DNA from: an uncultured Clostridia bacterium
GTDB taxonomy: Bacteria > Bacillota > Clostridia > Christensenellales > Pumilibacteraceae
Reading direction: 5' to 3'
Length of the DNA: 64,000 nucleotides
Assembly (NCBI GenBank): GCA_947089425.1
Contig: CAMUKG010000003.1
Location: 1-64,000 of the forward strand
The notes under the pieces were generated by a model that was not told the origin of the DNA, ran no database searches, and was given only the letters and a program-made list of their open reading frames with translations. Below, one piece after another: positions 1 to 64,000 of this stretch. The position numbers and the translations under genes are program-made. Positions within the stretch are counted from its first letter, which is position 1; each line of letters starts with the position of its first letter.

Positions 1-331
1 CCTTGTTTAGAGATATAAAGCCGTGCCAGATATTTTTGGACGCGTGGGCGCGTTGTTGAATTTGTCTTAACTGCTCTTGCGTGATAACACCGTCGCCGTT
101 AAACACTCCCGTGGACTTCTCGAAATAGTTTATAAGCGACGTCGTTTCCGTCTTTGAATTTTCGCCGTTCAACTTCCTGTCCGAAGTCATATACTTATAG
201 ATGTTGTTGCCGGACGACATTTCATAGTACGGGCGTTCGCGCTCGAATTTTGCTCTTTCTTCCGACGTTGCATTGCTTTTGATTTTCCACGGCGTATATG
301 TAATGTTAAATATAATCGGTTGATTGCTTAT
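1..331 (-). CDS. Putative relaxase (MobL/MobP-like), N-terminal part, runs off the left edge
   Basis: About 110 residues are visible on the minus strand and the frame is still open at the window edge. The segment ends with a short Asn-Ile-Trp-His-Gly-Phe-Ile-Ser stretch preceded by a Thr-Gly-Val-Phe motif, which I associate with Firmicutes MobL/MobP relaxases, the enzymes that nick plasmid or conjugative-element DNA for transfer. The catalytic part is outside the window, so the family is an inference. A strong AAGGAGG site lies 7 bases before an ATA codon at 331-329. No ATG, GTG or TTG sits at the usual spacing, so either ATA is used, a base is miscalled, or the gene starts further upstream; the frame stays open past 400. 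It belongs with the mobile-element genes to its right. Confidence 0.4.
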   Translation of the reverse strand, partial: MSNQPIIFNITYTPWKIKSNATSEERAKFERERPYYEMSSGNNIYKYMTSDRKLNGENSKTETTSLINYFEKSTGVFNGDGVITQEQLRQIQQRAHASKNIWHGFISLNK

Positions 332-723
332 GTTGTTTCCTCCTTTTGTGTGGACGTAATATTTGCAGACGGGTTTCCCGTTGCAAGTTACTTGCCTTCG
401 GCAAGCAAAAATGTAAATAGCCACAAAATTTACATTTTTCTTATCCTGCTACAAAAAATCCCACCACTTGGTACGTTTACCCAAAATCTTTGCTTACCGT
501 TTTCTTGGTTTTTAACTTGTATACACCGATATAAATCCTCCTTTTTGCAATACAAAAACTCACGGCGTGATTACCGTGAGCCTGTCGCTGTTTATTAAGT
601 TTTTATTATGGCGAAATCGCCAAATTTGAGAAAGTTGTAATTCCGCGCAAATACACGGATTTTCCCTCTACATATATCAAGCGAATAGAACGCCCGAAAT
701 ATTCCATTTTCGCAAAAAATTTT
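332..723. other. Gene-free stretch between relaxase-like gene and KilA-N gene
   Basis: I see no convincing gene here. The stretch holds a minus-strand intrinsic terminator, a short hairpin with a TTCG loop near 390-405, and one copy of a direct repeat just after the KilA-N stop codon. The plus-strand reading frame across 320-598 has no ribosome site and no recognisable product. Confidence 0.5.
553..580 (-). terminator. Intrinsic terminator downstream of KilA-N gene
   Basis: On the minus strand a 7-bp stem (CTCACGG paired with CCGTGAG, 8-base loop) is followed directly by a run of five T. It lies about 145 bases after the KilA-N stop codon. Confidence 0.7.
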
Positions 724-724
724 T
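675..724. repeat. Direct repeat, copy A (after KilA-N gene)
   Basis: About 50 bases match 1590-1638 almost exactly. They share a 20-base block beginning TATCAAGCG, an ATTCCATTTT block and a GCAAAAA-T-run tail, and differ mainly in a 6-base window. Both copies lie immediately after the stop codon of a minus-strand gene. Confidence 0.8.
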
Positions 725-1554
725 TACTTTTTGTCTTTTCGTCCTTCCGTGAGTAATCTCGAATTACTCTGTTGCAATACTCGCAACTGTGATTTAGCCA
801 TATTGTTTAGCTGTACAAGCCGCTCGCTTTGTTGTACATTCTGCTCAATTAGAATCGCGTTATAACTCTCCATATTGGCAATCACAAGCAACTGTTCGAT
901 TGTCGCATAGTCGCGGATATTACCTTTAAGCGTAGGATTTCCTCTACGCCATTGCGCCGCCGTTTTACCGAATAAAGCAACGTTCAGTAAATCTGCCTCA
1001 TCCGCATAAACATACTTCAACTGCTCGTCCGTAAGCGTCGGAACAATATTTTCTTTGATTGCATCTGTATGTATACGATAGTTTACTTTTGCAAGCTCGC
1101 GCTTCGCCGACCACTCCAATGCCTTTTGCTCTTGCGCTTTCAATCGCTGGAATTCCGTAACCAAATACAATTTGAATTCGGGGCTTAACCAACTTGCAAA
1201 TTCAAACGCAATATCTCTATGGGCATACGTGCCGCCGTTGTTACCGGACTTGGATATAATGCCTATCGCATTAGTGCTTTCAATCCATTTTTGCGGCGAA
1301 AGGTAAAAACTGTGCCTGCCCGCCGCACTCTCAAAGGTCTCGAATTCGTGTCCTTTGAAATCGGGATTATGCAGTCTTTCCCAAAGTCCGAGATATGAAA
1401 TAACGTCCTTGTTCCGCATCCAAGTCGCTATCGGCACTTTCGGCTCGGACGGATTTGCATACCGAGCTAAATCGGTTAACGAAATATAGTCGTCTTTGTT
1501 GATTTTCTTAAAACGGACGTCTATCCCGTTTACCGTAAATTCATTGTTTGCCAT
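724..1554 (-). CDS. KilA-N domain protein
   Basis: This 276-residue protein has an N-terminal KilA-N domain (about residues 5-140), with the typical blocks around Tyr-Ile-Ser-Leu-Thr-Asp-Leu and Phe-Ala-Ser-Trp-Leu-Ser-Pro-Glu-Phe. The C-terminal half is charged and helical. KilA-N is a DNA-binding fold common in phages, large DNA viruses and integrated elements; its exact role here cannot be read from sequence. The start is supported by an AGGAG site 6-7 bases upstream. The gene is bracketed by two copies of a 50-bp direct repeat and is followed by a terminator, so it could be a self-contained accessory cassette. It shares direction with the relaxase-like and regulator genes around it. Confidence 0.85.
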   Translation of the reverse strand: MANNEFTVNGIDVRFKKINKDDYISLTDLARYANPSEPKVPIATWMRNKDVISYLGLWERLHNPDFKGHEFETFESAAGRHSFYLSPQKWIESTNAIGIISKSGNNGGTYAHRDIAFEFASWLSPEFKLYLVTEFQRLKAQEQKALEWSAKRELAKVNYRIHTDAIKENIVPTLTDEQLKYVYADEADLLNVALFGKTAAQWRRGNPTLKGNIRDYATIEQLLVIANMESYNAILIEQNVQQSERLVQLNNMAKSQLRVLQQSNSRLLTEGRKDKK

Positions 1555-1589
1555 TTTGTCTCCTTTTGCATTTACTTTTCGTTTCTACT

Positions 1590-1638
1590 TATCAAGCGAA
1601 TAGAACGCCTTAATTATTCCATTTTAGCAAAAATTTTT
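1590..1638. repeat. Direct repeat, copy B (after the 69-residue gene)
   Basis: This is the second copy of the repeat at 675-724. It sits directly after the stop codon of the gene at 1643-1852 and about 40 bases before the KilA-N start, so the pair flanks the KilA-N gene. Confidence 0.8.
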
Positions 1639-1642
1639 GAAA

Positions 1643-1852
1643 CTATTTTTTCTTGCGGAATTCGGGATTACTGAAATGCGGCATAGGACCTTCTCCAAAT
1701 ATGTCTATTATCTGCTCGCGAATCGGACGCGGATCGTCTTCGTCTACAACAACGATATTCTGATATTTCCTGCGGAAGTCCTTATACCGTTTCTCCAACC
1801 GCTCCTTTTGCTTCGGCAAGAATCTCTTTTGAATAAACTCTTCGGCGGTCAT
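1643..1852 (-). CDS. Small hypothetical protein of the mobile element
   Basis: A 69-residue, strongly charged protein with no family I recognise. It begins at an ATG that directly follows an in-frame TAA and has no ribosome site. A second, overlapping minus-strand frame (1782-1910, 42 residues) does have a strong G-rich site and its ATG overlaps the stop codon of the membrane gene at 1903. Which frame is translated, or whether both are coupled, is unclear. The repeat that follows the stop codon is shared with the KilA-N gene, which supports it being a real gene end. Confidence 0.45.
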   Translation of the reverse strand: MTAEEFIQKRFLPKQKERLEKRYKDFRRKYQNIVVVDEDDPRPIREQIIDIFGEGPMPHFSNPEFRKKK

Positions 1853-1902
1853 TTATTTTTTTCAAAAACTCAAGCATCCGCTTTCGCTTCATTTGTGATT
1901 GA

Positions 1903-2682
1903 TTAGGCATTAGTTCCCCCCTTTTCCACATACAACCTTAAATACGGCTCAAAATATTTATCAAATTTGTCATACTCAAATAAACTTCTGAGTTCTGCTA
2001 TCAATGAATCTATTTCTCTTGTCTTTTCGGTTTTACAATATTCTAAATATGTTGCATAAGCAGACTGATTGTTTACTAATTGTGCATAATTAGTAAACTG
2101 TCCAAAATTGCCACCATTAATTTTAGCCCATGCATTTTGAAAAATATTTATGGCAACACCATTATGAAGATATTCATCTACTTTTAATTTTAACAACTTG
2201 TACTTATCAAATAATAGACATAATACTTTTCTTAATTCATCATCACTTTGCGGCAATAGAAGTCTTGCTCTATTGACTGCCTGACATACAATATTTAATG
2301 CATTATTAAGACCATTTGAAAATATTGCAGGTAATTGTGCCCCATTTTCAATAAAAAAATTAGAGAAAATTAAATATGAACGGCCATCCATAAAACATAT
2401 CGCTTCCTGAGCCGAGCAAAAATCATTGTAAATTCCTAAAATATCAGAATGCATTTGAATGCGAATATCCCTCTCATTAATTTGCTCCTGCATGTTTATA
2501 TTTTGTTTAGCAATTTCTTCTTGTAACTTTTTATTGATTTTGTGTTGCATTATGGAAATAACAATTACAACAACAGAAAGCAATATAGGAACAAAAATGC
2601 CAACAATCGAGACCCATAACGGTAAAGTATTCGAATTCATTGTCGCTATAATTTCATCTATCTTTTGTGCCAACTCTTCCAT
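1903..2682 (-). CDS. Single-pass membrane protein of the mobile element
   Basis: The 259-residue protein starts at an ATG with a GGAGG site 7 bases upstream; the frame is open further but the extension has no site. One clear transmembrane helix lies near residues 20-45 and is followed by a polar, coiled-coil-prone segment and a mostly helical soluble domain. I recognise no named family; the layout resembles small membrane proteins carried on conjugative elements. It starts 2 bases after the stop of the Cro/C1-type regulator, so the two genes are probably co-transcribed and coupled. Confidence 0.75.
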   Translation of the reverse strand: MEELAQKIDEIIATMNSNTLPLWVSIVGIFVPILLSVVVIVISIMQHKINKKLQEEIAKQNINMQEQINERDIRIQMHSDILGIYNDFCSAQEAICFMDGRSYLIFSNFFIENGAQLPAIFSNGLNNALNIVCQAVNRARLLLPQSDDELRKVLCLLFDKYKLLKLKVDEYLHNGVAINIFQNAWAKINGGNFGQFTNYAQLVNNQSAYATYLEYCKTEKTREIDSLIAELRSLFEYDKFDKYFEPYLRLYVEKGGTNA

Positions 2683-2684
2683 AT

Positions 2685-2888
2685 TTAGTCCTCCACGATT
2701 TCCATTATATCGGATATATCGCAATCCAGCACTTTGCAAATTTTAAGTAATACCGAAGTTCTTACATCTTCGTTTCTGCCGAGCTTTGCCATAGCGGTTG
2801 TCGTAATCCCCGCCGCAACACGCAAATCTTCCTTTCTCATATCTTTATCAATCAGTAGTTTCCACAACTTTTTATAGCTCGCCGCCAT
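2685..2888 (-). CDS. Cro/C1-type helix-turn-helix regulator
   Basis: A 67-residue single-domain XRE regulator of the short, YozG-like type. Its helix-turn-helix runs from about residue 18 to 60, with an ITTTAMAKLGR recognition-helix region and a C-terminal Leu-Asp-Cys-Asp-Ile-Ser-Asp-Ile block typical of the family. It is the first gene of the minus-strand mobile-element operon. A perfect 15-base palindrome lies about 70 bases upstream and is a good candidate for its operator. It probably represses its own operon, as such regulators usually do, but this is inferred from family and position. Confidence 0.85.
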   Translation of the reverse strand: MAASYKKLWKLLIDKDMRKEDLRVAAGITTTAMAKLGRNEDVRTSVLLKICKVLDCDISDIMEIVED

Positions 2889-2956
2889 ATCGAAATCTCC
2901 TACCCTTTATTAGATATTCTTATTATACCACACTCAAACCCAAAACGCAAGATAAT

Positions 2957-2971
2957 CTCCAAAATTTGGAG
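2957..2971. promoter_or_regulatory. Palindrome, candidate operator
   Basis: CTCCAAAATTTGGAG is a perfect inverted repeat around one central base. It sits upstream of the XRE gene at 2888, where an autoregulatory operator would be expected. There is no direct evidence of binding. Confidence 0.45.
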
Positions 2972-2984
2972 AACACTTCCTAAA

Positions 2985-3020
2985 CAAAAAACGGCTCTAC
3001 TTGTTATCGTAAAGCCGTTA
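2985..3020 (-). terminator. Intrinsic terminator after rlmD
   Basis: On the minus strand AACGGCT pairs with AGCCGTT across a 16-base loop, followed by six T. It lies directly after the rlmD stop codon and marks the boundary between chromosome and mobile element. Confidence 0.8.
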
Positions 3021-3024
3021 CGTT

Positions 3025-4665
3025 TTATATAATCTCAAAATGTTTTAGTGTTTCTTTTATTGCCTCGACCATTTTCGGCGTGGGATGCGGACGAGGGTGT
3101 TTTAATTCTTCGACGGCGTTGGGCGCATCATACATAGGCAATCCTAAATCGCGCTTGACTTCGGCTATGTACGCCGTGTGGACTTTGAAGCCGTAAGTTT
3201 GCTCGATATAGTCTTGTATCTTCTTATACGTTACTTTATCTTTCGGTTTGCGTTCTTCGGCGCGCTCTTTGATTTTCTTTAACGAAAACTGTCCCTCGTC
3301 CTCCCCGAATTCCACGTCAATGTTGATATGACTGTCGGGAATTTTTTTGGAAAGAACGACCAACGTCTCAACGTTTGCCGTGTGCGGAAACATGTCGAAC
3401 GGAGTTAATCTCGTTATGGAATATCCGTGCTCTGATAATATTGCCGCGTCGCGCGCGAGAGTGGCGGGAGCGCACGACACGTAGAGAATTTTTTCGGGGC
3501 GGGCGGAACACACGGCGTCGAGGGCGGGGCGCGAACAACCCGCGCGGGGCGGGTCGAGCACAACGACGGAATTTTTCGCGTTTTTCAGCGCGTTGCCGAG
3601 CTCGACGGCGCAATCGCCGCAAACGGTTTTCACGTTTTTAATTCCGTTTTGTTCGAGCATAAATCTCGCCGACTCAACTGCTTTGGGCTCGATTTCGATT
3701 GCAGTAACCGAATTTGCCGAGCGGGCGAGCATTGCGCTAAGCACTCCCGCGCCGCTGTATGCGTCTATAACGTTCTCCCCTTTCGCCTCTTTCGCTATTT
3801 CGCGATAAAGAAGTTCTCGCACGCCGTCGTTCACTTGAAAGAAGCTTTGCGGATGCACTTTCGTTTTCAGTCCGTCTATTATTACGGGCTCAACTCTTCC
3901 GCCCACGAAAACGCTGTCCTCGCCCAAAATGCAATTACCGCGCGAACCGTTTATATTTACGTAGTAAGCGTAATTTTCGCCGTACAGCTCTTTCAGCTTT
4001 TTTTCGAAAGGCGCAAGTTTTTTCACGTAATTGCCGTTCGTCACCGCCGTAACCGTTATTGAGTCGCCCGTTTTTCGAGCCGCAAGATGACGAACTTCGC
4101 CCTCGCCCGTAGTTTCGTTATACCCCCTAATTGCATTGTCGCGCATAAAATCGCAAAACGCGCGAATAAGCTCGCCGTTTCCCTCGAACTGAATGGGGCA
4201 ACAGTCAATAGGCACAACTCTGTGCGTCCCTTCGGCAAAAAAACCGACGCACGCCTCGTCGCCGCGCACGGGTAAACTCATTTTGTTTCGATAATTTTTA
4301 ATAAGCGGACCGGGCACTACTTCGTCCGGTTGAATATTTATGCGCGCGATTTTTTTAAACGCGTCTGCAACCATTTCGCGTTTATAACGCAGTTGCGCTT
4401 CATATTGTATATGTTGAAGTCCGCACCCGCCGCATTTTCCGAAAACCGCGCAAAAAGGCTCCGCTCTGTCGGGAGACGGGCGGAGAATTTTTTGAAGCTT
4501 TCCAACCGCAAAAGTGGGCTTTGCGAGAATTATGACGGCGCGGACTTTTTCACCCGGCAACGCCGTGCGAATAAACACGGTGTAGCCGCCCACATGGGCT
4601 ATTCCCTCGCCGTTATATCCTAATCCGTCGATTTCGATTTCTATTACGTCGTTTTTTTTAAGCAT
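3025..4665 (-). CDS. rlmD: 23S rRNA (uracil-5)-methyltransferase RlmD/RlmCD type
   Basis: This 546-residue SAM-dependent enzyme methylates a uracil in 23S rRNA. In order it shows a TRAM RNA-binding domain (about 1-60), iron-sulfur cysteines Cys72, Cys78 and Cys81 plus a Cys pair at 155-156, a Rossmann SAM motif (VIDAYSGAG), and the catalytic cysteine in VSCAPATLARD. A roughly 100-residue C-terminal extension beyond the usual family length is common in clostridial homologues; its role is not known to me. The Gram-positive enzyme can modify two uracils (RlmCD), so the exact target is uncertain. There is no clear ribosome site at the ATG. Confidence 0.92.
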   Translation of the reverse strand: MLKKNDVIEIEIDGLGYNGEGIAHVGGYTVFIRTALPGEKVRAVIILAKPTFAVGKLQKILRPSPDRAEPFCAVFGKCGGCGLQHIQYEAQLRYKREMVADAFKKIARINIQPDEVVPGPLIKNYRNKMSLPVRGDEACVGFFAEGTHRVVPIDCCPIQFEGNGELIRAFCDFMRDNAIRGYNETTGEGEVRHLAARKTGDSITVTAVTNGNYVKKLAPFEKKLKELYGENYAYYVNINGSRGNCILGEDSVFVGGRVEPVIIDGLKTKVHPQSFFQVNDGVRELLYREIAKEAKGENVIDAYSGAGVLSAMLARSANSVTAIEIEPKAVESARFMLEQNGIKNVKTVCGDCAVELGNALKNAKNSVVVLDPPRAGCSRPALDAVCSARPEKILYVSCAPATLARDAAILSEHGYSITRLTPFDMFPHTANVETLVVLSKKIPDSHINIDVEFGEDEGQFSLKKIKERAEERKPKDKVTYKKIQDYIEQTYGFKVHTAYIAEVKRDLGLPMYDAPNAVEELKHPRPHPTPKMVEAIKETLKHFEII

Positions 4666-4667
4666 AT

Positions 4668-4725
4668 TTTATCGGCTTTTTAGTCGCAAAAACTATTTTC
4701 CAGCCTTTTGGTCGCAAAAGGCTGG
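4668..4725. repeat. Intergenic hairpin repeat, copy 1
   Basis: Positions 4700-4725 form a perfect 11-bp stem (CCAGCCTTTTG with CAAAAGGCTGG) around the loop GTCG, directly after the citrate synthase stop. The preceding bases contain a second unit with TTTTTAGTCGCAAAAA. The same unit recurs near 33143, 43509 and 52852. With no T-run this is not a standard terminator. Confidence 0.75.
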
Positions 4726-4729
4726 TTAA

Positions 4730-6100
4730 TTACTTCCTATCTTTAAGCGGTACATAGTCGCGAACTTCCGAAATACATTCGTAATTCGGGCGAATGATTT
4801 TTCCTTTGTTGCTTAGCTCTTCTATTCTGTGCGCGCTCCAACCCACTATTCTGCTTACCGCGAAAATAGGCGTGAACAGTTCGGTGGGTATTCCGAGCAT
4901 AGAGTTTATAAAGCCCGAATAAAAATCGACGTTTGCCGACACGCCTTTATACATTGTGCGGTGCTCGGATATTACTTCGGGCGCAAGCCTTTCTATTTTC
5001 TCGTATAGCTCGTAGTCTTCCGTCCTGTTTTTTGCGTCGGCAAGTTTTTCCACATAAGCTTTTATAATTTCGGCGCGCGGGTCGCTCACCGAATACACCG
5101 CATGACCTATGCCGTAAATGAGTCCCGCTTTATCGAATGCCTCTTTATTTAAAAGTTTGTTTAAATAGTCGCGCACGGCTCCGTCGGAGTGATTTTTCAA
5201 ATGTTCTTTCATATCTTCGAACATCTTAACCACTTTAATGTTGGCGCCGCCGTGACGCGGGCCTTTGAGCGAACCGAGCGCCGCCGCGATTACCGAATAT
5301 GTATCGGCTCCCGACGAAGTGACAACGTGAGTCGTGAAAGTGGAGTTATTGCCGCCGCCGTGTTCTGCATGAAGCACAAGCATCATATCGAGTATTTTCG
5401 CTTCGAGTTCGGTATATTCCCCGTCGGCGCGCAAAAGGTGCAGCATATTTTCGGCTGTGGAAAGCTCTTTTTTTGGCGTGTGAATAATGAGACCGCCCTC
5501 TTCGTGATAATATTTAAACACTTGATACGAGTAAACGCTCACAAGAGGGAATTGAGCTATTAGTTGCAAACATTGCCTCAAAACGTTTGAAATCGAAATG
5601 TCGTCCGCCTTTTCGTCATACGAATACAATGTGAGCACGCTTCGGCTTAGCCCGTTCATCATGTCCACGCTCGGCGCTTTCATTATAACGTCGCGAATGA
5701 ACGACACGGGCAAACTGCGCATTCCGCTTAAAATTTCTTTGAACTCTTTTAGTTCCTTTTCGCTCGGTAAAGTTCCGAAGAGCAAAAGATAAGCCGTTTC
5801 TTCGAAGCCGAATCTGTTTTCGCGCACGAAACCGCCCGCAATGTCTTTTATGTCTATTCCTCTGTATCTGAGTATTCCCTTGCAAGGGAGTCTGCTTCCG
5901 TCGGGCTCGGTGGTTCTCCCTATAATGTCCGAAATATCTGTTAGTCCCGCCAAAACGCCGTTGCCGTGTTCGTCGCGCAAACCTCGCTTAACTTCGTATT
6001 TGCTGTAAAACGTGTTGTCTATAATTGTGCTTTCGCGCGCAAGCTCGCTTAGCTTTTTGATTTTGGGCATTACCTCTTGCAAAAATTCGTTAAATTCCAC
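4730..6100 (-). CDS. gltA: Citrate synthase
   Basis: A 456-residue citrate synthase of the citrate/2-methylcitrate family, condensing acetyl-CoA with oxaloacetate. The family blocks are clear: LRYRGIDI near residue 80, the catalytic His region HAEHGGGNNSTF, GPRHGGAN, and a C-terminal GIGHAVYSVSDPRA segment. The long N-terminal region is typical of the clostridial form. The start has an AGGAG site. No other TCA-cycle gene lies nearby, so it may serve glutamate synthesis in an incomplete cycle; that is inference. Methylcitrate synthase activity cannot be excluded from sequence alone. Confidence 0.93.
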   Translation of the reverse strand: MEFNEFLQEVMPKIKKLSELARESTIIDNTFYSKYEVKRGLRDEHGNGVLAGLTDISDIIGRTTEPDGSRLPCKGILRYRGIDIKDIAGGFVRENRFGFEETAYLLLFGTLPSEKELKEFKEILSGMRSLPVSFIRDVIMKAPSVDMMNGLSRSVLTLYSYDEKADDISISNVLRQCLQLIAQFPLVSVYSYQVFKYYHEEGGLIIHTPKKELSTAENMLHLLRADGEYTELEAKILDMMLVLHAEHGGGNNSTFTTHVVTSSGADTYSVIAAALGSLKGPRHGGANIKVVKMFEDMKEHLKNHSDGAVRDYLNKLLNKEAFDKAGLIYGIGHAVYSVSDPRAEIIKAYVEKLADAKNRTEDYELYEKIERLAPEVISEHRTMYKGVSANVDFYSGFINSMLGIPTELFTPIFAVSRIVGWSAHRIEELSNKGKIIRPNYECISEVRDYVPLKDRK

Positions 6101-6165
6101 TGCTTTCTCCTTTCTCTTCTATTTCCGTGCCCTTTACATGATATGCGCCGTTTGCGTTTGCGTTT

Positions 6166-6615
6166 TTATCGGTTGCTTTCTTTTATTTGACGGTCGGTGT
6201 CGCGTTTTATAACTTTTTCTCTCGCCGTCTCCCTCTTGTCGTAAAGTTTTTTGCCGCGCCCCAAAGCGATTTCCACTTTTACTTTGTTTTTAACGAAATA
6301 CAGTTTTGTTGGCACGAGCGTGAGCCCTTTTTGGCGCACCTTTCCTTCCAACTTGTCTATTTCTGCGCGGTGCAATAAGAGTTTTCTGTTTCTGCGCGGG
6401 TCGGGAGCAAAAGAATTTCCTTTTTCATAAGGCGCTATAAAAAAATTTTTAAGCCAAAGCTCGCCGTCCGACAATTGGCAAAAACTGTCGCGCAAACGCG
6501 CGTTGCCTTGTTTCACAGATTTTACTTCGCTACCTTCGAGAACTATTCCAGCCTCTATCGAATCGGTTATTTCATAGTCGAAATATGCTTTTTTATTAGT
6601 ATCTATTATTTTCAT
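6166..6615 (-). CDS. smpB: SsrA-binding protein SmpB
   Basis: A 149-residue SmpB, the tmRNA partner in trans-translation that frees stalled ribosomes. Typical blocks are visible: YFDYEITDSIEAGIVLEGSEVKS at the start, APY near residue 62, HRAEIDKLEGKVRQKGLTLVP, and a basic C-terminal tail that inserts into the decoding site. No tmRNA gene was found nearby. It lies between mnmE and gltA on the same strand, with 45 bases to mnmE. Confidence 0.95.
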   Translation of the reverse strand: MKIIDTNKKAYFDYEITDSIEAGIVLEGSEVKSVKQGNARLRDSFCQLSDGELWLKNFFIAPYEKGNSFAPDPRRNRKLLLHRAEIDKLEGKVRQKGLTLVPTKLYFVKNKVKVEIALGRGKKLYDKRETAREKVIKRDTDRQIKESNR

Positions 6616-6660
6616 TTTTTTCTTCTTTTTTTATTTGGTTTAATCTTATAACCAAACTAA

Positions 6661-8004
6661 TTATTTTCCCACGCAAAACCTCGAAAAGATTTCGCTTATA
6701 ACAGATTCGCTTGTGTTTCTGCCCGTAATTTTTCCGAGCGCGTCAAGCGATTTATTTAAGTCGGAGCAAACGCAATCGAGCGTAAGATTTTTCGCGGCGT
6801 CGGTCGCTCTTACAAGAGCGCTTTCGCATTCTTTCAATGCGTCGTACTGTCGGGGATTGTTTATACATCCGCCGCCCGAACTCAATTCTTTGCCGCGAGC
6901 ATAAAGTTCGTCTTTCAGAGCGTCTATTCCGTCTCCCGTTTTGGCGTTTAAAACAACCGCTTTCTTTCCGTTTTTCAGCGTCGTTATTTTATCGGAGTCG
7001 GCAACGGGTTGGAAAGAGTTTATCACGAGCAAAGTAGTTTCGTCAAGAAAATCTGGGCATTCTTTTTCGTCGTTTATTACGAGCAATACCAAATCGGCTT
7101 CTTTCATAGCCGCTTTGCTTCTCTCTATTCCGAGTTTTTCCACTTTGTTGTTTGTTTCGCGTATTCCGGCCGTATCGGTTAAAACAAACGCGCAACCTTT
7201 ATATAACATTTTTTCTTCAAGCGTATCGCGGGTTGTTCCCTCTTCGTCGGATACGATTGCTCTTTCCGACTGCAAAAGAGTGTTAAAAAGAGTACTTTTA
7301 CCCGCATTGGTTTTTCCCGTTATGGCAACTTTAACTCCCTCTCTCTTTATTCTTCCGCTATAGTATCCTTTTATTTCCTTTCTAACGGCAAGCAATACTT
7401 TATCTATTCCGCCTATCAGTTCGGCGCGGGTCTGTTCTTCTATATCTTCTTCGGGATAATCTATGCTCACTTCGGCTCGCGCCGCAACTTCCAAAAGATT
7501 TTCGTATATGGCGTTTATTGCATTTTTAGTCCGTCCTTCGCTCTGCTCGAATGCGTCTTGAAGCGCGTCGGAACTGTCGCCGTCAATTAGGTCGCTTATC
7601 CCTTCGGCTTGCGTCAAATCTATTTTCCCGTTTAGAAAAGCTCTTCGTGTAAATTCTCCCGCTTCCGCAAAACGGGCGCCCGCGTCTATTACGCTCAACA
7701 ATGCTTGCTCTGTCAAAAACTTTCCGCCGTGAAAATAAAGTTCCGCACTTTCCTCGCCGGTGTAACTCTTCCCGTCTTTAAAAACCACCGCCATTATTTT
7801 ATCTTTTATTCTTCCTCTAAAAATGCACGGTACCATTTTAGCGTGAGAAAACTCCTTCTTATAAGAGGTTAACTTTCTTACTATTTCTTCGCTTCCATCT
7901 CCCGATATTCTTACACAACTCACGGCGCCGCGCCCTATCGGAGTGGATATAGCCGCAATAATATCCTTTTTACTATTATTTTTGCAATTATCAAAGTTGT
8001 ACAC
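6661..8004 (-). CDS. mnmE: tRNA modification GTPase MnmE
   Basis: MnmE with MnmG adds the carboxymethylaminomethyl group to the wobble uridine of certain tRNAs. The protein has the N-terminal tetrahydrofolate-binding domain, a central helical domain, an embedded G domain (GKTNAGKST P-loop, TTRD, DTAGIRE) and the conserved C-terminal FCVGK. I chose GTG at 8004, which has an AAGGTG site 6 bases upstream and gives about 447 residues. An in-frame ATG at 8040 has no site and lies inside a DnaA box. In many Firmicutes mnmG sits between mnmE and rsmG; here it is absent and replaced by a DnaA-box-rich gap. Confidence 0.94.
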   Translation of the reverse strand: MYNFDNCKNNSKKDIIAAISTPIGRGAVSCVRISGDGSEEIVRKLTSYKKEFSHAKMVPCIFRGRIKDKIMAVVFKDGKSYTGEESAELYFHGGKFLTEQALLSVIDAGARFAEAGEFTRRAFLNGKIDLTQAEGISDLIDGDSSDALQDAFEQSEGRTKNAINAIYENLLEVAARAEVSIDYPEEDIEEQTRAELIGGIDKVLLAVRKEIKGYYSGRIKREGVKVAITGKTNAGKSTLFNTLLQSERAIVSDEEGTTRDTLEEKMLYKGCAFVLTDTAGIRETNNKVEKLGIERSKAAMKEADLVLLVINDEKECPDFLDETTLLVINSFQPVADSDKITTLKNGKKAVVLNAKTGDGIDALKDELYARGKELSSGGGCINNPRQYDALKECESALVRATDAAKNLTLDCVCSDLNKSLDALGKITGRNTSESVISEIFSRFCVGK

Positions 8005-8012
8005 AGTATTCA

Positions 8013-8302
8013 CCTTATATCCACAGCTATTTATCCACATTGTGGAAAAGTATGTGGATAACTTTTTTTATTTTTTCTTTTTTTATTTTTTATACTTGCT
8101 TTTATAAATCTTATGTGGATAAAATGTTTATAAATTTATGTAAAAATCATAAAAATTTCCACAATTTATTCTTTGATTAAAACCGATATATAGTTGTTTT
8201 TTATTTAGTTTTTATTATAAAATACTATATATGAGTTTGTCCACATTTTCACATTCTCTACTTTAACTACTACTATCAACATAAATATATATACTTACTT
8301 AC
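8013..8302. other. AT-rich gap with DnaA-box cluster between mnmE and rsmG
   Basis: Three perfect DnaA boxes are present: TTATCCACA at 8031-8039 on plus, and TGTGGATAA at 8053-8061 and 8114-8122. One-mismatch copies lie at 8017-8025 and 8237-8245. The sequence is very AT-rich. The genes on both sides read leftward, so there is no strand switch here. It may be an ancestral origin part, a DnaA-titration site, or a DnaA-controlled promoter region for mnmE. Confidence 0.6.
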
Positions 8303-8992
8303 TCATAGAGGTTGTTTTTTCGGCTTGTTTTGTCCGCGAGGATATTTTAAAGGAGTTTCTTTTATTTTTCTTATAATAACGAGTTTTCTCGTTATATCCG
8401 AATAAGGTAATTTTACAGAAACGACTTTTTCAAGTTTACCGCCCAAAACGGAAATAGCCTTTTGAGCTTGTTCTATTTCTTCGACGCAGTTTTCGGATTT
8501 ATACGAAATAAATTTTCCGCCAGTTTTAACGAAAGGCAAAGTATATTCGCAAAGAGTGTTGAGTTTCGACACCGCTCGCGCCGCAATCGTATCGTATTTA
8601 ACGTTTTTGTCGAGCTCTTCCGCTCGCGCATGAATTGTTTTAACTTTTTTGAGTTCGAGTTTTAAAATTAGTTCGTTTAAAAATTCTATTCTTTTATTTA
8701 GGCTGTCTATAAGAGTAAAATCCGAATCGGGAAGCATTATTTTTAAGGCGAGACCTGGAAAACCCGCCCCCGTTCCTATGTCGGCAAAATTCCCCTCTAT
8801 GTAAGGAAGAGCCGAAAGAGAGTCGATAAAGTGTTTTATTTCTATTTCTTCGGGTTCAGTGATTGCCGTAAGATTGAACTGCTTGTTTTTCTCTATTAAA
8901 AAATCACGGTAGACTCTGAATTTTTCCGCAGAGTCTGCCGCAATTTCTTCGGAGAAAGAATTTTTAATTAGGTATTCTTTTAATTTTTCCAT
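8303..8992 (-). CDS. rsmG: 16S rRNA (guanine-N7)-methyltransferase RsmG (GidB)
   Basis: A 229-residue SAM-dependent methyltransferase that adds the 7-methyl group to the conserved G527 of 16S rRNA. The SAM motif (ADIGTGAGFPGLALK), the QFNLTAI block at about 38-44 and the AARAVSKLNTL region are all conserved. It begins 24 bases after degV ends and has only a weak ribosome site. Its nearness to mnmE and a DnaA-box cluster recalls the ancestral gidA-gidB-origin neighbourhood. The C-terminal tail is rich in Lys and Pro. Confidence 0.95.
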   Translation of the reverse strand: MEKLKEYLIKNSFSEEIAADSAEKFRVYRDFLIEKNKQFNLTAITEPEEIEIKHFIDSLSALPYIEGNFADIGTGAGFPGLALKIMLPDSDFTLIDSLNKRIEFLNELILKLELKKVKTIHARAEELDKNVKYDTIAARAVSKLNTLCEYTLPFVKTGGKFISYKSENCVEEIEQAQKAISVLGGKLEKVVSVKLPYSDITRKLVIIRKIKETPLKYPRGQNKPKKQPL

Positions 8993-9016
8993 TTTTTTTC
9001 TTTTTATGGATTTAAA

Positions 9017-9871
9017 CTATTGAGGGGTTATACGTCCGTCGTTTATATAAAGTATTCCCAAAGTGTTTTTGCCGCAATGACTCGTTACTGTGCATCCCGC
9101 CTTTGTCTCGATTATTTTTTTAAACGGAGCGAGTCTTTTTATTTCCTGAACGACGGCGTTCACGGTTTCGTCGGTTGCGTAAGTGTGAGTTACGAATATT
9201 CTCGTATAATCGGGGTTATTGAATGAATTTAATGTGTCGGCAACGTATTTGAGAATAACTTTATCGAAATTACCCATGTATTTTTTGCCCACAACCATTC
9301 CGCCGTCTTTAACGAGGATAGTGGGTTTTATTTTAAGAACCGACGCGGCAAAACTCGCTATTCCGCTGCATCTTCCGCCCTTCCGCAAATATTCCATTGT
9401 GTCTACTACGAAAGAGGCTTGTACGTACGGAATTCGGGCGTTAACCGATTTAACTATTTCTTCCGCATTTTCTCCCGCTTCTACCATATCGCAAGCGTGC
9501 ATTGCAAGAAGTCCTGTTCCCGTAGAAAGATTATAACTGTCGATTACGTATACGTTATTTAATCGGGCGGCGGCTTTTTTAGCCATTTCGTTGCTTGCCG
9601 AAAATTTGCTCGAAATATTAAAATGAATAACGCTGTCGCCGCAATCGGTGTATTGCTTGAAAAAATTATAGAAGTCGTCTTCGTTTCGCGCCGCCGTTTT
9701 TGGTAAAACGTTTTTTTCTTTTACGAACGCGAAAATATCGGGAGGAGTAACGTCAACTCCGTCATGATAGCTTTTTTCGCCGAGAGTAACTATAAGAGGC
9801 AAAACTCCTATGTTTCTCTTTTCGAAAAGAGTTTCGAGGTCGGCGGTTGAGTCGCAAGTTATTTTTACCAT
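9017..9871 (-). CDS. DegV family fatty-acid-binding protein
   Basis: The 284-residue protein matches the DegV family, which binds fatty acids for the FakA/FakB kinase system in Firmicutes. Visible marks are DSTADL near the N-terminus, the central HFNISSKFSASNE block that lines the lipid pocket, the STGTGLLA segment and a C-terminal HCGKNTLGILY. A GGAGG site lies 9 bases before the start. No fakA kinase gene is in the window, so a FakB role is inferred from the family. It sits 20 bases after lepB in the same direction and is probably in one operon with it. Confidence 0.88.
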   Translation of the reverse strand: MVKITCDSTADLETLFEKRNIGVLPLIVTLGEKSYHDGVDVTPPDIFAFVKEKNVLPKTAARNEDDFYNFFKQYTDCGDSVIHFNISSKFSASNEMAKKAAARLNNVYVIDSYNLSTGTGLLAMHACDMVEAGENAEEIVKSVNARIPYVQASFVVDTMEYLRKGGRCSGIASFAASVLKIKPTILVKDGGMVVGKKYMGNFDKVILKYVADTLNSFNNPDYTRIFVTHTYATDETVNAVVQEIKRLAPFKKIIETKAGCTVTSHCGKNTLGILYINDGRITPQ

Positions 9872-9891
9872 TTTTATATTACCTCCCGAGT

Positions 9892-10659
9892 TTATCCGTC
9901 AAAACCTAAAATTCTGTTGGCGTTGTTGTTTTCGTGGTATAAAAATTTCAAAAGTTTTTCCAAAATAGAATCTTTCTTTACTGTGAAAACCGATTTATGA
10001 TATATGTTGGTTATGAAGTACGAACCGTCTTTTCTCGAATCTTCGCTCACGTTTCTGTTGTCGCCCATAACAAAAAATTCGTTTTCTTTAACGGTTATTT
10101 CTTTTCCGAAAAAGAATTTTTCTTTGTTTTCCGCCGAATCGGGATCTTTTACGTTTGCTATATTTTCCCAAACTGTGTTGTCTTTATTCTTAAAGCCGGA
10201 TTTTTGCATGGGTTCGTTAATATAGCCGCTCTCGTCAATCAAAGAAAATTCTTCTTCGCCGTTCTTTTTCATGTAGAGCAAAATAAAGTTTTCGTCGTCT
10301 TCGCGCTGAACGAACATAATTGAATCTCCGCCCACCGCTATAACGCGCTTAATTATATTTGTTTTCGTCTTTTTATTTTCGTCGTCTTTGGTTATAACCA
10401 CAATATCGCCGCGTTTATAAGTTTTAGACGTTTTTAAAAGCAAAACATGGTCGCCGTCTTGAAGTGTGTTCACCATGCTTGTGCCCCTCACTTCGCAAAG
10501 CTGAAAAAAGCAAACGAACACGAGCAAAAAGCTGAGAAAAAACACTACAAAATACATAAGCGCCATAACGTAAAGATTTTCGGGCTTGTTGTTTGTTAGG
10601 AATCTGTCTTTTAAAACTATTTCCCAAGCTTGTTTTTTCTTTTTTTTGTTTTTACCCAT
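9892..10659 (-). CDS. lepB: Type I signal peptidase
   Basis: A 255-residue membrane protease that removes signal peptides from exported proteins. A Lys-rich cytoplasmic start is followed by one transmembrane helix (about 30-52). The catalytic Ser lies in GTSMVNTL and the catalytic Lys in NIIKRVIAVGGD, and the GDNRNVSEDSR box follows. An insertion between the Lys box and the GDNR box is longer than in B. subtilis SipS. The start lies 13 bases after the upstream hydrolase gene and has no clear ribosome site. Only about 12 bases separate a TATAAT-like hexamer from the ATG, so a short-leader promoter is possible. Confidence 0.92.
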   Translation of the reverse strand: MGKNKKKKKQAWEIVLKDRFLTNNKPENLYVMALMYFVVFFLSFLLVFVCFFQLCEVRGTSMVNTLQDGDHVLLLKTSKTYKRGDIVVITKDDENKKTKTNIIKRVIAVGGDSIMFVQREDDENFILLYMKKNGEEEFSLIDESGYINEPMQKSGFKNKDNTVWENIANVKDPDSAENKEKFFFGKEITVKENEFFVMGDNRNVSEDSRKDGSYFITNIYHKSVFTVKKDSILEKLLKFLYHENNNANRILGFDG

Positions 10660-10672
10660 TTTATACCGAAAA

Positions 10673-12265
10673 TTATACCCAAAGCAAAGAGCTTATTAAA
10701 ACTTCGACGTCCGCGTCTATTCTTAAAAGAATTGCCTTATCCCAACCCGGAAGAAAACCCTCGTTTGATTTTAGGTCGGATACTTGAAGCATTATTTTTG
10801 TCCAATCCGTTTCGGGGCTTATGAATTTTTTACACGAGTATGTTGTGAAATGTTCTTCGTCGGTAACCGAAAAGGTTACTTCTTGCGCTACCGGCGAAAA
10901 CATGAGTAGTTGCAACACGCTGTCGCGCGAACCGCTGAAAGCCACGTCGCCCAACTTATAAGTGCATAGTCCTTTATAAGCGCTTATTCCGCCGAGCGAA
11001 AAAGGTCCTTCTTTAACTTCGGGAACATATTTTTCTTCCGCCGCAAAAAAGTCATCTACGCCCATGTCGCTGTCGTATATAAGTCGGCGCTTCGTTATAA
11101 CCGTAGGTTTTATTTTTAGGGAAGACGGAATTTTTTTCAAAACGGGCGAACTGTAAATAAATCCGTTTTCAGTAGTGACGCACGCAAAAGAATAGACGGG
11201 TTTATCCGAAGAATAAACTTGAGTGTATCCTATATATTCGTCTTCTCCCGCTTTTTCGAGTGGAACGGCGCGCCAGTTTCGGTATGCTGGATTGGTTATT
11301 CCGTGAGAAACGAACAATCCCACCTCTTTTAGTTTGTGCTGACATTTAAGAGAAAAATACAGTTTGTCTTCCGCGCCGCTTGCAGAAAAGTCAAACGACG
11401 GAGCAAAAATATTTTCGCCGTCAGTCAAAGAATGAGTTTTATCGAGGTATTCGGAGAAAAACAGTTTTAAATCGGATTGAATTTCTCCTGTGTACGACTT
11501 TGCAACGCGCGGAGCAATATACAGTAAGCTTTTTCCCGCCGCCTGTTCGTTTAGTTCGCTTATGCTGTCGAGCGAAGAATCGACGTCGTTTGAACAGCAA
11601 ATTTGAAAAAAAGGAATTTTATACATATGAGCGTAACCGTCTACGCTCATACTCACTCTTTCCGAAAGTTTATCGGCGTCGTCCGACGGAGGAAAAAATC
11701 CGGGAGAATAAAGCGATGCGGCGCACACCGGAAAATCGGATAAAGCAGCCGCTTTTATAATAGTGGAACCGCCTAAATTTATTCCGAGCGCGGCAACGCG
11801 CGAAAATCCCTCGCTTTCGGCAAAAGTGAAAGAACGCAAGCAAACGGTAGTCCAAACGTACCAACATGTTTTTTGCGGGTGTTCGGCAATTGTGTAAAGT
11901 TCGTCTTTATTATAATTACCGTATCCGAGCGCGGAGGGATATATTGTAAATCTTGTGCGGTTTAATACATTTCCCGTATAGTCTACGGCAAGCACCGCCC
12001 AACCGTTTTTGATAAATTCCGAAAAATCATAATCGTGAATATCTTCGTCAGCCCCGAGCATAATTAAAACAAGCTTATCGGAACGGTTTTCGGGTAACAA
12101 AAGGCGCGCATAAATACGAGTGCATCCCAAAGCGGTAGCTTCGCCGTTGTAATACACATGCTTTTCGGTGCCGAAAGACGTTTTAACCGAGCTTATAACG
12201 CTCGTATCGAGCGGCATTATTGAGCGGTCGTAATTCTCCCACAGCCTTTTAGGTGACAATATCAT
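10673..12265 (-). CDS. Alpha/beta-hydrolase-fold protein with altered nucleophile motif
   Basis: This 530-residue cytoplasmic protein has an N-terminal alpha/beta-hydrolase domain (about 50-280) resembling dienelactone or acetyl-xylan-esterase folds, then a C-terminal beta-rich region of unknown function. At the nucleophile elbow it reads G161-I-N-L-G165, so Asn163 stands where the catalytic Ser is expected; the nearest Ser is Ser167. It may therefore be inactive or use another chemistry. The ATG is preceded by an excellent promoter (TTGACA, 17 bases, TAAAAT) ending 6 bases before it and by no ribosome site, so the mRNA is probably leaderless. It is the first gene of a likely operon with lepB, degV and rsmG. 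Confidence 0.7.
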   Translation of the reverse strand: MILSPKRLWENYDRSIMPLDTSVISSVKTSFGTEKHVYYNGEATALGCTRIYARLLLPENRSDKLVLIMLGADEDIHDYDFSEFIKNGWAVLAVDYTGNVLNRTRFTIYPSALGYGNYNKDELYTIAEHPQKTCWYVWTTVCLRSFTFAESEGFSRVAALGINLGGSTIIKAAALSDFPVCAASLYSPGFFPPSDDADKLSERVSMSVDGYAHMYKIPFFQICCSNDVDSSLDSISELNEQAAGKSLLYIAPRVAKSYTGEIQSDLKLFFSEYLDKTHSLTDGENIFAPSFDFSASGAEDKLYFSLKCQHKLKEVGLFVSHGITNPAYRNWRAVPLEKAGEDEYIGYTQVYSSDKPVYSFACVTTENGFIYSSPVLKKIPSSLKIKPTVITKRRLIYDSDMGVDDFFAAEEKYVPEVKEGPFSLGGISAYKGLCTYKLGDVAFSGSRDSVLQLLMFSPVAQEVTFSVTDEEHFTTYSCKKFISPETDWTKIMLQVSDLKSNEGFLPGWDKAILLRIDADVEVLISSLLWV

Positions 12266-12271
12266 ATAAGC

Positions 12272-12300
12272 ATTTTACTCTTTTGCCGCAAGTTTGTCAA
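12272..12300 (-). promoter_or_regulatory. Promoter of the alpha/beta-hydrolase operon, leaderless type
   Basis: On the minus strand a perfect TTGACA (12300-12295), a 17-base spacer and TAAAAT (12277-12272) are followed by exactly 6 bases and the ATG. The predicted first transcribed base falls at the ATG itself. Confidence 0.75.
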
Positions 12301-12336
12301 GTAATAAGATTATAAACGAAAAACACCGCTTTAATG

Positions 12337-12366
12337 TTGCTTTAACCTTGTTCTTTGTGTTAAAAT
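12337..12366 (+). promoter_or_regulatory. Promoter of the divergent SDR gene, leaderless type
   Basis: TTGCTT, an 18-base spacer and TAAAAT (12361-12366) are followed by 6 bases and the ATG at 12373. The -35 box is weak. There is no ribosome site. Confidence 0.5.
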
Positions 12367-12372
12367 AAAAAA

Positions 12373-13182
12373 ATGAGAAAAAAGAATAAAGAACCGCAAA
12401 AAATCGCCGTTATTACCGGCGGAAGCAGCGGAATAGGAAAAGTTATACTCAAAACATTGAGCGAATACGGATATAAAACAATTTGCGTTTCGCGCAGTCG
12501 TCCGCAAGACGTCGAAGAAATAGATTTCGACTTTTATCAATGCGATTTGTCCGATTCGGAGCAAACCGAGAGCGTTGCTAAAAATATAACCGAAAAATAC
12601 CCAAAAATAGACCTAATTATAAACAATGCGGGGCTCGGAATATCGGGAGCGACCGAACTTTTGCCGCTTGAAAGCGTTCGCTACGTTATGGAAGTGGACT
12701 ATTTCGCTCCTTTCGTTTTTACAAGGGCGCTTATTCCGAATGTTCCTAAGGGCGGAAAAATAATATTCGTAAGTTCGGCTTGCGCTCTTTTCGCTCTCCC
12801 CTATCGCAACGTGTATTGCTCGGCGAAAACCGCTCTCAATATGCTTGCCTACGGGCTGAGAATGGAATTATATAACAGCGGAATAAACGTGGTTACTATT
12901 TGTCCGGGCGACGTTAAAAGCGAGTTCACCTCTAACCGACTCAAATTCGAACAAACCAACGAACGTTACGGCGGCAGAGTGCTCGCGTCGCAACAAAAAA
13001 TAGACGGCAGACAAAACAAGCGCATGGACGTGAATAAAGTAGGCAGAAAAATAACGAAAATAGCGGTAAAGAAAAAACGCGCCCTTTATATAGTCGGAGC
13101 CAAATACAAACTCCTCTATTTTTGTTCGCGCGTCTTTTCTCAAAATTTTATGCTAAAAATCACGAGAAAAATGTTTAATTAA
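12373..13182 (+). CDS. Short-chain dehydrogenase/reductase
   Basis: A 269-residue classical SDR oxidoreductase using NAD(P)H. The cofactor motif TGGSSGIG, the NNAG motif, the active-site Ser (VSSACAL) and the YCSAK catalytic pair are all present. The C-terminal 70 residues are very basic, suggesting membrane or nucleic-acid contact. The substrate is unknown; the closest general type is the DHRS7/YqjQ-like group. It is the only intact plus-strand gene left of the origin region, is divergent from the hydrolase gene, and its end overlaps the end of a broken toxin gene. Confidence 0.88.
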   Translation: MRKKNKEPQKIAVITGGSSGIGKVILKTLSEYGYKTICVSRSRPQDVEEIDFDFYQCDLSDSEQTESVAKNITEKYPKIDLIINNAGLGISGATELLPLESVRYVMEVDYFAPFVFTRALIPNVPKGGKIIFVSSACALFALPYRNVYCSAKTALNMLAYGLRMELYNSGINVVTICPGDVKSEFTSNRLKFEQTNERYGGRVLASQQKIDGRQNKRMDVNKVGRKITKIAVKKKRALYIVGAKYKLLYFCSRVFSQNFMLKITRKMFN

Positions 13183-13473
13183 ACAGCGGTTTTGGTTGTG
13201 AAAATTTTATTTGTTTTTCTTTATTTGCTTCTTCCACCGTATAAAATATTGAATAGTCTTTATGTATAAGAAATTTATGTTCCATGTTTACGGGAAACCT
13301 ATCGTCGGGATTAGCGCCTTTATTCGGCATTTTCCTAAGAGTATAGTACTCGGCTTCTAATTCTTGAACAAAATTTTTGCGATTTCCCTATCTTTTGATT
13401 GCTCGGCTATATATACGGCAATATCACGCAGATGTTCTTTCTCCGTATCGGTAATATTTATCGAATAGTTCAT
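13175..13473 (-). pseudogene. RelE/ParE-type toxin, frameshifted
   Basis: The first part reads MNYSINITDTEKEHLRDIA and continues with an Ala-Glu-Gln-Ser-Lys-Asp block, a typical start for Gram-positive ParE/RelE toxins. The frame then hits a stop after about 38 residues. In the next frame the rest of the family follows: Glu-Leu-Glu-Ala-Glu-Tyr-Tyr, then HKFLIHKDYSIFYTVEEA. One missing base in the T-run at 13374-13378 explains the shift. The end is also abnormal: it lacks the usual final strand and overlaps the SDR stop codon. Its ATG overlaps the antitoxin stop by 4 bases, as in active pairs. Confidence 0.75.
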
Positions 13474-13730
13474 AAATCCAAGTTATCCAAATCGTTGCAA
13501 ATACTTTCAACCGCCGAATGTAAAAGCTGAATTCTGCCGAGTTTAATGTCGTCTTGCGACTGAGCTAACTGCGCGTAAATTGCAAAACGTTCTTGTAGTT
13601 CGTTTATCGCTCGTTGCTGTTCCAAAAAATCCGTATGACTCAAAAGAACGGTGTCCTTTCTGCCGTTCACGGTAATCGCCACAGGATACTGATGTGCAAG
13701 AACTGAAATTTCGGAATAATTCGTTCTCAT
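13470..13730 (-). CDS. Phd/YefM-type antitoxin
   Basis: The 86-residue protein matches the Phd/YefM antitoxin fold: an N-terminal DNA-binding part (YSEISVLAHQYPVAITVNGR, VLLSHTDFLEQQ) and a C-terminal helical tail that would wrap the toxin. The reading frame is intact. It overlaps the downstream toxin by 4 bases, the usual coupling. Because that toxin is broken, the antitoxin may be a leftover or may act on related toxins elsewhere in the genome. Confidence 0.8.
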   Translation of the reverse strand: MRTNYSEISVLAHQYPVAITVNGRKDTVLLSHTDFLEQQRAINELQERFAIYAQLAQSQDDIKLGRIQLLHSAVESICNDLDNLDL

Positions 13731-13866
13731 GTCTTTCGACGGTCTTATGGATATTTCGCCGCTTATAACAATATTGTCTCCTTAATATCGGTAGTCAAAA
13801 GTATTATATGTAGAAAAAGCAGAAGTTTTTCAAACCGTTTTTTATTGCTTATATTATTTTTAAAGT

Positions 13867-13895
13867 AAAACAACCCCGAAAATCGGGGTTGTTTT
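13867..13895. terminator. Intrinsic terminator after the ABC-FtsX gene
   Basis: A perfect stem of CAACCCCGA and TCGGGGTTG with a short AT loop is flanked by A and T runs on both sides. It lies 18 bases after the minus-strand ABC gene ends and could act in both directions. Confidence 0.85.
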
Positions 13896-13912
13896 GCGGC
13901 TAAGTGTCTTTA

Positions 13913-16810
13913 TTATTCCGTTCTCAGCGTGGTTACGGGGTCTTTCTTTGCGGCAATGCGCGAGGGAATAAATCCGCTTATGAGAGTGAGCACAACCGAA
14001 ACGGTGATTAAAAGCAACGCGTGCAAGGGGTTTAAAACCGCAAGATTTCCTATGCCCATGCTTCCGCCGCCGTTCGCGTTTATTACCACTTGCAAAATTG
14101 CGTTTATAGGGAAATTGAGAATAGCGGCAATCACCACGCCCATAACGCCAGCGATTAAACCGATTAGCACCGTTTCGGCGTTAAATACGCGCGAAATATC
14201 TTTTTTGCGCGCGCCTATGCTTCGAAGCACGCCTATTTCTTTGGTGCGCTCTATAACCGACACATAAGTTATAATTGCTATCATAATGCTCGAAACCACA
14301 AGGCTGACAGCCGCAAACGCTATTAAAACGTAAGAAATTATGTCTACCATATTCCCCATAGTTGAAGCGAGAAGTTCGCTCGCGTCGGTATACATAATTT
14401 TGGCGTTCGGATGAGAATCGTTCCAGCTGTCTAAATAGTTGTTTATCTTCTTTTTGGTTTCGAAGTCTTTGGGGTAAATGTAAATACTCGACGGACGCGC
14501 GGCGTAATTCAAATCCTCGAGCGACGCCGCTTTTTCGGATTCGAGCTTGTTTTTAATAAGGTCGCGGTTTGGAGCGAATTCTTTAATTTCAGCTTTATAA
14601 GGCTCGTAAGGCGTGCCGTTTAAGCAATTTAATTCGGGATCGTCGCGTAAAATGTCGGTTAAAGATTTGTTTTGAGCTTTTTCAAGGTCTGATATTGCGG
14701 CTTCGAGCCGAGCAAAGCCCGTTGCTTGCGTTTGCGAAAAGCCGGCAAGCTCGTAGAAAGTTTGACTTTTCGCCAAATTATATCCCGAATAATTCGGTTT
14801 GTCGAATTCCTCTTTTTGTTTTGCCACAATAGCCGAATCGACGTTGAGCGAAATAATTTCTTGCGTAAGTTCGGGAGAATATACTATTCCGCTGTTGAAT
14901 AGTTCCAACGGCACTCCCTTTTCGGTCCGTAAAATTCCCACAAGTTTAAGCGGCACGTTTTTCTTTCCCGCTTCTCCGTCGGTTTGGTAAATTTCGGAAA
15001 GTTTTTCCTTTCCTTCAAGCGAATCGTAGTCCACGAATTTGCCGTCGGGATAGGCGTTGTCGTTCGACACTACTAAAAAGTGTTCGTTTTCGCCCAAATT
15101 CAATATTTTTTCAAAAGATATTTTGTTATTATCTGTTACGTAGGTAATTCCGAGCGCTTCGAGCACAGCCTCGTCTAAGCGGTTGTATTTATCCACTATT
15201 ATGGCTACTTCGTTTTTGTTTTCGGGAAGTTTGCCCGCCAAAACGGAATACTGTTCGCGCATGAAAGAATTGTTAGGAAGCATTTCCTGCCAAATCTGTT
15301 GTGAGCCCATCATCGTGCGCTTCGAAAGCGAAACTTTTTTCACTTCTTCGCCGTCTTTTCTTAGCACGAGCATATCGAGCGCATTTGAAAACGATACGGC
15401 TTTGTAGTATTCTTGCGGCATTGCTTTAACGTAGTCTATGTATTCGTCGGTTATGTCGTTGAAATACACCATTGTGCTTAGGTCGCGCGTGTAAATTTCA
15501 ACTTCGTTGCCCGACGGAAACTCTTCTTTAAGCTCTTTGTTGCCTCCGATAGACGAAGTAACGCTTTCTATGTCCATAGCTTGCGGCGCTACCGTTATGG
15601 GAAAGCCCGCCAAAGTGTCGGTTTGAAGTTTGTTTATGTAACGTGTGAAGCCGTTGGATATGCTGAGCACAAGAGCTATTCCTATTATGCCTATGCTTCC
15701 CGCAAACGAAACGAGCGTAGTGCGTCCCTTTTTGGTGGCAAGGTTTCGCCCCGATAGTCCGAGCGCGGTGAAAAAGCTCATCGAAGTGCGCTTCATTTCT
15801 TTTTTGCGCTTTTGTTCCTGCTTTTTCTTTTCCGCTTTTTTCGCCGCTTGTTCGGCTTTTATTGCCGCTTTTTCTTGCTTATTTAATTTTTTCTTTTCTT
15901 CTTTTTTGATTTTTGCCGAAGCAATTTGTTCGGGTGTTTTTTCGTCGGTTAAAATCGCCGCTTCCGTTTGCTCGGAACGAATTGAGTCGGGTTCTTTTTT
16001 TGGCGTTGTCTTTTTTGACACGGGCGCGTAAGGGTCGGGATAAGCGTCGAGCGCATATTCCTCCGCTACGAACGCCTCTCCGCGCTTTTCGCGCTCATAC
16101 TTTATTTCTTGCAATCTTTCCTCTTGCGCGGGTTCGTAGGGGTTGGAGTCGTCAACCTTTTCGCCGTCGAGGAATTTTATTATTCTTGTCGAATATTCTT
16201 CCGCCAAATTGTCGTTGTGCGTCACCATTATAATAAGCCTGTCGCGACTTATTTCTTTTAAAAGGTCGGCGATTTGCACGCTGTTTTTGCTGTCGAGCGC
16301 GCCCGTAGGCTCGTCGGCGAGAATAATTTCGGGGTCGTTCACTATTGCGCGCGCAATAGCCACGCGTTGCATTTGCCCGCCCGAAAGCTGATTGGGGCGC
16401 TTGTTCATTTGTTCGCCGAGCCCCACCTTTTCGAGCGCGGCGGCGGCTTTGGCTCGCCGTTCCGATTTGCTCTTTCCGCTCAACGTGAGCGCAAGTTCAA
16501 CGTTTCCGAGCACCGTTAGGTGCGGAATAAGATTGTAGTTTTGAAAAACGAAGCCTATACAGTTGTTTCTGTATGCGTCCCAATCGTATGCCTTAAAGTC
16601 ACGGGTGCTTCTCCCGTTTATGATAAGGTCGCCGCAAGTGTAGCTGTCGAGACCGCCCACGATATTCAACAGAGTGGTTTTGCCGCAACCGCTCGGACCC
16701 AAAACCGAAACGAATTCGCTGCGTCGGAACGTTACGTCAACGCCTTTCAGAGCGCGAACGGTTGTGTCGCCCGTAACGTAGTCTTTTACGATATTTTTAA
16801 GTTCGAGCAT
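13913..16810 (-). CDS. Fused ABC transporter, ATPase plus FtsX-type permease (MacB/LolCDE superfamily)
   Basis: A 965-residue fusion. Residues 1-235 are a MacB/LolD-type ATPase (GPSGCGKTT, LSGGQMQR signature, IILADEPTGALD). Residues 236-345 are a highly charged Lys/Glu/Ala linker. The permease follows with one membrane helix, a large extracytoplasmic domain of about 440 residues, and three C-terminal helices with the FtsX block (VIERTKEIGVLRSIGARKKDI). Such proteins move peptides or lipids or act as mechanical sensors rather than classic pumps. The start has an AGGAG site and a strong promoter at 16898-16926. A terminator follows, so it is probably a single-gene unit. Confidence 0.9.
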   Translation of the reverse strand: MLELKNIVKDYVTGDTTVRALKGVDVTFRRSEFVSVLGPSGCGKTTLLNIVGGLDSYTCGDLIINGRSTRDFKAYDWDAYRNNCIGFVFQNYNLIPHLTVLGNVELALTLSGKSKSERRAKAAAALEKVGLGEQMNKRPNQLSGGQMQRVAIARAIVNDPEIILADEPTGALDSKNSVQIADLLKEISRDRLIIMVTHNDNLAEEYSTRIIKFLDGEKVDDSNPYEPAQEERLQEIKYEREKRGEAFVAEEYALDAYPDPYAPVSKKTTPKKEPDSIRSEQTEAAILTDEKTPEQIASAKIKKEEKKKLNKQEKAAIKAEQAAKKAEKKKQEQKRKKEMKRTSMSFFTALGLSGRNLATKKGRTTLVSFAGSIGIIGIALVLSISNGFTRYINKLQTDTLAGFPITVAPQAMDIESVTSSIGGNKELKEEFPSGNEVEIYTRDLSTMVYFNDITDEYIDYVKAMPQEYYKAVSFSNALDMLVLRKDGEEVKKVSLSKRTMMGSQQIWQEMLPNNSFMREQYSVLAGKLPENKNEVAIIVDKYNRLDEAVLEALGITYVTDNNKISFEKILNLGENEHFLVVSNDNAYPDGKFVDYDSLEGKEKLSEIYQTDGEAGKKNVPLKLVGILRTEKGVPLELFNSGIVYSPELTQEIISLNVDSAIVAKQKEEFDKPNYSGYNLAKSQTFYELAGFSQTQATGFARLEAAISDLEKAQNKSLTDILRDDPELNCLNGTPYEPYKAEIKEFAPNRDLIKNKLESEKAASLEDLNYAARPSSIYIYPKDFETKKKINNYLDSWNDSHPNAKIMYTDASELLASTMGNMVDIISYVLIAFAAVSLVVSSIMIAIITYVSVIERTKEIGVLRSIGARKKDISRVFNAETVLIGLIAGVMGVVIAAILNFPINAILQVVINANGGGSMGIGNLAVLNPLHALLLITVSVVLTLISGFIPSRIAAKKDPVTTLRTE

Positions 16811-16897
16811 AGTTATTCTCCTATTTATACCGAAAACCGCTTGAAAATAAGCGGCTATCGAAAAATATATTTTGTTAGTGCAATTTTCTTGCTCTTT

Positions 16898-16926
16898 ATT
16901 ATATACTCGAAGTTGTGCCTTGTCAA
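16898..16926 (-). promoter_or_regulatory. Promoter of the ABC-FtsX gene
   Basis: A minus-strand TTGACA (16926-16921), a 17-base spacer and TATAAT (16903-16898) lie about 90 bases before the ATG. Confidence 0.8.
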
Positions 16927-16970
16927 ACGGAAAACAATTAAAAAAAGGTTAAAATTAGCGGTAAACAGAA

Positions 16971-18650
16971 CTATTCGGTTTTGCGCGCGTCGCGATATAG
17001 CTTTAAAAGCGCGTTTGTGTCAGTTTTAGTCATGTTTGTAACGGGGAAATTTTTAACTAAGCATACGTAGGTCGGTTCGGCGTATACCGATATTTTTTCG
17101 CGCACGAGTTTTTTGAGCTTTTCGCCGAGAGTTTCGTCGGTTCCCTCTAAAAACAAAACTATGCTTTCGGGCTTATCGGGAAGAGGAACCGCGCAAGCCG
17201 CGCTTACTCCCTCGACAGTAATTGCAAGCTGTTCGATTTCCATAGGATACACGGGTATTCCTTTCACTTTTATAATGCGCTTATACCGCGACACGAAGTG
17301 CACGAAGCCGTCTTCGTCTATATAGCCGCAGTCGCCCGTGCGCACGTAGGTTTTTCCGTTATGCGAAAAGAACACTTCCGACGTGCTTTTTTCGTCCGTT
17401 AAATATTCTTCCATAAGAGTGTCGCCCGTAATTCCGAGCTCGCCCTTTTCGGTTTCGGGAAGCTCGCGCGGAATTTTTTCCGAAAAGTCGAAAGCGCGAA
17501 TTTCCACTCCTTCGAGCGGCTTACCAACAGTTTCGTCTTTATGGGCGGAATCGGTGTTTACGCTGCAAACGGTAACCGTTTCGGTGAGCCCGTAGCCCTC
17601 GTATAGTCTGCTTTTTCCTCCGAATTTTTCTATGTGCTCGTTATATTCTTTCAGTAGCGTGCGGGGAACGAAATCGCCGCCAACGTATGAAACTACGAGC
17701 GAACGCAAGGCTTTTCCTTTAAATTTTGGGTGCGACAAGAGCGCTTCGTATAGGCGCGGCACTCCGATTACGAATTGCACGTTGCCTTTGCGTATTTCGC
17801 GCACGGCGGACGCGCGGTGAAATTTCGGAAATAAGACGTTTTTGCCACCGTGACACAGCATTGCGTGCACACCCATAGCGAGTCCGAAGCCGTGAAACAC
17901 AGGCAAAACGCTAAGCATTCCGCAAGCAGTCACGTCGTTTTTGCCGAGTATGCCCATTCCCTTTTTGGCAAGGTTGTTCACCGAGTCGGCGCTAAGCCCT
18001 ATAACTTTGGGCGTTCCCGTAGTGCCGCCCGATTGAAGCAAAACCGAAGTTTTTTGCTTTGAGGGGCATTTTTTTACGAGCTTGGGAAGAGGCGTGCTTT
18101 CGGGATTTTTCAAAAAATCGCTTAGCGTTATTAAGTTGTCCCCTTTTTTTGGAAGCGGCGAACGCAAAGAAAACAGTAATTTTTTTAGCGCGAGGGAGTT
18201 CGCGGGGCTGACGGCCACTACTACGGCGGACTTACACTTTTCGGCTATTTTTTGCGCCGCGTCGCCGAGAGCGAACACAATGCGGCTTCCCGTTTTTTCC
18301 ATAGCCGCGCTAACCGCTTCGGGCGTGGAAAGCGGATGAAGCGGAGATGTGACGAGCTTTGCTTTTTGCGTTGCGTACAGTAAATACACGCTTTCGGGAA
18401 TATTAGGCAAGGCGAACGTTACGGCTTCTCCTTCGCAGAGCCCCGCTTTAAGCAGGCAAGAGGCGTATTGAGTAACTTTTTCGGCGAGAGTTTTGTAATT
18501 TATGTTTTTGCCGAGAAAGCGAAGCGCGGTGTTCTTCGGAAAAAGCTCGGCGGCTTTTTCTACGGGAAACCATAACGATTCAGCTCCGTCGAACTGTTTT
18601 TTTGCCGCAATGAATGCGAGCGCTTTTTCTTTGGGCTTTTTTAATTTCAT
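16971..18650 (-). CDS. AMP-forming acyl-CoA synthetase / adenylate-forming ligase
   Basis: A 559-residue member of the ANL superfamily, which activates carboxylic acids as adenylates and usually transfers them to CoA. Motifs: the P-loop-like LLQSGGTTGTPK near residue 208, YEGYGLTE near 350, the TGD hinge region (VRTGDCGYIDEDG), and the C-terminal domain with a Lys in NMTKTDTNALLK. The substrate is probably a fatty or aryl acid. It sits 12 bases after the DUF1624 acyltransferase and close to an esterase, so the three look like an operon for making and trimming acyl groups, perhaps on the envelope (inference). Confidence 0.87.
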   Translation of the reverse strand: MKLKKPKEKALAFIAAKKQFDGAESLWFPVEKAAELFPKNTALRFLGKNINYKTLAEKVTQYASCLLKAGLCEGEAVTFALPNIPESVYLLYATQKAKLVTSPLHPLSTPEAVSAAMEKTGSRIVFALGDAAQKIAEKCKSAVVVAVSPANSLALKKLLFSLRSPLPKKGDNLITLSDFLKNPESTPLPKLVKKCPSKQKTSVLLQSGGTTGTPKVIGLSADSVNNLAKKGMGILGKNDVTACGMLSVLPVFHGFGLAMGVHAMLCHGGKNVLFPKFHRASAVREIRKGNVQFVIGVPRLYEALLSHPKFKGKALRSLVVSYVGGDFVPRTLLKEYNEHIEKFGGKSRLYEGYGLTETVTVCSVNTDSAHKDETVGKPLEGVEIRAFDFSEKIPRELPETEKGELGITGDTLMEEYLTDEKSTSEVFFSHNGKTYVRTGDCGYIDEDGFVHFVSRYKRIIKVKGIPVYPMEIEQLAITVEGVSAACAVPLPDKPESIVLFLEGTDETLGEKLKKLVREKISVYAEPTYVCLVKNFPVTNMTKTDTNALLKLYRDARKTE

Positions 18651-18662
18651 GCGAGTATTCCT

Positions 18663-19553
18663 TTAAACGAATTTTAAACCGAGAACGGTGCCCGCGATTA
18701 CCGTGAGCACGAATATAATAGGTTGATGCAAAAGATAGAACCACACCGCTTTACGCCCCACAAAACAAACGGGACGAAACGGCGTTTTTTCGAAAAGAGG
18801 CAAATACGGTTTTTTATTTTTATATAATGCGGAACCGCCGTATGCGCCTATTAAAAATATTCCCGCAAACGGCATAAGTCCGAAACAATCGGCGCCGTAG
18901 TAGCGTGTGCCCACCGCAATTCGCAAATAGTCGAGGGCGGATATTTCTTGCTGTGAAATATCGAATTGCGAGCCTTGCAAGCGGTAAAAGTCGAGTAACA
19001 GTCCCCATATAAAGAATAAGATTCCCAAACCGAGACACGCATATTTCGCTTTATCTTTGAGCAGTTTTTGCAGAACGGTGCAAATAACGATTGACACTGT
19101 TAAACAATGCAAAACGCCGAACAAAATCGATATGCCCAAGTCGAACAGCCTGTCCGCAACAACGGTGAATAGGCTGAGCGTTACCGACGCGACCGCGAGC
19201 TTAACGCTTCGCAAAGCGTTATTGTGCGAAAACGACGAACATATTCCGCTTATGCAAAAGAAAATACATATCACGGTAAGGCGCAAAACGAGGCGAACGG
19301 AACCGTCCCACCAATTGTAAAACACCCAATCCGAAAGGTCGGTTAAGAAGTTGTCCTCAAAATAAAAATTAGGACTCCAAACGCGCAACATCATAATGTC
19401 GAACGAGGCGTGGTCGAGTATCATTAGCAAAACGCAAAACCCGCGTAAAAAATCAAGCCCGTGTATTCGCGCGGGTTTTGCGTTTGCGAAAAGCGCTCCA
19501 TTTCGCGGTATGTTTTCGGCGGCCGCCGAATAAATGTTACAGTCGGTTTTCAA
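18663..19553 (-). CDS. DUF1624/HGSNAT-like membrane acyltransferase
   Basis: A 296-residue integral membrane protein of the heparan-alpha-glucosaminide N-acetyltransferase-like family. It carries the family opening motif, Leu-Asp-Phe-Leu-Arg-Gly, then about 20 residues with the His of LDHASFD, and roughly seven membrane helices, ending with the YLLHQPI box. Related proteins move acyl groups across membranes. Its start overlaps the end of the esterase by 17 bases, indicating co-translation. It probably works with the neighbouring acyl ligase and esterase. Confidence 0.83.
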   Translation of the reverse strand: MKTDCNIYSAAAENIPRNGALFANAKPARIHGLDFLRGFCVLLMILDHASFDIMMLRVWSPNFYFEDNFLTDLSDWVFYNWWDGSVRLVLRLTVICIFFCISGICSSFSHNNALRSVKLAVASVTLSLFTVVADRLFDLGISILFGVLHCLTVSIVICTVLQKLLKDKAKYACLGLGILFFIWGLLLDFYRLQGSQFDISQQEISALDYLRIAVGTRYYGADCFGLMPFAGIFLIGAYGGSALYKNKKPYLPLFEKTPFRPVCFVGRKAVWFYLLHQPIIFVLTVIAGTVLGLKFV

Positions 19554-20490
19554 TAAACGTAACCGCCTTATCGAGAGCTATGTCGGCTTCGGTGGTGCCG
19601 ACAAGGAATTGATACTCGTGAGCCAATTTTTTCCCTTTTACTTTGGGTAAATACGCGTCCGTAGTTATATTCGCGTCGGATAGCGCCGAAACGAACTCTT
19701 TTGCCTGCCCAATAAACGGGTCGGCGTCGCCGCAAGTGATAAAAACGTCGCAATAGCCGCTTTCGAGATTTTTAATTGTGCTAAGTTCGTTTTTTCGTTC
19801 GAAGTTGCGAAGTTTTTTTGTGTTCGTATACGCCCACATAAAAGTTTTAATTGCGGGAAAACGCGATTTGAGCACGTTATCCATATTGTAAAACCCGCAA
19901 CAAAGGATTACGCCTTTAAGCTGTTCTTTATTAACGGGCGGAGTTATTTTCATTGCCGATTTAAGCGACTCGCTGTGTATTAAAGCGGCGTATTGCGACG
20001 CTATTTGCGCGCCCGCGCTGTCGCCGCCCAAGAATATTCGCGTTGTGTCGAGGTTAAGCCGCTCGGCGTTGTCGAACAAAAAGCGAAATGCTTCGCCGAG
20101 CTGAACTATGGGGCCGGGATAATGTTGGTCGGGCGCAAGGCAATAGTTCACGCTCACAACCGCGACATTCGCTTCCGCCGCAATTACGTGCGCCCACGAT
20201 TTTATGCACGATTTATCGCCGCCCACGTATCCGCCGCCATGCACCCACATAAAAACGGGTTGAGGCGAATTTGCGTCGTTCGCCGTGTAAATATCCAAAG
20301 TTCCGTTCGATAATACGCTCAAATAGTCTATGTCGGTTACAACGCTTGTGCGTTCGAGATAATTTTCGGGTGCGTGACCTTTGTTTTTGAAAAAACGCCG
20401 CATAACTTTAACTTGCGTGTAGTAGTTGCTGCCGAATTGAGCGAACAGCACAATAAGCGCGATTAGTAGAACTATAATCAAAACGAGCAA
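19537..20490 (-). CDS. HSL-family esterase, membrane anchored
   Basis: A 317-residue alpha/beta hydrolase with an N-terminal transmembrane anchor (about 2-20). It has the oxyanion motif HGGGY, the nucleophile elbow GDSAG, an acid in GDADPF and a His in LAHEYQF: a complete hormone-sensitive-lipase-type triad. It is therefore likely an active carboxylesterase at the membrane. Translation starts at TTG, with an AGGAGG site 9 bases upstream. It heads the three-gene operon with the acyltransferase and acyl ligase. Confidence 0.88.
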   Translation of the reverse strand: MLVLIIVLLIALIVLFAQFGSNYYTQVKVMRRFFKNKGHAPENYLERTSVVTDIDYLSVLSNGTLDIYTANDANSPQPVFMWVHGGGYVGGDKSCIKSWAHVIAAEANVAVVSVNYCLAPDQHYPGPIVQLGEAFRFLFDNAERLNLDTTRIFLGGDSAGAQIASQYAALIHSESLKSAMKITPPVNKEQLKGVILCCGFYNMDNVLKSRFPAIKTFMWAYTNTKKLRNFERKNELSTIKNLESGYCDVFITCGDADPFIGQAKEFVSALSDANITTDAYLPKVKGKKLAHEYQFLVGTTEADIALDKAVTFIENRL

Positions 20491-20650
20491 TTCGGCGCAC
20501 CTCCTTTTTCGTATTTTTGCGGCGCACGGAGTAACGGTTATGAGCCGTGCAAAAAGAGTCTTTCTTTTTGGAATGTATTCTTACAGTCGAATTAAAGTTC
20601 CGAAACGAGAGAAATTTGTTAATATTATATCACGCTTTAACGCGCATTGC

Positions 20651-20694
20651 AATAAAAAACAACCGTAGCGACGCAAAATGCGGCTTCGGTTGTT
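20651..20694 (-). terminator. Intrinsic terminator after the channel gene
   Basis: On the minus strand AACAACCG pairs with CGGTTGTT, extended by an AGC/GCT pair, and is followed by a T-run. It lies about 40 bases after the stop at 20732. Confidence 0.8.
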
Positions 20695-20731
20695 CTTGTA
20701 TCGATACAAAGGTAAAGCGTTATAAAACGGT

Positions 20732-22843
20732 TTAATGATTGCTGTACATAATGAGTTTGTCTTTTGCCGTGAGTTCTACGCGTATTTTGTTTTGATTGCC
20801 CGAAAACAGCACCATTTCTCCCGACGGGCGAACATAGCCGAGCACAATGGTGTGATTGCGCTTTTCGGACGGCAACGAAGGGTCGGCAAACGCATAGTAC
20901 ACCGCGCGCACGAGTTCGGCGGCGGAACAAGGTGCGGGAACTTCGTTGAAGAATCTGCTTACTTTTTTGACGTAAATTTCTTTGCTCTCGTATTCGTCGG
21001 TGTCGGCGGAATCGTAGGTTAAAATGTCGTTGTAAAAGTCGAAAAGCGCGTCTTTTTCACCGAGCTGAGTAATCATTTTGCTTATGTAACGGTTGCTTAT
21101 AACCACGTTATTCACGCTGTAACTCTTAACAATGTCGTGGTGTTTGGGGTTGAGGATTTCAACAACAACGTCGATTTTGCCCTCGTCGAAGTCGGGTTCT
21201 TCCGTCGTTTTTCTGTGAATTATATTGCTTACGTATATAAGGTTCGCTATTGCGTTTGAGTCTATTTGTTCGTTTAGAACGGTGTCGTCGGAGAGAATGA
21301 GCACGCTTGTGTCGGTCTCGTTGGCGTCAACGAATTTTTCTATCGTGTCGCAAATCACTTCGCGGTCGTAAATATCCGCTTCCACCACCTGAGTAACATA
21401 CGGATATTCTTTATAGCGTCCCATTTTTTCGAGGTGTTTCGAGTCGTCTATAACAACGATATTCATTATTTCGCCGCCGTCGGGCGAGTTCCATTCGTCG
21501 CGGAAGCTGTTAAAGCCGTCCATAATATCTTTGACTTTGCTGTTGTGCCCCAAAATTATAACGTTTTTGCGCTCTATCCAGTAGTCGTAGTTCACGTTTA
21601 CTTTATAGTTTGGCGCGGGAACTTCGGAAAGTTTTGAGTCGTCTTTTTTTGATTCGGCGGCAAAATACGCTATATTTTCGCCGTTTTTCTCAATCACCGA
21701 AAGCGGAATGGAATGAAGATGCGACGACAAATATTCGCTCGTGAAAGCCGTTTCGTCGGAGTTTTTGTAAGTTTTCGAATAGAAAGTGGCGCCTTTGTTG
21801 GAAAAAAGCTCTCTGTATGCAAGGTTTAATTCGGGCATAAGCGAAAATTGCGAAAGAAGTCGCCCTAAAACTTTATTTACGCACACGGGAATAATGTTGC
21901 ACTTACCGTCCACAAGCTTTTGCTCGATTACTTTATTCACGAGGTCGAGCGTCCAATCGTCTTCCACTTCAACCACGATTTTTTGGTCGTCGTCGCTCGT
22001 TTCCGCGCCCGTTATATCGGCAACTTGCACGAGCGCTTTTATGCTTTGGGGATTGCCTTTTTCTTGCTCGGTGAGCCTCGTTTGGTAATCAAACTTGCAC
22101 ATTGTGTTATTTATGTCGTTGCCCAAAATGAGAATGGATTTTGCACGTTCGAGCGATATGTCGTGGAGCTGTTTTGTTGAGAATGTATCGCCCTCGCGCA
22201 CTATAACCACGAGGTTGTTTTTAAATTTGTTTTTATTGCGGTAAGCGATACGAGCCAACCCGTTTTTCGCTTTGGAACGTTTTTTCACGGCGGCGTTTTC
22301 TTGCGCGATTGTGTCGGCAATTCGTTCGTCGAGTTCTTTTTCAATGTCTTCTTTGCCTGAGCTCACTAAAATTACGACATACTGCTTGCCGTCGCAGTAT
22401 AAAAAGTCGTTCACTATTTCGGAAGCCCGCGAATTCCAGTTTAAGATAACGGTGTGCCCCGAAAGGTGCAGTTTGTGCGAGCCTAAGTTCGCGTTTTCTA
22501 TGAATTTGGATATGTAGTTGGTTAAGTAACCTATTACGGCGCCTGTGAACAAAACCATGCCTATAATGATTACCGCCAAGCACACTATTACGAGCGCAAC
22601 GCCCGACTTCCCTATGTCGGTTATAACGTTGTCTATGCAACCCGCGTCGAGCACCATTGTAATCGTATAAAACGCCGATTTCCAAAACCCCATAGTTTCG
22701 GTGCCGGGTAGCGCGAGAACGTTTATTATTGCCGCCGATATTAAAAGGAACGCCACGTTTAGCAATAAAATTGCGAACAGCACTACCCTGCCCGGTCGTT
22801 TCGACAGCTGAACGCTGAACCATCTTCTGAACTTTCTGAACAT
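20732..22843 (-). CDS. CASTOR/POLLUX-like ion channel with NAD-binding (RCK) domains
   Basis: A 703-residue protein with an N-terminal pore region: membrane helices near 18-45 and 78-110 and a re-entrant loop between them (TMVLDAGCIDN) where the selectivity filter should be. Two long cytoplasmic RCK/TrkA-N-like domains follow (from about 128 and 430), with Rossmann starts HTVILNWNS and NVIILGHNS. This architecture matches the CASTOR/POLLUX ion-channel family found in plants and many bacteria. The filter differs from the K+ channel TVGYG, so ion choice is uncertain. It is the last gene before the origin region and has its own terminator. Confidence 0.85.
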   Translation of the reverse strand: MFRKFRRWFSVQLSKRPGRVVLFAILLLNVAFLLISAAIINVLALPGTETMGFWKSAFYTITMVLDAGCIDNVITDIGKSGVALVIVCLAVIIIGMVLFTGAVIGYLTNYISKFIENANLGSHKLHLSGHTVILNWNSRASEIVNDFLYCDGKQYVVILVSSGKEDIEKELDERIADTIAQENAAVKKRSKAKNGLARIAYRNKNKFKNNLVVIVREGDTFSTKQLHDISLERAKSILILGNDINNTMCKFDYQTRLTEQEKGNPQSIKALVQVADITGAETSDDDQKIVVEVEDDWTLDLVNKVIEQKLVDGKCNIIPVCVNKVLGRLLSQFSLMPELNLAYRELFSNKGATFYSKTYKNSDETAFTSEYLSSHLHSIPLSVIEKNGENIAYFAAESKKDDSKLSEVPAPNYKVNVNYDYWIERKNVIILGHNSKVKDIMDGFNSFRDEWNSPDGGEIMNIVVIDDSKHLEKMGRYKEYPYVTQVVEADIYDREVICDTIEKFVDANETDTSVLILSDDTVLNEQIDSNAIANLIYVSNIIHRKTTEEPDFDEGKIDVVVEILNPKHHDIVKSYSVNNVVISNRYISKMITQLGEKDALFDFYNDILTYDSADTDEYESKEIYVKKVSRFFNEVPAPCSAAELVRAVYYAFADPSLPSEKRNHTIVLGYVRPSGEMVLFSGNQNKIRVELTAKDKLIMYSNH

Positions 22844-23213
22844 TTTTCTTTCCTCTAAATAGCCGTTTTTTGCTTTTTGAGACGGGATTTGTTGTTCCCG
22901 CGCAATAAATCACAATCGTTTTGAGTTTTATAAAACATTGATATAAAAAATAACCGTGCTTTTCTCTATTTTATCACAAACGCACACAAAAAGCAATTTT
23001 TAGCGAGCGCATAGGTGCGGAAAATACGGTATATTTCTAAGAAAAGCGGAAACGGAAAAGTATTTTGAACGCCTCTTTGCGGCGTTATAACTTCGTATTA
23101 CTCGTTTATAATAAAAAGCCGTTATCCCCCTTGCACAAGTTTATGTGGAAATCTATTCGTTAAAATGCCTAAAAATCGTAAGTTTTGTGGAAAAATCGGG
23201 GATTTATACAAAG
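22844..23213. other. Leader side of the predicted origin
   Basis: No gene is visible. The stretch contains the 5' flank of the channel gene and three imperfect DnaA boxes: TTATCCCCC at 23122-23130, TGTGGAAAT at 23144-23152 and TGTGGAAAA at 23186-23194. Confidence 0.5.
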
Positions 23214-23264
23214 TTATCCACATTTGAACCGAGTTATCCACCGAAATTTGCCGAGTTATCCACA
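23214..23264 (+). other. Candidate oriC core: three phased DnaA boxes
   Basis: TTATCCACA occurs at 23214-23222 and 23256-23264, with TTATCCACC at 23234-23242. All are in the same orientation and spaced by 20 and 22 bases, close to two helical turns. The array lies at the switch from leftward to rightward genes and is followed by AT-rich DNA that could unwind. DnaA is known to load from such arrays; that this one is used is inference. Confidence 0.65.
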
Positions 23265-25748
23265 ATTTCAAACGGAATGCTTGATTTAAAAGATTTTTTG
23301 AATAGAAATCGTTGTAAAGAGAAAAGGAACGATTTTATAATGAGAACTGAAAAACGTGATTTAACTTCTTACCGCTTTTGGGAGATACGGGTATCCCCGA
23401 TTTACAAAATTTTTTTCGCCTGCCACAGCGTTTTGTATCTTTAAAAAAGTGCCAAAAATTGTTGTAATCTTATTGCGATTTAAAGAGGCGGCATATTGTT
23501 TCATATATTGCGAAATATTAAAGATTTAATGCACACATTTTTTATGAAAAAACTCGTAACTATTTAATAACTAAATCGAAATTTGCAAAGTAGGTTTTGG
23601 TAAATCTGACGTGCAAATTTTACTTAAAAATACGGTTTGAATTACATATAAATTTTTTGAAAGACGAAAAATCTTGTGAAGGAAAACGTGCCTCTTTTGG
23701 CTCTGCGTCGTATCGATGCGATTAAAAAAATAAAGAAAAACGAGTGTAAATTTTGTTGTCGGAGTGGACGAAATGCAAATAAAATAATAAAACATTTGAG
23801 GCATAAAAGCTTTAATTTGGACGTCGACTTGTCCTTTTTAGTCGACCGAACGAGCTAAATAGGCGCAAATAAAGACGGTATTTTAAGAAAATAGCATAAC
23901 GAGCCTAATTTTTGAAGGAATTTTTGTTAGAATTGGCGGTTAAAAATTGTGTTTTTATGGAAATGAATAATGGGAAAATTTGAACGCATTTTAAAAGGCG
24001 GGAATGTGCGGTTTTTCAAATAGACTTTTTATATATGTGGCATTTGCAAAGCAAAAATTTGTAACTATTGTTAAAAAAATCAAGTAATATTTTCTAAAAA
24101 AATGCGCAAATTTATACGGTTTTAAAAAACAATATTAGTTAAAAAAATGAGCCAAAAACTAATTTGAGAATGTAAAAAATATTGCGAAATTTTCATTTAA
24201 AAAAGAGTATTTTTTATTTCATTTTTTGTTTTATAGCTTGCGAAATTTGTTTAGAAATTTTCTAAAAATCATAAAAAATCAAGTCGCAAATTTTTGCCGA
24301 TAATTGTTGTTGAAACAAATTTGATTTGCTGCAATTTTAATTTTTAAAGTTGCGATTTTTTTGTATTTTTGATTTTAAAAATTTAAGTTTTTTGCATGGT
24401 ATAAGCTTAAAAAAATATGCTCTTTCAAATACGATTTTTGGCTTTAAGATTTTTGATTTGTTCATAAAAATTTTGATTTTTCAAGGGGTATTTTTTGTGT
24501 TTATTTAGGCGCGTTCGGTAAGCTCGGAAAAAGAGAGAAACTCATTAAAAGTTTAATTTTTTTCAAAAAAAGTTATTAAAAAATCATGAAGCTTATATAT
24601 ATTATGACGAATTCGGTGTAACTTAAAAGAACCTGTTGGCGAGTGAGCTACGTCCTTTGCAATATTTAATATTGTATAAATCAATGCGCTGTAATTCATT
24701 TTTGTGAACGGCTTTTATGTCAGTTTAAAATTGCCGCAAATTTTTATCCGAGTTTTTAGGGCATATCAACAAAAATGTGTAATTTTCATGATTGAATTGC
24801 ATTATATTGTTTATTTGCGCGAAAATCATTTATAATAATACAATTATGCTGATTCATGGCATTTTTCGGTGAAAATATTAAATAATTCTTTAAAATAGTT
24901 ATTAAATAATATTGAAATGTACTGATTATTGAATGTTTTGCCGATATGTTTGAAGATTTTAATTAAATTTACGGCAATTTTCTAATCATGTTAGGCTTTT
25001 AAAAACATTTTAGGCCAAATTTAAATCGCTTGTTTCCCTTAGCTTTTATGCGAAGGCGCCCAAAAAACTTATTGATTGAAATATGTTTGTTGAGAGCGTC
25101 CCCTTGTCGTAAAATGGCGCTTTGAGAGCAAATTGAGCATTTTTTGCCCGCAAAATTCTCAATAAAAAACTAGTTTTTCTAAATTTAGTTATGATTTAAT
25201 ATAATCATTTTTGCAAATAATGTAGTTTTAACAAGTACATGCTTGTAAAAGAAGAGTTCTTATGATTTATGCGGTTGTTGGTCTTTAAGTTGATATTTTT
25301 CGTAGTGCGTTTTACGCCGAACGCTTGGAGCTCCCGCTATCGAGCTTGCTAGGCATGTTAAGATGTCTCTTAACGGACGAGGGATTTCGGGGACGGTTGT
25401 CAACATAATCAATACAATGTTTAAATGAATTTAATATCGATGGGCTAAGTTTTATATTTAAGCATTGTCGGTATTTTGGCTTTTAGGAATATAGTTTTAG
25501 GGTGATACTGTCGGATGCGATAAGGTAAAAGTTTTAAATTTTTATATTGATATAGGGACGCAGACGTGAAACCGTTGGGCATTCAGTTGCTAAGGGTTCA
25601 TTTAATAACTATGTTATATTTTATATGTAAAATAGTGCGGAAAAATATATAACTGTCTAAATTTAGTTATTATATAATAACCACCCAAAGAGATTCGCAT
25701 TGTTTAAAGTGTGTTTTTATGTATATTTTTATGTGCTTTGAGCTTTAA

Positions 25749-25764
25749 TGTTTCACATTAAACA
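25749..25764. other. parS-like site 1
   Basis: TGTTTCACATTAAACA matches the ParB recognition palindrome TGTTTCACGTGAAACA at 14 of 16 positions. Confidence 0.5.
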
Positions 25765-26603
25765 AACGAAACAAATTAAAAATCATTATATTAAAGTTTA
25801 CGTGAATTCTTGATTATAACGGTAATGTTAAAATGCTGAAAGGACAATTTTTTGTAAATTTGATATTGTCAAAGCAAATTTTGTTTAAACCAACTTGGAT
25901 TATGATATAGTGCGATAGTTGAATTGCCTTAGCTTAAAATGGTCGAAGAAGGCCTAACTTCCTTAAAAGTACAAAAAAATAAAGGTTAATGTAATTTTGA
26001 CTGTTTGCTTCATGTGGAACTATGACGAATTTGATTTTAGTAAGGAATTAGTATTTAAATTAGTGACATTTTTAGCAAAAGCAGTTAGTTTACTATTTGC
26101 TCGAATAAGTTGGCTTTTAGCCGTTTTAGTAAGGCTCGGCTTTATATTTTTGCGAAGATAATAAAATCGAAATTTGCTTTTTATGATGTTTGACAATTCG
26201 GGTGTTCAAGCATAATAAAGGTATTTGTGATTTTTTCTTTAAAGCTAGCTGGGTAATAAACGTGTTAATTGTGATTGAGTTTGCAAATCGCAAAGATTTC
26301 TTTTGTGTTGCTCATTTAACTTAGTTCGAGGGAACCTCTATTTTTAGCATGTGCCGGTCTTATGTCTGTTTTTGCTTTATTAAAGCATTTCGAGTTTTTC
26401 TCAAATTTTATTTATTATCTTTTTTAAAATCCGCACCAAAGTTTTTGCAATTACTTTATATTAGCCGCCTTTTAAACTGCTATCATAATAATGCTTTTTA
26501 AGTTGGAGCATGTGCCGAGCAAAGCCTGCTCAGTAGGTTTTCATGGGAGCGAGAAAACCAATGAATTATTTAGTATCAAAAAATGTTTCACGAAATTTAT
26601 TAA

Positions 26604-26628
26604 TGTTTCACATGTTTAACGTGAAACA
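26604..26628. other. parS-like site 2 with overlapping half site
   Basis: TGTTTAACGTGAAACA at 26613-26628 matches the parS consensus at 15 of 16 positions. A half site (TGTTTCAC) overlaps it at 26604-26611 and another lies 20 bases upstream at 26584-26591. Confidence 0.7.
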
Positions 26629-26648
26629 AATTAAAACATTCTATATCT

Positions 26649-26671
26649 CCGTATTTTGATCTCAAATACGG
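26649..26671. other. Hairpin in the gene-free region
   Basis: CCGTATTT and AAATACGG form a perfect 8-bp stem around a 7-base loop. No T-run follows. About 90-140 bases upstream lie two further small stems (GAGC/GCTC and GGTTTTC/GAAAACC). This may be a structured RNA or a protein-binding site; I cannot assign it. Confidence 0.35.
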
Positions 26672-26960
26672 GTGCGCATAGGGGATTTTATTGGTTTTTA
26701 AGGCTCGTTTTGGGTTTAAAAGCGGAGAATAGGTGCGTGGAGAAGCTAATAGATTTGCAAAAATTGCTTTTTATGAGCTTATAACAAATTAGGCCATAAT
26801 ATAAAGTGCTAAAAAAGATAGATAAGCCTATAATACAACTTGCACTCACTTGCATTGATAATAGAGCCGCTTGATTAGTTCAAATTATCTACCTAAAATC
26901 AAATCATTTGAAAAGCATAAAACTTGCAAAAATAACATTGTTATAAAAGCGCGAAGTCGC

Positions 26961-27003
26961 AAAAGGAGAACTCTATTGTTTATATACAAGGAGCTCTCCT
27001 TTT
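26961..27003. terminator. Long hairpin, possible bidirectional terminator
   Basis: AAAAGGAGA and TCTCCTTTT pair perfectly, with an added CTC/GAG pair, around an AT-rich loop. The T-rich 3' arm could end transcription coming out of parB on the minus strand. Confidence 0.45.
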
Positions 27004-27149
27004 CGGCATATAAGCAATACATAAATTACTAACAACTATTACAACAGCAGATTATATATTTAGTATCATTAGGTTTGGTTTCCTTTGGACGGGTAAAATT
27101 GTTCGCGCAATATAAATAATATGAGAAATAGAAAAGTTCCACGCAATTT

Positions 27150-27165
27150 TGTTTAACGTGGAACA
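27150..27165. other. parS-like site 3, beside parB
   Basis: TGTTTAACGTGGAACA matches parS at 14 of 16 positions and uses the GGAAC right arm seen in other bacteria. A matching GTTCCACG arm lies just upstream at 27136-27143. The site is 21 bases beyond the parB stop codon. Confidence 0.6.
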
Positions 27166-27185
27166 TTTTTTAAAGTTTATTATAA

Positions 27186-28097
27186 TTAGTCTTGCTTCTT
27201 TGTTCTTTCTAACAGTTCTACGAGCTCAACAATTCTGTCGAGGTCGTCACGATTGTAATAATCGATATATATTCTGCCGCGACGGTCGTTGCCGAGTGCC
27301 GAAACTTTTGTTGCGAAAGTGCGTTGCATTCTGCCGATTAAATCTTTTAGCTCAATGCTCTGCTCTTGTTTCGGTTTCTCGGTTTTGGGAGTGAGGAAGG
27401 CTTTAACCATTTTTTCGAACTCACGCACCGACACTTTGTTATCGATACCGTTCTTGGCAAGCGTTAGTTGTGCTTCCGCATCTTCAACCACCACTAAGCA
27501 CCTTGCGTGTCCCGGACTCAATCTGCCTTCGGCAACAAGGTCGATTACGGGTTGGCTCAAAGTGAGAAGCCGCAACGTGTTGGCAATAGCAGGTCGGCTT
27601 TTGCCTATGCGGTCGGCAACTTCCTCTTGCGTATATTTGTATTCTTCCATGAGTTGCTTTATCGCATTGGCCGTCTCTATGGGGTTCAAGTCTTCGCGTT
27701 GCAAGTTTTCGATTAAAGATATTTCTTTAACTTGCTGTTGCGTGTAGTTTCGAACAATTCCCGGTATTGTGAGCAATCCTGCTTTTTTGGCGGCGCGGAA
27801 TCGCCGTTCGCCCGCAATAATCATGTATCGTTCGCCGTTCGGAACAAGTATAATAGGGGAAATAACACCGTGAATGCGTATCGAATTTGCAAGTTCGTTC
27901 ATAGCCGTTTCGTCGAACGTCTTACGAGGTTGGTTCACATTCGGGTCGATTAGGTTTAAGCTTATTTCCACAGGCGAACCGTCGGTCTCCGATTTTGCGT
28001 TATTGTCTTGCTCGTTTAGCGAGTTTTCGTATTCTTCTTCGGCGCCTGATAATAGAGCGCTCAATCCGCGACCCAAGCCGCCTTTTTTGACTGCCAT
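27186..28097 (-). CDS. parB: Chromosome-partitioning protein ParB (Spo0J)
   Basis: A 303-residue ParB, the CTP-dependent clamp that loads at parS and slides on DNA to organise the origin and recruit SMC. It starts KKGGLGRGLSALL, carries the CTP-binding motif GERRFRA, the helix-turn-helix (TQEEVADRIGKSRPAIANTLRLL) and a C-terminal dimerisation helix. The N-terminal LGRGLSALL motif is the known ParA-contact segment, so a ParA partner is expected, yet none lies in the window. The start at 28097 has an AAGGAG site; an earlier in-frame ATG has none. It is read toward the parS-containing region. Confidence 0.95.
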   Translation of the reverse strand: MAVKKGGLGRGLSALLSGAEEEYENSLNEQDNNAKSETDGSPVEISLNLIDPNVNQPRKTFDETAMNELANSIRIHGVISPIILVPNGERYMIIAGERRFRAAKKAGLLTIPGIVRNYTQQQVKEISLIENLQREDLNPIETANAIKQLMEEYKYTQEEVADRIGKSRPAIANTLRLLTLSQPVIDLVAEGRLSPGHARCLVVVEDAEAQLTLAKNGIDNKVSVREFEKMVKAFLTPKTEKPKQEQSIELKDLIGRMQRTFATKVSALGNDRRGRIYIDYYNRDDLDRIVELVELLERTKKQD

Positions 28098-28595
28098 TAG
28101 TTTTCTCCTTGTTTGTGATATATTCATTATACAATATTTTTATACGGAGGTCAATAGAAATAAAGCACAAATAAGCAAAAGAGAAAATGAAAGAAAAAAA
28201 ATTTGCTTTTAAAAGAGAATGTGTATTTGCTTTTGGTTAGGCGGTTAAGTAAATTTAATAATTTTTTAATTGTTTCATTCTTGACAAATCAATAATATAA
28301 ATATAGAATATAATTGTTATTACGGGTGTCTCTTATTACTTCCCCATATATTATCGTATAAAAATAATTTTTCTTCGCGAACAAAATCTATTGATTTGCT
28401 TGACACGCGGGGGGGGGTTATGTTTTATAATAGTATAAACGAAAGCAACTTGCAAAGTATTTTTTGCCGCAAATTTCGGTATATATGTAATTTTGAAAAA
28501 ATTGTACAATTGCCGAAAAAATGTTATAATCTTATAACGTAATTCGCGCGTTTGGCTATTTTAAGGTCGATGCGTAAAACTAGGAGGATAGAAAT
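28098..28595. other. Intergenic stretch upstream of the large lipoprotein gene
   Basis: AT-rich DNA between divergent parB and the lipoprotein gene. It holds the poly-G promoter at 28400-28431 and a second TATAAT-like box near 28524. No gene is visible. Confidence 0.6.
28400..28431 (+). promoter_or_regulatory. Promoter with a G9 tract in its spacer
   Basis: TTGACA (28400-28405) and TATAAT (28426-28431) are both perfect, but their 20-base spacer contains nine G in a row (28409-28417). Loss of three G would give the optimal 17-base spacing. Poly-G tracts slip during replication, so promoter strength may vary between cells. Confidence 0.65.
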
Positions 28596-30812
28596 ATGAA
28601 AAAGTTTTTCGGAAGATTTCTTGTGTTGTTGCTGGCGTTCGCTATGGTATTTTCGTTAGCGGCGTGCGGCAACGAGGAGACGGATAAGCCCGCTCCCACT
28701 CCGCCCGAAGGTGAAAAACCGGGCGACGACGACAATAAACCTAATAATCCGAGCGAGGGCGATAAGGGCGAAACCGTAGCAGTAAACAAACTAATCGCCG
28801 ACGCGGTGAACGCAATGCTCGAACAAGAGGGCTTTTCGGTTGGCGGAAGCGTGGAGTATAACGGACTTGTCGTAAATTTCAACGGCAACGTTGCAACTAC
28901 CGCAAGCGGTTATGATTTCGATTTTTCTGCAAAAGCGGGAACAACGACGCTTGCGAACATCGTAAAAAAAGGCGAAGTAAATTACAGCTACAATAAAGAA
29001 GACAAAGTTTGGGAAACGGAATACGCTTACGGCGCATTGCCCGTAAACGAAATTACCGAACAGCTTGCCGCGTTAACCGAGTCGCTCGGCGGATTGCCTC
29101 TCGGCGACGCCGTGAAAAAAGACGGCATAACCACAGTTGAAACGGAAACGAGTTACGGCGAAGCGCTCGAAGAGTTTCGGACGTTTATAGTTGATAATAA
29201 AGATGTTTCTCTCGGTGATTTTATAGCGCTCACTCTCGGAGGCGAAGAATATACTCGCGCCGAACTTATTACCGATTTAACTAATATTTTTGCCGACGGA
29301 AACACGGTTGCCGATGCTGTTGAGGCAATAGACACGGCGCTTTCGCACATGGTTGCGTTGCCCGCAGAATCTCCCGTGCAGTTCACCGTGAAAACGCTTG
29401 CGGATTCGCTAACGCTTTCTAACGGAATTACGGCTACTGCCGTATATGAAAAACTCAAAGACAGTTTGCCCGAAATCGAAGCGCCTACTTCAAGCGAAAC
29501 TCCGTATGACTATTTAATGAGAATATTCGGAAAGGGGCTTCTCGACGATTATCTTTCGGGATTCGATATTCAAGGCAGTCCGCTATCGTGCGAGATTATT
29601 CGCGGCATGTTGGAAGGCGTATTGAGCGATGACGACACTACGGTCGGAACGGTTTATAATATGTTTGCGGAAGCTATCGACGAATATGCGGCAATGATTA
29701 TAATGTTTGTAGCCGACGAGCAAATATTCGTGGAACTCGCGGGCGACAATCCTCAAAATTACAAACCTATTTTCTGTGTCGAAAATCTTGAAAAACTTTC
29801 GTTCGGAGAAAACTCGGTAGCGCTTAAAGCCACGTTTGACGAAAATTCGTTGCTTAAAACTTTAAATGTGACGCTCAACAATAATATAGGATATAAGGCG
29901 ACCGCCGAAGCGCAAGAAAAAGAGTTTGTGGCGTTAGAACTTGCGTTGGCGTTTGCGTTCGACTATTCCGCCGTTCCCGAAATTGCGGCGCCCGCTACGG
30001 GAACGATATTGCCCGTAATACTGTTTGAAAACACGAATTTGGATATTTGCGACATAACGGGCGAAACTTTGGAAATTCCCGTGTTTGCGGGAACGTGCGA
30101 AATGGGCGCGCTCGAAGTTATAACAAGGACGGGCACGCAAATCGGCGGAATAACTTATGCGAACGATAAAATTACGTTTAGCAAAGATGCGCTCGACGCG
30201 GTGCGCAACGAAATTTATACGTTCGGCGGTCAAGTTTTGGTGAATCTTCCTTACAGCGTGAACGGAGAAGCCGCATATCCTTTGGGTATAACGTTCGGTT
30301 GCGGGCATATGAGAGTGCCCGATTTCGTGGGCGTATACGAGTTAGAAAACGTTGGCGCCCAAGAAAATGTAACCGTGATTTTAAACGAGCGCGGAACGGC
30401 GGTGTGGCTCGAAGGCGAAACGGTGAAAGTAGGAAATTATTCTAAAAACGACATCGGGTATTATATGGAGTTTATGAATGAGGAAACTCCTGTGAAAATC
30501 GATTTTACGATTGAAAGCGGCAAAATAGTGATTTCGGCTTCGGGAGAGGGTGACATAGAATTTGTTCAAATCGAACATTTTGCGCAAAGTTACTACAATA
30601 ATGACGATAGCATAACTCTCTTTACCGAAAACACTATGTTGCTTTTCGAAAACGGAAATGTAAGCGTTGCAATTCTTATCGGCAACGGCGACGGCACTTA
30701 CACGGCTACAATCGGCGACAGAAATTTGAGCTTGACAATCGATTACGCCGACGCGAGCATACTTGTTGTTGAAGACGGCTTGCAAAAAGTTTACACGGCA
30801 AATTATTTATAA
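28596..30812 (+). CDS. Large predicted surface lipoprotein, function unknown
   Basis: A 738-residue protein with a clear lipoprotein signal: Lys-Lys start, hydrophobic core and lipobox LAAC with the lipidated Cys at 24. A Pro/Glu/Asp/Asn-rich spacer (25-60) follows. The rest looks like an all-beta and alpha/beta extracellular protein with few Cys. I recognise no enzyme family. The start has a strong AGGAGGA site. The promoter about 165 bases upstream has a G9 tract in its spacer, so expression may be phase variable. It is the first rightward gene beyond the origin region. Confidence 0.85.
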   Translation: MKKFFGRFLVLLLAFAMVFSLAACGNEETDKPAPTPPEGEKPGDDDNKPNNPSEGDKGETVAVNKLIADAVNAMLEQEGFSVGGSVEYNGLVVNFNGNVATTASGYDFDFSAKAGTTTLANIVKKGEVNYSYNKEDKVWETEYAYGALPVNEITEQLAALTESLGGLPLGDAVKKDGITTVETETSYGEALEEFRTFIVDNKDVSLGDFIALTLGGEEYTRAELITDLTNIFADGNTVADAVEAIDTALSHMVALPAESPVQFTVKTLADSLTLSNGITATAVYEKLKDSLPEIEAPTSSETPYDYLMRIFGKGLLDDYLSGFDIQGSPLSCEIIRGMLEGVLSDDDTTVGTVYNMFAEAIDEYAAMIIMFVADEQIFVELAGDNPQNYKPIFCVENLEKLSFGENSVALKATFDENSLLKTLNVTLNNNIGYKATAEAQEKEFVALELALAFAFDYSAVPEIAAPATGTILPVILFENTNLDICDITGETLEIPVFAGTCEMGALEVITRTGTQIGGITYANDKITFSKDALDAVRNEIYTFGGQVLVNLPYSVNGEAAYPLGITFGCGHMRVPDFVGVYELENVGAQENVTVILNERGTAVWLEGETVKVGNYSKNDIGYYMEFMNEETPVKIDFTIESGKIVISASGEGDIEFVQIEHFAQSYYNNDDSITLFTENTMLLFENGNVSVAILIGNGDGTYTATIGDRNLSLTIDYADASILVVEDGLQKVYTANYL

Positions 30813-30840
30813 GATAAAGTAACGCAGTGAAAGAAAACGA

Positions 30841-30947
30841 CTTTCGCGGGCATATACCGCGAAAGGACGCCGTTGGGCGTTCTCCAACACGGGTTAAGCA
30901 AGCGAAGCGAAACGTAGCGAAGCACCGTGTTGCATTCGGACGACATC
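30841..30947 (+). ncRNA. Chain of hairpins, possible structured RNA
   Basis: Three consecutive stem-loops occur after the lipoprotein stop: a perfect 9-bp stem at 30841-30865; GACGCC with GGCGTT at 30866-30881, which competes with GTTGG/CCAAC at 30872-30888; and AACACGG with CCGTGTT at 30887-30931. The last encloses a GCGAAGC-rich loop similar to the dispersed GTCATTGCGAG repeats. With the terminator that follows, it could be a 3' UTR element or a small RNA. Confidence 0.4.
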
Positions 30948-30978
30948 AAGCTTCGGGAGTAAATTTCCGAAGCTTTTT
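30948..30978 (+). terminator. Intrinsic terminator after the lipoprotein unit
   Basis: AAGCTTCGG pairs with CCGAAGCTT around a 10-base loop and is followed by a T-run. Confidence 0.8.
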
Positions 30979-31069
30979 ATATGCCGTAAATTATATAAAA
31001 ACGTTTGTGTTTTGTCGTAATTTTATGATACAATGTAGAAGTTAAATAAAAGGACGGAGACGGTGCAAA

Positions 31070-31606
31070 ATGAAAAATATCGTAATAGTAAATTCCACAC
31101 CGCGAAAGGGCGGCAATTCGGAGATTTTGGCGGAAAAGTTTGCCGAAGGTGCGAAGTCGGCGGGGCATAACGTTAAAATCATAACCGTTCGCGATTTGAA
31201 ATTGAATTTTTGCGTTGGATGCATGTATTGTCATTCGCACAAGAAATGCGTTCTCGGCGACTCTATGAACGAACTGTATGAAAGCGTGCAAAACGCCGAC
31301 GTTCTCGTGTTTGCCACACCCGTGTATTACTATGCGGTGTCGGGGCAGTTAAAGACTTTTCTCGACAGACTTAATCCGCTTTACGTGCGCGAAAATAAAT
31401 TTAAAGAGGCGTATTTGCTTGCTACCGCCGCCGAAGCCGACCCAGCCGCAATGAACGGTAGCGTTTCGGACATTCAAGGGTGGCTCGATTGCTTCGATGG
31501 AACGAGTCTTAAAGGCGTGGTGCGCGGAATAGGCGTTACCGAAAGAGGAGAAATAAATTCCACCGATTTTCCCGTTCAAGCTTTTGAAATGGGTAAAAAC
31601 GCATAG
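31070..31606 (+). CDS. Flavodoxin-fold NAD(P)H-dependent oxidoreductase
   Basis: A 178-residue protein of the NADPH-dependent FMN reductase/iron-sulfur flavoprotein group. It shows the FMN phosphate loop (NSTPRKGGNSE), a Cys-Val-Gly-Cys-Met-Tyr-Cys cluster at about residues 46-52, and the flavin-contact segment ATPVYYYAVSGQLKTFLDR. It probably reduces quinones or other small acceptors using FMN. It ends 3 bases before the HAD hydrolase gene, so the two are likely co-transcribed. Confidence 0.88.
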   Translation: MKNIVIVNSTPRKGGNSEILAEKFAEGAKSAGHNVKIITVRDLKLNFCVGCMYCHSHKKCVLGDSMNELYESVQNADVLVFATPVYYYAVSGQLKTFLDRLNPLYVRENKFKEAYLLATAAEADPAAMNGSVSDIQGWLDCFDGTSLKGVVRGIGVTERGEINSTDFPVQAFEMGKNA

Positions 31607-31609
31607 CGT

Positions 31610-32419
31610 ATGATTAAACTTATTGCCACTGATTTGGACGGAACGCTTCTCGGCGACGACAAAGTTATTCCTCAAGAAATTTTCGGACTTACCAAAGAGC
31701 TTAAAAAACTCGGCATTTTATTCGTGCCCGCGTCGGGGCGCTCGCCGTATACTTTGCGCGAGAACTTTCGCCCCATTGCCGACGAAATCGACTACATTTG
31801 CGACAACGGAGCCGTAGCGCTCGCCGACGGGGAAATTGTTCTATCAAATCCCGTGCCTCGCGACGTGGTGCTCGACGTGTTGGAATTTTGCAAGCATGAA
31901 GACGTGCACGTTTTGCTTTGCGGCACAAAAACCACATACTTGGCGCCCGTAGAGGGAACGAAATACGAACCTCACGTTCGCCCGTATTATTTCAGAAGAA
32001 TGGCGTTCGACGAGCTCAGCGAAGTGCCCGACGACGTGAATAAAATAGCTATTTGCGATATGCGTAATCCGAAATCGGGCTCATACGAGCGTCTTGTGAA
32101 AATGCTTTCGGGCAGAGCGGTTGCAACGATTAGCGGCGAAATTTGGATGGACGTCATGCAAAACGGCGTGAATAAGGGGAAAGCGCTCGAAGCGCTCCAA
32201 AAATATCACAACATAACCAAAGAGGAGACTGTCGCTTTCGGAGATTTTTACAACGACGTGCCGCTTTTGGAGCGAGCCGCCTACGCGTATGTTATGAAGA
32301 ACGCGCCCGCCGATATGTTTTCGCACGGCAACCTTGTTGCCGAAAGCAACAACGACGGCGGCGTGTTGAATGTGTTGCGCGAAATCGCGGAATGCGGCGC
32401 CGAATGGAAACCTAAATAA
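31610..32419 (+). CDS. Cof-type HAD-IIB family hydrolase
   Basis: A 269-residue phosphatase of the Cof/YidA group. The catalytic DLDGTLL motif is at residues 8-14, with SGR after the cap start, the family Lys in NKGKALEAL and the acidic motif GDFYNDVPLLERA. Members typically hydrolyse sugar phosphates, pyridoxal phosphate or flavin nucleotides. It starts 3 bases after the flavodoxin-like gene without its own ribosome site, so it is probably translationally coupled. Confidence 0.9.
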   Translation: MIKLIATDLDGTLLGDDKVIPQEIFGLTKELKKLGILFVPASGRSPYTLRENFRPIADEIDYICDNGAVALADGEIVLSNPVPRDVVLDVLEFCKHEDVHVLLCGTKTTYLAPVEGTKYEPHVRPYYFRRMAFDELSEVPDDVNKIAICDMRNPKSGSYERLVKMLSGRAVATISGEIWMDVMQNGVNKGKALEALQKYHNITKEETVAFGDFYNDVPLLERAAYAYVMKNAPADMFSHGNLVAESNNDGGVLNVLREIAECGAEWKPK

Positions 32420-32513
32420 ATTTTAGAGCAATGCGCAAAATTTGCTTTGCGCGAACTAATAAAAACAAAAAAAAGAAAAAGCGGAATTCCGCGGCTCTGA
32501 GGAGGGCACAAAC

Positions 32514-33116
32514 ATGAGCAATCAAAACATACTTGACGCAAACGGACTGACGGAAGAGGAATTCCTGAAAGCATACGACCGCACCAAATACGACCGCCCC
32601 TCTTATACGGTTGACAATTTGCTGTTTGCCGACTGCGGAGACGGACTCGCCGTGCTTATGATTAGGCGCGGTTCACATCCCGATATGGGGCAATGGGCTC
32701 TTCCCGGCGGATTCGTGAATTGCGATGAATGCGCGGAATGCGCCGCCGCCCGCGAACTTAAAGAAGAGACGGGAATCGAGGTGGCAACCGAACAGCTGAT
32801 TACGGTGTCTACGCCAAACCGCGACCCGCGCGGTTGGACCGTGAGCACTTGCTTTATGGGCTTACTGTCGGAACCCGAGCAACCGAACGCGGGCGACGAC
32901 GCCTTAGAAGCGCGTTGGTTTAACGTTGACTACATAGCGTCGGGCGATGTGTACAAGCTTATTTTGAAATCGGACGAAATAAAGATTGCGTCCGAATTTA
33001 AAGTCGTGCGTAACGACGCGGGCAAAATCGATATAAACCGCACCGAAATTCTCGCTCCCGACGGAATAGCTTTCGACCATGCGAAAATTATTCTTTACGC
33101 GGTGGAGTCGCTGTAA
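32514..33116 (+). CDS. NUDIX hydrolase
   Basis: A 200-residue NUDIX enzyme. The NUDIX box is complete, running from Gly-Gly-Phe-Val-Asn through RELKEETGIEV, and the N-terminal segment (YTVDNLLFA) resembles ADP-ribose pyrophosphatase and NrtR-like NUDIX proteins. The substrate is probably a nucleoside diphosphate derivative. There is no winged-helix domain, so it is an enzyme rather than an NrtR repressor. A GAGGAGGGC site lies before the start. Confidence 0.88.
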   Translation: MSNQNILDANGLTEEEFLKAYDRTKYDRPSYTVDNLLFADCGDGLAVLMIRRGSHPDMGQWALPGGFVNCDECAECAAARELKEETGIEVATEQLITVSTPNRDPRGWTVSTCFMGLLSEPEQPNAGDDALEARWFNVDYIASGDVYKLILKSDEIKIASEFKVVRNDAGKIDINRTEILAPDGIAFDHAKIILYAVESL

Positions 33117-33142
33117 GTTGCCCACTTGCGGTAAAGACTTTT

Positions 33143-33168
33143 CCAGCCTTTTGGTCGCAAAAGGCTTA
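33143..33168. repeat. Intergenic hairpin repeat, copy 2
   Basis: The unit CCAGCCTTTTG, loop GTCG, CAAAAGGCT is identical to copy 1 near 4700 for 20 bases, with a diverged right end. It lies about 26 bases after the NUDIX stop codon. Confidence 0.75.
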
Positions 33169-33282
33169 GGCGAAAACGACAAAAGGGCGGGACACTTTCG
33201 ACTGTGTCCCTTCCCTTTTGAAACCCTACCCCGCAACGACAAAGGCTGCGCCCTTGACGGCTTTTAAGCGGTCGGAGTGGTT

Positions 33283-33412
33283 GTCATTGCGAGGAGGGCG
33301 AAGTCCGACGTGGCAATCCCAAGCATAGAACAGAGATTGCCACAACTGTCATTTCGACCGAAGTCGAGAAATCTTTAATGACTCTCCGCTATGGTAGAGG
33401 TGACAAACACTA
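33283..33412. repeat. Dispersed GTCATTGCGAG-type repeat
   Basis: An imperfect inverted repeat: GTCATTGCGAGG and a GGCAATC arm on one side, and GATTGCCA followed by GTCATTTCGA on the other. Related copies lie at 46828, 48681 and 60032. This style of repeat (CATTGCGAG...AAGCAATC) is widespread in bacterial genomes between genes. Confidence 0.65.
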
Positions 33413-33453
33413 ATTCGCTGCTTGACTTGCAACAACACGACGCATAAAAAATC

Positions 33454-33482
33454 TTGACAAATTTTCTTAAATAGAGTATAAT
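33454..33482 (+). promoter_or_regulatory. Strong promoter of the TM1266/ABC operon
   Basis: A perfect TTGACA (33454-33459), a 17-base spacer and a perfect TATAAT (33477-33482). Transcription would start near 33489, about 240 bases before the first gene. Confidence 0.85.
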
Positions 33483-33488
33483 ACTCTC

Positions 33489-33651
33489 GAACCTGAACCG
33501 AAAGCATGGGCTGACGGCAAAGGGGAGAGAATACACGAAATTCACGCGCGGGCGAGCGAATGCTGCCCGAGCGGTCGGCTTTGCTAAGGCGAAGTCGGCT
33601 GAATTATATTTGCCGCTCTTCCTTTTGTTCGGAAGGGCGGTTTTCGGTTTT
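33489..33651 (+). ncRNA. Structured leader with terminator, candidate riboswitch
   Basis: The 5' leader folds into several stems: CTCTC with GAGAG near 33484-33529, CGGGC-AGC with GCT-GCCCG near 33549-33568, and CTTTGC with GCGAAG near 33579-33594. It ends in an intrinsic terminator at 33612-33651. GAGCGG at 33569-33574 can pair with CCGCTC, the left arm of that terminator, which gives a possible antiterminator. I do not recognise the aptamer class; it is not a TPP, cobalamin, SAM, FMN or c-di-GMP-I consensus. Confidence 0.55.
33612..33651 (+). terminator. Conditional intrinsic terminator in the leader
   Basis: CCGCTCTTCC (33613-33622) pairs over its full length with GGAAGGGCGG (33631-33640), one pair being T-G, and is followed by TTTTCGGTTTT. 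It lies upstream of the coding region, so it would act as an attenuator. Confidence 0.75.
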
Positions 33652-33726
33652 GGCGGGGTGTGTTGTGCTTTAAATCGATTTTTCGGAGCAAAACAAACAA
33701 GATTACTAACAAACAGGAGAGATATA

Positions 33727-33963
33727 TTGATAGCGCTTTTGGGAATTATGGTTCACGATGAAAACGCCGTAGAGAAAGTGAACGGACTGTTGCATGATTT
33801 TCGCGGTTCTATTTTTGGGAGAATGGGGCTTCCGCTCAAAGAGCAGGGAGTGAACGTGATTAGCGTTGTGCTTAGCGCCGAATCGGGCGAAATCAACGCG
33901 CTTGCGGGCAAGCTCGGCGGAATTAACGGCGTGCGCGCGAAAGCGCTTTACGGCGGCGTTTAA
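33727..33963 (+). CDS. TM1266-type iron-only hydrogenase system putative regulator
   Basis: A 78-residue ferredoxin-like-fold protein matching the family named after Thermotoga TM1266, often found beside [FeFe]-hydrogenase maturation genes. Typical blocks: GIMVHDENAVEKVN, FGRMGLPLKEQGVNVIS, and GKLGGINGVRAKA. Translation most likely starts at the TTG at 33727, with AGGAG 8 bases upstream; this matches family length. No hydrogenase gene is in the window. It is the first gene of an operon with an ABC importer, behind a structured leader. Confidence 0.85.
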   Translation: MIALLGIMVHDENAVEKVNGLLHDFRGSIFGRMGLPLKEQGVNVISVVLSAESGEINALAGKLGGINGVRAKALYGGV

Positions 33964-34007
33964 TTGATTGAAAATTATTTTTTGCATGTTAAGGAGAAAA
34001 TAAAATT

Positions 34008-35003
34008 ATGAAAAAAGTAGCTTTATTATTGTTGTCGGCAATTCTTGCGCTTGCAACGTTCGCGGGTTGTTCCGAAAAGGGTACCGACGTCGTTGCCGTT
34101 AGAGTGTATGCGCCCGACGGCGCGCCCGCCATAGGAATGGCAAAACTTATAAACGATAATTTCGGCGACGCCGATTACAAAATCGTGCCGCCCGCAAATA
34201 TCGGCGGGGCGGTGTTCGGCGGTGACGCCGACATTGCCATTATGCCCACCAACGCCGCCGCGTCGTTATTTAAGCGCGGAGCCGACATTGCGATGCTCGG
34301 CGTAACGAATTTCGGAAGTTTATATCTTATAGGCAACGCAAACGACGAACAGAGTTTATCCGACCTTGCGGGCAAAGTGGTGTACAGCATAGGGCAAGGC
34401 AACGTGCCTGACCTCGTGTTTCGTTGGTTATTGAAACAGGCGGGAGTGGAATACCGCTTTTCGACCGCTCCGCAAGAAGGAGTGGTTAACCTTGCTTACG
34501 TTGCGGAAGGAACAGAGTTTATAGGCGGACTTGCGGCGGGCAAGATGAATTACGGCGTAATCAGCGAGCCTGCGGCAACCGTCGCACTCGGAAAAGTGAA
34601 AACGGCGAGTCGCCTGTTCGACGTTCAAGCGCTGTATTCGAGCGTCGCGGGAGTGGAAACCGGCTACCCGCAGGCGGCGCTTGTGGTGAAAAAGTCTTTT
34701 TATTACCGCAAACCCGAATATGTGCGCGACTTCGTGCAAGCTTATGCGGCGTCGGTAAACGAAAAATGGGCGGAAAACAATGCGGAGCAGGCTTTGAACG
34801 CGATAAAATCGAAAGGAAGCACAACCGTAGCCACGCTTAGCGCGGATATTGTGCGCGGTTGCAACGTGAGCTTTGTTTCGTCGGCGGACTGCAAACAGCA
34901 AGTGCTCAATTTTTGCTCGGCGCTCGAATCGGTGAAAGAAGAATCGGAAAAGCCCGACAGCACGTCGGTGGGCGACGGCTTTTTTGTTACGATAACCGCA
35001 TAA
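34008..35003 (+). CDS. ABC transporter substrate-binding lipoprotein (NMT1/SsuA-like)
   Basis: A 331-residue lipoprotein with signal peptide and lipobox FAGC (Cys21). The mature part is a two-lobe periplasmic-binding fold of the NMT1/SsuA/TauA type, with the APDGAPAIGMAKL opening and a GNVPDLVFRWLL hinge segment. Such proteins bind thiamine precursors, sulfonates or similar small molecules; the ligand cannot be told from sequence. A strong AAGGAGA site lies upstream, and the permease follows 91 bases later. Confidence 0.85.
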   Translation: MKKVALLLLSAILALATFAGCSEKGTDVVAVRVYAPDGAPAIGMAKLINDNFGDADYKIVPPANIGGAVFGGDADIAIMPTNAAASLFKRGADIAMLGVTNFGSLYLIGNANDEQSLSDLAGKVVYSIGQGNVPDLVFRWLLKQAGVEYRFSTAPQEGVVNLAYVAEGTEFIGGLAAGKMNYGVISEPAATVALGKVKTASRLFDVQALYSSVAGVETGYPQAALVVKKSFYYRKPEYVRDFVQAYAASVNEKWAENNAEQALNAIKSKGSTTVATLSADIVRGCNVSFVSSADCKQQVLNFCSALESVKEESEKPDSTSVGDGFFVTITA

Positions 35004-35094
35004 CGAGCTATTTTTTTGCGGAGCTAACCTCATAGTTAACGTTTTTAGTAAATTGTATAATGTTCCTCAAAGTTTGATAGATAAATAAAAGAAA

Positions 35095-35871
35095 ATGAAA
35101 AAGGCGAAACGACGGAAAAACTGCGTTCCCGCAGAGGGAGCGAAAGGCGCGCTCTACACTGTTGCGGGAGCGGCGCTTTTCGTTGCGGTTTGGTGGATTG
35201 CCGCCGCCGCATATGGAAAAGATTTGGTTTTTCCCACTCCCGCCGCCGCTTTCAAAGAGCTTTGGGGCGAGCTTTCGAGCGAGTATTTTTGGAAAAGCTT
35301 TTTTTTGAGCGTTTTGCGTAGCATAGCGGGATTTTGCGGCGCTTGCGTTTTGGCGATGCTTTGCGCCTACGGCGGCAAGGCGTGGAACCCTTTAAAAAGA
35401 ATACTTGCGCCCGTTATAGGAATTGTGCGAAGTTTGCCTACAATGAGCGTGATACTACTTTTGGTGCTCTGGACGGGAAACGAGCTCACGCCGCTCATTG
35501 TGTCGGGGCTCGTGATTTTTCCCGTGCTTTACAGCGGACTCGACGCCGCGCTCTCGTCGGTGCCCGCCGAGCTCGAAGAGACGGCAAGGCTTTATGCGGG
35601 AAGTCGGGCGTATAAATTCGCGAAAGTGTATTTGCCGCTTTCCGCTCCCGCCTTTTTGCGAGTTGCGGGCGGGGCGGCGAGCCTGTCGTTGAAACTCACC
35701 GTAGCCGCCGAAGTGCTTGCGCAAACCCGCGACAGTTTGGGCCTAATCATGCAACAAACGCGAGTGTATTTTCAAATAGGGCGGTTGCTTGCCATAACTG
35801 TGGTTGTGGTGGCGGCGGCGCTCGTGCTCGAACTTGCCGTTGCGCTCGTTCGCAAGGCTGTGGAATATTGA
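35095..35871 (+). CDS. ABC transporter permease (NitT/TauT type)
   Basis: A 258-residue permease of the binding-protein-dependent inner-membrane family, with about six membrane helices and the EAA-like loop (ETARLYAGSRAYKFAKVYLPLSAPAF) near residue 160 that contacts the ATPase. It pairs with the lipoprotein directly upstream. No ATPase gene follows; the next gene is an asparaginase. The energy-coupling subunit must be encoded elsewhere or be shared with another system. Confidence 0.88.
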   Translation: MKKAKRRKNCVPAEGAKGALYTVAGAALFVAVWWIAAAAYGKDLVFPTPAAAFKELWGELSSEYFWKSFFLSVLRSIAGFCGACVLAMLCAYGGKAWNPLKRILAPVIGIVRSLPTMSVILLLVLWTGNELTPLIVSGLVIFPVLYSGLDAALSSVPAELEETARLYAGSRAYKFAKVYLPLSAPAFLRVAGGAASLSLKLTVAAEVLAQTRDSLGLIMQQTRVYFQIGRLLAITVVVVAAALVLELAVALVRKAVEY

Positions 35872-36011
35872 GTTTGCGTAAAAAGAGAGTTTATTCGCAT
35901 GAAAATAATTGCGATTTTTTTGCCGTAGTGCTATACTCTGTGTGGTTTGAGCGACAAATTAACTTCACGGCTAAAAAAATTAAAAAGAAAAAGGTTTACG
36001 GCAATAAAAAA

Positions 36012-36962
36012 ATGAAAAAAATTACGCTAATCAACAGCGGCGGTACAATTTCGAGCGAATACGACGGCAACATAATGCGGCCCGGCAAAGTTACGAGTTT
36101 CGGCGAACTCAATGGACGCATAGAGCGGGTGCGCACCCCTTTTTGTATGCTTAGCGAAAACATGACGTGGCGAACTCTGCACGACCTTAGCGATTGCGTG
36201 GAGAGCGAGCTCTCTTCGTCGGAAGCCATAATTATAACTCATGGCACCGACACGCTCGCCTATACGGCGGCATATTTGGGGCTTACCAATGCGGGAATAA
36301 ATATCCCCGTCATGCTCGTTTCGGCGGACTTCCCGCTAAGCAACCCCATGAGCAACGGAAGCGCAAATCTTATGTGCGCTCTTGCCGCGATAGATTCGGG
36401 ACTTGCGAGCGGCGTGTTTGTGCCGTATCGCAATCCTTACGATCGCCCCGTGCTCCACGCCTCGACGCGACTGTTAAGCAGTCGCGATTTTGACGGCGGA
36501 CTCAATTCGGCGCTCGGCAAAATTTGCGGATACACCGACCGCACCGGCAAATTTATGCTTAGCGAAAGCATAGAGCCGCACAAATTCGAACTGAAAGGTA
36601 ACGGAGAGAAAAAAGCGGTGCAACTCATATTCGCAAATCCCGGAATAGACTATGCCGCGCTCGCCCGTTCGGCTCGCGCCGAAAACGCCGCTTTGGTGTT
36701 TGCGGGCTACCACACGGGTTCTATAAATACGGGCGCGCAAGGAATAGGACTTTTGGACGGTCTCGAAGTGTATCTCGCGGGCGGAATGAGCGGAGAAAAA
36801 TATCAATCGTTTGAGCAAATGCCGAGCTTCGTGCAAGTGCTCGACAACATTGCCCCCATAACTCTCTACACAAAAGTGCGAATAGCGCACGAAAATTTTG
36901 CCGACGAAGCCGAGCGCGCCGTCTACATTCGCGCAAACACTTTCGGCGAATTTTTTATGTAG
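36012..36962 (+). CDS. Asparaginase / glutaminase family protein
   Basis: A 316-residue type I/II L-asparaginase, hydrolysing asparagine to aspartate and ammonia. Both catalytic Thr motifs are present: NSGGTISS near residues 7-14 and THGTDTLAYTA near 80-90. No signal peptide is seen, so it is cytoplasmic. The frame is open back to 35868, but the upstream part (Lys-rich, overlapping the permease stop) does not look like protein; the ATG at 36012 matches the family start. The ribosome site is weak. Confidence 0.88.
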   Translation: MKKITLINSGGTISSEYDGNIMRPGKVTSFGELNGRIERVRTPFCMLSENMTWRTLHDLSDCVESELSSSEAIIITHGTDTLAYTAAYLGLTNAGINIPVMLVSADFPLSNPMSNGSANLMCALAAIDSGLASGVFVPYRNPYDRPVLHASTRLLSSRDFDGGLNSALGKICGYTDRTGKFMLSESIEPHKFELKGNGEKKAVQLIFANPGIDYAALARSARAENAALVFAGYHTGSINTGAQGIGLLDGLEVYLAGGMSGEKYQSFEQMPSFVQVLDNIAPITLYTKVRIAHENFADEAERAVYIRANTFGEFFM

Positions 36963-36979
36963 GATAACATAAGTTCGAG

Positions 36980-37014
36980 TTGCCTTGCGGAATAAAGCGA
37001 GGCAATTTTTTTTT
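36980..37014 (+). terminator. Intrinsic terminator after the asparaginase gene
   Basis: TTGCCT-GC pairs with GC-AGGCAA around an AT loop and is followed by nine T, which run straight into a G9 tract. Confidence 0.85.
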
Positions 37015-37057
37015 GGGGGGGGGTGGTATTGACAAAAATTGTATTGTGTGTTATAAT
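37015..37057 (+). promoter_or_regulatory. G9 tract and strong promoter of the RHS gene
   Basis: Nine G (37015-37023) lie 5 bases before a perfect TTGACA (37029-37034). A 17-base spacer and a perfect TATAAT (37052-37057) follow. Here the tract is just upstream of the -35 box rather than in the spacer. Confidence 0.75.
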
Positions 37058-37085
37058 AAAAAAACAAAATATTTAAATTACAAAA

Positions 37086-37237
37086 GGGGGGGGAACTGCA
37101 ATGACTACAAAAATTTATCGTAATTATCCTGTGGAGAAAAAACACCTCGAAGAACGGAAGAAGAATTCCCTCCGTTTATCAATCCGAGTAATTACGACCC
37201 GTACGACTACATTTATTGTTATAAAAATTTTGCGGTT
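37086..37237 (+). other. Poly-G ribosome site and frameshifted 5' end of the RHS gene
   Basis: A run of eight G (37086-37093) stands at the ribosome-site position, 7 bases before an ATG at 37101. That ATG opens a frame reading MTTKIYRNYPVEKK, which ends after about 48 codons. In the RHS frame the upstream bases also look like protein (EEEFPPFINPSNYDPYDYIY) but have no start codon after an in-frame TAA at 37121. One extra base near 37160 would join the two frames. Confidence 0.65.
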
Positions 37238-40009
37238 ATGGACAAGGTGAATTTTTCCATTGATTTACTTAATAAGGTAGCCGTTAGTACGATTTTCGAC
37301 GTGCAAAAAGAAAATACGCTTTGCGGGCTGTCGATTGCCCATATTTGGCGCAAAAACAGTGAGGAAAGCGAGTTTGGGCAAGGTTTTAATTTGAATTTAT
37401 GCGAGCGGTTAAAACTTGATAACGACAAAATGTATTATTTTGACAGTTTCGGCGACAAATATTTACTGTATAACGGTGTAGCTAAAGATATGTCGTACAC
37501 AAAAGAAGTCCCCGAATCCGTCAGTAATTTAAAAGCATATCAAGATATTTTCAATATGCCGATAACCGCTGAAAGGACAAGAATGTTACCTACTCAATGG
37601 TTAGTTAACGGGACTTTAACCAGAGGCTTTAATTCCGACGGTTATTTGATAATGATAAACGATACTTATGAAAAACTTTTGCAAATAAATTTTAACGAAA
37701 ATTATAAAATTATCGAAATTAAAGATATAGTCGGGGGATACGAAGCGAATAAATACAGTTTTAATTATAATTCTGACGGTTATTTAATTTTGATTCAAGA
37801 TGATGTGCAAAATTCAACCGTAGAATATTCTTATTTAAACGGATTTTTGGCAACAGTTAGCTTTTCTAAGAACACGATATTTTCTCTTTCGTATACGGAG
37901 AATGAATTAACTAAAATAGAGTCGTCGGAAGGATATATTTGTAAATTTGAATATTCGGCGGCATTGACGGTTTCCGTTCAGTCCTCATTGACCGAAATTC
38001 CCGACGGACAAAGTAGCACTAATCTTCCCGCGACTATATTCACCCGTAGGATTATCTTTGATAAACAAAAAGTTCTTATAGAACATGAAGATAGTAAAAG
38101 AGAGCTATATGAAATTTCGGAAAAAGGATATTTGTTGGCGTACTACAAACAAGAGGATGACATTGTAAATTTTGCGGAACGATATGACTATATTCCGCGA
38201 AAAAAAAGTGTTACGTATAAAGCGAAAAGAGAGCTACTTTATAAAACTTCGTATTTGTTTTTTAAATTCGATTATTCCGAGAAATATTCATATAACGAAT
38301 ACGGTAATTTATCGGAAGAAATTGACAGCGGAACGGTGATTCGCAACATAAAATATACTTATGAAAATAATGCGCTGAGAAGATTACGGCAAATGAATGT
38401 TAAAATCGGCACAACATTTGACTTTTCGGTTTTGCCGAGTTATGACGTGCAAGGACGGTATGAAGGTAAAAGTATTGCAGTAAATAGCACAACAATAATC
38501 GGAGAGTCGATAGGTTATTATTTTAAAAACGGAAGAGCGACTATGTTGCCAACGAGCGTGTTCTATTCGTCGAGTTCGGTCGATATTCTCGGAAGTTTAA
38601 AATACGAATACGATTCGAGCGGCAATATTTCTCATATTGAAAATACTACAAACAATAAAAATATTTATTATACTTATGATAAATTAAATCGTTTGATTAG
38701 GGAAGATAACGAGGAACGCGATTATAGTTGGTATTATAATTATGACAATAGCGGAAACATATTAAGCAAAGAAATCTTGTCGTATACAACCGGCGATTAT
38801 ATGCATGCAATGGCGGCAAAAATTGTTTACAGTTATACTGACGGTAAATTAACTCAGTACGGGAAAAACGGAATGAGTTATGATAAATTAGGAAATCCGA
38901 CAATGTATCACGGATATTTGGCTAAATGGGAAAAGGGGAATCAGCTCGTTTCGTATTATAACAGCGATTATGCTTATGACGGGTTTGGGCGCAGAATAAA
39001 GAAGAATAACACGGTTTATCTTTATGACAGTTGCAACAGACTTATTAAGAGTAGTGACGGAATGGAATATTTTTATGACCATACGGGCGTTATGGGGTTC
39101 AAATATAATAAGAAACTGTATTTTTACCAAAAAGATATACAAAACAATGTTATTGCCATAATAAACGATAGCGGTAAACTCGAATATCGTTATGTGTATG
39201 ACGCATGGGGAGGGCATTTGGTTTATGATGCAAACGGAAATCAAGTTGCGACTTCAACGAGAAAAGGTTGGCGTCCTCAGCCACCTACTGAAATATACGA
39301 TTTAAATCCGTTTAGATACAGAAGCTATTTTTTTGATTATGAAACGGGGTTATATTATCTTAAATCGCGATACTACGACCCCGAGACGGGAAGATTTATG
39401 AACATGGACGGCGTACAAAACTCTGTGCCCACTGTTATTAACGGAATGAATTTGTTTGCGTATTGCATAAACAATCCAATTATGTATGTTGACAATTTAG
39501 GCACTGCAAGGGAGAAAATAATTGATAAAAGAAAAAAATATAGAATTGATGAAAAGGGTACTCCTGGAGAACATGTACACATTGAATACGACGGAAAAAA
39601 ATATACATGGTATAAGATAGGTAGTGGTAAAAGGCATAGCAATGAATTGGGATACGAAGATATTTCTAATTCTATGGAAAAGGACCTTAAAAAAGCCGGT
39701 TTAGATGATGATTATTTTAGTTTCAGTTATGTTTCGCTTCCTCGTTGGGTGGAGGGATACGAGCTATCGTATTCGCAACCTTTTCAAGAAATTCTTGTAT
39801 TCGAGCAGCCGAATTGGTCTCTCGAACGAATGCAGTCCGATTCGGTAGACGCTTGGCAAGAAAGTTTTGAAACTAAGCCCGTTAAGCCGTTTCGAGAAAG
39901 TTTTCAAATTTCGCCTGAGATTGTTACCGGCGTGCTTGTTGCGGCGGCAGTAATTATCTTTATAGGGTTGGCATTTTTAACCGGCGGCGTTGCTTTGATT
40001 TTTATTTAA
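37238..40009 (+). CDS. RHS/YD-repeat protein, likely polymorphic toxin
   Basis: A 923-residue protein (longer if the 5' frameshift is repaired) rich in YD-type repeats such as YEYDSSGNI, YYTYDKLNRL and YAYDGFGRRI. It ends its cage region with the conserved RHS core (RYRSYFFDYETGLYYLKSRYYDPETGRF, shown by parts). After the core comes a unique tip of about 190 residues with a GEHVHIEYDG segment and a hydrophobic hairpin at the very end. Known RHS proteins release such tips as toxins against neighbours. No N-terminal signal peptide is visible. The next gene is a candidate immunity gene 18 bases away. Codon use is more AT-rich than in neighbours, suggesting transfer. Confidence 0.8.
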   Translation: MDKVNFSIDLLNKVAVSTIFDVQKENTLCGLSIAHIWRKNSEESEFGQGFNLNLCERLKLDNDKMYYFDSFGDKYLLYNGVAKDMSYTKEVPESVSNLKAYQDIFNMPITAERTRMLPTQWLVNGTLTRGFNSDGYLIMINDTYEKLLQINFNENYKIIEIKDIVGGYEANKYSFNYNSDGYLILIQDDVQNSTVEYSYLNGFLATVSFSKNTIFSLSYTENELTKIESSEGYICKFEYSAALTVSVQSSLTEIPDGQSSTNLPATIFTRRIIFDKQKVLIEHEDSKRELYEISEKGYLLAYYKQEDDIVNFAERYDYIPRKKSVTYKAKRELLYKTSYLFFKFDYSEKYSYNEYGNLSEEIDSGTVIRNIKYTYENNALRRLRQMNVKIGTTFDFSVLPSYDVQGRYEGKSIAVNSTTIIGESIGYYFKNGRATMLPTSVFYSSSSVDILGSLKYEYDSSGNISHIENTTNNKNIYYTYDKLNRLIREDNEERDYSWYYNYDNSGNILSKEILSYTTGDYMHAMAAKIVYSYTDGKLTQYGKNGMSYDKLGNPTMYHGYLAKWEKGNQLVSYYNSDYAYDGFGRRIKKNNTVYLYDSCNRLIKSSDGMEYFYDHTGVMGFKYNKKLYFYQKDIQNNVIAIINDSGKLEYRYVYDAWGGHLVYDANGNQVATSTRKGWRPQPPTEIYDLNPFRYRSYFFDYETGLYYLKSRYYDPETGRFMNMDGVQNSVPTVINGMNLFAYCINNPIMYVDNLGTAREKIIDKRKKYRIDEKGTPGEHVHIEYDGKKYTWYKIGSGKRHSNELGYEDISNSMEKDLKKAGLDDDYFSFSYVSLPRWVEGYELSYSQPFQEILVFEQPNWSLERMQSDSVDAWQESFETKPVKPFRESFQISPEIVTGVLVAAAVIIFIGLAFLTGGVALIFI

Positions 40010-40027
40010 TAGGAGATAAAAGATATT

Positions 40028-40558
40028 ATGTATTACTGGGACGATAACGAATTTCCCGAATATGCGCACGGCATAATAAAGTTTTACGATGAAAATGATA
40101 AAACAGGCGAAAATTATGATAAATATTTGCAGTCGATAAAGCATTTATTGCCGCCGAGTTTGGTTAAATATTTTCAAGAAGAATACACTAAACCTCATCC
40201 CGATATGTTTTTGCCTAACCGTTTTCACGATTGCGCCATAGTCGAGATTCGTTTTAGAGGCAATTCGAACGTTTACAGAAAAACTTACGACGAGGTAATT
40301 CTCGATTTGAGTTTGGGCAGAATGTTCGATTATCATATCGAGTTCAGCGACATTATGTCTTGCAGAACGGCTTTTTCGGATTTGGAAAAATACGGTTGCG
40401 ATGATTACGAGTGTTTCGGGGAAATTATAGACTGTGAATTGAGCTTGTCGAAAGACGGGTTCCCCGTTATGCAATTCGATACAAGCACGGGGTTCGAATT
40501 CTATATCGAATTCGATAGGGTGAAAATAACTAAAAAGAAACGGCGCGGTAATTGGTAA
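40028..40558 (+). CDS. Candidate immunity protein for the RHS toxin
   Basis: A 176-residue acidic, soluble protein beginning MYYWDDNEFPEYAHG. I recognise no named domain, though size, acidity and lack of signal resemble immunity proteins of polymorphic toxin systems. It begins 18 bases after the RHS stop, behind an AGGAG site, so the two are co-transcribed. The immunity role rests on position only. Confidence 0.5.
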   Translation: MYYWDDNEFPEYAHGIIKFYDENDKTGENYDKYLQSIKHLLPPSLVKYFQEEYTKPHPDMFLPNRFHDCAIVEIRFRGNSNVYRKTYDEVILDLSLGRMFDYHIEFSDIMSCRTAFSDLEKYGCDDYECFGEIIDCELSLSKDGFPVMQFDTSTGFEFYIEFDRVKITKKKRRGNW

Positions 40559-40619
40559 CCGTTGCATTAAAGAGTTTTCGTTTTTCTTGCAAACTGACAT
40601 AAAATAAACGCATATTTTC

Positions 40620-40648
40620 TTGAAAAAGTCGGGCTTTTATGATATAAT
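40620..40648 (+). promoter_or_regulatory. Promoter of glpK
   Basis: TTGAAA (40620-40625), a 17-base spacer and TATAAT (40643-40648). Only 10 bases separate the -10 box from the glpK ATG and no ribosome site is present, so the mRNA leader is at most a few bases long. Confidence 0.75.
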
Positions 40649-40658
40649 AGCTATACGT

Positions 40659-42155
40659 ATGAAAGAGAACGAAAGCAAATATGTGCTTGCGCTCGACCAA
40701 GGCACAACGGGCACGAGGGCTATAATTTTTAACGAAAGCGGAGAAATTGCAGGAGCGGCTTATAAAGAGTTTAGGCAAATTTACCCGCAACCGGGTTGGG
40801 TTGAGCACGACCCTACGGAAATATTACATACCGTGTATTATACGGCGGCGGAAGCTTTGAAAGCGGGAAACGTGTCGCCCGAGCAAATAGAGGCTATGGG
40901 AATAGCCAACCAACGCGAAACGGTGGTTGCGTGGGATTCGGAGACGGGCGCGCCGCTATATAACGCCGTTGTGTGGCAATGCCGCCGTTCCGCCGACGAG
41001 TGTCGCCGTTTAATAGAGGCGGGTTGCGACCGGCTTATTTACGAAAAGACGGGACTTATGCCCGATGCATATTTTTCGGCTACCAAAATGAAGTGGCTTT
41101 TGGAAAACGTGCCGCAAGTGCGCGAGGCGGCAAACGAGGGAAGATTGCGGTTCGGAACGATAGACACGTACTTAATGTTTAAGTTGTCGGGCGGCAAAAT
41201 TTATGCCACCGACTACACCAACGCCGCTCGCACCATGCTTTTTAACATACATAAGCGCGAGTGGGATGCCGATTTATTGCAACTTTTTTCGGTTAAACGC
41301 GAAATGTTGCCGAGCGTGGAGCCGTCGGGACACGCTTTCGGTTATGCAGAGAAAGAACTTATAGGAAAAGAAATTCCGATTTGCGCCGTTGCGGGCGACC
41401 AACAGGCGGCGCTTTTCGGACAACACTGTTTCGCGCCGGGAGCGGCTAAATGCACTTTCGGCACGGGGCTGTTTTTGCTCAGCAATACGGGCGGCGAAAA
41501 CGTGAACTCCAAGCAGGGGCTAATAACTACTCTTGCTTCCGACGTGGACGGGCTTCCGTGCTACGCGCTCGAAGGGAGCGTGTTTACGGGCGGCGCGGCT
41601 ATTCAGTGGTTGCGCGACGAAATGAAATTGCTATCTTCGGCGGCGGAGAGCGAACAAATTGCCGCATCGGTACCCGACAGTGGCGGGGTGTACGTAGTGC
41701 CCGCGTTTGTGGGGTTGGGCGCGCCGTACTGGGATAGCGACGCTCGCGGCACGATTTGCGGAATCACGCGCGGCACGAAGCGAGAGCATATAGTTCGCGC
41801 CACGCTCGAATCGATTGCGTATCAATGTTTCGACGTGCTTCATGCTATGGAACGCGACACGTCCGTTTCGTTCACCCGTTTGGCGGTGGACGGCGGGGCG
41901 AGCGCGAATAACTTTTTGATGCAATTTCTTGCCGACATAACGGGAGTGGAAATTATTCGTCCACGAGTAGTGGAAACTACGGCGCTCGGCGCGGCTATGC
42001 TCGCGGCTCATATTTTCGGAGGCGCAACGGCGGCAATGCTCCAAAAAAGCGATTTTGCCGAAAGGATTTTTAAACCGCGCCTTTCTAAGAAAAAACGCGA
42101 CGAATTGATTTGGGGTTGGAAAACGGCTGTTGCGCGGGCGCGCCATAAGCCGTAA
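40659..42155 (+). CDS. glpK: Glycerol kinase
   Basis: A 498-residue FGGY-family kinase that phosphorylates glycerol to glycerol 3-phosphate with ATP. It shows the phosphate-1 motif LDQGTTGTRAI at the N-terminus, WQCRRSADEC, GTIDTYLMFKLSGG, GDQQAALFGQ and the adenosine motif DGGASANNFLMQF. I start it at the ATG at 40659; a TTG 39 bases earlier is the -35 box of the promoter. No glycerol facilitator or GlpF gene is next to it. The missing ribosome site suggests a leaderless mRNA. Confidence 0.95.
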   Translation: MKENESKYVLALDQGTTGTRAIIFNESGEIAGAAYKEFRQIYPQPGWVEHDPTEILHTVYYTAAEALKAGNVSPEQIEAMGIANQRETVVAWDSETGAPLYNAVVWQCRRSADECRRLIEAGCDRLIYEKTGLMPDAYFSATKMKWLLENVPQVREAANEGRLRFGTIDTYLMFKLSGGKIYATDYTNAARTMLFNIHKREWDADLLQLFSVKREMLPSVEPSGHAFGYAEKELIGKEIPICAVAGDQQAALFGQHCFAPGAAKCTFGTGLFLLSNTGGENVNSKQGLITTLASDVDGLPCYALEGSVFTGGAAIQWLRDEMKLLSSAAESEQIAASVPDSGGVYVVPAFVGLGAPYWDSDARGTICGITRGTKREHIVRATLESIAYQCFDVLHAMERDTSVSFTRLAVDGGASANNFLMQFLADITGVEIIRPRVVETTALGAAMLAAHIFGGATAAMLQKSDFAERIFKPRLSKKKRDELIWGWKTAVARARHKP

Positions 42156-42202
42156 CTTTCGGCATAAACTTGCAACGCGCAATAAGGAGGTTAGGAAAAT
42201 AG

Positions 42203-43441
42203 GTGAAAAACGAAAAGTTAAACGTGTTTTCGTATATAGACACCGCGTGCGGAGTTTTGGACGAGAAGAGGGAAAGCTACACCAAAAGCGCGGCTAAAAT
42301 TTCGGCGTATCTTGAAAAGGCGCTCGAAGAGTTCGACGCGCTTGTCGGCGTGACCTATCGCGTTAAAACGTCGGCGTCGCTTCGCGAAAAGATTATACGC
42401 AATAATTTATATAAACAGTATTCGGCTCTCGACGTGGTGGGCGAGTGTTCGGACATTGCGGGCATACGGCTCGAATGCAGATTTTTGGAAGACGAGCAAG
42501 CGCTCTACGAAAAGCTTAAAGAACTTTTTTGCAACGACGCGGGATGTGGATATTTTTATCCGGAAGGGCGCAAACACTTGCGGTTAAAACTCGGCGCGCC
42601 TCAGCCCGAGCGTCAAAAAAACGGGCTCGAAATATACAGAATAGACGGTTTTGTTGTGCTCGGCGGCGAAAAATATAACTACGAGTTGCAAATAAAGTCG
42701 CTGGTAAACAGTTTTTGGTCGGAAATCGAGCACAAAATAATTTACAAAAACAAGCGGTTCATGTTAATCGACGATTTCGTGAACGAACTCATGAGCAGCC
42801 TAAACGACAGCCTTAAAAACATAGACCGTCAGTTAAACATGCTGTTTCACCGTTGCCTCGATTCGTCGCAAAAGGGTCAGCTTGCGGCGGCGGAAAATAT
42901 GTTGCTCGGGCTTATAAACGAACTGTTTTCCCGTCTTGTGGAAGAGCGCGTGGGAATATCGGTGAACATAAAACCGTATAGTCAGGCGCTCGTGAAATAT
43001 CTTTTGGGCTATTCCACGTTCGCGCGCCGCGCGGGCGATTTTCCTCTCGGCGACGACGCGTTGCCGTTTAATGAAACGCTTGTTAGGTTCATGCGTTGGC
43101 TTAAAGACGTTGACTTCGACGGCATAGGGGTGGGGCAAGCCATAACTTTCGAGCAGCCTTTCGTATATGAAAACGAAATGCAGGAAATCATAGGAAAGAA
43201 GCTCACCGCCGAAATGAATGACGATTTTTTTTGCAACACCTTTTTTCACATACTGTTTTCGCTCGAAGTGGGCAACGATATGCAAGATTTTTCCACCTAC
43301 GTTCGCTATTACGAACACCGCATAGGAGCGCAAACCAAGTCGGACGCGGGCAAAGTGCGCCTCAAATTCGAGATAGAAAAAGCGGACGTCGGCAAAATGG
43401 TGCTTGAAAAAGAAATCTTGCGATTAGCGGCAATAAAGTAG
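42203..43441 (+). CDS. RelA/SpoT-domain protein with extra C-terminal region
   Basis: A 412-residue protein starting at GTG with an AAGGAGG site. The N-terminal half (about 30-200) is a RelA/SpoT nucleotidyltransferase domain, with DVVGECSDIAGIRLECRF and the ELQIKSLVNSFWSEIEHKIIYKN block of ppGpp synthetases. The Asp and Glu positions needed for catalysis appear present. The C-terminal 200 residues are helical and unlike the TGS/ACT regions of long RSH enzymes. It could be a small alarmone synthetase or a toxin-type relative (toxSAS); the context does not decide. Confidence 0.78.
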   Translation: MKNEKLNVFSYIDTACGVLDEKRESYTKSAAKISAYLEKALEEFDALVGVTYRVKTSASLREKIIRNNLYKQYSALDVVGECSDIAGIRLECRFLEDEQALYEKLKELFCNDAGCGYFYPEGRKHLRLKLGAPQPERQKNGLEIYRIDGFVVLGGEKYNYELQIKSLVNSFWSEIEHKIIYKNKRFMLIDDFVNELMSSLNDSLKNIDRQLNMLFHRCLDSSQKGQLAAAENMLLGLINELFSRLVEERVGISVNIKPYSQALVKYLLGYSTFARRAGDFPLGDDALPFNETLVRFMRWLKDVDFDGIGVGQAITFEQPFVYENEMQEIIGKKLTAEMNDDFFCNTFFHILFSLEVGNDMQDFSTYVRYYEHRIGAQTKSDAGKVRLKFEIEKADVGKMVLEKEILRLAAIK

Positions 43442-43508
43442 TTTTTTTGGGTTGCGGGCTTGCAACGGAGAGCTTTTTTATCTTATGTTGTAGCTTTTGT
43501 GTTCTATC

Positions 43509-43546
43509 GTAACACCAGCCTTTTGGTCGCAAAAGACAGGCGTTAC
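43509..43546. repeat. Intergenic hairpin repeat, copy 3
   Basis: The core CCAGCCTTTTGGTCGCAAAA matches copies 1 and 2. Outer arms GTAAC and GTTAC extend the palindrome. It lies about 65 bases after the RelA/SpoT-domain gene. Confidence 0.75.
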
Positions 43547-43624
43547 GCGAGAACAATAAAACTTACAACATAAGAATATCAAAAAAAGCGACATGTTGCT
43601 CGCAAGGCAATAAAAGGAGTTTTT

Positions 43625-44695
43625 ATGAGAATAGGCATTTTAACGTCGGGCGGGGATTGCCCCGCGCTCAACGCCGTAATTCGCGGTTTTGCCAAATACG
43701 CGTATAAAAACATACGCGGCGCGGAGATTTACGGCATTGCCGACGGCTACGGCGGACTGATTGCGGGCGAATACAAAAAAATGCACCCCGAAGACTTTTC
43801 GGGCATTTTGAACGTGGGCGGCACGATACTCGGCACAAGCCGTCAGCCGTTCAAAAAAATGACGGTTGAAGAGAACAATTCCACCAAAGTGGAAAAGATG
43901 AAAGCCAACTATAAAAAAATGGGACTCGACGCGCTCGTCACTTTGGGCGGCGCGGGCACTCATAAGTCGGCGGCGCTGTTGTGCGAAGAGGGGCTCAACG
44001 TGGTGGGGCTTCCCAAAACAATCGACAACGATATTTTCGGCACCGACGTGACTTTCGGCTTTTATTCGGCGGTTGACGTTGCCACCGAATGTATCGACCG
44101 AGTTCACACAACGGCGGCGAGTCACGGGCGCACTATGCTTGTGGAAATTATGGGCAACAAAGTGGGTTGGCTCACGCTCTATGCGGGAATAGCGGGCGGC
44201 GCCGACATAATTCTTTTGCCCGAAATACCTTTCGACACCGACGTTGTGTGCAAAAAAGTTTTGCAAAGGGCGGAAGCGGGCAAAGCGTTCAGCATTATTG
44301 CCATAGCGGAAGGTGCAATCGAGAAGAGCGAGGCGGGACTCAAAAAAAAGGAACGCGCGCAAAAGAGGAGCGAAACGGGCGACGTCACCGCAACCAACCG
44401 CTTGGCGCGAGAAATAAACGCTCGCACGGGAGTGGAAACGCGCGTAGTTATTCCCGGTCATATTCAGCGCGGCGGAAGCCCGAGCGCGCTCGATAGGGCA
44501 ATATCCACGCAAGTGGGCGCTTATGCGGGTTATTTGTGCAAAGAGGGACTTTTCGGCACAACGGTTGCTATACACGGCGAAAAAATTACGCATAATAAAA
44601 TTGCGGATATTGCGGGCAAAACAAAATGGGTGCCGCTCGACCACCCCATGCTCGAAATCGGCAGAAGCGTGGGGATTTCGTTCGGAGAGAAGTAG
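43625..44695 (+). CDS. pfkA: 6-phosphofructokinase
   Basis: A 356-residue phosphofructokinase of the clostridial/actinobacterial mixed-substrate type. TSGGDCPALNAVIRG is the nucleotide-binding start, PKTIDNDI the catalytic block and IPGHIQRGGSPSALDR the sugar-phosphate site. At the phosphate-donor motif it reads GGAGTHK where E. coli has GGDGS, so the donor (ATP or pyrophosphate) cannot be told with certainty. A strong AAGGAG site lies upstream. Confidence 0.9.
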   Translation: MRIGILTSGGDCPALNAVIRGFAKYAYKNIRGAEIYGIADGYGGLIAGEYKKMHPEDFSGILNVGGTILGTSRQPFKKMTVEENNSTKVEKMKANYKKMGLDALVTLGGAGTHKSAALLCEEGLNVVGLPKTIDNDIFGTDVTFGFYSAVDVATECIDRVHTTAASHGRTMLVEIMGNKVGWLTLYAGIAGGADIILLPEIPFDTDVVCKKVLQRAEAGKAFSIIAIAEGAIEKSEAGLKKKERAQKRSETGDVTATNRLAREINARTGVETRVVIPGHIQRGGSPSALDRAISTQVGAYAGYLCKEGLFGTTVAIHGEKITHNKIADIAGKTKWVPLDHPMLEIGRSVGISFGEK

Positions 44696-44792
44696 CGCGA
44701 CGGAATGTTGCCGCATACAATGAATTTATTATGCGCAGTGCTTTACGCTCGATATTTAATGCTCATTCCTCAATAAAAATAGGAAAAAAGAA

Positions 44793-46817
44793 ATGTTTAT
44801 AAAAGACGAATATATAAATCGGGAATACAGTTGGTTGCTCTTTAATAAAAGAGTGCTCGAACAGGCGGCGGACAAGAGCGTGCCGCTTTTCGAGCGTTGC
44901 AAATTTTTCTCGATTTTTTGCAGTAACCTCGACGAGTTTTATATGGTTAGGGTGGGGAGTCTTTTCAACCAAGATTCGGTGAGTCCCAAAACCCGCGAGA
45001 ACAAAACGAAGCTTACGGCGGCGGAACAACTCGGCGGCATATTCGCCGAAACGAAAAAGCTCACGGCGCTTGCGGGCAAAATCTTTTCGGAGCTCAAAAA
45101 GGACCTAAAAGAGAACGGCATACGCCAAGAGCGCGGGAAACTTTCGGATAAGCAAAAAGCCGAACTCAAAAAGTATTTCACGTCGTCCGTTTTGCCGTTT
45201 TTGTCGCCTATGGTGCTCGACGCGAAGCACCCGCTCATGCGGTTCGAGAACGCGCACGTCTATTTGGTTATGAGGTTGGAGCGGGGCGAACGGAAAATGC
45301 TCGGCGTTATGCCTTTGCCCGCAAAAGTCAAACCGTTCTACGTGTTTGCGGGCAAGAAAAAGGCTTTTATAACGCTCGAAGATATGGTGAAAGAGCTCGG
45401 GCATTTGGCGTTTTCGGGTTATAAGTGTCTTTCTCGCGCGCTCGTGCGGGTAACGCGCAACGCCGATTTCGAAACGGACGAAGCGGACTGCGACAGCGAA
45501 TACGATTACGATTTTGCGAAATATTTAAAAGAGAAAATCGAAATGCGCTCGTCTTTCGGAGCCGTTCGCCTCGAAACCGACGGCATAGAAGATTACGAAA
45601 TGGATTTTCTTACCGAAAACCTCGATATAAAAAGCAAGCAATGCTTTACGCTTTCGTATCCGCTCGATTGCAAATATCTTACCAAAATCGATTCGATTTT
45701 GCCCGAACAGGAAGCGGAGAAATTCAAGTATTCTCCTTTTCGCCCCAAAGGCACGAAAGAAAACGACGGCAGTTTGATTGCGCGCGTTATGCGTAAAGAC
45801 ATGTTTTTATCATATCCTTACGACAGTTTCGGCACTCTTGTGCGACTTTTGGAAGAATGCTCCGAAAGCAAAGAGGTTGCGAGCATTAAAATCACCATTT
45901 ATAGGCTCGACAATCATTCGCGCATAGTGGAAGCGTTGAAGCGCGCGAGCGAAAACGGAATAGAAGTTACGGTCGTAATCGAGCTTTGCGCGCGGTTCGA
46001 CGAGGAAAACAATTTGTATTACGCGCACGTTTTGAAAGAAGCGGGTTGCACCATTTTCTACGGCGTGGGCAACTATAAAGTTCATTCCAAAATAATAAGC
46101 ATAGTGCTTAATCGCGACGGCGAGGCGAAATATATCACTCATTTGGGCACTGGTAATTATAACGAAAACACGAGCAAGCTCTACACCGATTTAAACGTAA
46201 TTACAGCCGACGACGCAATCGGGCGAGACGGCGCGGCGTTTTTCCGCAATCTTGCAATAGGGAATATAGAGCAAGACTATGAAAAACTTTTGATTGCGCC
46301 GCACTCGCTTAAAAGCGGACTTATGAAATACGTAGAACGCGAAACCGAAAAAGCGGAACGGGGAGAGTCTGCCGCGATATTCGCGAAAATGAACAGCTTA
46401 ACCGACCTTGACATGATAAACAAGTTCGTGAAAGCGAGCTGTGCGGGCGTGAAAATAAATCTTGTGGTGCGCGGAATTTGTTGCCTATTGCCCGGCTTAA
46501 AGGGAAAAACGGAGAATATTCGCGTGCGGAGCATTGTGGGCAGATTTTTGGAGCACTCGCGCATATACTGTTTCGGCGCTAACGGAGAAGACGTTTTTAT
46601 ATCGTCCGCCGACCTAATGACTCGCAACACCGACAAGCGCGTGGAAATAGCCACGCCGATATTGTCGCAGGAAATAAAGCAAGAAATTTTCGACAAAGTG
46701 AAGCTTATGCTTGCCGACAACGTTAAGGCGCGCGAGCTCACGAGCGAGGGGGCGTATGTTCCCGCAATGCGCGCGGACGGCGAAAAGAAAGTGAACAGCC
46801 AAGAAGATTTGCTGTGA
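44793..46817 (+). CDS. ppk1: Polyphosphate kinase 1
   Basis: A 674-residue PPK1, which builds polyphosphate from ATP. The N-terminal domain begins INREYSWLLFNKRVLEQA; the phospholipase-D-like catalytic part has the phosphorylated His in YKVHSKIISI and a second conserved His in RFLEHSRIYCF. The length is normal. An AGGAAA-type site precedes the ATG. It follows pfkA by about 100 bases. Confidence 0.95.
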   Translation: MFIKDEYINREYSWLLFNKRVLEQAADKSVPLFERCKFFSIFCSNLDEFYMVRVGSLFNQDSVSPKTRENKTKLTAAEQLGGIFAETKKLTALAGKIFSELKKDLKENGIRQERGKLSDKQKAELKKYFTSSVLPFLSPMVLDAKHPLMRFENAHVYLVMRLERGERKMLGVMPLPAKVKPFYVFAGKKKAFITLEDMVKELGHLAFSGYKCLSRALVRVTRNADFETDEADCDSEYDYDFAKYLKEKIEMRSSFGAVRLETDGIEDYEMDFLTENLDIKSKQCFTLSYPLDCKYLTKIDSILPEQEAEKFKYSPFRPKGTKENDGSLIARVMRKDMFLSYPYDSFGTLVRLLEECSESKEVASIKITIYRLDNHSRIVEALKRASENGIEVTVVIELCARFDEENNLYYAHVLKEAGCTIFYGVGNYKVHSKIISIVLNRDGEAKYITHLGTGNYNENTSKLYTDLNVITADDAIGRDGAAFFRNLAIGNIEQDYEKLLIAPHSLKSGLMKYVERETEKAERGESAAIFAKMNSLTDLDMINKFVKASCAGVKINLVVRGICCLLPGLKGKTENIRVRSIVGRFLEHSRIYCFGANGEDVFISSADLMTRNTDKRVEIATPILSQEIKQEIFDKVKLMLADNVKARELTSEGAYVPAMRADGEKKVNSQEDLL

Positions 46818-46827
46818 TAGTTTTTCT

Positions 46828-46862
46828 GTCATTGCGAGCGTAGCGAAGCAGTTCCGTGCGTA
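46828..46862. repeat. Dispersed GTCATTGCGAG-type repeat, short copy
   Basis: GTCATTGCGAGCGTAGCGAAGCA lies directly after ppk1; compare 33283, 48681 and 60032. Confidence 0.65.
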
Positions 46863-46870
46863 AAACAAAA

Positions 46871-46906
46871 AAAGGAAGCCCGAGTAATAATTCGAGCTTC
46901 CTTTTT
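46871..46906. terminator. Bidirectional terminator between ppk1 and a convergent gene
   Basis: AAAGGAAGC-CGA and TCG-GCTTCCTTT form a long stem with A and T runs on either side. It separates two convergent genes. Confidence 0.85.
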
Positions 46907-46916
46907 AAATTCGTTG

Positions 46917-47570
46917 TCAGTTTTCGGTCTTTTCGTCGGTGGGAATTTTAAACGAAACTTTATCGACGGATAAAACGCCGTTGCATTTTTCGCAACGCGC
47001 CACAGTGGCGCACCCTTCGTGCATAAAGCCCAAGTTTCCGTCGTCGGCAAGAGTGAGTTTTGCCGAACAGTCGTTGCAAACGTTGCGGGCTACGAACGTT
47101 TTCATGTTTCCCTTTTCGTCTTTGTAGTGAAGCGAGAGGTGAAGCCCTTGCTTGGGGTGGTGCGACTTGGGGCAAATATAAACCGCTTCGAACGCGGTAA
47201 TCCCGTCTTTCTTGAAAGACTCCGCCCATTTCGCTTGACTTGCGTCAATGCTTTCCATAACCTTTTCGCTGAAAATCGCGTCCGCAGTTTCGTCGGGAAT
47301 TTCGTCTACGAGTTTTACCGTTTCTTCGCCGCATAAGCCGTATTGCACGTTGTTGAGCGCGTCCGCTGCGTTAAATGAAAATTCTGCGGCGGCGGGCGTC
47401 GTCTTTTTTTCAAGCACTTTCGTGTAAGCGTCTTGAAGACGTTCGACTTCTTTTTTGTCGTCGATTTTCGCCAAAGCGTCGTACCAGTTTTTAAGACTTG
47501 CGTCCGCTCCTATGTTAAAATCGTAGGTGTTGCCGCAAGCGGGACAACGCAAAGTAATAACTTTAAGCAT
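46917..47570 (-). CDS. Zinc-ribbon protein, function unknown
   Basis: A 217-residue cytoplasmic protein with a CPAC pair at residues 9-12 and further CNDC, GC and CEKC pairs in the last 60 residues, so two zinc-ribbon-like sites are likely. The middle part (about 25-130) is helical and acidic. I recognise no named family. It is convergent with ppk1 and shares a terminator with it. Confidence 0.7.
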   Translation of the reverse strand: MLKVITLRCPACGNTYDFNIGADASLKNWYDALAKIDDKKEVERLQDAYTKVLEKKTTPAAAEFSFNAADALNNVQYGLCGEETVKLVDEIPDETADAIFSEKVMESIDASQAKWAESFKKDGITAFEAVYICPKSHHPKQGLHLSLHYKDEKGNMKTFVARNVCNDCSAKLTLADDGNLGFMHEGCATVARCEKCNGVLSVDKVSFKIPTDEKTEN

Positions 47571-47648
47571 TAAAAATACGCTCCCTGATTTTCTTTTACC
47601 TTATTATACTCCTATGCGGCGCAAAAAGCAAGTGTTGCGAGCACTCTT

Positions 47649-48533
47649 TTATTCTTCCGAATTTTCCGCTTTTTCGCTCGCGTCGTTTTCGTTTATTCCG
47701 TCGAGCGGCGTTTGTTCGGTTTGTTCGCTTTCGTTTTCGCATGTTTCGGGTGATTTTTCGGGCGCGAACGGTTCGTCTGAGGAGCAACGCAATATTTCCA
47801 TTACGAGTTCGGGCGGATTGAAGACGCGCGGCACCCAACTGCTTTTGCCGAGCCCTTTGCTTATTACCATGCTTTTGCCGCAATGCGTGTGCACGCCTTC
47901 GGTGTATTTGGGCATTAGCCCTTGATTGGGCGCGTAAAACGCGCCTATAAACGGCAAGCGAATGTGTCCGCCGTGCGCGTGTCCCGCAAGCGTAAGGTCT
48001 ATTCCCGCCTCAACATAGCGCGCGAACATTTCGGGACGGTGCGAGAGCAAAACCGAATATTTTATTTCGTCTTCTTCGATGCACAAGCACAGCCTGTTAA
48101 GTTCGGCAATAAAATCGGTTTTTCCCTTTTCGAAAAACGTCGGGTCGTTCATTCCGAGCACCGCGAGCTTTTCGCCGTTTCGTTCCACCGTTTTATACTC
48201 GTTTTTGAGCACGTTCACGCCTATGTCGGCAAGATACGCGGCGAAAGCGGGATAGCACGAGAGCACTTTTTCATGATTGCCCGCAACGTAATACACGGGC
48301 GCGACTTGCACAGCTCCGAGCGCGAATTTTTCGGCGGCGGCCGATTCGTTTTCGCGGTGAATTATATCGCCCGTAATCGCTATTATGTCGGGCGCTTCTT
48401 TCGCTACGGCGTTAATGAGTTCGTTTCCGAATTCGCGGTTGTGCAAATCGGAAATGTGCGCGATTTTAAAGCCGTTGAACGCGGGCGGCAGTTTTCGGGA
48501 AACTATTTTATAGCGAGTTGTTACCATTTTCAT
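47649..48533 (-). CDS. Metallophosphoesterase (YkuE/YaeI-like)
   Basis: A 294-residue calcineurin-type phosphoesterase. Metal-binding motifs are in order: ISDLHN, ITGDII, GNHE and LAGHAHGGHIRLP with the final FIGAFYAPNQGL segment of the YkuE group. Relatives hydrolyse UDP-diacylglucosamine-like lipids or act at the membrane. There is no N-terminal anchor here, and an acidic Glu-rich tail of about 45 residues follows the domain. The substrate is unknown. Confidence 0.85.
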   Translation of the reverse strand: MKMVTTRYKIVSRKLPPAFNGFKIAHISDLHNREFGNELINAVAKEAPDIIAITGDIIHRENESAAAEKFALGAVQVAPVYYVAGNHEKVLSCYPAFAAYLADIGVNVLKNEYKTVERNGEKLAVLGMNDPTFFEKGKTDFIAELNRLCLCIEEDEIKYSVLLSHRPEMFARYVEAGIDLTLAGHAHGGHIRLPFIGAFYAPNQGLMPKYTEGVHTHCGKSMVISKGLGKSSWVPRVFNPPELVMEILRCSSDEPFAPEKSPETCENESEQTEQTPLDGINENDASEKAENSEE

Positions 48534-48680
48534 ATTATACGCCCGATTTGCCGCAACTATAACTTTTTTTGCGAATAAGCTCGCAATATGTCGGCATTTA
48601 AATATATTAGCACGGATTTTGCGGTTTGTCTAATATTTTTCCGTGTTTTAGTGTGGGCGCATAATTTTATTTCTCTTATA

Positions 48681-48765
48681 TGAGACTGCTTCGCTACGCT
48701 CGCAGCGACAAATGCTTTCTTTTGTCATTGCGAGGAGAGCGAAGCTCGACGCGGCAATCTTTTCA
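48681..48765. repeat. Dispersed GTCATTGCGAG-type repeat, two opposed units
   Basis: One unit reads in reverse (TGCTTCGCTACGCTCGCAG) and the second forward (GTCATTGCGAGGAGAGCGAAG, shown in part, ending CGGCAATC). Together they form an inverted pair upstream of an SDR gene. Confidence 0.65.
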
Positions 48766-48829
48766 TTTATTTTTCGCTCGCGTTTTATTGGCGCGCATAA
48801 TTTTATTGCGGCGGCGGCACAATAAACGC

Positions 48830-49630
48830 ATGAAACAAAGAGTGGTGTTTATTATAGGAGCGAGTAGCGGCATAGGTCTTGCCACCGCTCGAAAACTTGC
48901 CGACGCGGGCAACGTGGTGTATTGCGGAGCGCGCACTCCGTGCCCCGACGAGCGAGTAACTTCGCTTAGTGTGGACGTAACCAAACCGCAGACTATTACC
49001 GACGCGGTCGAAAAAATTTTAGACGATACGGGACGTATAGACCGGCTTGTGTATAGCGCGGGCTACTCTATGGCGGCGCCTGTGGAATTTGCCGAAGAAA
49101 AAGACTACCGCTATTTATATGAAGTCAACTTTTTCGGCGCGCTCGCCGCTATTCGCGCGGTGCTCGTGCACATGCGCGAGTTTGGCTACGGCAGAATAGT
49201 GTTAATCGGCTCTATGGGCGGGGTGCTTCCCATTGCCTACGACGCTTTTTATTCTTCGAGCAAAGCGGCTCTCTTGATGCTCGGCAAAGAGCTCAATATG
49301 GAATTAAAACCGTTCGGCATAAAAACGGTTACGGTGCTGCCGGGCGGCACCGCCACGCGTTTCACATTTAAACGGAATGTGTATTCCGCCGAGCAAGTGG
49401 GAGTTTACGGCTCCGACCTCGATAAATCGGTGGGTTCGCTCGCGGGAATAGAGCAGGGCGGCATGGAAGCCGATAAGGTTGCCGAAACCGTAATCAAAGC
49501 GCTCGACGACGAAAACCCGCCGAGCGTAATAGCTTCGGGATTTGTGAACAAAACCTATTATCTTTCGCAAAAGATTTTTCCCGACAAACTCACGCAGTAT
49601 CTTGTGAGCAATCAATACAATTTGAATTGA
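48830..49630 (+). CDS. Short-chain dehydrogenase/reductase
   Basis: A 266-residue classical SDR. The cofactor motif is IGASSGIG near residues 9-16, the active site is YSSSK with a Ser in IGSMGG, and SAG replaces the usual NAG. The ATG at 48830 is chosen because the upstream frame runs through the dispersed repeat and is not protein-like. The substrate is unknown; the general type resembles 3-oxoacyl reductase-like SDRs. Confidence 0.86.
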   Translation: MKQRVVFIIGASSGIGLATARKLADAGNVVYCGARTPCPDERVTSLSVDVTKPQTITDAVEKILDDTGRIDRLVYSAGYSMAAPVEFAEEKDYRYLYEVNFFGALAAIRAVLVHMREFGYGRIVLIGSMGGVLPIAYDAFYSSSKAALLMLGKELNMELKPFGIKTVTVLPGGTATRFTFKRNVYSAEQVGVYGSDLDKSVGSLAGIEQGGMEADKVAETVIKALDDENPPSVIASGFVNKTYYLSQKIFPDKLTQYLVSNQYNLN

Positions 49631-49803
49631 ATTTATTTTAAGCTAAAACGGGTTGTGTTTTACAGCCCGTTTTCATTGTAAGCTTTGTAAGCAAGCAACT
49701 AAATGCCTTCATAAAGACGTTTTTATGACAACATTATTTAAAGAGGCATTTTTAACAACGGAATTTAGTATAATTATTATATTCAAGAATTTTAGAGGGT
49801 TAT

Positions 49804-50046
49804 ATGACCACAAATGATGCCGTAGCATACAGAATAAACAAATTATTGAAAGAAAAGAATATAACGCTATATCGACTCGAACAAAAGTCGGGAATATATC
49901 ACGGGGCAATGGATAGAATAATGAAAGGCAAGAATTACACCGTTACGCTGTGTTCGTTATTTAAAATTGCAATAGGTTTCAATATGAGCATTTTGGAATT
50001 TTTATACGACGAGATATTCTGCCCCGACGGGTTGGAGCTCGAATAA
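49804..50046 (+). CDS. Cro/C1-type helix-turn-helix regulator
   Basis: An 80-residue single-domain XRE protein with the helix-turn-helix at about 8-62 (LEQKSGIYHGAMDRIMKG recognition part). A weak GAGGG site precedes it. It has its own promoter-like TATAAT box upstream and is followed by a terminator. The target is unknown; it lies beside a scarred region with remnants of mobile genes. Confidence 0.85.
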   Translation: MTTNDAVAYRINKLLKEKNITLYRLEQKSGIYHGAMDRIMKGKNYTVTLCSLFKIAIGFNMSILEFLYDEIFCPDGLELE

Positions 50047-50049
50047 TAT

Positions 50050-50084
50050 TAAAAAGCGGCTTGCAAGCGAGTAAGTCGCTTTTT
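50050..50084 (+). terminator. Intrinsic terminator
   Basis: AAAAAGCG-CTT pairs with AAG-CGCTTTTT after the XRE gene, with an imperfect stem and a T-run. Confidence 0.75.
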
Positions 50085-50169
50085 TATTATCGTTTGTCGA
50101 TTGACAAGTTTTTTGTTCGGCGATATAATAAGTAGAAAGAGTTTTTTAGAAGCATGTTGCGAAAAACGC

Positions 50170-50197
50170 TTGACAGCTTGGGGGGGGGTAGTATACT
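50170..50197 (+). promoter_or_regulatory. Promoter with a G9 tract in its spacer
   Basis: TTGACA (50170-50175), a 16-base spacer containing nine G (50180-50188) and TATACT (50192-50197). One added G would give the optimal 17-base spacing. The gene downstream is a deleted ABC transporter. Confidence 0.65.
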
Positions 50198-50284
50198 TGA
50201 TTAAATATAAAATAAAGCTTTTTTTGAGAGAAAGCGATTGCTTTCGAAAATAAAAAGTTGACTGAATAGAAAAAAAGGAAGAGT

Positions 50285-50561
50285 ATGAACACCGAAAAAA
50301 TAATCGAAATTAAAAACCTCGATAAGTCGTTCGGGGACGTTCACGCCGTGAACGGATTGAGCTTTTGCGGAAATGGAAGCTCTCGGCTGGCCCTCCGAAG
50401 TCTTATCGGATATTAGGAATTCGGTGGACGCGAACGTTTACTTTTTCGGTCATTCCGTTTCGGTAGGCGCAATGTACGCCGTTTTGCTCGGCTCGGTGGC
50501 GGTGCTACTCGGCGTTTATATTTTGTTGCACTTTTTCCGCGAACGAAAAAAGGCGCGGTAG
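50285..50561 (+). pseudogene. ABC exporter remnant, ATPase start fused to permease end
   Basis: The first 25 residues (IIEIKNLDKSFGDVHAVNG) are the start of an ABC ATPase. The sequence then jumps, in a different frame, to a C-terminal ABC-2-type permease piece (EALGWPSEVLSDIRNSVDAN, then a membrane helix and basic tail). Nearly all of both genes is missing, best explained by one internal deletion near 50368-50375. A G9 promoter still precedes it. Confidence 0.75.
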
Positions 50562-50925
50562 TATTCCACGCCGCGAGTAAACGCCTTTTCGGGGTCGGCG
50601 ATTTCGTTTAGGCGTTCGCTTCCCACTTGGGCCAACCACATTTTGAACGGCTCGGCTTTGGGCGAGGGGATAGACTGAGTAATACGCAAAATTTGAGTTG
50701 TATTTGCTGCGAGAGTTTTTCTTAATTTTCCGCTTTCTGTATACATTTCTACATGGGGACAATTTGTCCCCACGTATTCGCCGAGCAATTCATCGCGTTT
50801 GCGCATTTTTTTCAAATAGTCGGTTGGATTTGCGCTATCCGTTAGCGCGGCAATCACGTCAACGACCGAAAAATACCATTCCTCATTGTCGTTGTCCCAC
50901 GCCGTGCGAATTTGTTTTGTTTCAT
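50562..50925 (-). pseudogene. DinD/BRO-type protein remnant, truncated and frameshifted
   Basis: The minus strand encodes EEWYFSVVDVIAALTDSANP, then LRITQSIPSPKAEPFKMWLA and ADPEKAFTRGVEYYRA, the typical N-terminal part of DNA-damage-inducible DinD/BRO-family proteins. The usual C-terminal part is gone: the homology ends at about 50566, exactly where the ABC remnant ends. Near the start a missing A in an A-run separates MKQNK from the rest. Confidence 0.75.
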
Positions 50926-51081
50926 TATTTTAACCTTTGCAATTATTTAAACTTTATTATAATATATATCGAAAATTATTTCAATAAAAAATATAATTTA
51001 CTGCCGCTTTTTCGCAAGCGCAAATAAGTTTCAAACGGTGACGATTTATCGCTGACAACAGTCGTTTAAGTAAAATAAGAC
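50926..51081. other. Short AT-rich intergenic stretch
   Basis: Nothing recognisable apart from AT-rich flank between the DinD remnant and the next promoter. Confidence 0.5.
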
Positions 51082-51111
51082 TTGACAAATAGACCTTAAA
51101 GCTACTATAAT
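51082..51111 (+). promoter_or_regulatory. Promoter of an XRE gene, leaderless type
   Basis: A perfect TTGACA (51082-51087), an 18-base spacer and a perfect TATAAT (51106-51111), then exactly 6 bases and the ATG at 51118. There is no ribosome site. Confidence 0.8.
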
Positions 51112-51117
51112 AATATT

Positions 51118-51318
51118 ATGGATTTCAGTGAAAGACTCAAAGAATTACGAGCCGAAAAGAAAATGAGCCAAATGGAGCTTTCGGTTGCTACGGGAATAAG
51201 TCAGTCGGCAATAGCCAAATGGGAACTCGGCAAAACCGACCCTACGGCGTATGCGCTTATAACGCTGTCGCGCTATTTCAACGAGTCGGTGGATTATTTG
51301 TTGGGGCTCACCGAATAG
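51118..51318 (+). CDS. Cro/C1-type helix-turn-helix regulator
   Basis: A 66-residue XRE regulator that is almost purely the DNA-binding domain: LKELRAEKKMSQMELSVATG, then ISQSAIAKWELGKTDPTAYA, then YFNESVDYLLGL. This is the standard form of clostridial SinR/Xre-like single-domain repressors. Because the promoter ends 6 bases before the ATG, translation probably begins at the first base of the mRNA. A strong terminator follows. Confidence 0.9.
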   Translation: MDFSERLKELRAEKKMSQMELSVATGISQSAIAKWELGKTDPTAYALITLSRYFNESVDYLLGLTE

Positions 51319-51353
51319 TTTTAAAACATACGGGTTATGCGCCATATGGTAAG

Positions 51354-51384
51354 AAAAAAGCGTCGCACTGTGCGACGCTTTTTA
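51354..51384. terminator. Bidirectional terminator
   Basis: AAAAAGCGTCGCA and TGCGACGCTTTTT form a perfect stem around a minimal loop, between the convergent XRE gene and the small membrane-protein gene. Confidence 0.9.
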
Positions 51385-51396
51385 GGTAGGGATTAT

Positions 51397-51618
51397 CTAA
51401 ATGTTTAAAAGGCGTAAAATATGACCGCTCACAATCATGAGAATCAAGTCGATAAGCCAAATAATCCACGCACCGAAGATGATACGAAGAATAGCGGCAA
51501 CAATTTTTCCGTCCATAATTCTCGTAACGATTCCGCAAATCCATGCCGTGATGGGGATAATAGCAAGAATAATGCTTACGAGTCTGCCAAGCCCGAAATA
51601 ATCTTTCCCTTTAGCCAT
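51397..51618 (-). CDS. Small two-helix membrane protein, function unknown
   Basis: A 73-residue very hydrophobic protein with two or three membrane segments (about 10-35 and 40-70). It has a strong AAGGAGG site 7 bases before the ATG and a terminator after the stop, so it is a genuine single-gene unit. The family is not recognised. Confidence 0.75.
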   Translation of the reverse strand: MAKGKDYFGLGRLVSIILAIIPITAWICGIVTRIMDGKIVAAILRIIFGAWIIWLIDLILMIVSGHILRLLNI

Positions 51619-51746
51619 GTTTCCTACCTCCTTATTTAATACTTAACAATATAGTAACACAACTTTGTATATCCGTATTGCGCAAGTCTTATTTGACTTG
51701 AAGCGTCTATCGACAATATTTTCGGCTGTTTTTCAACGAAATTAAA

Positions 51747-51776
51747 TTGACAAAACAAGTTAAATAGCTGTATAAT
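51747..51776 (+). promoter_or_regulatory. Promoter of ilvC
   Basis: A perfect TTGACA (51747-51752), an 18-base spacer and a perfect TATAAT (51771-51776), about 60 bases before the ATG. I see no T-box or leader terminator. Confidence 0.8.
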
Positions 51777-51780
51777 GTAA

Positions 51781-52842
<1,062 letters not shown>

Positions 52843-52851
52843 AAAAGCACC

Positions 52852-52945
52852 GGCCTTTTTGAGCGCCGGAAATCTTTTGCGCTCAAAAAGGTCGGTAATC
52901 TTTTTGCGACTAAAAAGGTCGGAATACTATTGTGCTTTTAGGGCA
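52852..52945. repeat. Intergenic hairpin repeat, copy 4 (compound)
   Basis: CCGGCCTTTTTGAGCGC pairs almost perfectly with GCGCTCAAAAAGGTCGG, followed by another TTTTTGCGACTAAAAAGGTCGG unit and a small TTGTGC/GCACAA hairpin. The TTTTTAGTCGCAAAAA unit is the reverse complement of part of copy 1. It follows ilvC and precedes ligD. Confidence 0.7.
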
Positions 52946-52957
52946 CAATTTTTTTAT

Positions 52958-55465
52958 ATGAAAAACAAATTGAGCGAATATAAACGCAAGCGAAACTTTT
53001 CCGCAACGAACGAGCCGAGCGGCGACGAAGCGAAAAGTTCGGGCGACGGTAGCAAAAAATTTACTGTGCAATTTCATGCGGCGAGGCGCGAGCACTACGA
53101 CCTAAGGCTCGAACACGACGGCGTTTTGTTGAGTTGGGCGATTCCCAAAGGTCCGTCTTTCAATCCGCAAGACAAACGGCTTGCCGTTATGGTGGAAGAC
53201 CACCCGCTCGAATACGCCGAATTCGAGGGGATTATTCCAAAGGGCGAATACGGCGGCGGCACGGTTATGCTGTGGGACGAGGGGACATACTCGCCTCTAA
53301 TTGATTTCGAAAGCGGACTAAAAGAGGGTTCGCTTAAATTCACGCTTTTCGGCAAACGGCTTAAAGGAAGGTGGGCGCTCGTGCGCATGAAAACGGACGA
53401 TTCGCAAGACAACTGGCTGTTCATAAAAGAAAACGACGAATTTAAAAAGAGCGAGGCGGGAATAGAGAAATATGCTTGCAGTGTGCGCACAAACCGCACT
53501 ATGAATGAAATTGCGCAACAGGCGCAAGCCGCGCGTCAAAAAAATCCCGAAATCGAGCGCGAAGTCGAGCTGTGCAAAGCGGTGAGCGAGCTTCCCGACG
53601 GCGACGAATGGCTTTTCGAGGTGAAATACGACGGCTACCGAATGCTTGCTTTTTGTGAAAACGGCAAAGCGAAATTATATTCTCGCAACGGGCGCGAATA
53701 CACCGAGAAATTCGCCGTCATAACTCGCGCGTTGGAAGAGCGAGCAAACGGCGAAGCATACGTTTTCGACGGCGAAATCGTGTCGCCCGACGGCGAGGGC
53801 AAAACCGACTTTCAGGCGTTACAAGCTTACGAAAAAAAGCAGGACGGCGAAATCGTTTACGTAATATTCGATTTGCTTGCGGCAAACGGCGAGGATTTGC
53901 GCGAATTGCCTTTAATTGAGCGCAAGCAAAAATTGCACCGAATTTTAAAAGACGCGCCCGACGTTTTGCGCGAGAGCGGATATATTCGCGGTTACGGACG
54001 GGAGAGCGCCAAAGCCGCAAAGCAACTCGGACTCGAAGGAATAGTCGGTAAAAAAGCAAATTCGCCGTATCGAAGCGGAAGAACTTCGGAATGGGTGAAA
54101 TACAAATGTTATTTAAGACAGGAATTTGTGCTCGGCGGCTACACGCGCACCGAAAAAAAGTCGTCGGGCATTAGCGCGCTATTGCTCGGAGTTTACGGTG
54201 AACGCATCGAAAATCAAGTGCGGAAAACTGCGAAAAAAACAAAAAAATTGCGGTATGCTGGAAGAGCGGGCACGGGATTGAATAGGCAAAGCGAAGCCGA
54301 GCTCATGAAGCTTTTTTCGGAGTATGCGGCTGATAATTCGCCGTTTTCGGAGCCGCCCAAAGCGTCGGGCAGAGAACAAATCTTTTGGCTGTCGCCCGAC
54401 CTCGTGGGTGAAGTGCAATTCGCCGAATGGACAAACGAACACAGGTTGCGGCAAGCGAGTTTTAAAGGATTGCGAGCGGATAAGTCCGCCGCCGACGTCG
54501 TTGCGGAAACTTTTTCCGAAAAGAAAGAAGAATTTTCGCAGAAAAAAGCCGCGAAGAAAAACGCCGACGAAAAGAACTCGCATATAGAAAAAGAGACGGG
54601 CAAAAAAACCGCTCGAAAAGAGGTAAAAAAGAAAAACGCCGACGAACTTATTATTTGCGGCGTAAAAATATCAAGCTCCGACAAAATAGTTTTTCCCGAT
54701 TGCGGCGTGACAAAAGCGGATGTTGCGCATTATTACGAAGCGGCGGCGTCGCGTATGCTCGAATATGCGGGGAACAGAATACTCAGCGTAGTGCGTTGTC
54801 ATGACGGTGTGGACGGCGGCTGTTTTTTCAATAAGCACCCCGTCGCTTCGAGCCGTGCGAAAACGGTGAACGTGAAAAGCGGCGACGGAGACGAGCACAC
54901 CTATTTTTATGTTAAAAATAAGGAAGAACTTATCGCCGAAGCGCAACTCGGAGGGCTCGAATATCACGTTTGGGGTAGCAGAGCGGATTCGCTTGAAACG
55001 CCCGACACTATGGTTTTCGACCTCGACCCCGACGAGGGATTGCCGCTTTCGATTTTGCGCGACGGCGCGCGCGAAATAAAGCGCACGCTCGAAGAGCTTA
55101 AACTTCGTCCGCTTTTAAAAACGAGCGGCGGAAAAGGCTATCATATAGTTGTGCCGTTTCCCATAAAGACTTCGTGGGAAGAGTTCCGCATCTTTTCCAA
55201 AAAGGCGGCAAAGCTTCTTTCGGAGAAAGAGCCCGAACTTTTCACGGACAATTTGCGTAAAGAAAAGAGAAAGAACAAAATTTTTATCGATTGGGGACGC
55301 AACACGCGCGGAGCCACTTCGGTGGCGGCGTATTCGTTGCGCGCCCGCCGCGGCGCCAAAGTATCTATGCCCATTACGTGGAGCGAATTAAATTCGGTTG
55401 CGCCCGACGGAATAGACATGTTCGAGGCGCTCGAAAGGTTAAAGGGAAAAGATGCGTGGAAGTAG
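52958..55465 (+). CDS. ligD: Multifunctional ATP-dependent DNA ligase LigD (NHEJ)
   Basis: An 835-residue LigD with the order phosphoesterase, ligase, polymerase. Residues 35-150 are the 3'-phosphoesterase (FHAARREHYDLRLEHDG). About 205-500 are the ligase, with the nucleotidylated Lys in FEVKYDGYRM, and a Lys-rich linker runs about 510-560. About 565-830 are the polymerase/primase, with the metal pair in VFDLDPDEG. It repairs double-strand breaks by end joining with Ku. No Ku gene is in the window. The ATG at 52958 is preferred; the longer frame only reads through the hairpin repeat. Confidence 0.93.
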   Translation: MKNKLSEYKRKRNFSATNEPSGDEAKSSGDGSKKFTVQFHAARREHYDLRLEHDGVLLSWAIPKGPSFNPQDKRLAVMVEDHPLEYAEFEGIIPKGEYGGGTVMLWDEGTYSPLIDFESGLKEGSLKFTLFGKRLKGRWALVRMKTDDSQDNWLFIKENDEFKKSEAGIEKYACSVRTNRTMNEIAQQAQAARQKNPEIEREVELCKAVSELPDGDEWLFEVKYDGYRMLAFCENGKAKLYSRNGREYTEKFAVITRALEERANGEAYVFDGEIVSPDGEGKTDFQALQAYEKKQDGEIVYVIFDLLAANGEDLRELPLIERKQKLHRILKDAPDVLRESGYIRGYGRESAKAAKQLGLEGIVGKKANSPYRSGRTSEWVKYKCYLRQEFVLGGYTRTEKKSSGISALLLGVYGERIENQVRKTAKKTKKLRYAGRAGTGLNRQSEAELMKLFSEYAADNSPFSEPPKASGREQIFWLSPDLVGEVQFAEWTNEHRLRQASFKGLRADKSAADVVAETFSEKKEEFSQKKAAKKNADEKNSHIEKETGKKTARKEVKKKNADELIICGVKISSSDKIVFPDCGVTKADVAHYYEAAASRMLEYAGNRILSVVRCHDGVDGGCFFNKHPVASSRAKTVNVKSGDGDEHTYFYVKNKEELIAEAQLGGLEYHVWGSRADSLETPDTMVFDLDPDEGLPLSILRDGAREIKRTLEELKLRPLLKTSGGKGYHIVVPFPIKTSWEEFRIFSKKAAKLLSEKEPELFTDNLRKEKRKNKIFIDWGRNTRGATSVAAYSLRARRGAKVSMPITWSELNSVAPDGIDMFEALERLKGKDAWK

Positions 55466-55502
55466 TTTTTGTTGTTGCCGCAAGGGGGCAACAACAAAAA
55501 CT
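55464..55502. terminator. Bidirectional terminator between ligD and the J-domain gene
   Basis: AGTTTTTGTTGTTGCC pairs with GGCAACAACAAAAACT around a short loop; the arms carry the T and A runs. It touches both stop codons. Confidence 0.85.
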
Positions 55503-56396
55503 TTACTCCGTAACCGTTTCTTTAATTTCGGGTTCGAAAAAGTCGCCGTGCGAGCGCAATTTTTCTTTGAGCGCGGCATTTTCTTCTTTTAGTCGGCTCA
55601 CTTCGCGACTTAGGCGCACTTTGTCGGCGTCCGAATATTTGCGAGCTTCGCGCTCGACCGTTATTTTGCTCTCTAACGATTCTTTAAGAGTTTCGCGTTC
55701 CGCAATTACGTCGGCGGCTGTCTTTTTGGCTATTTCCGCCGCTCCGAGTTGAACTCTGAGTTCCGTTTCGGCGCGTCGTGTGGCGGCTTCGGCGTCTGAC
55801 GCGCGTTGGCGCGTGCGTTCGAGCGCCGCTTTTAGGGTGTCGACGTCGCGGCTGAATTCTTCCGCCTCGTGTTTTTGGCGTTCCGCTTCGCGTTTCCACC
55901 TATCGGTTTCCGCTTTTTGTTTTTCTGCTTCCGCTTTCCAGTTTTCAGCCGACTTTTTCCATGTTTCCATTGCGGCGTTGCGCTGTTGTTGCGCGAGCGC
56001 GGTGGCTTCGTTGTAGCCGCGCCTATATGCGTCGTTTATGACGGTTGCGGCTCCTTGCGCCGTTCCCGCATACATAGAAGTGCCCGCGCTCGAAGCGGGG
56101 CGGGCGGAAGCTCGCGCGGCAGCCGCCGCTCTCGCAGCTTGCGCCGCAGCCGCACGCGCGGCGGCGGTTTCCGTCTGTTTTTTTACGGCGTTGCGTTTTG
56201 CGTCGTATTCCTGCCGTTTTGCGGGCGTTCCCAAAGCTTCCATTGCCTCGTTCACAAGCGCGAATTTTTTCGCGGTGTCGGCGTCGTTGGGGTGCAAATC
56301 GGGATGATACCGCTTTGCCAAAGAGCGATACGCCTGCTTGATTTGTTCGTCGGTAGCCGTTTCCGACAATTCTAAAATCTTGTAGTAATTGTCCAT
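55503..56396 (-). CDS. J-domain (DnaJ-like) protein with coiled coil
   Basis: A 297-residue protein. The N-terminal J domain (1-68) has the HPD motif in KRYHPDLHPND, needed to stimulate DnaK. An Ala-rich stretch (75-105) and a long Glu/Lys/Arg/Ala coiled coil (135-290) follow. It lacks the Gly/Phe and zinc-finger regions of true DnaJ, so it is a specialised co-chaperone that probably targets DnaK to a particular partner. It is convergent with ligD. Confidence 0.85.
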   Translation of the reverse strand: MDNYYKILELSETATDEQIKQAYRSLAKRYHPDLHPNDADTAKKFALVNEAMEALGTPAKRQEYDAKRNAVKKQTETAAARAAAAQAARAAAAARASARPASSAGTSMYAGTAQGAATVINDAYRRGYNEATALAQQQRNAAMETWKKSAENWKAEAEKQKAETDRWKREAERQKHEAEEFSRDVDTLKAALERTRQRASDAEAATRRAETELRVQLGAAEIAKKTAADVIAERETLKESLESKITVEREARKYSDADKVRLSREVSRLKEENAALKEKLRSHGDFFEPEIKETVTE

Positions 56397-56530
56397 AACG
56401 TCACTATTGTAACATTTTATTTCAATGTATGCAACTCTTAGACATAAAAATTTTTATATATACGTATATAAATAAAATAAGCCGCGCTTGCCGCAAAGCA
56501 AGTAAAAAAAAGTAAAATGCCGCAATTTGC

Positions 56531-56560
56531 TTGATATAGCGGCGGCAACTGTGCTATACT
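56531..56560 (+). promoter_or_regulatory. Promoter of ftsH
   Basis: TTGATA, an 18-base spacer and TATACT (56555-56560), about 57 bases before the TTG start. Confidence 0.6.
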
Positions 56561-56616
56561 ATACTATGTACATGCACATTTTGCTTCGGCGGGGCATGTT
56601 TCGGAGGTATCTTTAT

Positions 56617-58554
56617 TTGAAGTCGAGTACGAAAGGAATAATAACCGTAATATCGGTGCTTGCGGTGTTTGCAATCGTCACAACAATAGTAATGACGGTT
56701 ATGAGCAACGCGTCGAAAACTACGTTTACCGAAATTTCCGACGCGCTCATGAACGGCAAAATCGCCGAAATGAGCATAAACAACGATAAAGTTACGGTTG
56801 AATACAAAGAGGACACTGCCGAGCGTAAAAAACATCCGCGCGGACAGTATGCTTTCGCCCGCGACACTATTATGTGGGACGTTATTAAGCAGTATCAAGC
56901 CATGAAAGCGGAGAAGCTCGAAGCGGCGGCGGGAAATGCCGACGCTATTGCCAAAATAAACAAAGATTTTCCCGACGTGGTAATCAGTTTTAACGACCGC
57001 AATTCGGGCAATATTTGGAATATATTGTACCCCATAATAGGTATTGTGCTAATAGGCGTTATGGCGTTTTTCCTTTTCAGAAGCATGGGCGGGCAAAACA
57101 AGCAAGCCATGAACTTCGGAAAGAGCAAAGCCAACGTGCAGGGCAACCTTAAAGTGCGGTTCACCGACGTTGCGGGCGCCGACGAAGAGAAGCAAGAGCT
57201 TCAAGAAATAGTCGAATTTTTGAAGTCGCCGCAAAAGTTTACCGCCGTAGGGGCGAGAATACCCAAAGGCGTGCTTTTGGTGGGTCCTCCGGGCACAGGT
57301 AAAACGCTTTTCGCAAAAGCCGTTGCAGGCGAGGCGAACGTGCCTTTTTTCTCGATTTCGGGTTCCGACTTTGTTGAAATGTTCGTGGGCGTGGGCGCAA
57401 GCCGCGTGCGCGACCTCTTCGACCAAGCGAAAAAGAACATGCCTTGCATAATCTTTATAGACGAAATCGACGCGGTGGGGCGCCAACGCGGAGCGGGGCT
57501 CGGCGGCGGACACGACGAACGCGAGCAAACGCTCAACCAGCTGTTGGTTCAAATGGACGGTTTCGAAACTAACGACGGCGTTATAGTGATGGCGGCAACC
57601 AACCGCGCCGACATTCTCGACCCCGCGCTTTTGCGTCCGGGACGCTTCGACCGCCAAATATACGTGAACATTCCCGACGTTCGCGGAAGAGAAGCGATAT
57701 TCAAAGTTCACGCTCGCAACAAACCCATTTCGCCCGACGTGGACTTCCAAGTTCTCGCCCGCATAACGAGCGGTTTTTCGGGCGCGGAAATTGCCAACCT
57801 ATTAAACGAAGCGGCGATTTTGTGCGCGCGCGACAATCGCAGTCAAATCAGCATGGAAGACCTTTACGAGGGCATAAACAAAGTTGTTATGGGACCGCAG
57901 AAAAAATCGCGTCTCGTTACCGAAGTGGATAAGCGAATTACCGCCTATCACGAAGCGGGTCACGCGATTGTAGCGCGACTCGAACCGATGTGCGACCCCG
58001 TGCACGAAGTGTCTATTATTCCTCGCGGTCAGGCGGCGGGCTACACAATGACCCGTCCCGACACCGACGACGACCATATCACAATAGGCAAACTTAAAGC
58101 AAATCTTGCCATGAGCATGGGCGGACGCGCCGCCGAAGAACTCGTTATTCAAGACATAACTACGGGCGCGGTGGGCGACATAAAGAGCGCCACCGACATT
58201 GCCCGCAAGATGGTTATGGAATGGGGTATGTCCGAGCTCGGACCCGTTTATTACGGCTCCAACCAAGAAGTGTTTTTAGGGCGCGATTACCAGTCTACCC
58301 ACACATACAGCGAGTCGATTGCAACGAAAATAGACGCCGCCGTAGCAAAACTCGTGGAAACTGCGCATAAAGAAGCGGTGAAAATGCTCACCGAGCACCG
58401 CGAAGTTATGGACTGCATGGTAAGGCTTCTAATCGAGCGCGAAACTATTTATTCCGAAGAAGTGGATATGATTATGGAAGGCAAGCCGTATGAAGAGGTG
58501 CGAGACGCTCTCGACGCGCGACTCAACAAAAAATACAACAACAAAACGGCGTAA
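56617..58554 (+). CDS. ftsH: ATP-dependent zinc metalloprotease FtsH
   Basis: A 645-residue membrane-bound AAA+ protease that degrades misfolded and regulatory membrane and cytosolic proteins. Two membrane helices flank an external domain of about 105 residues; then come Walker A (GPPGTGKT), Walker B ([12 protein letters not shown]), the second region of homology ([13 protein letters not shown]) and the zinc motif HEAGH. Translation most likely starts at the TTG at 56617, with a GGAGG site 8 bases upstream; earlier ATG codons lack a site. The full family length is kept. Confidence 0.94.
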
Positions 58555-58595
58555 TTTGCGTTAAGAAAAAATCAGTAAGGAAACGGAAAAAGAGA

Positions 58596-59231
58596 ATGAA
58601 GAAAAAAGTTAAAATACCCGTTATAGTTCTTTCGTCGGTTTTGGGCGCTATTTTGATTACCGTTATAGTGCTTTGCTCGGTTATCATGCGTCCCATGAAG
58701 AGTTTCTCCGACTATTCGGCTGTGCGGCTCACGACGAGCGCCGCCACTCTTCCGAGCGGCAATCTTACGGGTAATGCCGATTATAAAGCGAAAATCGATA
58801 AAAACCTCAAAAAAACGGGTTTCAGCGTTATGCGCGCCACGCTCGAATTTGTGGGAAACTACGGTCCCGAGTTTGAAAAGACGAAAGACGAGAACGACAA
58901 AACGGTGAATAAAGAGCTCACTGTGAACGAGGCTCGCGCCGCTTGCGCCGCAACCGAAGATTCGTATATGCTCGAACTCGAATTCGCTTCGACCAAAACG
59001 TTCAAGGTAAAAAAAGAAACGGTGGAATACGACCGCCTTATAATGAACGTGAAAAGCACCGACGGCGAACTTCGTTGGGTAACCGTGTATTTATACCTAA
59101 ATTCCAAAGTCGGGCTCGAAAACAACCCCGAAAGTCAAGATTACAGAATAGTGCCCGTTCGCATGAGAATGAACACGTCTCCGCTTTATATCGCTCTCGG
59201 CGAAATTGCAGCGGACTTTAAAACGGCATAA
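58596..59231 (+). CDS. Predicted single-pass membrane protein, function unknown
   Basis: A 211-residue protein with a basic start, one membrane helix (about 8-30) and an external domain rich in Thr, Asn and Lys. I recognise no family. It starts 41 bases after ftsH in the same direction and may be co-transcribed. It could be an exported protein anchored by an uncleaved signal. Confidence 0.7.
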   Translation: MKKKVKIPVIVLSSVLGAILITVIVLCSVIMRPMKSFSDYSAVRLTTSAATLPSGNLTGNADYKAKIDKNLKKTGFSVMRATLEFVGNYGPEFEKTKDENDKTVNKELTVNEARAACAATEDSYMLELEFASTKTFKVKKETVEYDRLIMNVKSTDGELRWVTVYLYLNSKVGLENNPESQDYRIVPVRMRMNTSPLYIALGEIAADFKTA

Positions 59232-59331
59232 CTTTGCATGGAAAAGCGGCGAATTTTAATCGTCGCTTTCGCCATATTTACGGCATATCATAAAAGGGTG
59301 CGAAAGCGCCGTTACAAAGGGAGGTTTTTAT

Positions 59332-60024
59332 ATGGAATTGTTGTTTTGCTCAAAATTCACCGACTTGCTGAAAAAAGCGAACGATGCAATCGCCAAATTT
59401 TGGTGGATTATTCTTGCGGTTGCCGTGCTGCTGTGCATAATACTTTTTATAGTAATCGCATGCAAGAATAAGCGAATAAAAAAACTTAAAGACGAGCTCA
59501 AAAAGACGCGCACGAAACTCGAAATAGAGAGAACGCGAGCGAAAAACGAGCAACTTTTCGCGCCCGTAACGGGAAATAACGCGTCGGCAAACGAGACGAA
59601 AACGGCGTCTGCCGCAACAGCCGCGCAACCTGCGGAAGAACCGTCGTTTATGACGCGCGAACTCGAACCCGTTCCCGACGACGACACCGTAACCGAAGAA
59701 ATCGACAACGCGCCCGAGCCCGAAGAGCCGATTAAAAAGAAGAAAGCGACAACTCCTCTCGACGAGGAAATCGAACGCGCGGCGAGCCGAGTGAGCTACT
59801 ACAATAAAACTTCGGTTGTCAGCCAAAACGGCGGCGTTGTGAAATTCACCGTGAAATACGACCGCACCAAAGATACGTGGGTAATTAAAAAAGACGGAGT
59901 GGATAGGGTAGTGCGCCGAGTGGACACCAAAGAAGAGGCAATGAACGTTGCCCGCGCTCTGTGCAAAAAATACAATGCGAGCCTCGTAGTGCACAAAAAA
60001 GACGGCAAATTCCAGCGACAGTAA
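59332..60024 (+). CDS. Membrane-anchored protein with a DUF2188-like domain
   Basis: A 230-residue protein with a membrane helix near 22-45, a Lys/Glu coiled-coil region, an Ala/Glu/Pro-rich linker and a C-terminal 60-residue DUF2188-like module (TWVIKKDGVDRVVRRVDTKE, then Ala-rich helix and VVHKKDGKFQRQ). The function of that module is unknown. A strong GGGAGG site precedes the start. It lies about 100 bases after the preceding unknown membrane protein. Confidence 0.75.
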   Translation: MELLFCSKFTDLLKKANDAIAKFWWIILAVAVLLCIILFIVIACKNKRIKKLKDELKKTRTKLEIERTRAKNEQLFAPVTGNNASANETKTASAATAAQPAEEPSFMTRELEPVPDDDTVTEEIDNAPEPEEPIKKKKATTPLDEEIERAASRVSYYNKTSVVSQNGGVVKFTVKYDRTKDTWVIKKDGVDRVVRRVDTKEEAMNVARALCKKYNASLVVHKKDGKFQRQ

Positions 60025-60031
60025 TGCGATT

Positions 60032-60155
60032 TATCATTGCGAGCGCAGCGGAGCAGTACGAACGTAAAACGAATAAGAAAAGATTGACGCGTCGCTGTGC
60101 GACTCCTCTCAATGACACGTAAGCTACTGTCATTGAGAGCATAGCGAAGCAATAT
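60032..60155. repeat. Dispersed GTCATTGCGAG-type repeat, two units
   Basis: TCATTGCGAGCGCAGCGGAGCA and GTCATTGAGAGCATAGCGAAGC units surround a reverse unit (GACTCCTCTCAATGAC) between two convergent genes. Confidence 0.65.
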
Positions 60156-60167
60156 ATTTAAAAAATC

Positions 60168-60198
60168 AAAAAACCGAGCAAACAATACTCGGTTTTTT
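60168..60198. terminator. Bidirectional terminator
   Basis: AAAAAACCGAG and CTCGGTTTTTT form a perfect stem between the convergent DUF2188-like and ABC-F genes. Confidence 0.9.
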
Positions 60199-60216
60199 CG
60201 TTGCCGCACGAGCAGT

Positions 60217-61695
60217 TCACATTTCTATTGTTTTTGTGGCTATGGCGTTTTGAAAGGCTTTGTCGTGCTCCACGAACAGCATAGAGGGAGCATATTCGCA
60301 AATTAGGTCTTCGATTTGCATGCGCGAATAAATATCGAGGTAGTTTAGCGGTTCGTCCCAAATGTATAGGTGCGCTTTTTCGCAAAGACTTTTTGCAAGA
60401 GCCACCTTTTTCTTTTGCCCTTCCGAAAACAACGAAATATCGCCGTCGTAATCGATTTTGGAAAAACCCATTTTGTTTAAAATCGCTCTGAAAAGCGGCT
60501 CTTCTATTTTGTGTTCTTTCGCAAAGTCGGGAATTTTGCCGCGCAGATTTTCGGCGGTTTGAGGCACATAAGAAATTATGAGTCCCGACGGAACGAAGAC
60601 GGTGCCCGAGCGAGGAACGGGCTCGCCGAGCGCAAGTTTTAAAATACTGCTTTTGCCGCATCCGTTTGTTCCGTGCAAAGCAATTCTTTCGCCTTGTTTG
60701 AGTTCGAAATTTACGGGGGCGCAAATTTTTTTATTGCCGTAGCATATTTCCACGTCGGAAAATTCGAGTAGCCGCTCCGACTTAAAAACGAGAGGAAAGA
60801 GCTTTAAGCTCTCGGCGGCTTCAGCGTTTTTAAGCAATTCGGACTTTTGTTCTATTGCGGCGAATTGCCGAGCTTCTACGTTTTTCGCTTGTTTCATTAG
60901 TTTTGCCGCTTTGTGCCCGACGCGTCCTCTGTCTTGCTTCAAGCCCGAACTCGCTTTGCCGTATTTGCTTTTTTCCGTTTTGTCCGCCCAAGCCGACGTG
61001 CGAGCGGCGGTTTCATGCAATTTGGCGATTTCTTTTTTGAGTCGCTTGTTTTGCGCGGCTTCGCGGTTTTGCGCGTTTTCGAAGTCTTTGAGCCAAGACG
61101 AAAAATTGCCCGCCCGAACTTCGATGTTCGTTTTGTTGAGCGATAAAATGTGGTCGACGCATCCGTCCAAAAAAAGGCGGTCGTGCGAAACGAGAATGAA
61201 CCCATTTTTCTTTTTTAGGTAGTTCGACACAATTTGTCGCACATCCGAATCCAAATGATTGGTCGGCTCGTCGATTAGCAAAAAATTGTTTCGCTTTAAA
61301 AACAGCGTCGCAAGCAAAACTTTCGTCTGTTCGCCGCTCGACAGTTCGCAAAACGGGCGATAAAGAATTTCGGGCGACGTTTGCAAATACGACAGCTCGC
61401 GAATGAACTCCCACTCTTCGGCGGCGGGGCAAAGTTCTTGCAGTATTGCTCCAACCTCGCGCGTTTTGCCGCTTACTTCGAAAGGGAAGTAAGAAAATTG
61501 AACGCTTGCGGCAATTCTGCCCGAATATTCGTGTTTGCCGAGCAACAAATTGAGAAACGTGGTTTTGCCTCGTCCGTTTCGACCCACAAACCCGAGTTTC
61601 CACTCGGTATCTATTTGAAAGCTCACGTTTTCGAACACGTTTTTATAACTGCCGTCGTGAGCGAACGTTAAATTTTGAACGCTTATTAAAGACAT
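60217..61695 (-). CDS. ABC-F ribosomal protection ATPase (Lsa/Vga-like)
   Basis: A 492-residue protein with two ABC ATPase domains and no membrane helices. Domain 1 has GRNGRGKTT, LSSGEQTK and LLIDEPTNHLD; domain 2 has GTNGCGKSS, FSEGQKKK and IWDEPLNYLD. A charged linker of about 85 residues separates them. Lsa/Vga-type ABC-F proteins displace lincosamides, streptogramin A and pleuromutilins from the ribosome. The family assignment is by overall layout, so resistance is inferred. The upstream region holds a leader peptide and terminator typical of antibiotic-induced attenuation of such genes. It has a GGGAG site. Confidence 0.85.
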   Translation of the reverse strand: MSLISVQNLTFAHDGSYKNVFENVSFQIDTEWKLGFVGRNGRGKTTFLNLLLGKHEYSGRIAASVQFSYFPFEVSGKTREVGAILQELCPAAEEWEFIRELSYLQTSPEILYRPFCELSSGEQTKVLLATLFLKRNNFLLIDEPTNHLDSDVRQIVSNYLKKKNGFILVSHDRLFLDGCVDHILSLNKTNIEVRAGNFSSWLKDFENAQNREAAQNKRLKKEIAKLHETAARTSAWADKTEKSKYGKASSGLKQDRGRVGHKAAKLMKQAKNVEARQFAAIEQKSELLKNAEAAESLKLFPLVFKSERLLEFSDVEICYGNKKICAPVNFELKQGERIALHGTNGCGKSSILKLALGEPVPRSGTVFVPSGLIISYVPQTAENLRGKIPDFAKEHKIEEPLFRAILNKMGFSKIDYDGDISLFSEGQKKKVALAKSLCEKAHLYIWDEPLNYLDIYSRMQIEDLICEYAPSMLFVEHDKAFQNAIATKTIEM

Positions 61696-61795
61696 TTTAT
61701 TTTTCTCCCGATATAATTTTTAAAGACGCAGTGGCAACTCGCGCGAACGACGACCCGCGAAGTAGCCGCCGAACGGGACGTAATTTGTCTGCGCC

Positions 61796-61836
61796 TAAAT
61801 AAAAAGAGCTATAAGAAAGTTTCGTCTTATAGCTCG
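61796..61836 (-). terminator. Attenuator terminator before the ABC-F gene
   Basis: On the minus strand GAGCTATAAGA pairs with TCTTATAGCTC, followed by a T-run. It lies about 100 bases before the ABC-F start. AAGAAAGTTT at 61865-61856 can pair perfectly with AAACTTTCTT (61822-61813) inside the terminator and would disrupt it. Confidence 0.8.
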
Positions 61837-61862
61837 AATTGCAAATTATTATAAAAAACTTT

Positions 61863-61886
61863 CTTGCGAGAAAACAAGCCCGCAAG
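61863..61886 (-). promoter_or_regulatory. Leader hairpin competing with the antiterminator
   Basis: CTTGCG-GCTTG and C-CGCAAG form a stem on the minus strand. The CGCAAG arm can also pair with an earlier CTTGCGA, and it overlaps the antiterminator strand, so alternative folds are possible. Confidence 0.55.
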
Positions 61887-61913
61887 ATTTTTAATTTCGC
61901 AAGCTTATTTTAT

Positions 61914-61952
61914 TTAATTGTGCAAGAAAAATTCTTCAACGGCGCACCTCAT
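61914..61952 (-). CDS. Leader peptide of the ABC-F attenuator
   Basis: A 12-codon frame reading MRCAVEEFFLHN and ending in TAA. It begins about 16 bases after the -10 box, without a clear ribosome site, and ends just before the competing hairpins. A ribosome stalled here by an antibiotic would change which hairpin forms. Its presence fits the known logic of vmlR- and lsa-type attenuators; translation is inferred. Confidence 0.55.
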   Translation of the reverse strand: MRCAVEEFFLHN

Positions 61953-61967
61953 ATTTTATATAACAGT

Positions 61968-61996
61968 AGTATAGCACACTTATTAGGTAAACTCAA
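61968..61996 (-). promoter_or_regulatory. Promoter of the ABC-F leader
   Basis: TTGAGT (61996-61991), a 17-base spacer and TATACT (61973-61968) on the minus strand, about 270 bases before the ABC-F gene. Confidence 0.65.
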
Positions 61997-62012
61997 GCAA
62001 ATCGCAATACAA

Positions 62013-62040
62013 AAAATGCCCGATATTTGTCGGGCATTTT
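62013..62040. terminator. Terminator after the CotF-like gene
   Basis: AAAATGCCCGA and TCGGGCATTTT form a perfect stem with A and T runs on both sides. It lies 38 bases after the CotF-like stop. Confidence 0.85.
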
Positions 62041-62077
62041 AAAGAGAAAAACATTGTTTTAATTTTTTAATAGAAGA

Positions 62078-62533
62078 TTACGCAGCCATTTTATTAGCCA
62101 CTTTATATTTCCAAATCATTTCGGCGTGATTTTGTTCGTCGGTCATAATCGCGTTCAAAACGTTGCGAACGTCGGTAGACACAAAATAGAATAGGTCGTT
62201 ATTATACGTTGTTGCGACGTATTTTTCGGTTGCTATAATGTCGGTGCAAAGGAATTTATCAAACTCTTTGCTCTTTTGGTCGCCCGCATGAGTAGCTTTG
62301 GGCTCGTACTTAACCGCTTCGGGAGTCTTGTTTTTAATTTGCGGCACGGTGCCGTTTAGCAAGTTTTCAAGCATGTCGAAGTGGTTTTGTTCGCGCTTTA
62401 AGAGCTTTTTAAACAAATTTTTGAGCTCGGGGTCTTTGGCTTGCGCGGCATAAAAATCGTATTTTTGCACGCAAAGCTGCTCTTGGTTTTTGAGTTCGGT
62501 AATTAGTTGCACTTCTTTTTGATTCAGTTTCAT
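62078..62533 (-). CDS. CotF-like ferritin-fold protein (spore-coat family)
   Basis: A 151-residue all-helical protein resembling the CotF/COG5577 spore-coat and rubrerythrin-like families. It has paired motifs of the type Glu-Leu-Lys-Asn-Gln-Glu-Gln, then LKREQNHFDMLENLLNG, and a second half with AIMTDEQNHAEMIWKY. These conserved Glu and His positions could bind metal. The ATG at 62533 matches the family start; the frame runs further upstream through a hairpin and is not protein-like. The ribosome site is weak. A coat role would imply a spore-former, which the window alone does not prove. Confidence 0.72.
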   Translation of the reverse strand: MKLNQKEVQLITELKNQEQLCVQKYDFYAAQAKDPELKNLFKKLLKREQNHFDMLENLLNGTVPQIKNKTPEAVKYEPKATHAGDQKSKEFDKFLCTDIIATEKYVATTYNNDLFYFVSTDVRNVLNAIMTDEQNHAEMIWKYKVANKMAA

Positions 62534-62559
62534 TTCTTGATTAAACGTATGCGCGGCGG

Positions 62560-62613
62560 TTTTCGGAGACGTGCTCCGCGCAATCCTCCCGTAATTTATT
62601 TTGTCTCCGAAAA
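62560..62613 (-). promoter_or_regulatory. Long inverted repeat in the 5' region of the CotF-like gene
   Basis: TTTTCGGAGAC and GTCTCCGAAAA pair perfectly around a 32-base loop that contains GGGAGG. It could be a regulatory hairpin that hides a ribosome site, a protein-binding site, or a terminator of something upstream. Confidence 0.45.
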
Positions 62614-62727
62614 GATTATTGCCGAAAGTTTTTTTATTATTCTCTCGATTTGCGTTTTTTAGTATTTTTATATACGGGACTTTTTTTGCGAGCCCGTAAT
62701 TGCGCCGCGTTAAAAACAATTCACGGC

Positions 62728-62756
62728 TTGACAGTGCGCCGAAAATTTAATATAAT
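62728..62756 (+). promoter_or_regulatory. Promoter of the DUF1653 gene, leaderless type
   Basis: A perfect TTGACA (62728-62733), a 17-base spacer and a perfect TATAAT (62751-62756), then exactly 6 bases and the ATG at 62763. There is no ribosome site. Confidence 0.85.
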
Positions 62757-62762
62757 ATAGTT

Positions 62763-63020
62763 ATGAATACAACGGAAATCAAACAAGAAGAAAATGTTGA
62801 GGTAAACAGAATTTACAAGCACTTTAAGGGCGATTTGTATTTGGTTACGGACATAGCCACTCACAGCGAAACGCTTGAAAAATACGTTGTGTATCGCGCG
62901 CTTTACGGCGACAACAAGCTTTGGGTACGTCCGCTGAGCATGTTTGTGCAAGAGGTGGAGAATAAGCCGCAAAAACACAGGTTCGAACCCGTTACAATCA
63001 ATAGCGTTAAGGAGAAATAG
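62763..63020 (+). CDS. DUF1653 family small protein
   Basis: An 85-residue single-domain protein. The family signature is clear: VNRIYKHFKGDLYLV, THSETLEKYVVYRALYGDN and VRPLSMFVQEV. DUF1653 proteins are small beta-rich proteins of unknown function. The mRNA appears to be leaderless. The stop lies 7 bases before the start of the following membrane protein, so the two are probably co-transcribed. Confidence 0.9.
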   Translation: MNTTEIKQEENVEVNRIYKHFKGDLYLVTDIATHSETLEKYVVYRALYGDNKLWVRPLSMFVQEVENKPQKHRFEPVTINSVKEK

Positions 63021-63027
63021 TGGGGGA

Positions 63028-64000
63028 ATGATTGGTGTTATAACTTCCGCTTTAATAGTCGGTTCGGTTAGCGTTTTGGTTCCGCTAATACTTTCGTTTG
63101 CATATCGCGCGCGAATAAAAGAAGAGAAAAAGAATTATGCGAAGTTCGAAGGCGAAGCTCGCACGCGCATGGCAAAGTGGCAAAACGTTGTGATTATCGT
63201 TGTTATTGCGTTTATTGCCGTAGGCATGCTTGCAATAGCGCTGTTTGCCGCATTCGACCGCGAATATGAAATAGCGGCGGGCGTTACGTTCGTAAACGTA
63301 TTATATACGGGACTGCTGACCACAGTATATATTTGGTGCAATTTGCGTTATGAAATAGCTACCGACGACCGCTTGATTTTAGTGCGCAAGTTCGGAAAAA
63401 AGCAAATAGAGTATTTTTTCGGCAAAGACATATTGTATTACGGCGCTATGATGCAAGGTTATATGAGTTCGCTTACCATGTATGACGCCTACGGCGTCCC
63501 GCTTGCCCAAATATCGAGTTTGCGCGTGGGGGTGTCGGCAATCGCTCGAAAACTGCAAAATTCAACCGCGCGGGCGGTGATGCCCAATTTTCCTCCGCCG
63601 CAAGCGAGAACTACGCCGCATTACAAACAATACAAGACGAAAAACACTCGAAAAACTGCGTTGGTTTTATGCTTTACAATAGGAATTTGCATGGCGCTGA
63701 TATCGTTCATTATGTTCTTTGCGAACCAAAAAGTTCCAGTTTATCAAAACGAGAAAATTGCGGGAACGGTGGAAAGCGTGGAATATTCGGGCGACACTGT
63801 TAAAATAAAATTAGCGGGCGACGAGAGCAAATATTATGTGAACAACATTGTTTACGAAAAATTCGACGTCGAAATGTTTAAACGTTGGTTCCCCGAAAAA
63901 GATTCGCTTGTTGCCGACGGCGAAATAACTTTGTGGGTTGCCTACACCGACGACAGCGAGCGAAAGAATTTGAGCCAAATAGAATTTAACGGGCAAAGGG
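63028..64000 (+). CDS. Multi-pass membrane protein, function unknown, runs off the right edge
   Basis: About 324 residues are visible and the frame is still open at the window edge. Membrane helices are predicted near residues 2-22, 50-72, 82-104 and 208-232. Between them is a cytoplasmic domain of about 105 residues with a mixed beta pattern (YEIATDDRLILVRKFGKKQIEY), somewhat like a bacterial PH domain. After the last helix a beta-rich external domain begins. An AAGGAG site lies about 13 bases upstream, so initiation may be coupled to the DUF1653 stop. Confidence 0.7.
   Translation, partial: MIGVITSALIVGSVSVLVPLILSFAYRARIKEEKKNYAKFEGEARTRMAKWQNVVIIVVIAFIAVGMLAIALFAAFDREYEIAAGVTFVNVLYTGLLTTVYIWCNLRYEIATDDRLILVRKFGKKQIEYFFGKDILYYGAMMQGYMSSLTMYDAYGVPLAQISSLRVGVSAIARKLQNSTARAVMPNFPPPQARTTPHYKQYKTKNTRKTALVLCFTIGICMALISFIMFFANQKVPVYQNEKIAGTVESVEYSGDTVKIKLAGDESKYYVNNIVYEKFDVEMFKRWFPEKDSLVADGEITLWVAYTDDSERKNLSQIEFNGQR

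Follow-up and report, generated by a model that had tools for sequence, protein, structure and literature searches.

The Lsa-type ABC-F gene in the window, as we call the 64,000-nucleotide stretch of a Pumilibacter draft genome (Clostridia, Pumilibacteraceae; 1.94 Mb) that was analyzed, is probably preceded by a ribosome-mediated transcription attenuator, in which a ribosome trapped by a drug on a short upstream open reading frame (uORF) would free an RNA segment, B. From sequence comparison and folding, we put the probability of this reading at roughly 0.85. That an ABC-F resistance-type gene is controlled by ribosome-mediated transcription attenuation was also the core of an initial annotation of this DNA, and this core is strongly supported by the comparison with relatives, in which the uORF, the mutually exclusive helices, and the terminator are conserved and covary. 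The features of the leader and gene are collected in Table 1.

Table 1. Features of the proposed attenuator and its gene, by position in the window.
Feature	Position	Strand	Basis
Promoter, TTGAGT (61996-61991), 17 nt, TATACT (61973-61968), extended -10 TG	61968-61996	minus	consensus scan
uORF Shine-Dalgarno (SD), GAGGTG	61945-61950	minus	sequence; GAGGTG or GGAG-type SD kept before relatives' uORFs
Regulatory uORF, TTG 61939 to TAA 61910, MKNFSCTIK-stop	61910-61939	minus	position and frame conserved; M-x-x-x-S-C family; shuffle test
Segment A, TTTTTCTTGC, inside uORF; 5′ strand of anti-antiterminator	61922-61931	minus	A:B pairing and two-sided changes
15-bp hairpin (with G-U) inside A:B, holding CTTGCG motifs	61872-61911	minus	fold; sequence common to P. 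muris
Alternative stem TCTTGCG/CGCAAGA, then T-run	61862-61887	minus	only here and in P. muris
Segment B, GCAAGAAAGTTT, partner of A or of C	61856-61867	minus	sequence and helix alignment
Segment C, AAACTTTCTT, terminator loop and 3′ arm; antiterminator partner of B	61813-61822	minus	B:C pairing
Intrinsic terminator, 11 bp, GAGCTATAAGA-loop-TCTTATAGCTC-TTTTT	61801-61835	minus	scan; helix alignment
GC-rich segment, ~83 nt, between terminator and gene	61714-61796 (ends approximate)	minus	absent in P. muris; one copy in genome
SD of ABC-F gene, GGGAG	61705-61709	minus	sequence
Lsa-type ABC-F ribosome-protection protein, 492 aa	60217-61695	minus	NF000167 and NF000355 scores; Lsa(A) 7nhk

The assignment of the gene to the resistance-type ABC-F proteins, made in the initial annotation, is borne out by the family scores and the closest structure. 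The protein passes the model for ribosomal protection-like ABC-F proteins (NF000355, 466.6 bits against a cut-off of 380), and the Lsa family (NF000167) is by far its best family, over its full length. Since the score there, 693.5 bits, just misses the cut-off of 750, we name the gene Lsa-type and not Lsa. Its best solved relative is Lsa(A) (7nhk). There are two ABC_tran stretches, and in the translation both ABC sites are intact in Walker A, signature, and Walker B with its catalytic Glu (GRNGRGKTT, LSSGEQ, and DEPTNHLD in site 1; GTNGCGKSS, FSEGQ, and DEPLNYLD in site 2). The genome holds a single close match to this protein, which is the window's own gene, and the Lsa-type protein of P. muris, the nearest named species, is 80% identical to it. 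The unit looks monocistronic because the upstream neighbor, a rubrerythrin/Coat F-like gene, has its own terminator (62040-62013), and another lies 3′ of the ABC-F gene (60198-60168).

The promoter, the terminator, and the perfect 10-base antiterminator pairing of the initial annotation are all present where it had placed them. The promoter region contains a block, AATAAGTGTGCTATA, that is identical in P. muris. The pairing is that of B with C, in which AAGAAAGTTT (61865-61856) is perfectly complementary to AAACTTTCTT. Segment A is almost a direct repeat of segment C, and either can pair with B; it is visible in the sequence that A and C compete for B and that B competes for the 3′ arm of the terminator. 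The leader folds more than expected by chance (z = −3.7 and −4.9). The uORF begins 5 nt after GAGGTG, and its P. muris counterpart is MKNFSCKI. The CTTGCG hairpins described earlier do exist, at 61911-61862; the nested form was seen only here and in P. muris. The competitor that relatives retain is segment A of the uORF with B, and the role of the hairpins is secondary. It is possible that the TCTTGCG/CGCAAGA stem with its T-run is an extra early terminator.

The upstream regions of 128 Lsa-type homologues (450 bases, or less where the sequence ended) were compared. In 57 of the 128, a micro-ORF with an SD in front ends in Ser-Cys or one residue beyond it, against a mean of 0.6 and a maximum of 3 in 50 dinucleotide shuffles; its usual form is M-x-x-x-S-C-stop. 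A translatable uORF thus lies before the terminator, with its SD and start conserved. We curated 80 leaders, which, less five doubtful ones, gave 75 loci with the full layout, i.e., a uORF with A, then B, then a terminator with C. By protein identity, the layout is found in 19/26 homologues at 60% or more, 40/55 at 55-60%, 15/30 at 50-55%, and 1/13 below. The element was not found in the upstream region of one homologue from the same genus (L011). Conservation is concentrated in the SD, the start codon, and segments A, B, and C, while the intervening loops are variable, and the distance from start codon to the end of A is 18 nt in 58 of 66 leaders. In two leaders (L025 and L032), the uORF continues through B (MISISCIKFNKSVQTDILQEK), and therefore a translating ribosome would itself mask B.

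An anchored alignment of 48 distinct leaders, free of gaps, was used to examine the helices. The percentage of cells with standard pairs, which is inflated because the B and C windows were selected at each locus for their complementarity, is 97.9% for A:B, 90.8% for B:C, and 98.1% for the terminator helix; with the partners slid by 1-3 columns, pairing falls to 45-71%. The two-sided changes, like the covariance-model test described below, are less exposed to the choice of windows. Such changes occur in 4 of the 8 pairs of A:B and in 10 of the 11 pairs of the terminator helix, with 27 doubly changed cells in B:C and 112 in the terminator. Covariation is thus found in all three of the mutually exclusive helices, the anti-antiterminator, antiterminator, and terminator. 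Linked changes across the three segments can be read in single leaders, as in L130 (TTTCCCGC / GCGGGAA / TTCCCGC) and L043 (TTTACTTGC / GCAAGTAAG / TTTACTC), and the terminators of the window and P. muris differ in two adjacent compensatory pairs.

Growing prefixes of 65 leaders were folded, either free or with the uORF start and 17 nt masked. In the free RNA, A:B is kept in 62-65 of the 65 leaders, and the terminator forms. With the uORF start masked, a B:C helix of at least 5 bp is optimal in 57-59 of the 65 as C emerges, versus 1-2 in the free RNA, and in the window's leader it persists up to 3 nt beyond the C anchor. In silico, then, a ribosome on the uORF shifts folding to the antiterminator. 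At full length with A masked, the terminator is still the stabler fold in 46 of the 65 leaders, the window's included. Because the complete terminator is stabler even so, the switch would have to act kinetically, like transcription attenuation in general.

We propose that, in the absence of drug, ribosomes would initiate at TTG 61939 and, having translated the short uORF, dissociate. With the ribosome gone, segment A (at the end of the uORF) would pair with B, the downstream hairpin would fold, and transcription would terminate at 61801-61805. A drug that traps the ribosome at or just after initiation would hold it on the start codon, where it would cover A. Once freed, B would pair with C as C exits the polymerase and would occupy part of the 3′ arm of the terminator. 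With the terminator blocked, polymerase would be expected to read through into the ABC-F gene, with resistance as the predicted outcome. Lsa proteins give resistance to pleuromutilins, lincosamides, and streptogramin A, and, because the gene is Lsa-type, we infer by analogy that drugs of these classes may induce the leader. The TTG start of the window's uORF was counted against the attenuator reading. On the other side, this three-helix reading is supported by the fact that the same logic has been demonstrated experimentally for vmlR (PMC9226507).

Is it the peptide or the position of the uORF that matters? Functional-looking leaders include start-stop and very short uORFs (M-stop, MK-stop, MI-stop, MR-stop, MKL-stop, and MRN-stop). 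In others, Ser or Cys is replaced (Ser to Thr or Ala, Cys to Arg) with a compensating change in B, as in MRMIACK, MRKFTCK, and MSISR; Cys is missing from MKQLS and MRILSF; and one uORF, MKIFLAK, is out of frame. In leaders with an early uORF stop, the frame of A drifts; nearly all uORFs that read through A keep it. This pattern could as well stem from a requirement for a stop codon where A ends as from selection on the peptide. Since start-stop uORFs persist and losses of Ser or Cys come with matching changes in B, the comparison suggests that the position of the uORF matters more than its peptide.

Alternatively, M-x-x-x-S-C could be a genuine drug-dependent arrest peptide, one that senses the drug at the Cys or at termination, in the way that MsrDL senses erythromycin. 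Nearly all leaders whose uORF enters A have TCT-TGC in frame, and most of these have the stop directly afterward or no more than a few codons later; for MsrDL (MYLIFM), stalling occurs at the stop codon (PMC10314930). The start-stop forms, the replacements and losses just described, and the out-of-frame MKIFLAK speak against such a peptide, and the Ser and Cys codons double as A-strand bases that pair with B. We consider it unlikely that the uORF acts in this way. It is equally unlikely that M-x-x-x-S-C represents a new class of arrest peptides dependent on PTC drugs, in which stalling at Cys or termination sets drug specificity and from which the start-stop forms degenerated.

The Ser-Cys pair conserved before the stop in most leaders might instead recall an amino-acid attenuator, in which the uORF would gauge the charging of Cys or Ser tRNA and the gene would answer starvation. 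This is very improbable, as the uORF has a single codon each for Cys and Ser, leaders without Cys or without either persist (M-stop, MK-stop, MKQLS, MRILSF), and the downstream gene encodes a ribosome-protection factor, not a biosynthetic enzyme; cysteine or serine attenuation was rejected on the variants that lack Cys or both. A riboswitch-like leader that binds a ligand or protein, with the uORF incidental, would fit the stable structure (z = −4.9) but is hardly to be expected from an RNA that has no Rfam match and that is conserved in the SD, start codon, and A/B/C with variable loops. In the initial annotation, the ribosome stalls on a 12-codon frame from ATG 61952 to a TAA (MRCAVEEFFLHN), and the CTTGCG hairpins are the chief competitor; this frame is open for its 12 codons and starts near the likely transcript start, but the version is barely credible, given that the frame has no SD (GAGGTG overlaps the ATG and serves TTG 61939), that the nearby ATG frame in P. 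muris is MRR-stop, and that the peptide recurs in none of the 80 curated leaders otherwise. Of the leader peptide and pairing whose conservation was compared, the pairing is conserved and MRCAVEEFFLHN is not, which refutes this leader peptide.

A covariance model, R2, was built on the SD-uORF-A...B part of the attenuator. In the window's own genome, it has a single match, at this leader (E = 2e-11; next best, E = 0.3). Across 391 genomes of the class, 41 have matches, of which 37 lie beside Lsa-type genes. The other four are in genomes that lack an lsa match and were inspected manually. Three of them, L167-L169, look like chance matches at coding starts and were rejected as leaders. The fourth, L170, is a real leader (uORF MIIFSCK) before an ABC-F gene (1294-2823, minus strand) that is non-Lsa and closest to the CplR/Msr/Vga models, which suggests that the attenuator has been exchanged between ABC-F families. 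A draw from the phylum gave 25 further matches, at 21 lsa-type genes, 2 lsa remnants, 1 GNAT-like gene, and 1 by chance. At the remnants (L176, ~1500-1970; L178, ~1500-1780), the attenuator persists before a truncated lsa, the rest of the gene being lost. The related leader before the GNAT-like acetyltransferase gene (L192, ~1500-1785) has the uORF MIITTC, and its A and B have changed together to TACTTGC/GCAAGTA; the enzyme is perhaps a drug-modifying one. The plasmid lsa(E) leader (L132:1124-1237) has the same attenuator with the uORF MYNFSC; it matches 111 plasmid records, with an identity of at least 99% in 110, and mobile lsa(E) with this leader is found in enterococci, listeriae, and staphylococci.

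Attenuation of ARE ABC-F genes under uORF control is established for vmlR (MIN), cplR (MRI), VmlR2 (MK[L/Q]), and msrD (MYLIFM), with MAGN predicted for lsa(A) (PMC9226507, PMC10314930, PMC10201436). The B. subtilis vmlR leader, which is induced by lincomycin, has the elements of the window's leader in the same order: a short uORF in an anti-antiterminator, an antiterminator, an intrinsic terminator, and an ARE ABC-F gene (PMC9226507). This likeness covers the uORF and helices, leaving out the NusG pausing and SD-sequestering layers, and vmlR differs in its uORF and RNA sequence and in its gene, which is ARE2 whereas ours is Lsa (ARE3)-type. The C. difficile cplR leader (uORF MR[I/M]) is likewise a uORF-controlled ARE ABC-F system in Clostridia, acting by transcription and translation attenuation; in contrast to the window, its gene is ARE1-type, its terminator overlaps the gene's SD, and the available part of the report mentions no A/C direct repeat of the window's kind (PMC10201436). 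The same paper describes E. faecalis lsa(A), also an Lsa gene with a predicted short uORF, MAGN; compared by uORF peptide, it differs from MxxxSC, and the M-x-x-x-S-C family falls outside the MAGN homologue set because that set was limited to at least 80% identity (PMC10201436). The msrD leader also has a six-residue peptide and attenuates the transcription of an ARE ABC-F gene; it differs in being a macrolide sensor whose peptide sequence is decisive, whereas here the start position seems weightier (PMC10314930).

In Rfam, no family matches the leader at gathering score, and the other matches are at chance level. A search of the open literature with six of the family's uORF peptides, within a scope that stopped short of the 2016 Term-seq report (Dar et al.), gave no relevant paper. 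The class of mechanism is thus already known (VmlR, CplR), and the leader family is absent from Rfam and the searchable literature. One uncatalogued attenuator family appears to control Lsa-type genes across a broad range of Clostridia and Bacilli, many of them gut bacteria, and also the clinically mobile lsa(E). Its uORFs, which range naturally from start-stop to hexapeptide and come with matching RNA, suit the question of peptide versus start position for drugs that stop initiation.

Three further observations concern neighboring sequences. Upstream of the lsa-type gene at L063 and L133, there is a further leader ORF, marked by a VTHxLLRI motif (MVLELDVTHELLRISRYNLSNIYGVI in the case of lsa(B)), which may be an additional attenuator acting on translation. 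The GC-rich segment between the window's terminator and gene was considered as a dispersed repeat and rejected, given its single copy in the genome. Sequence of the CATTGCGAGCGCAGCGGAGC...GAAGCAAT type at 60030-60160, 3′ of the gene, resembles dispersed intergenic repeats.
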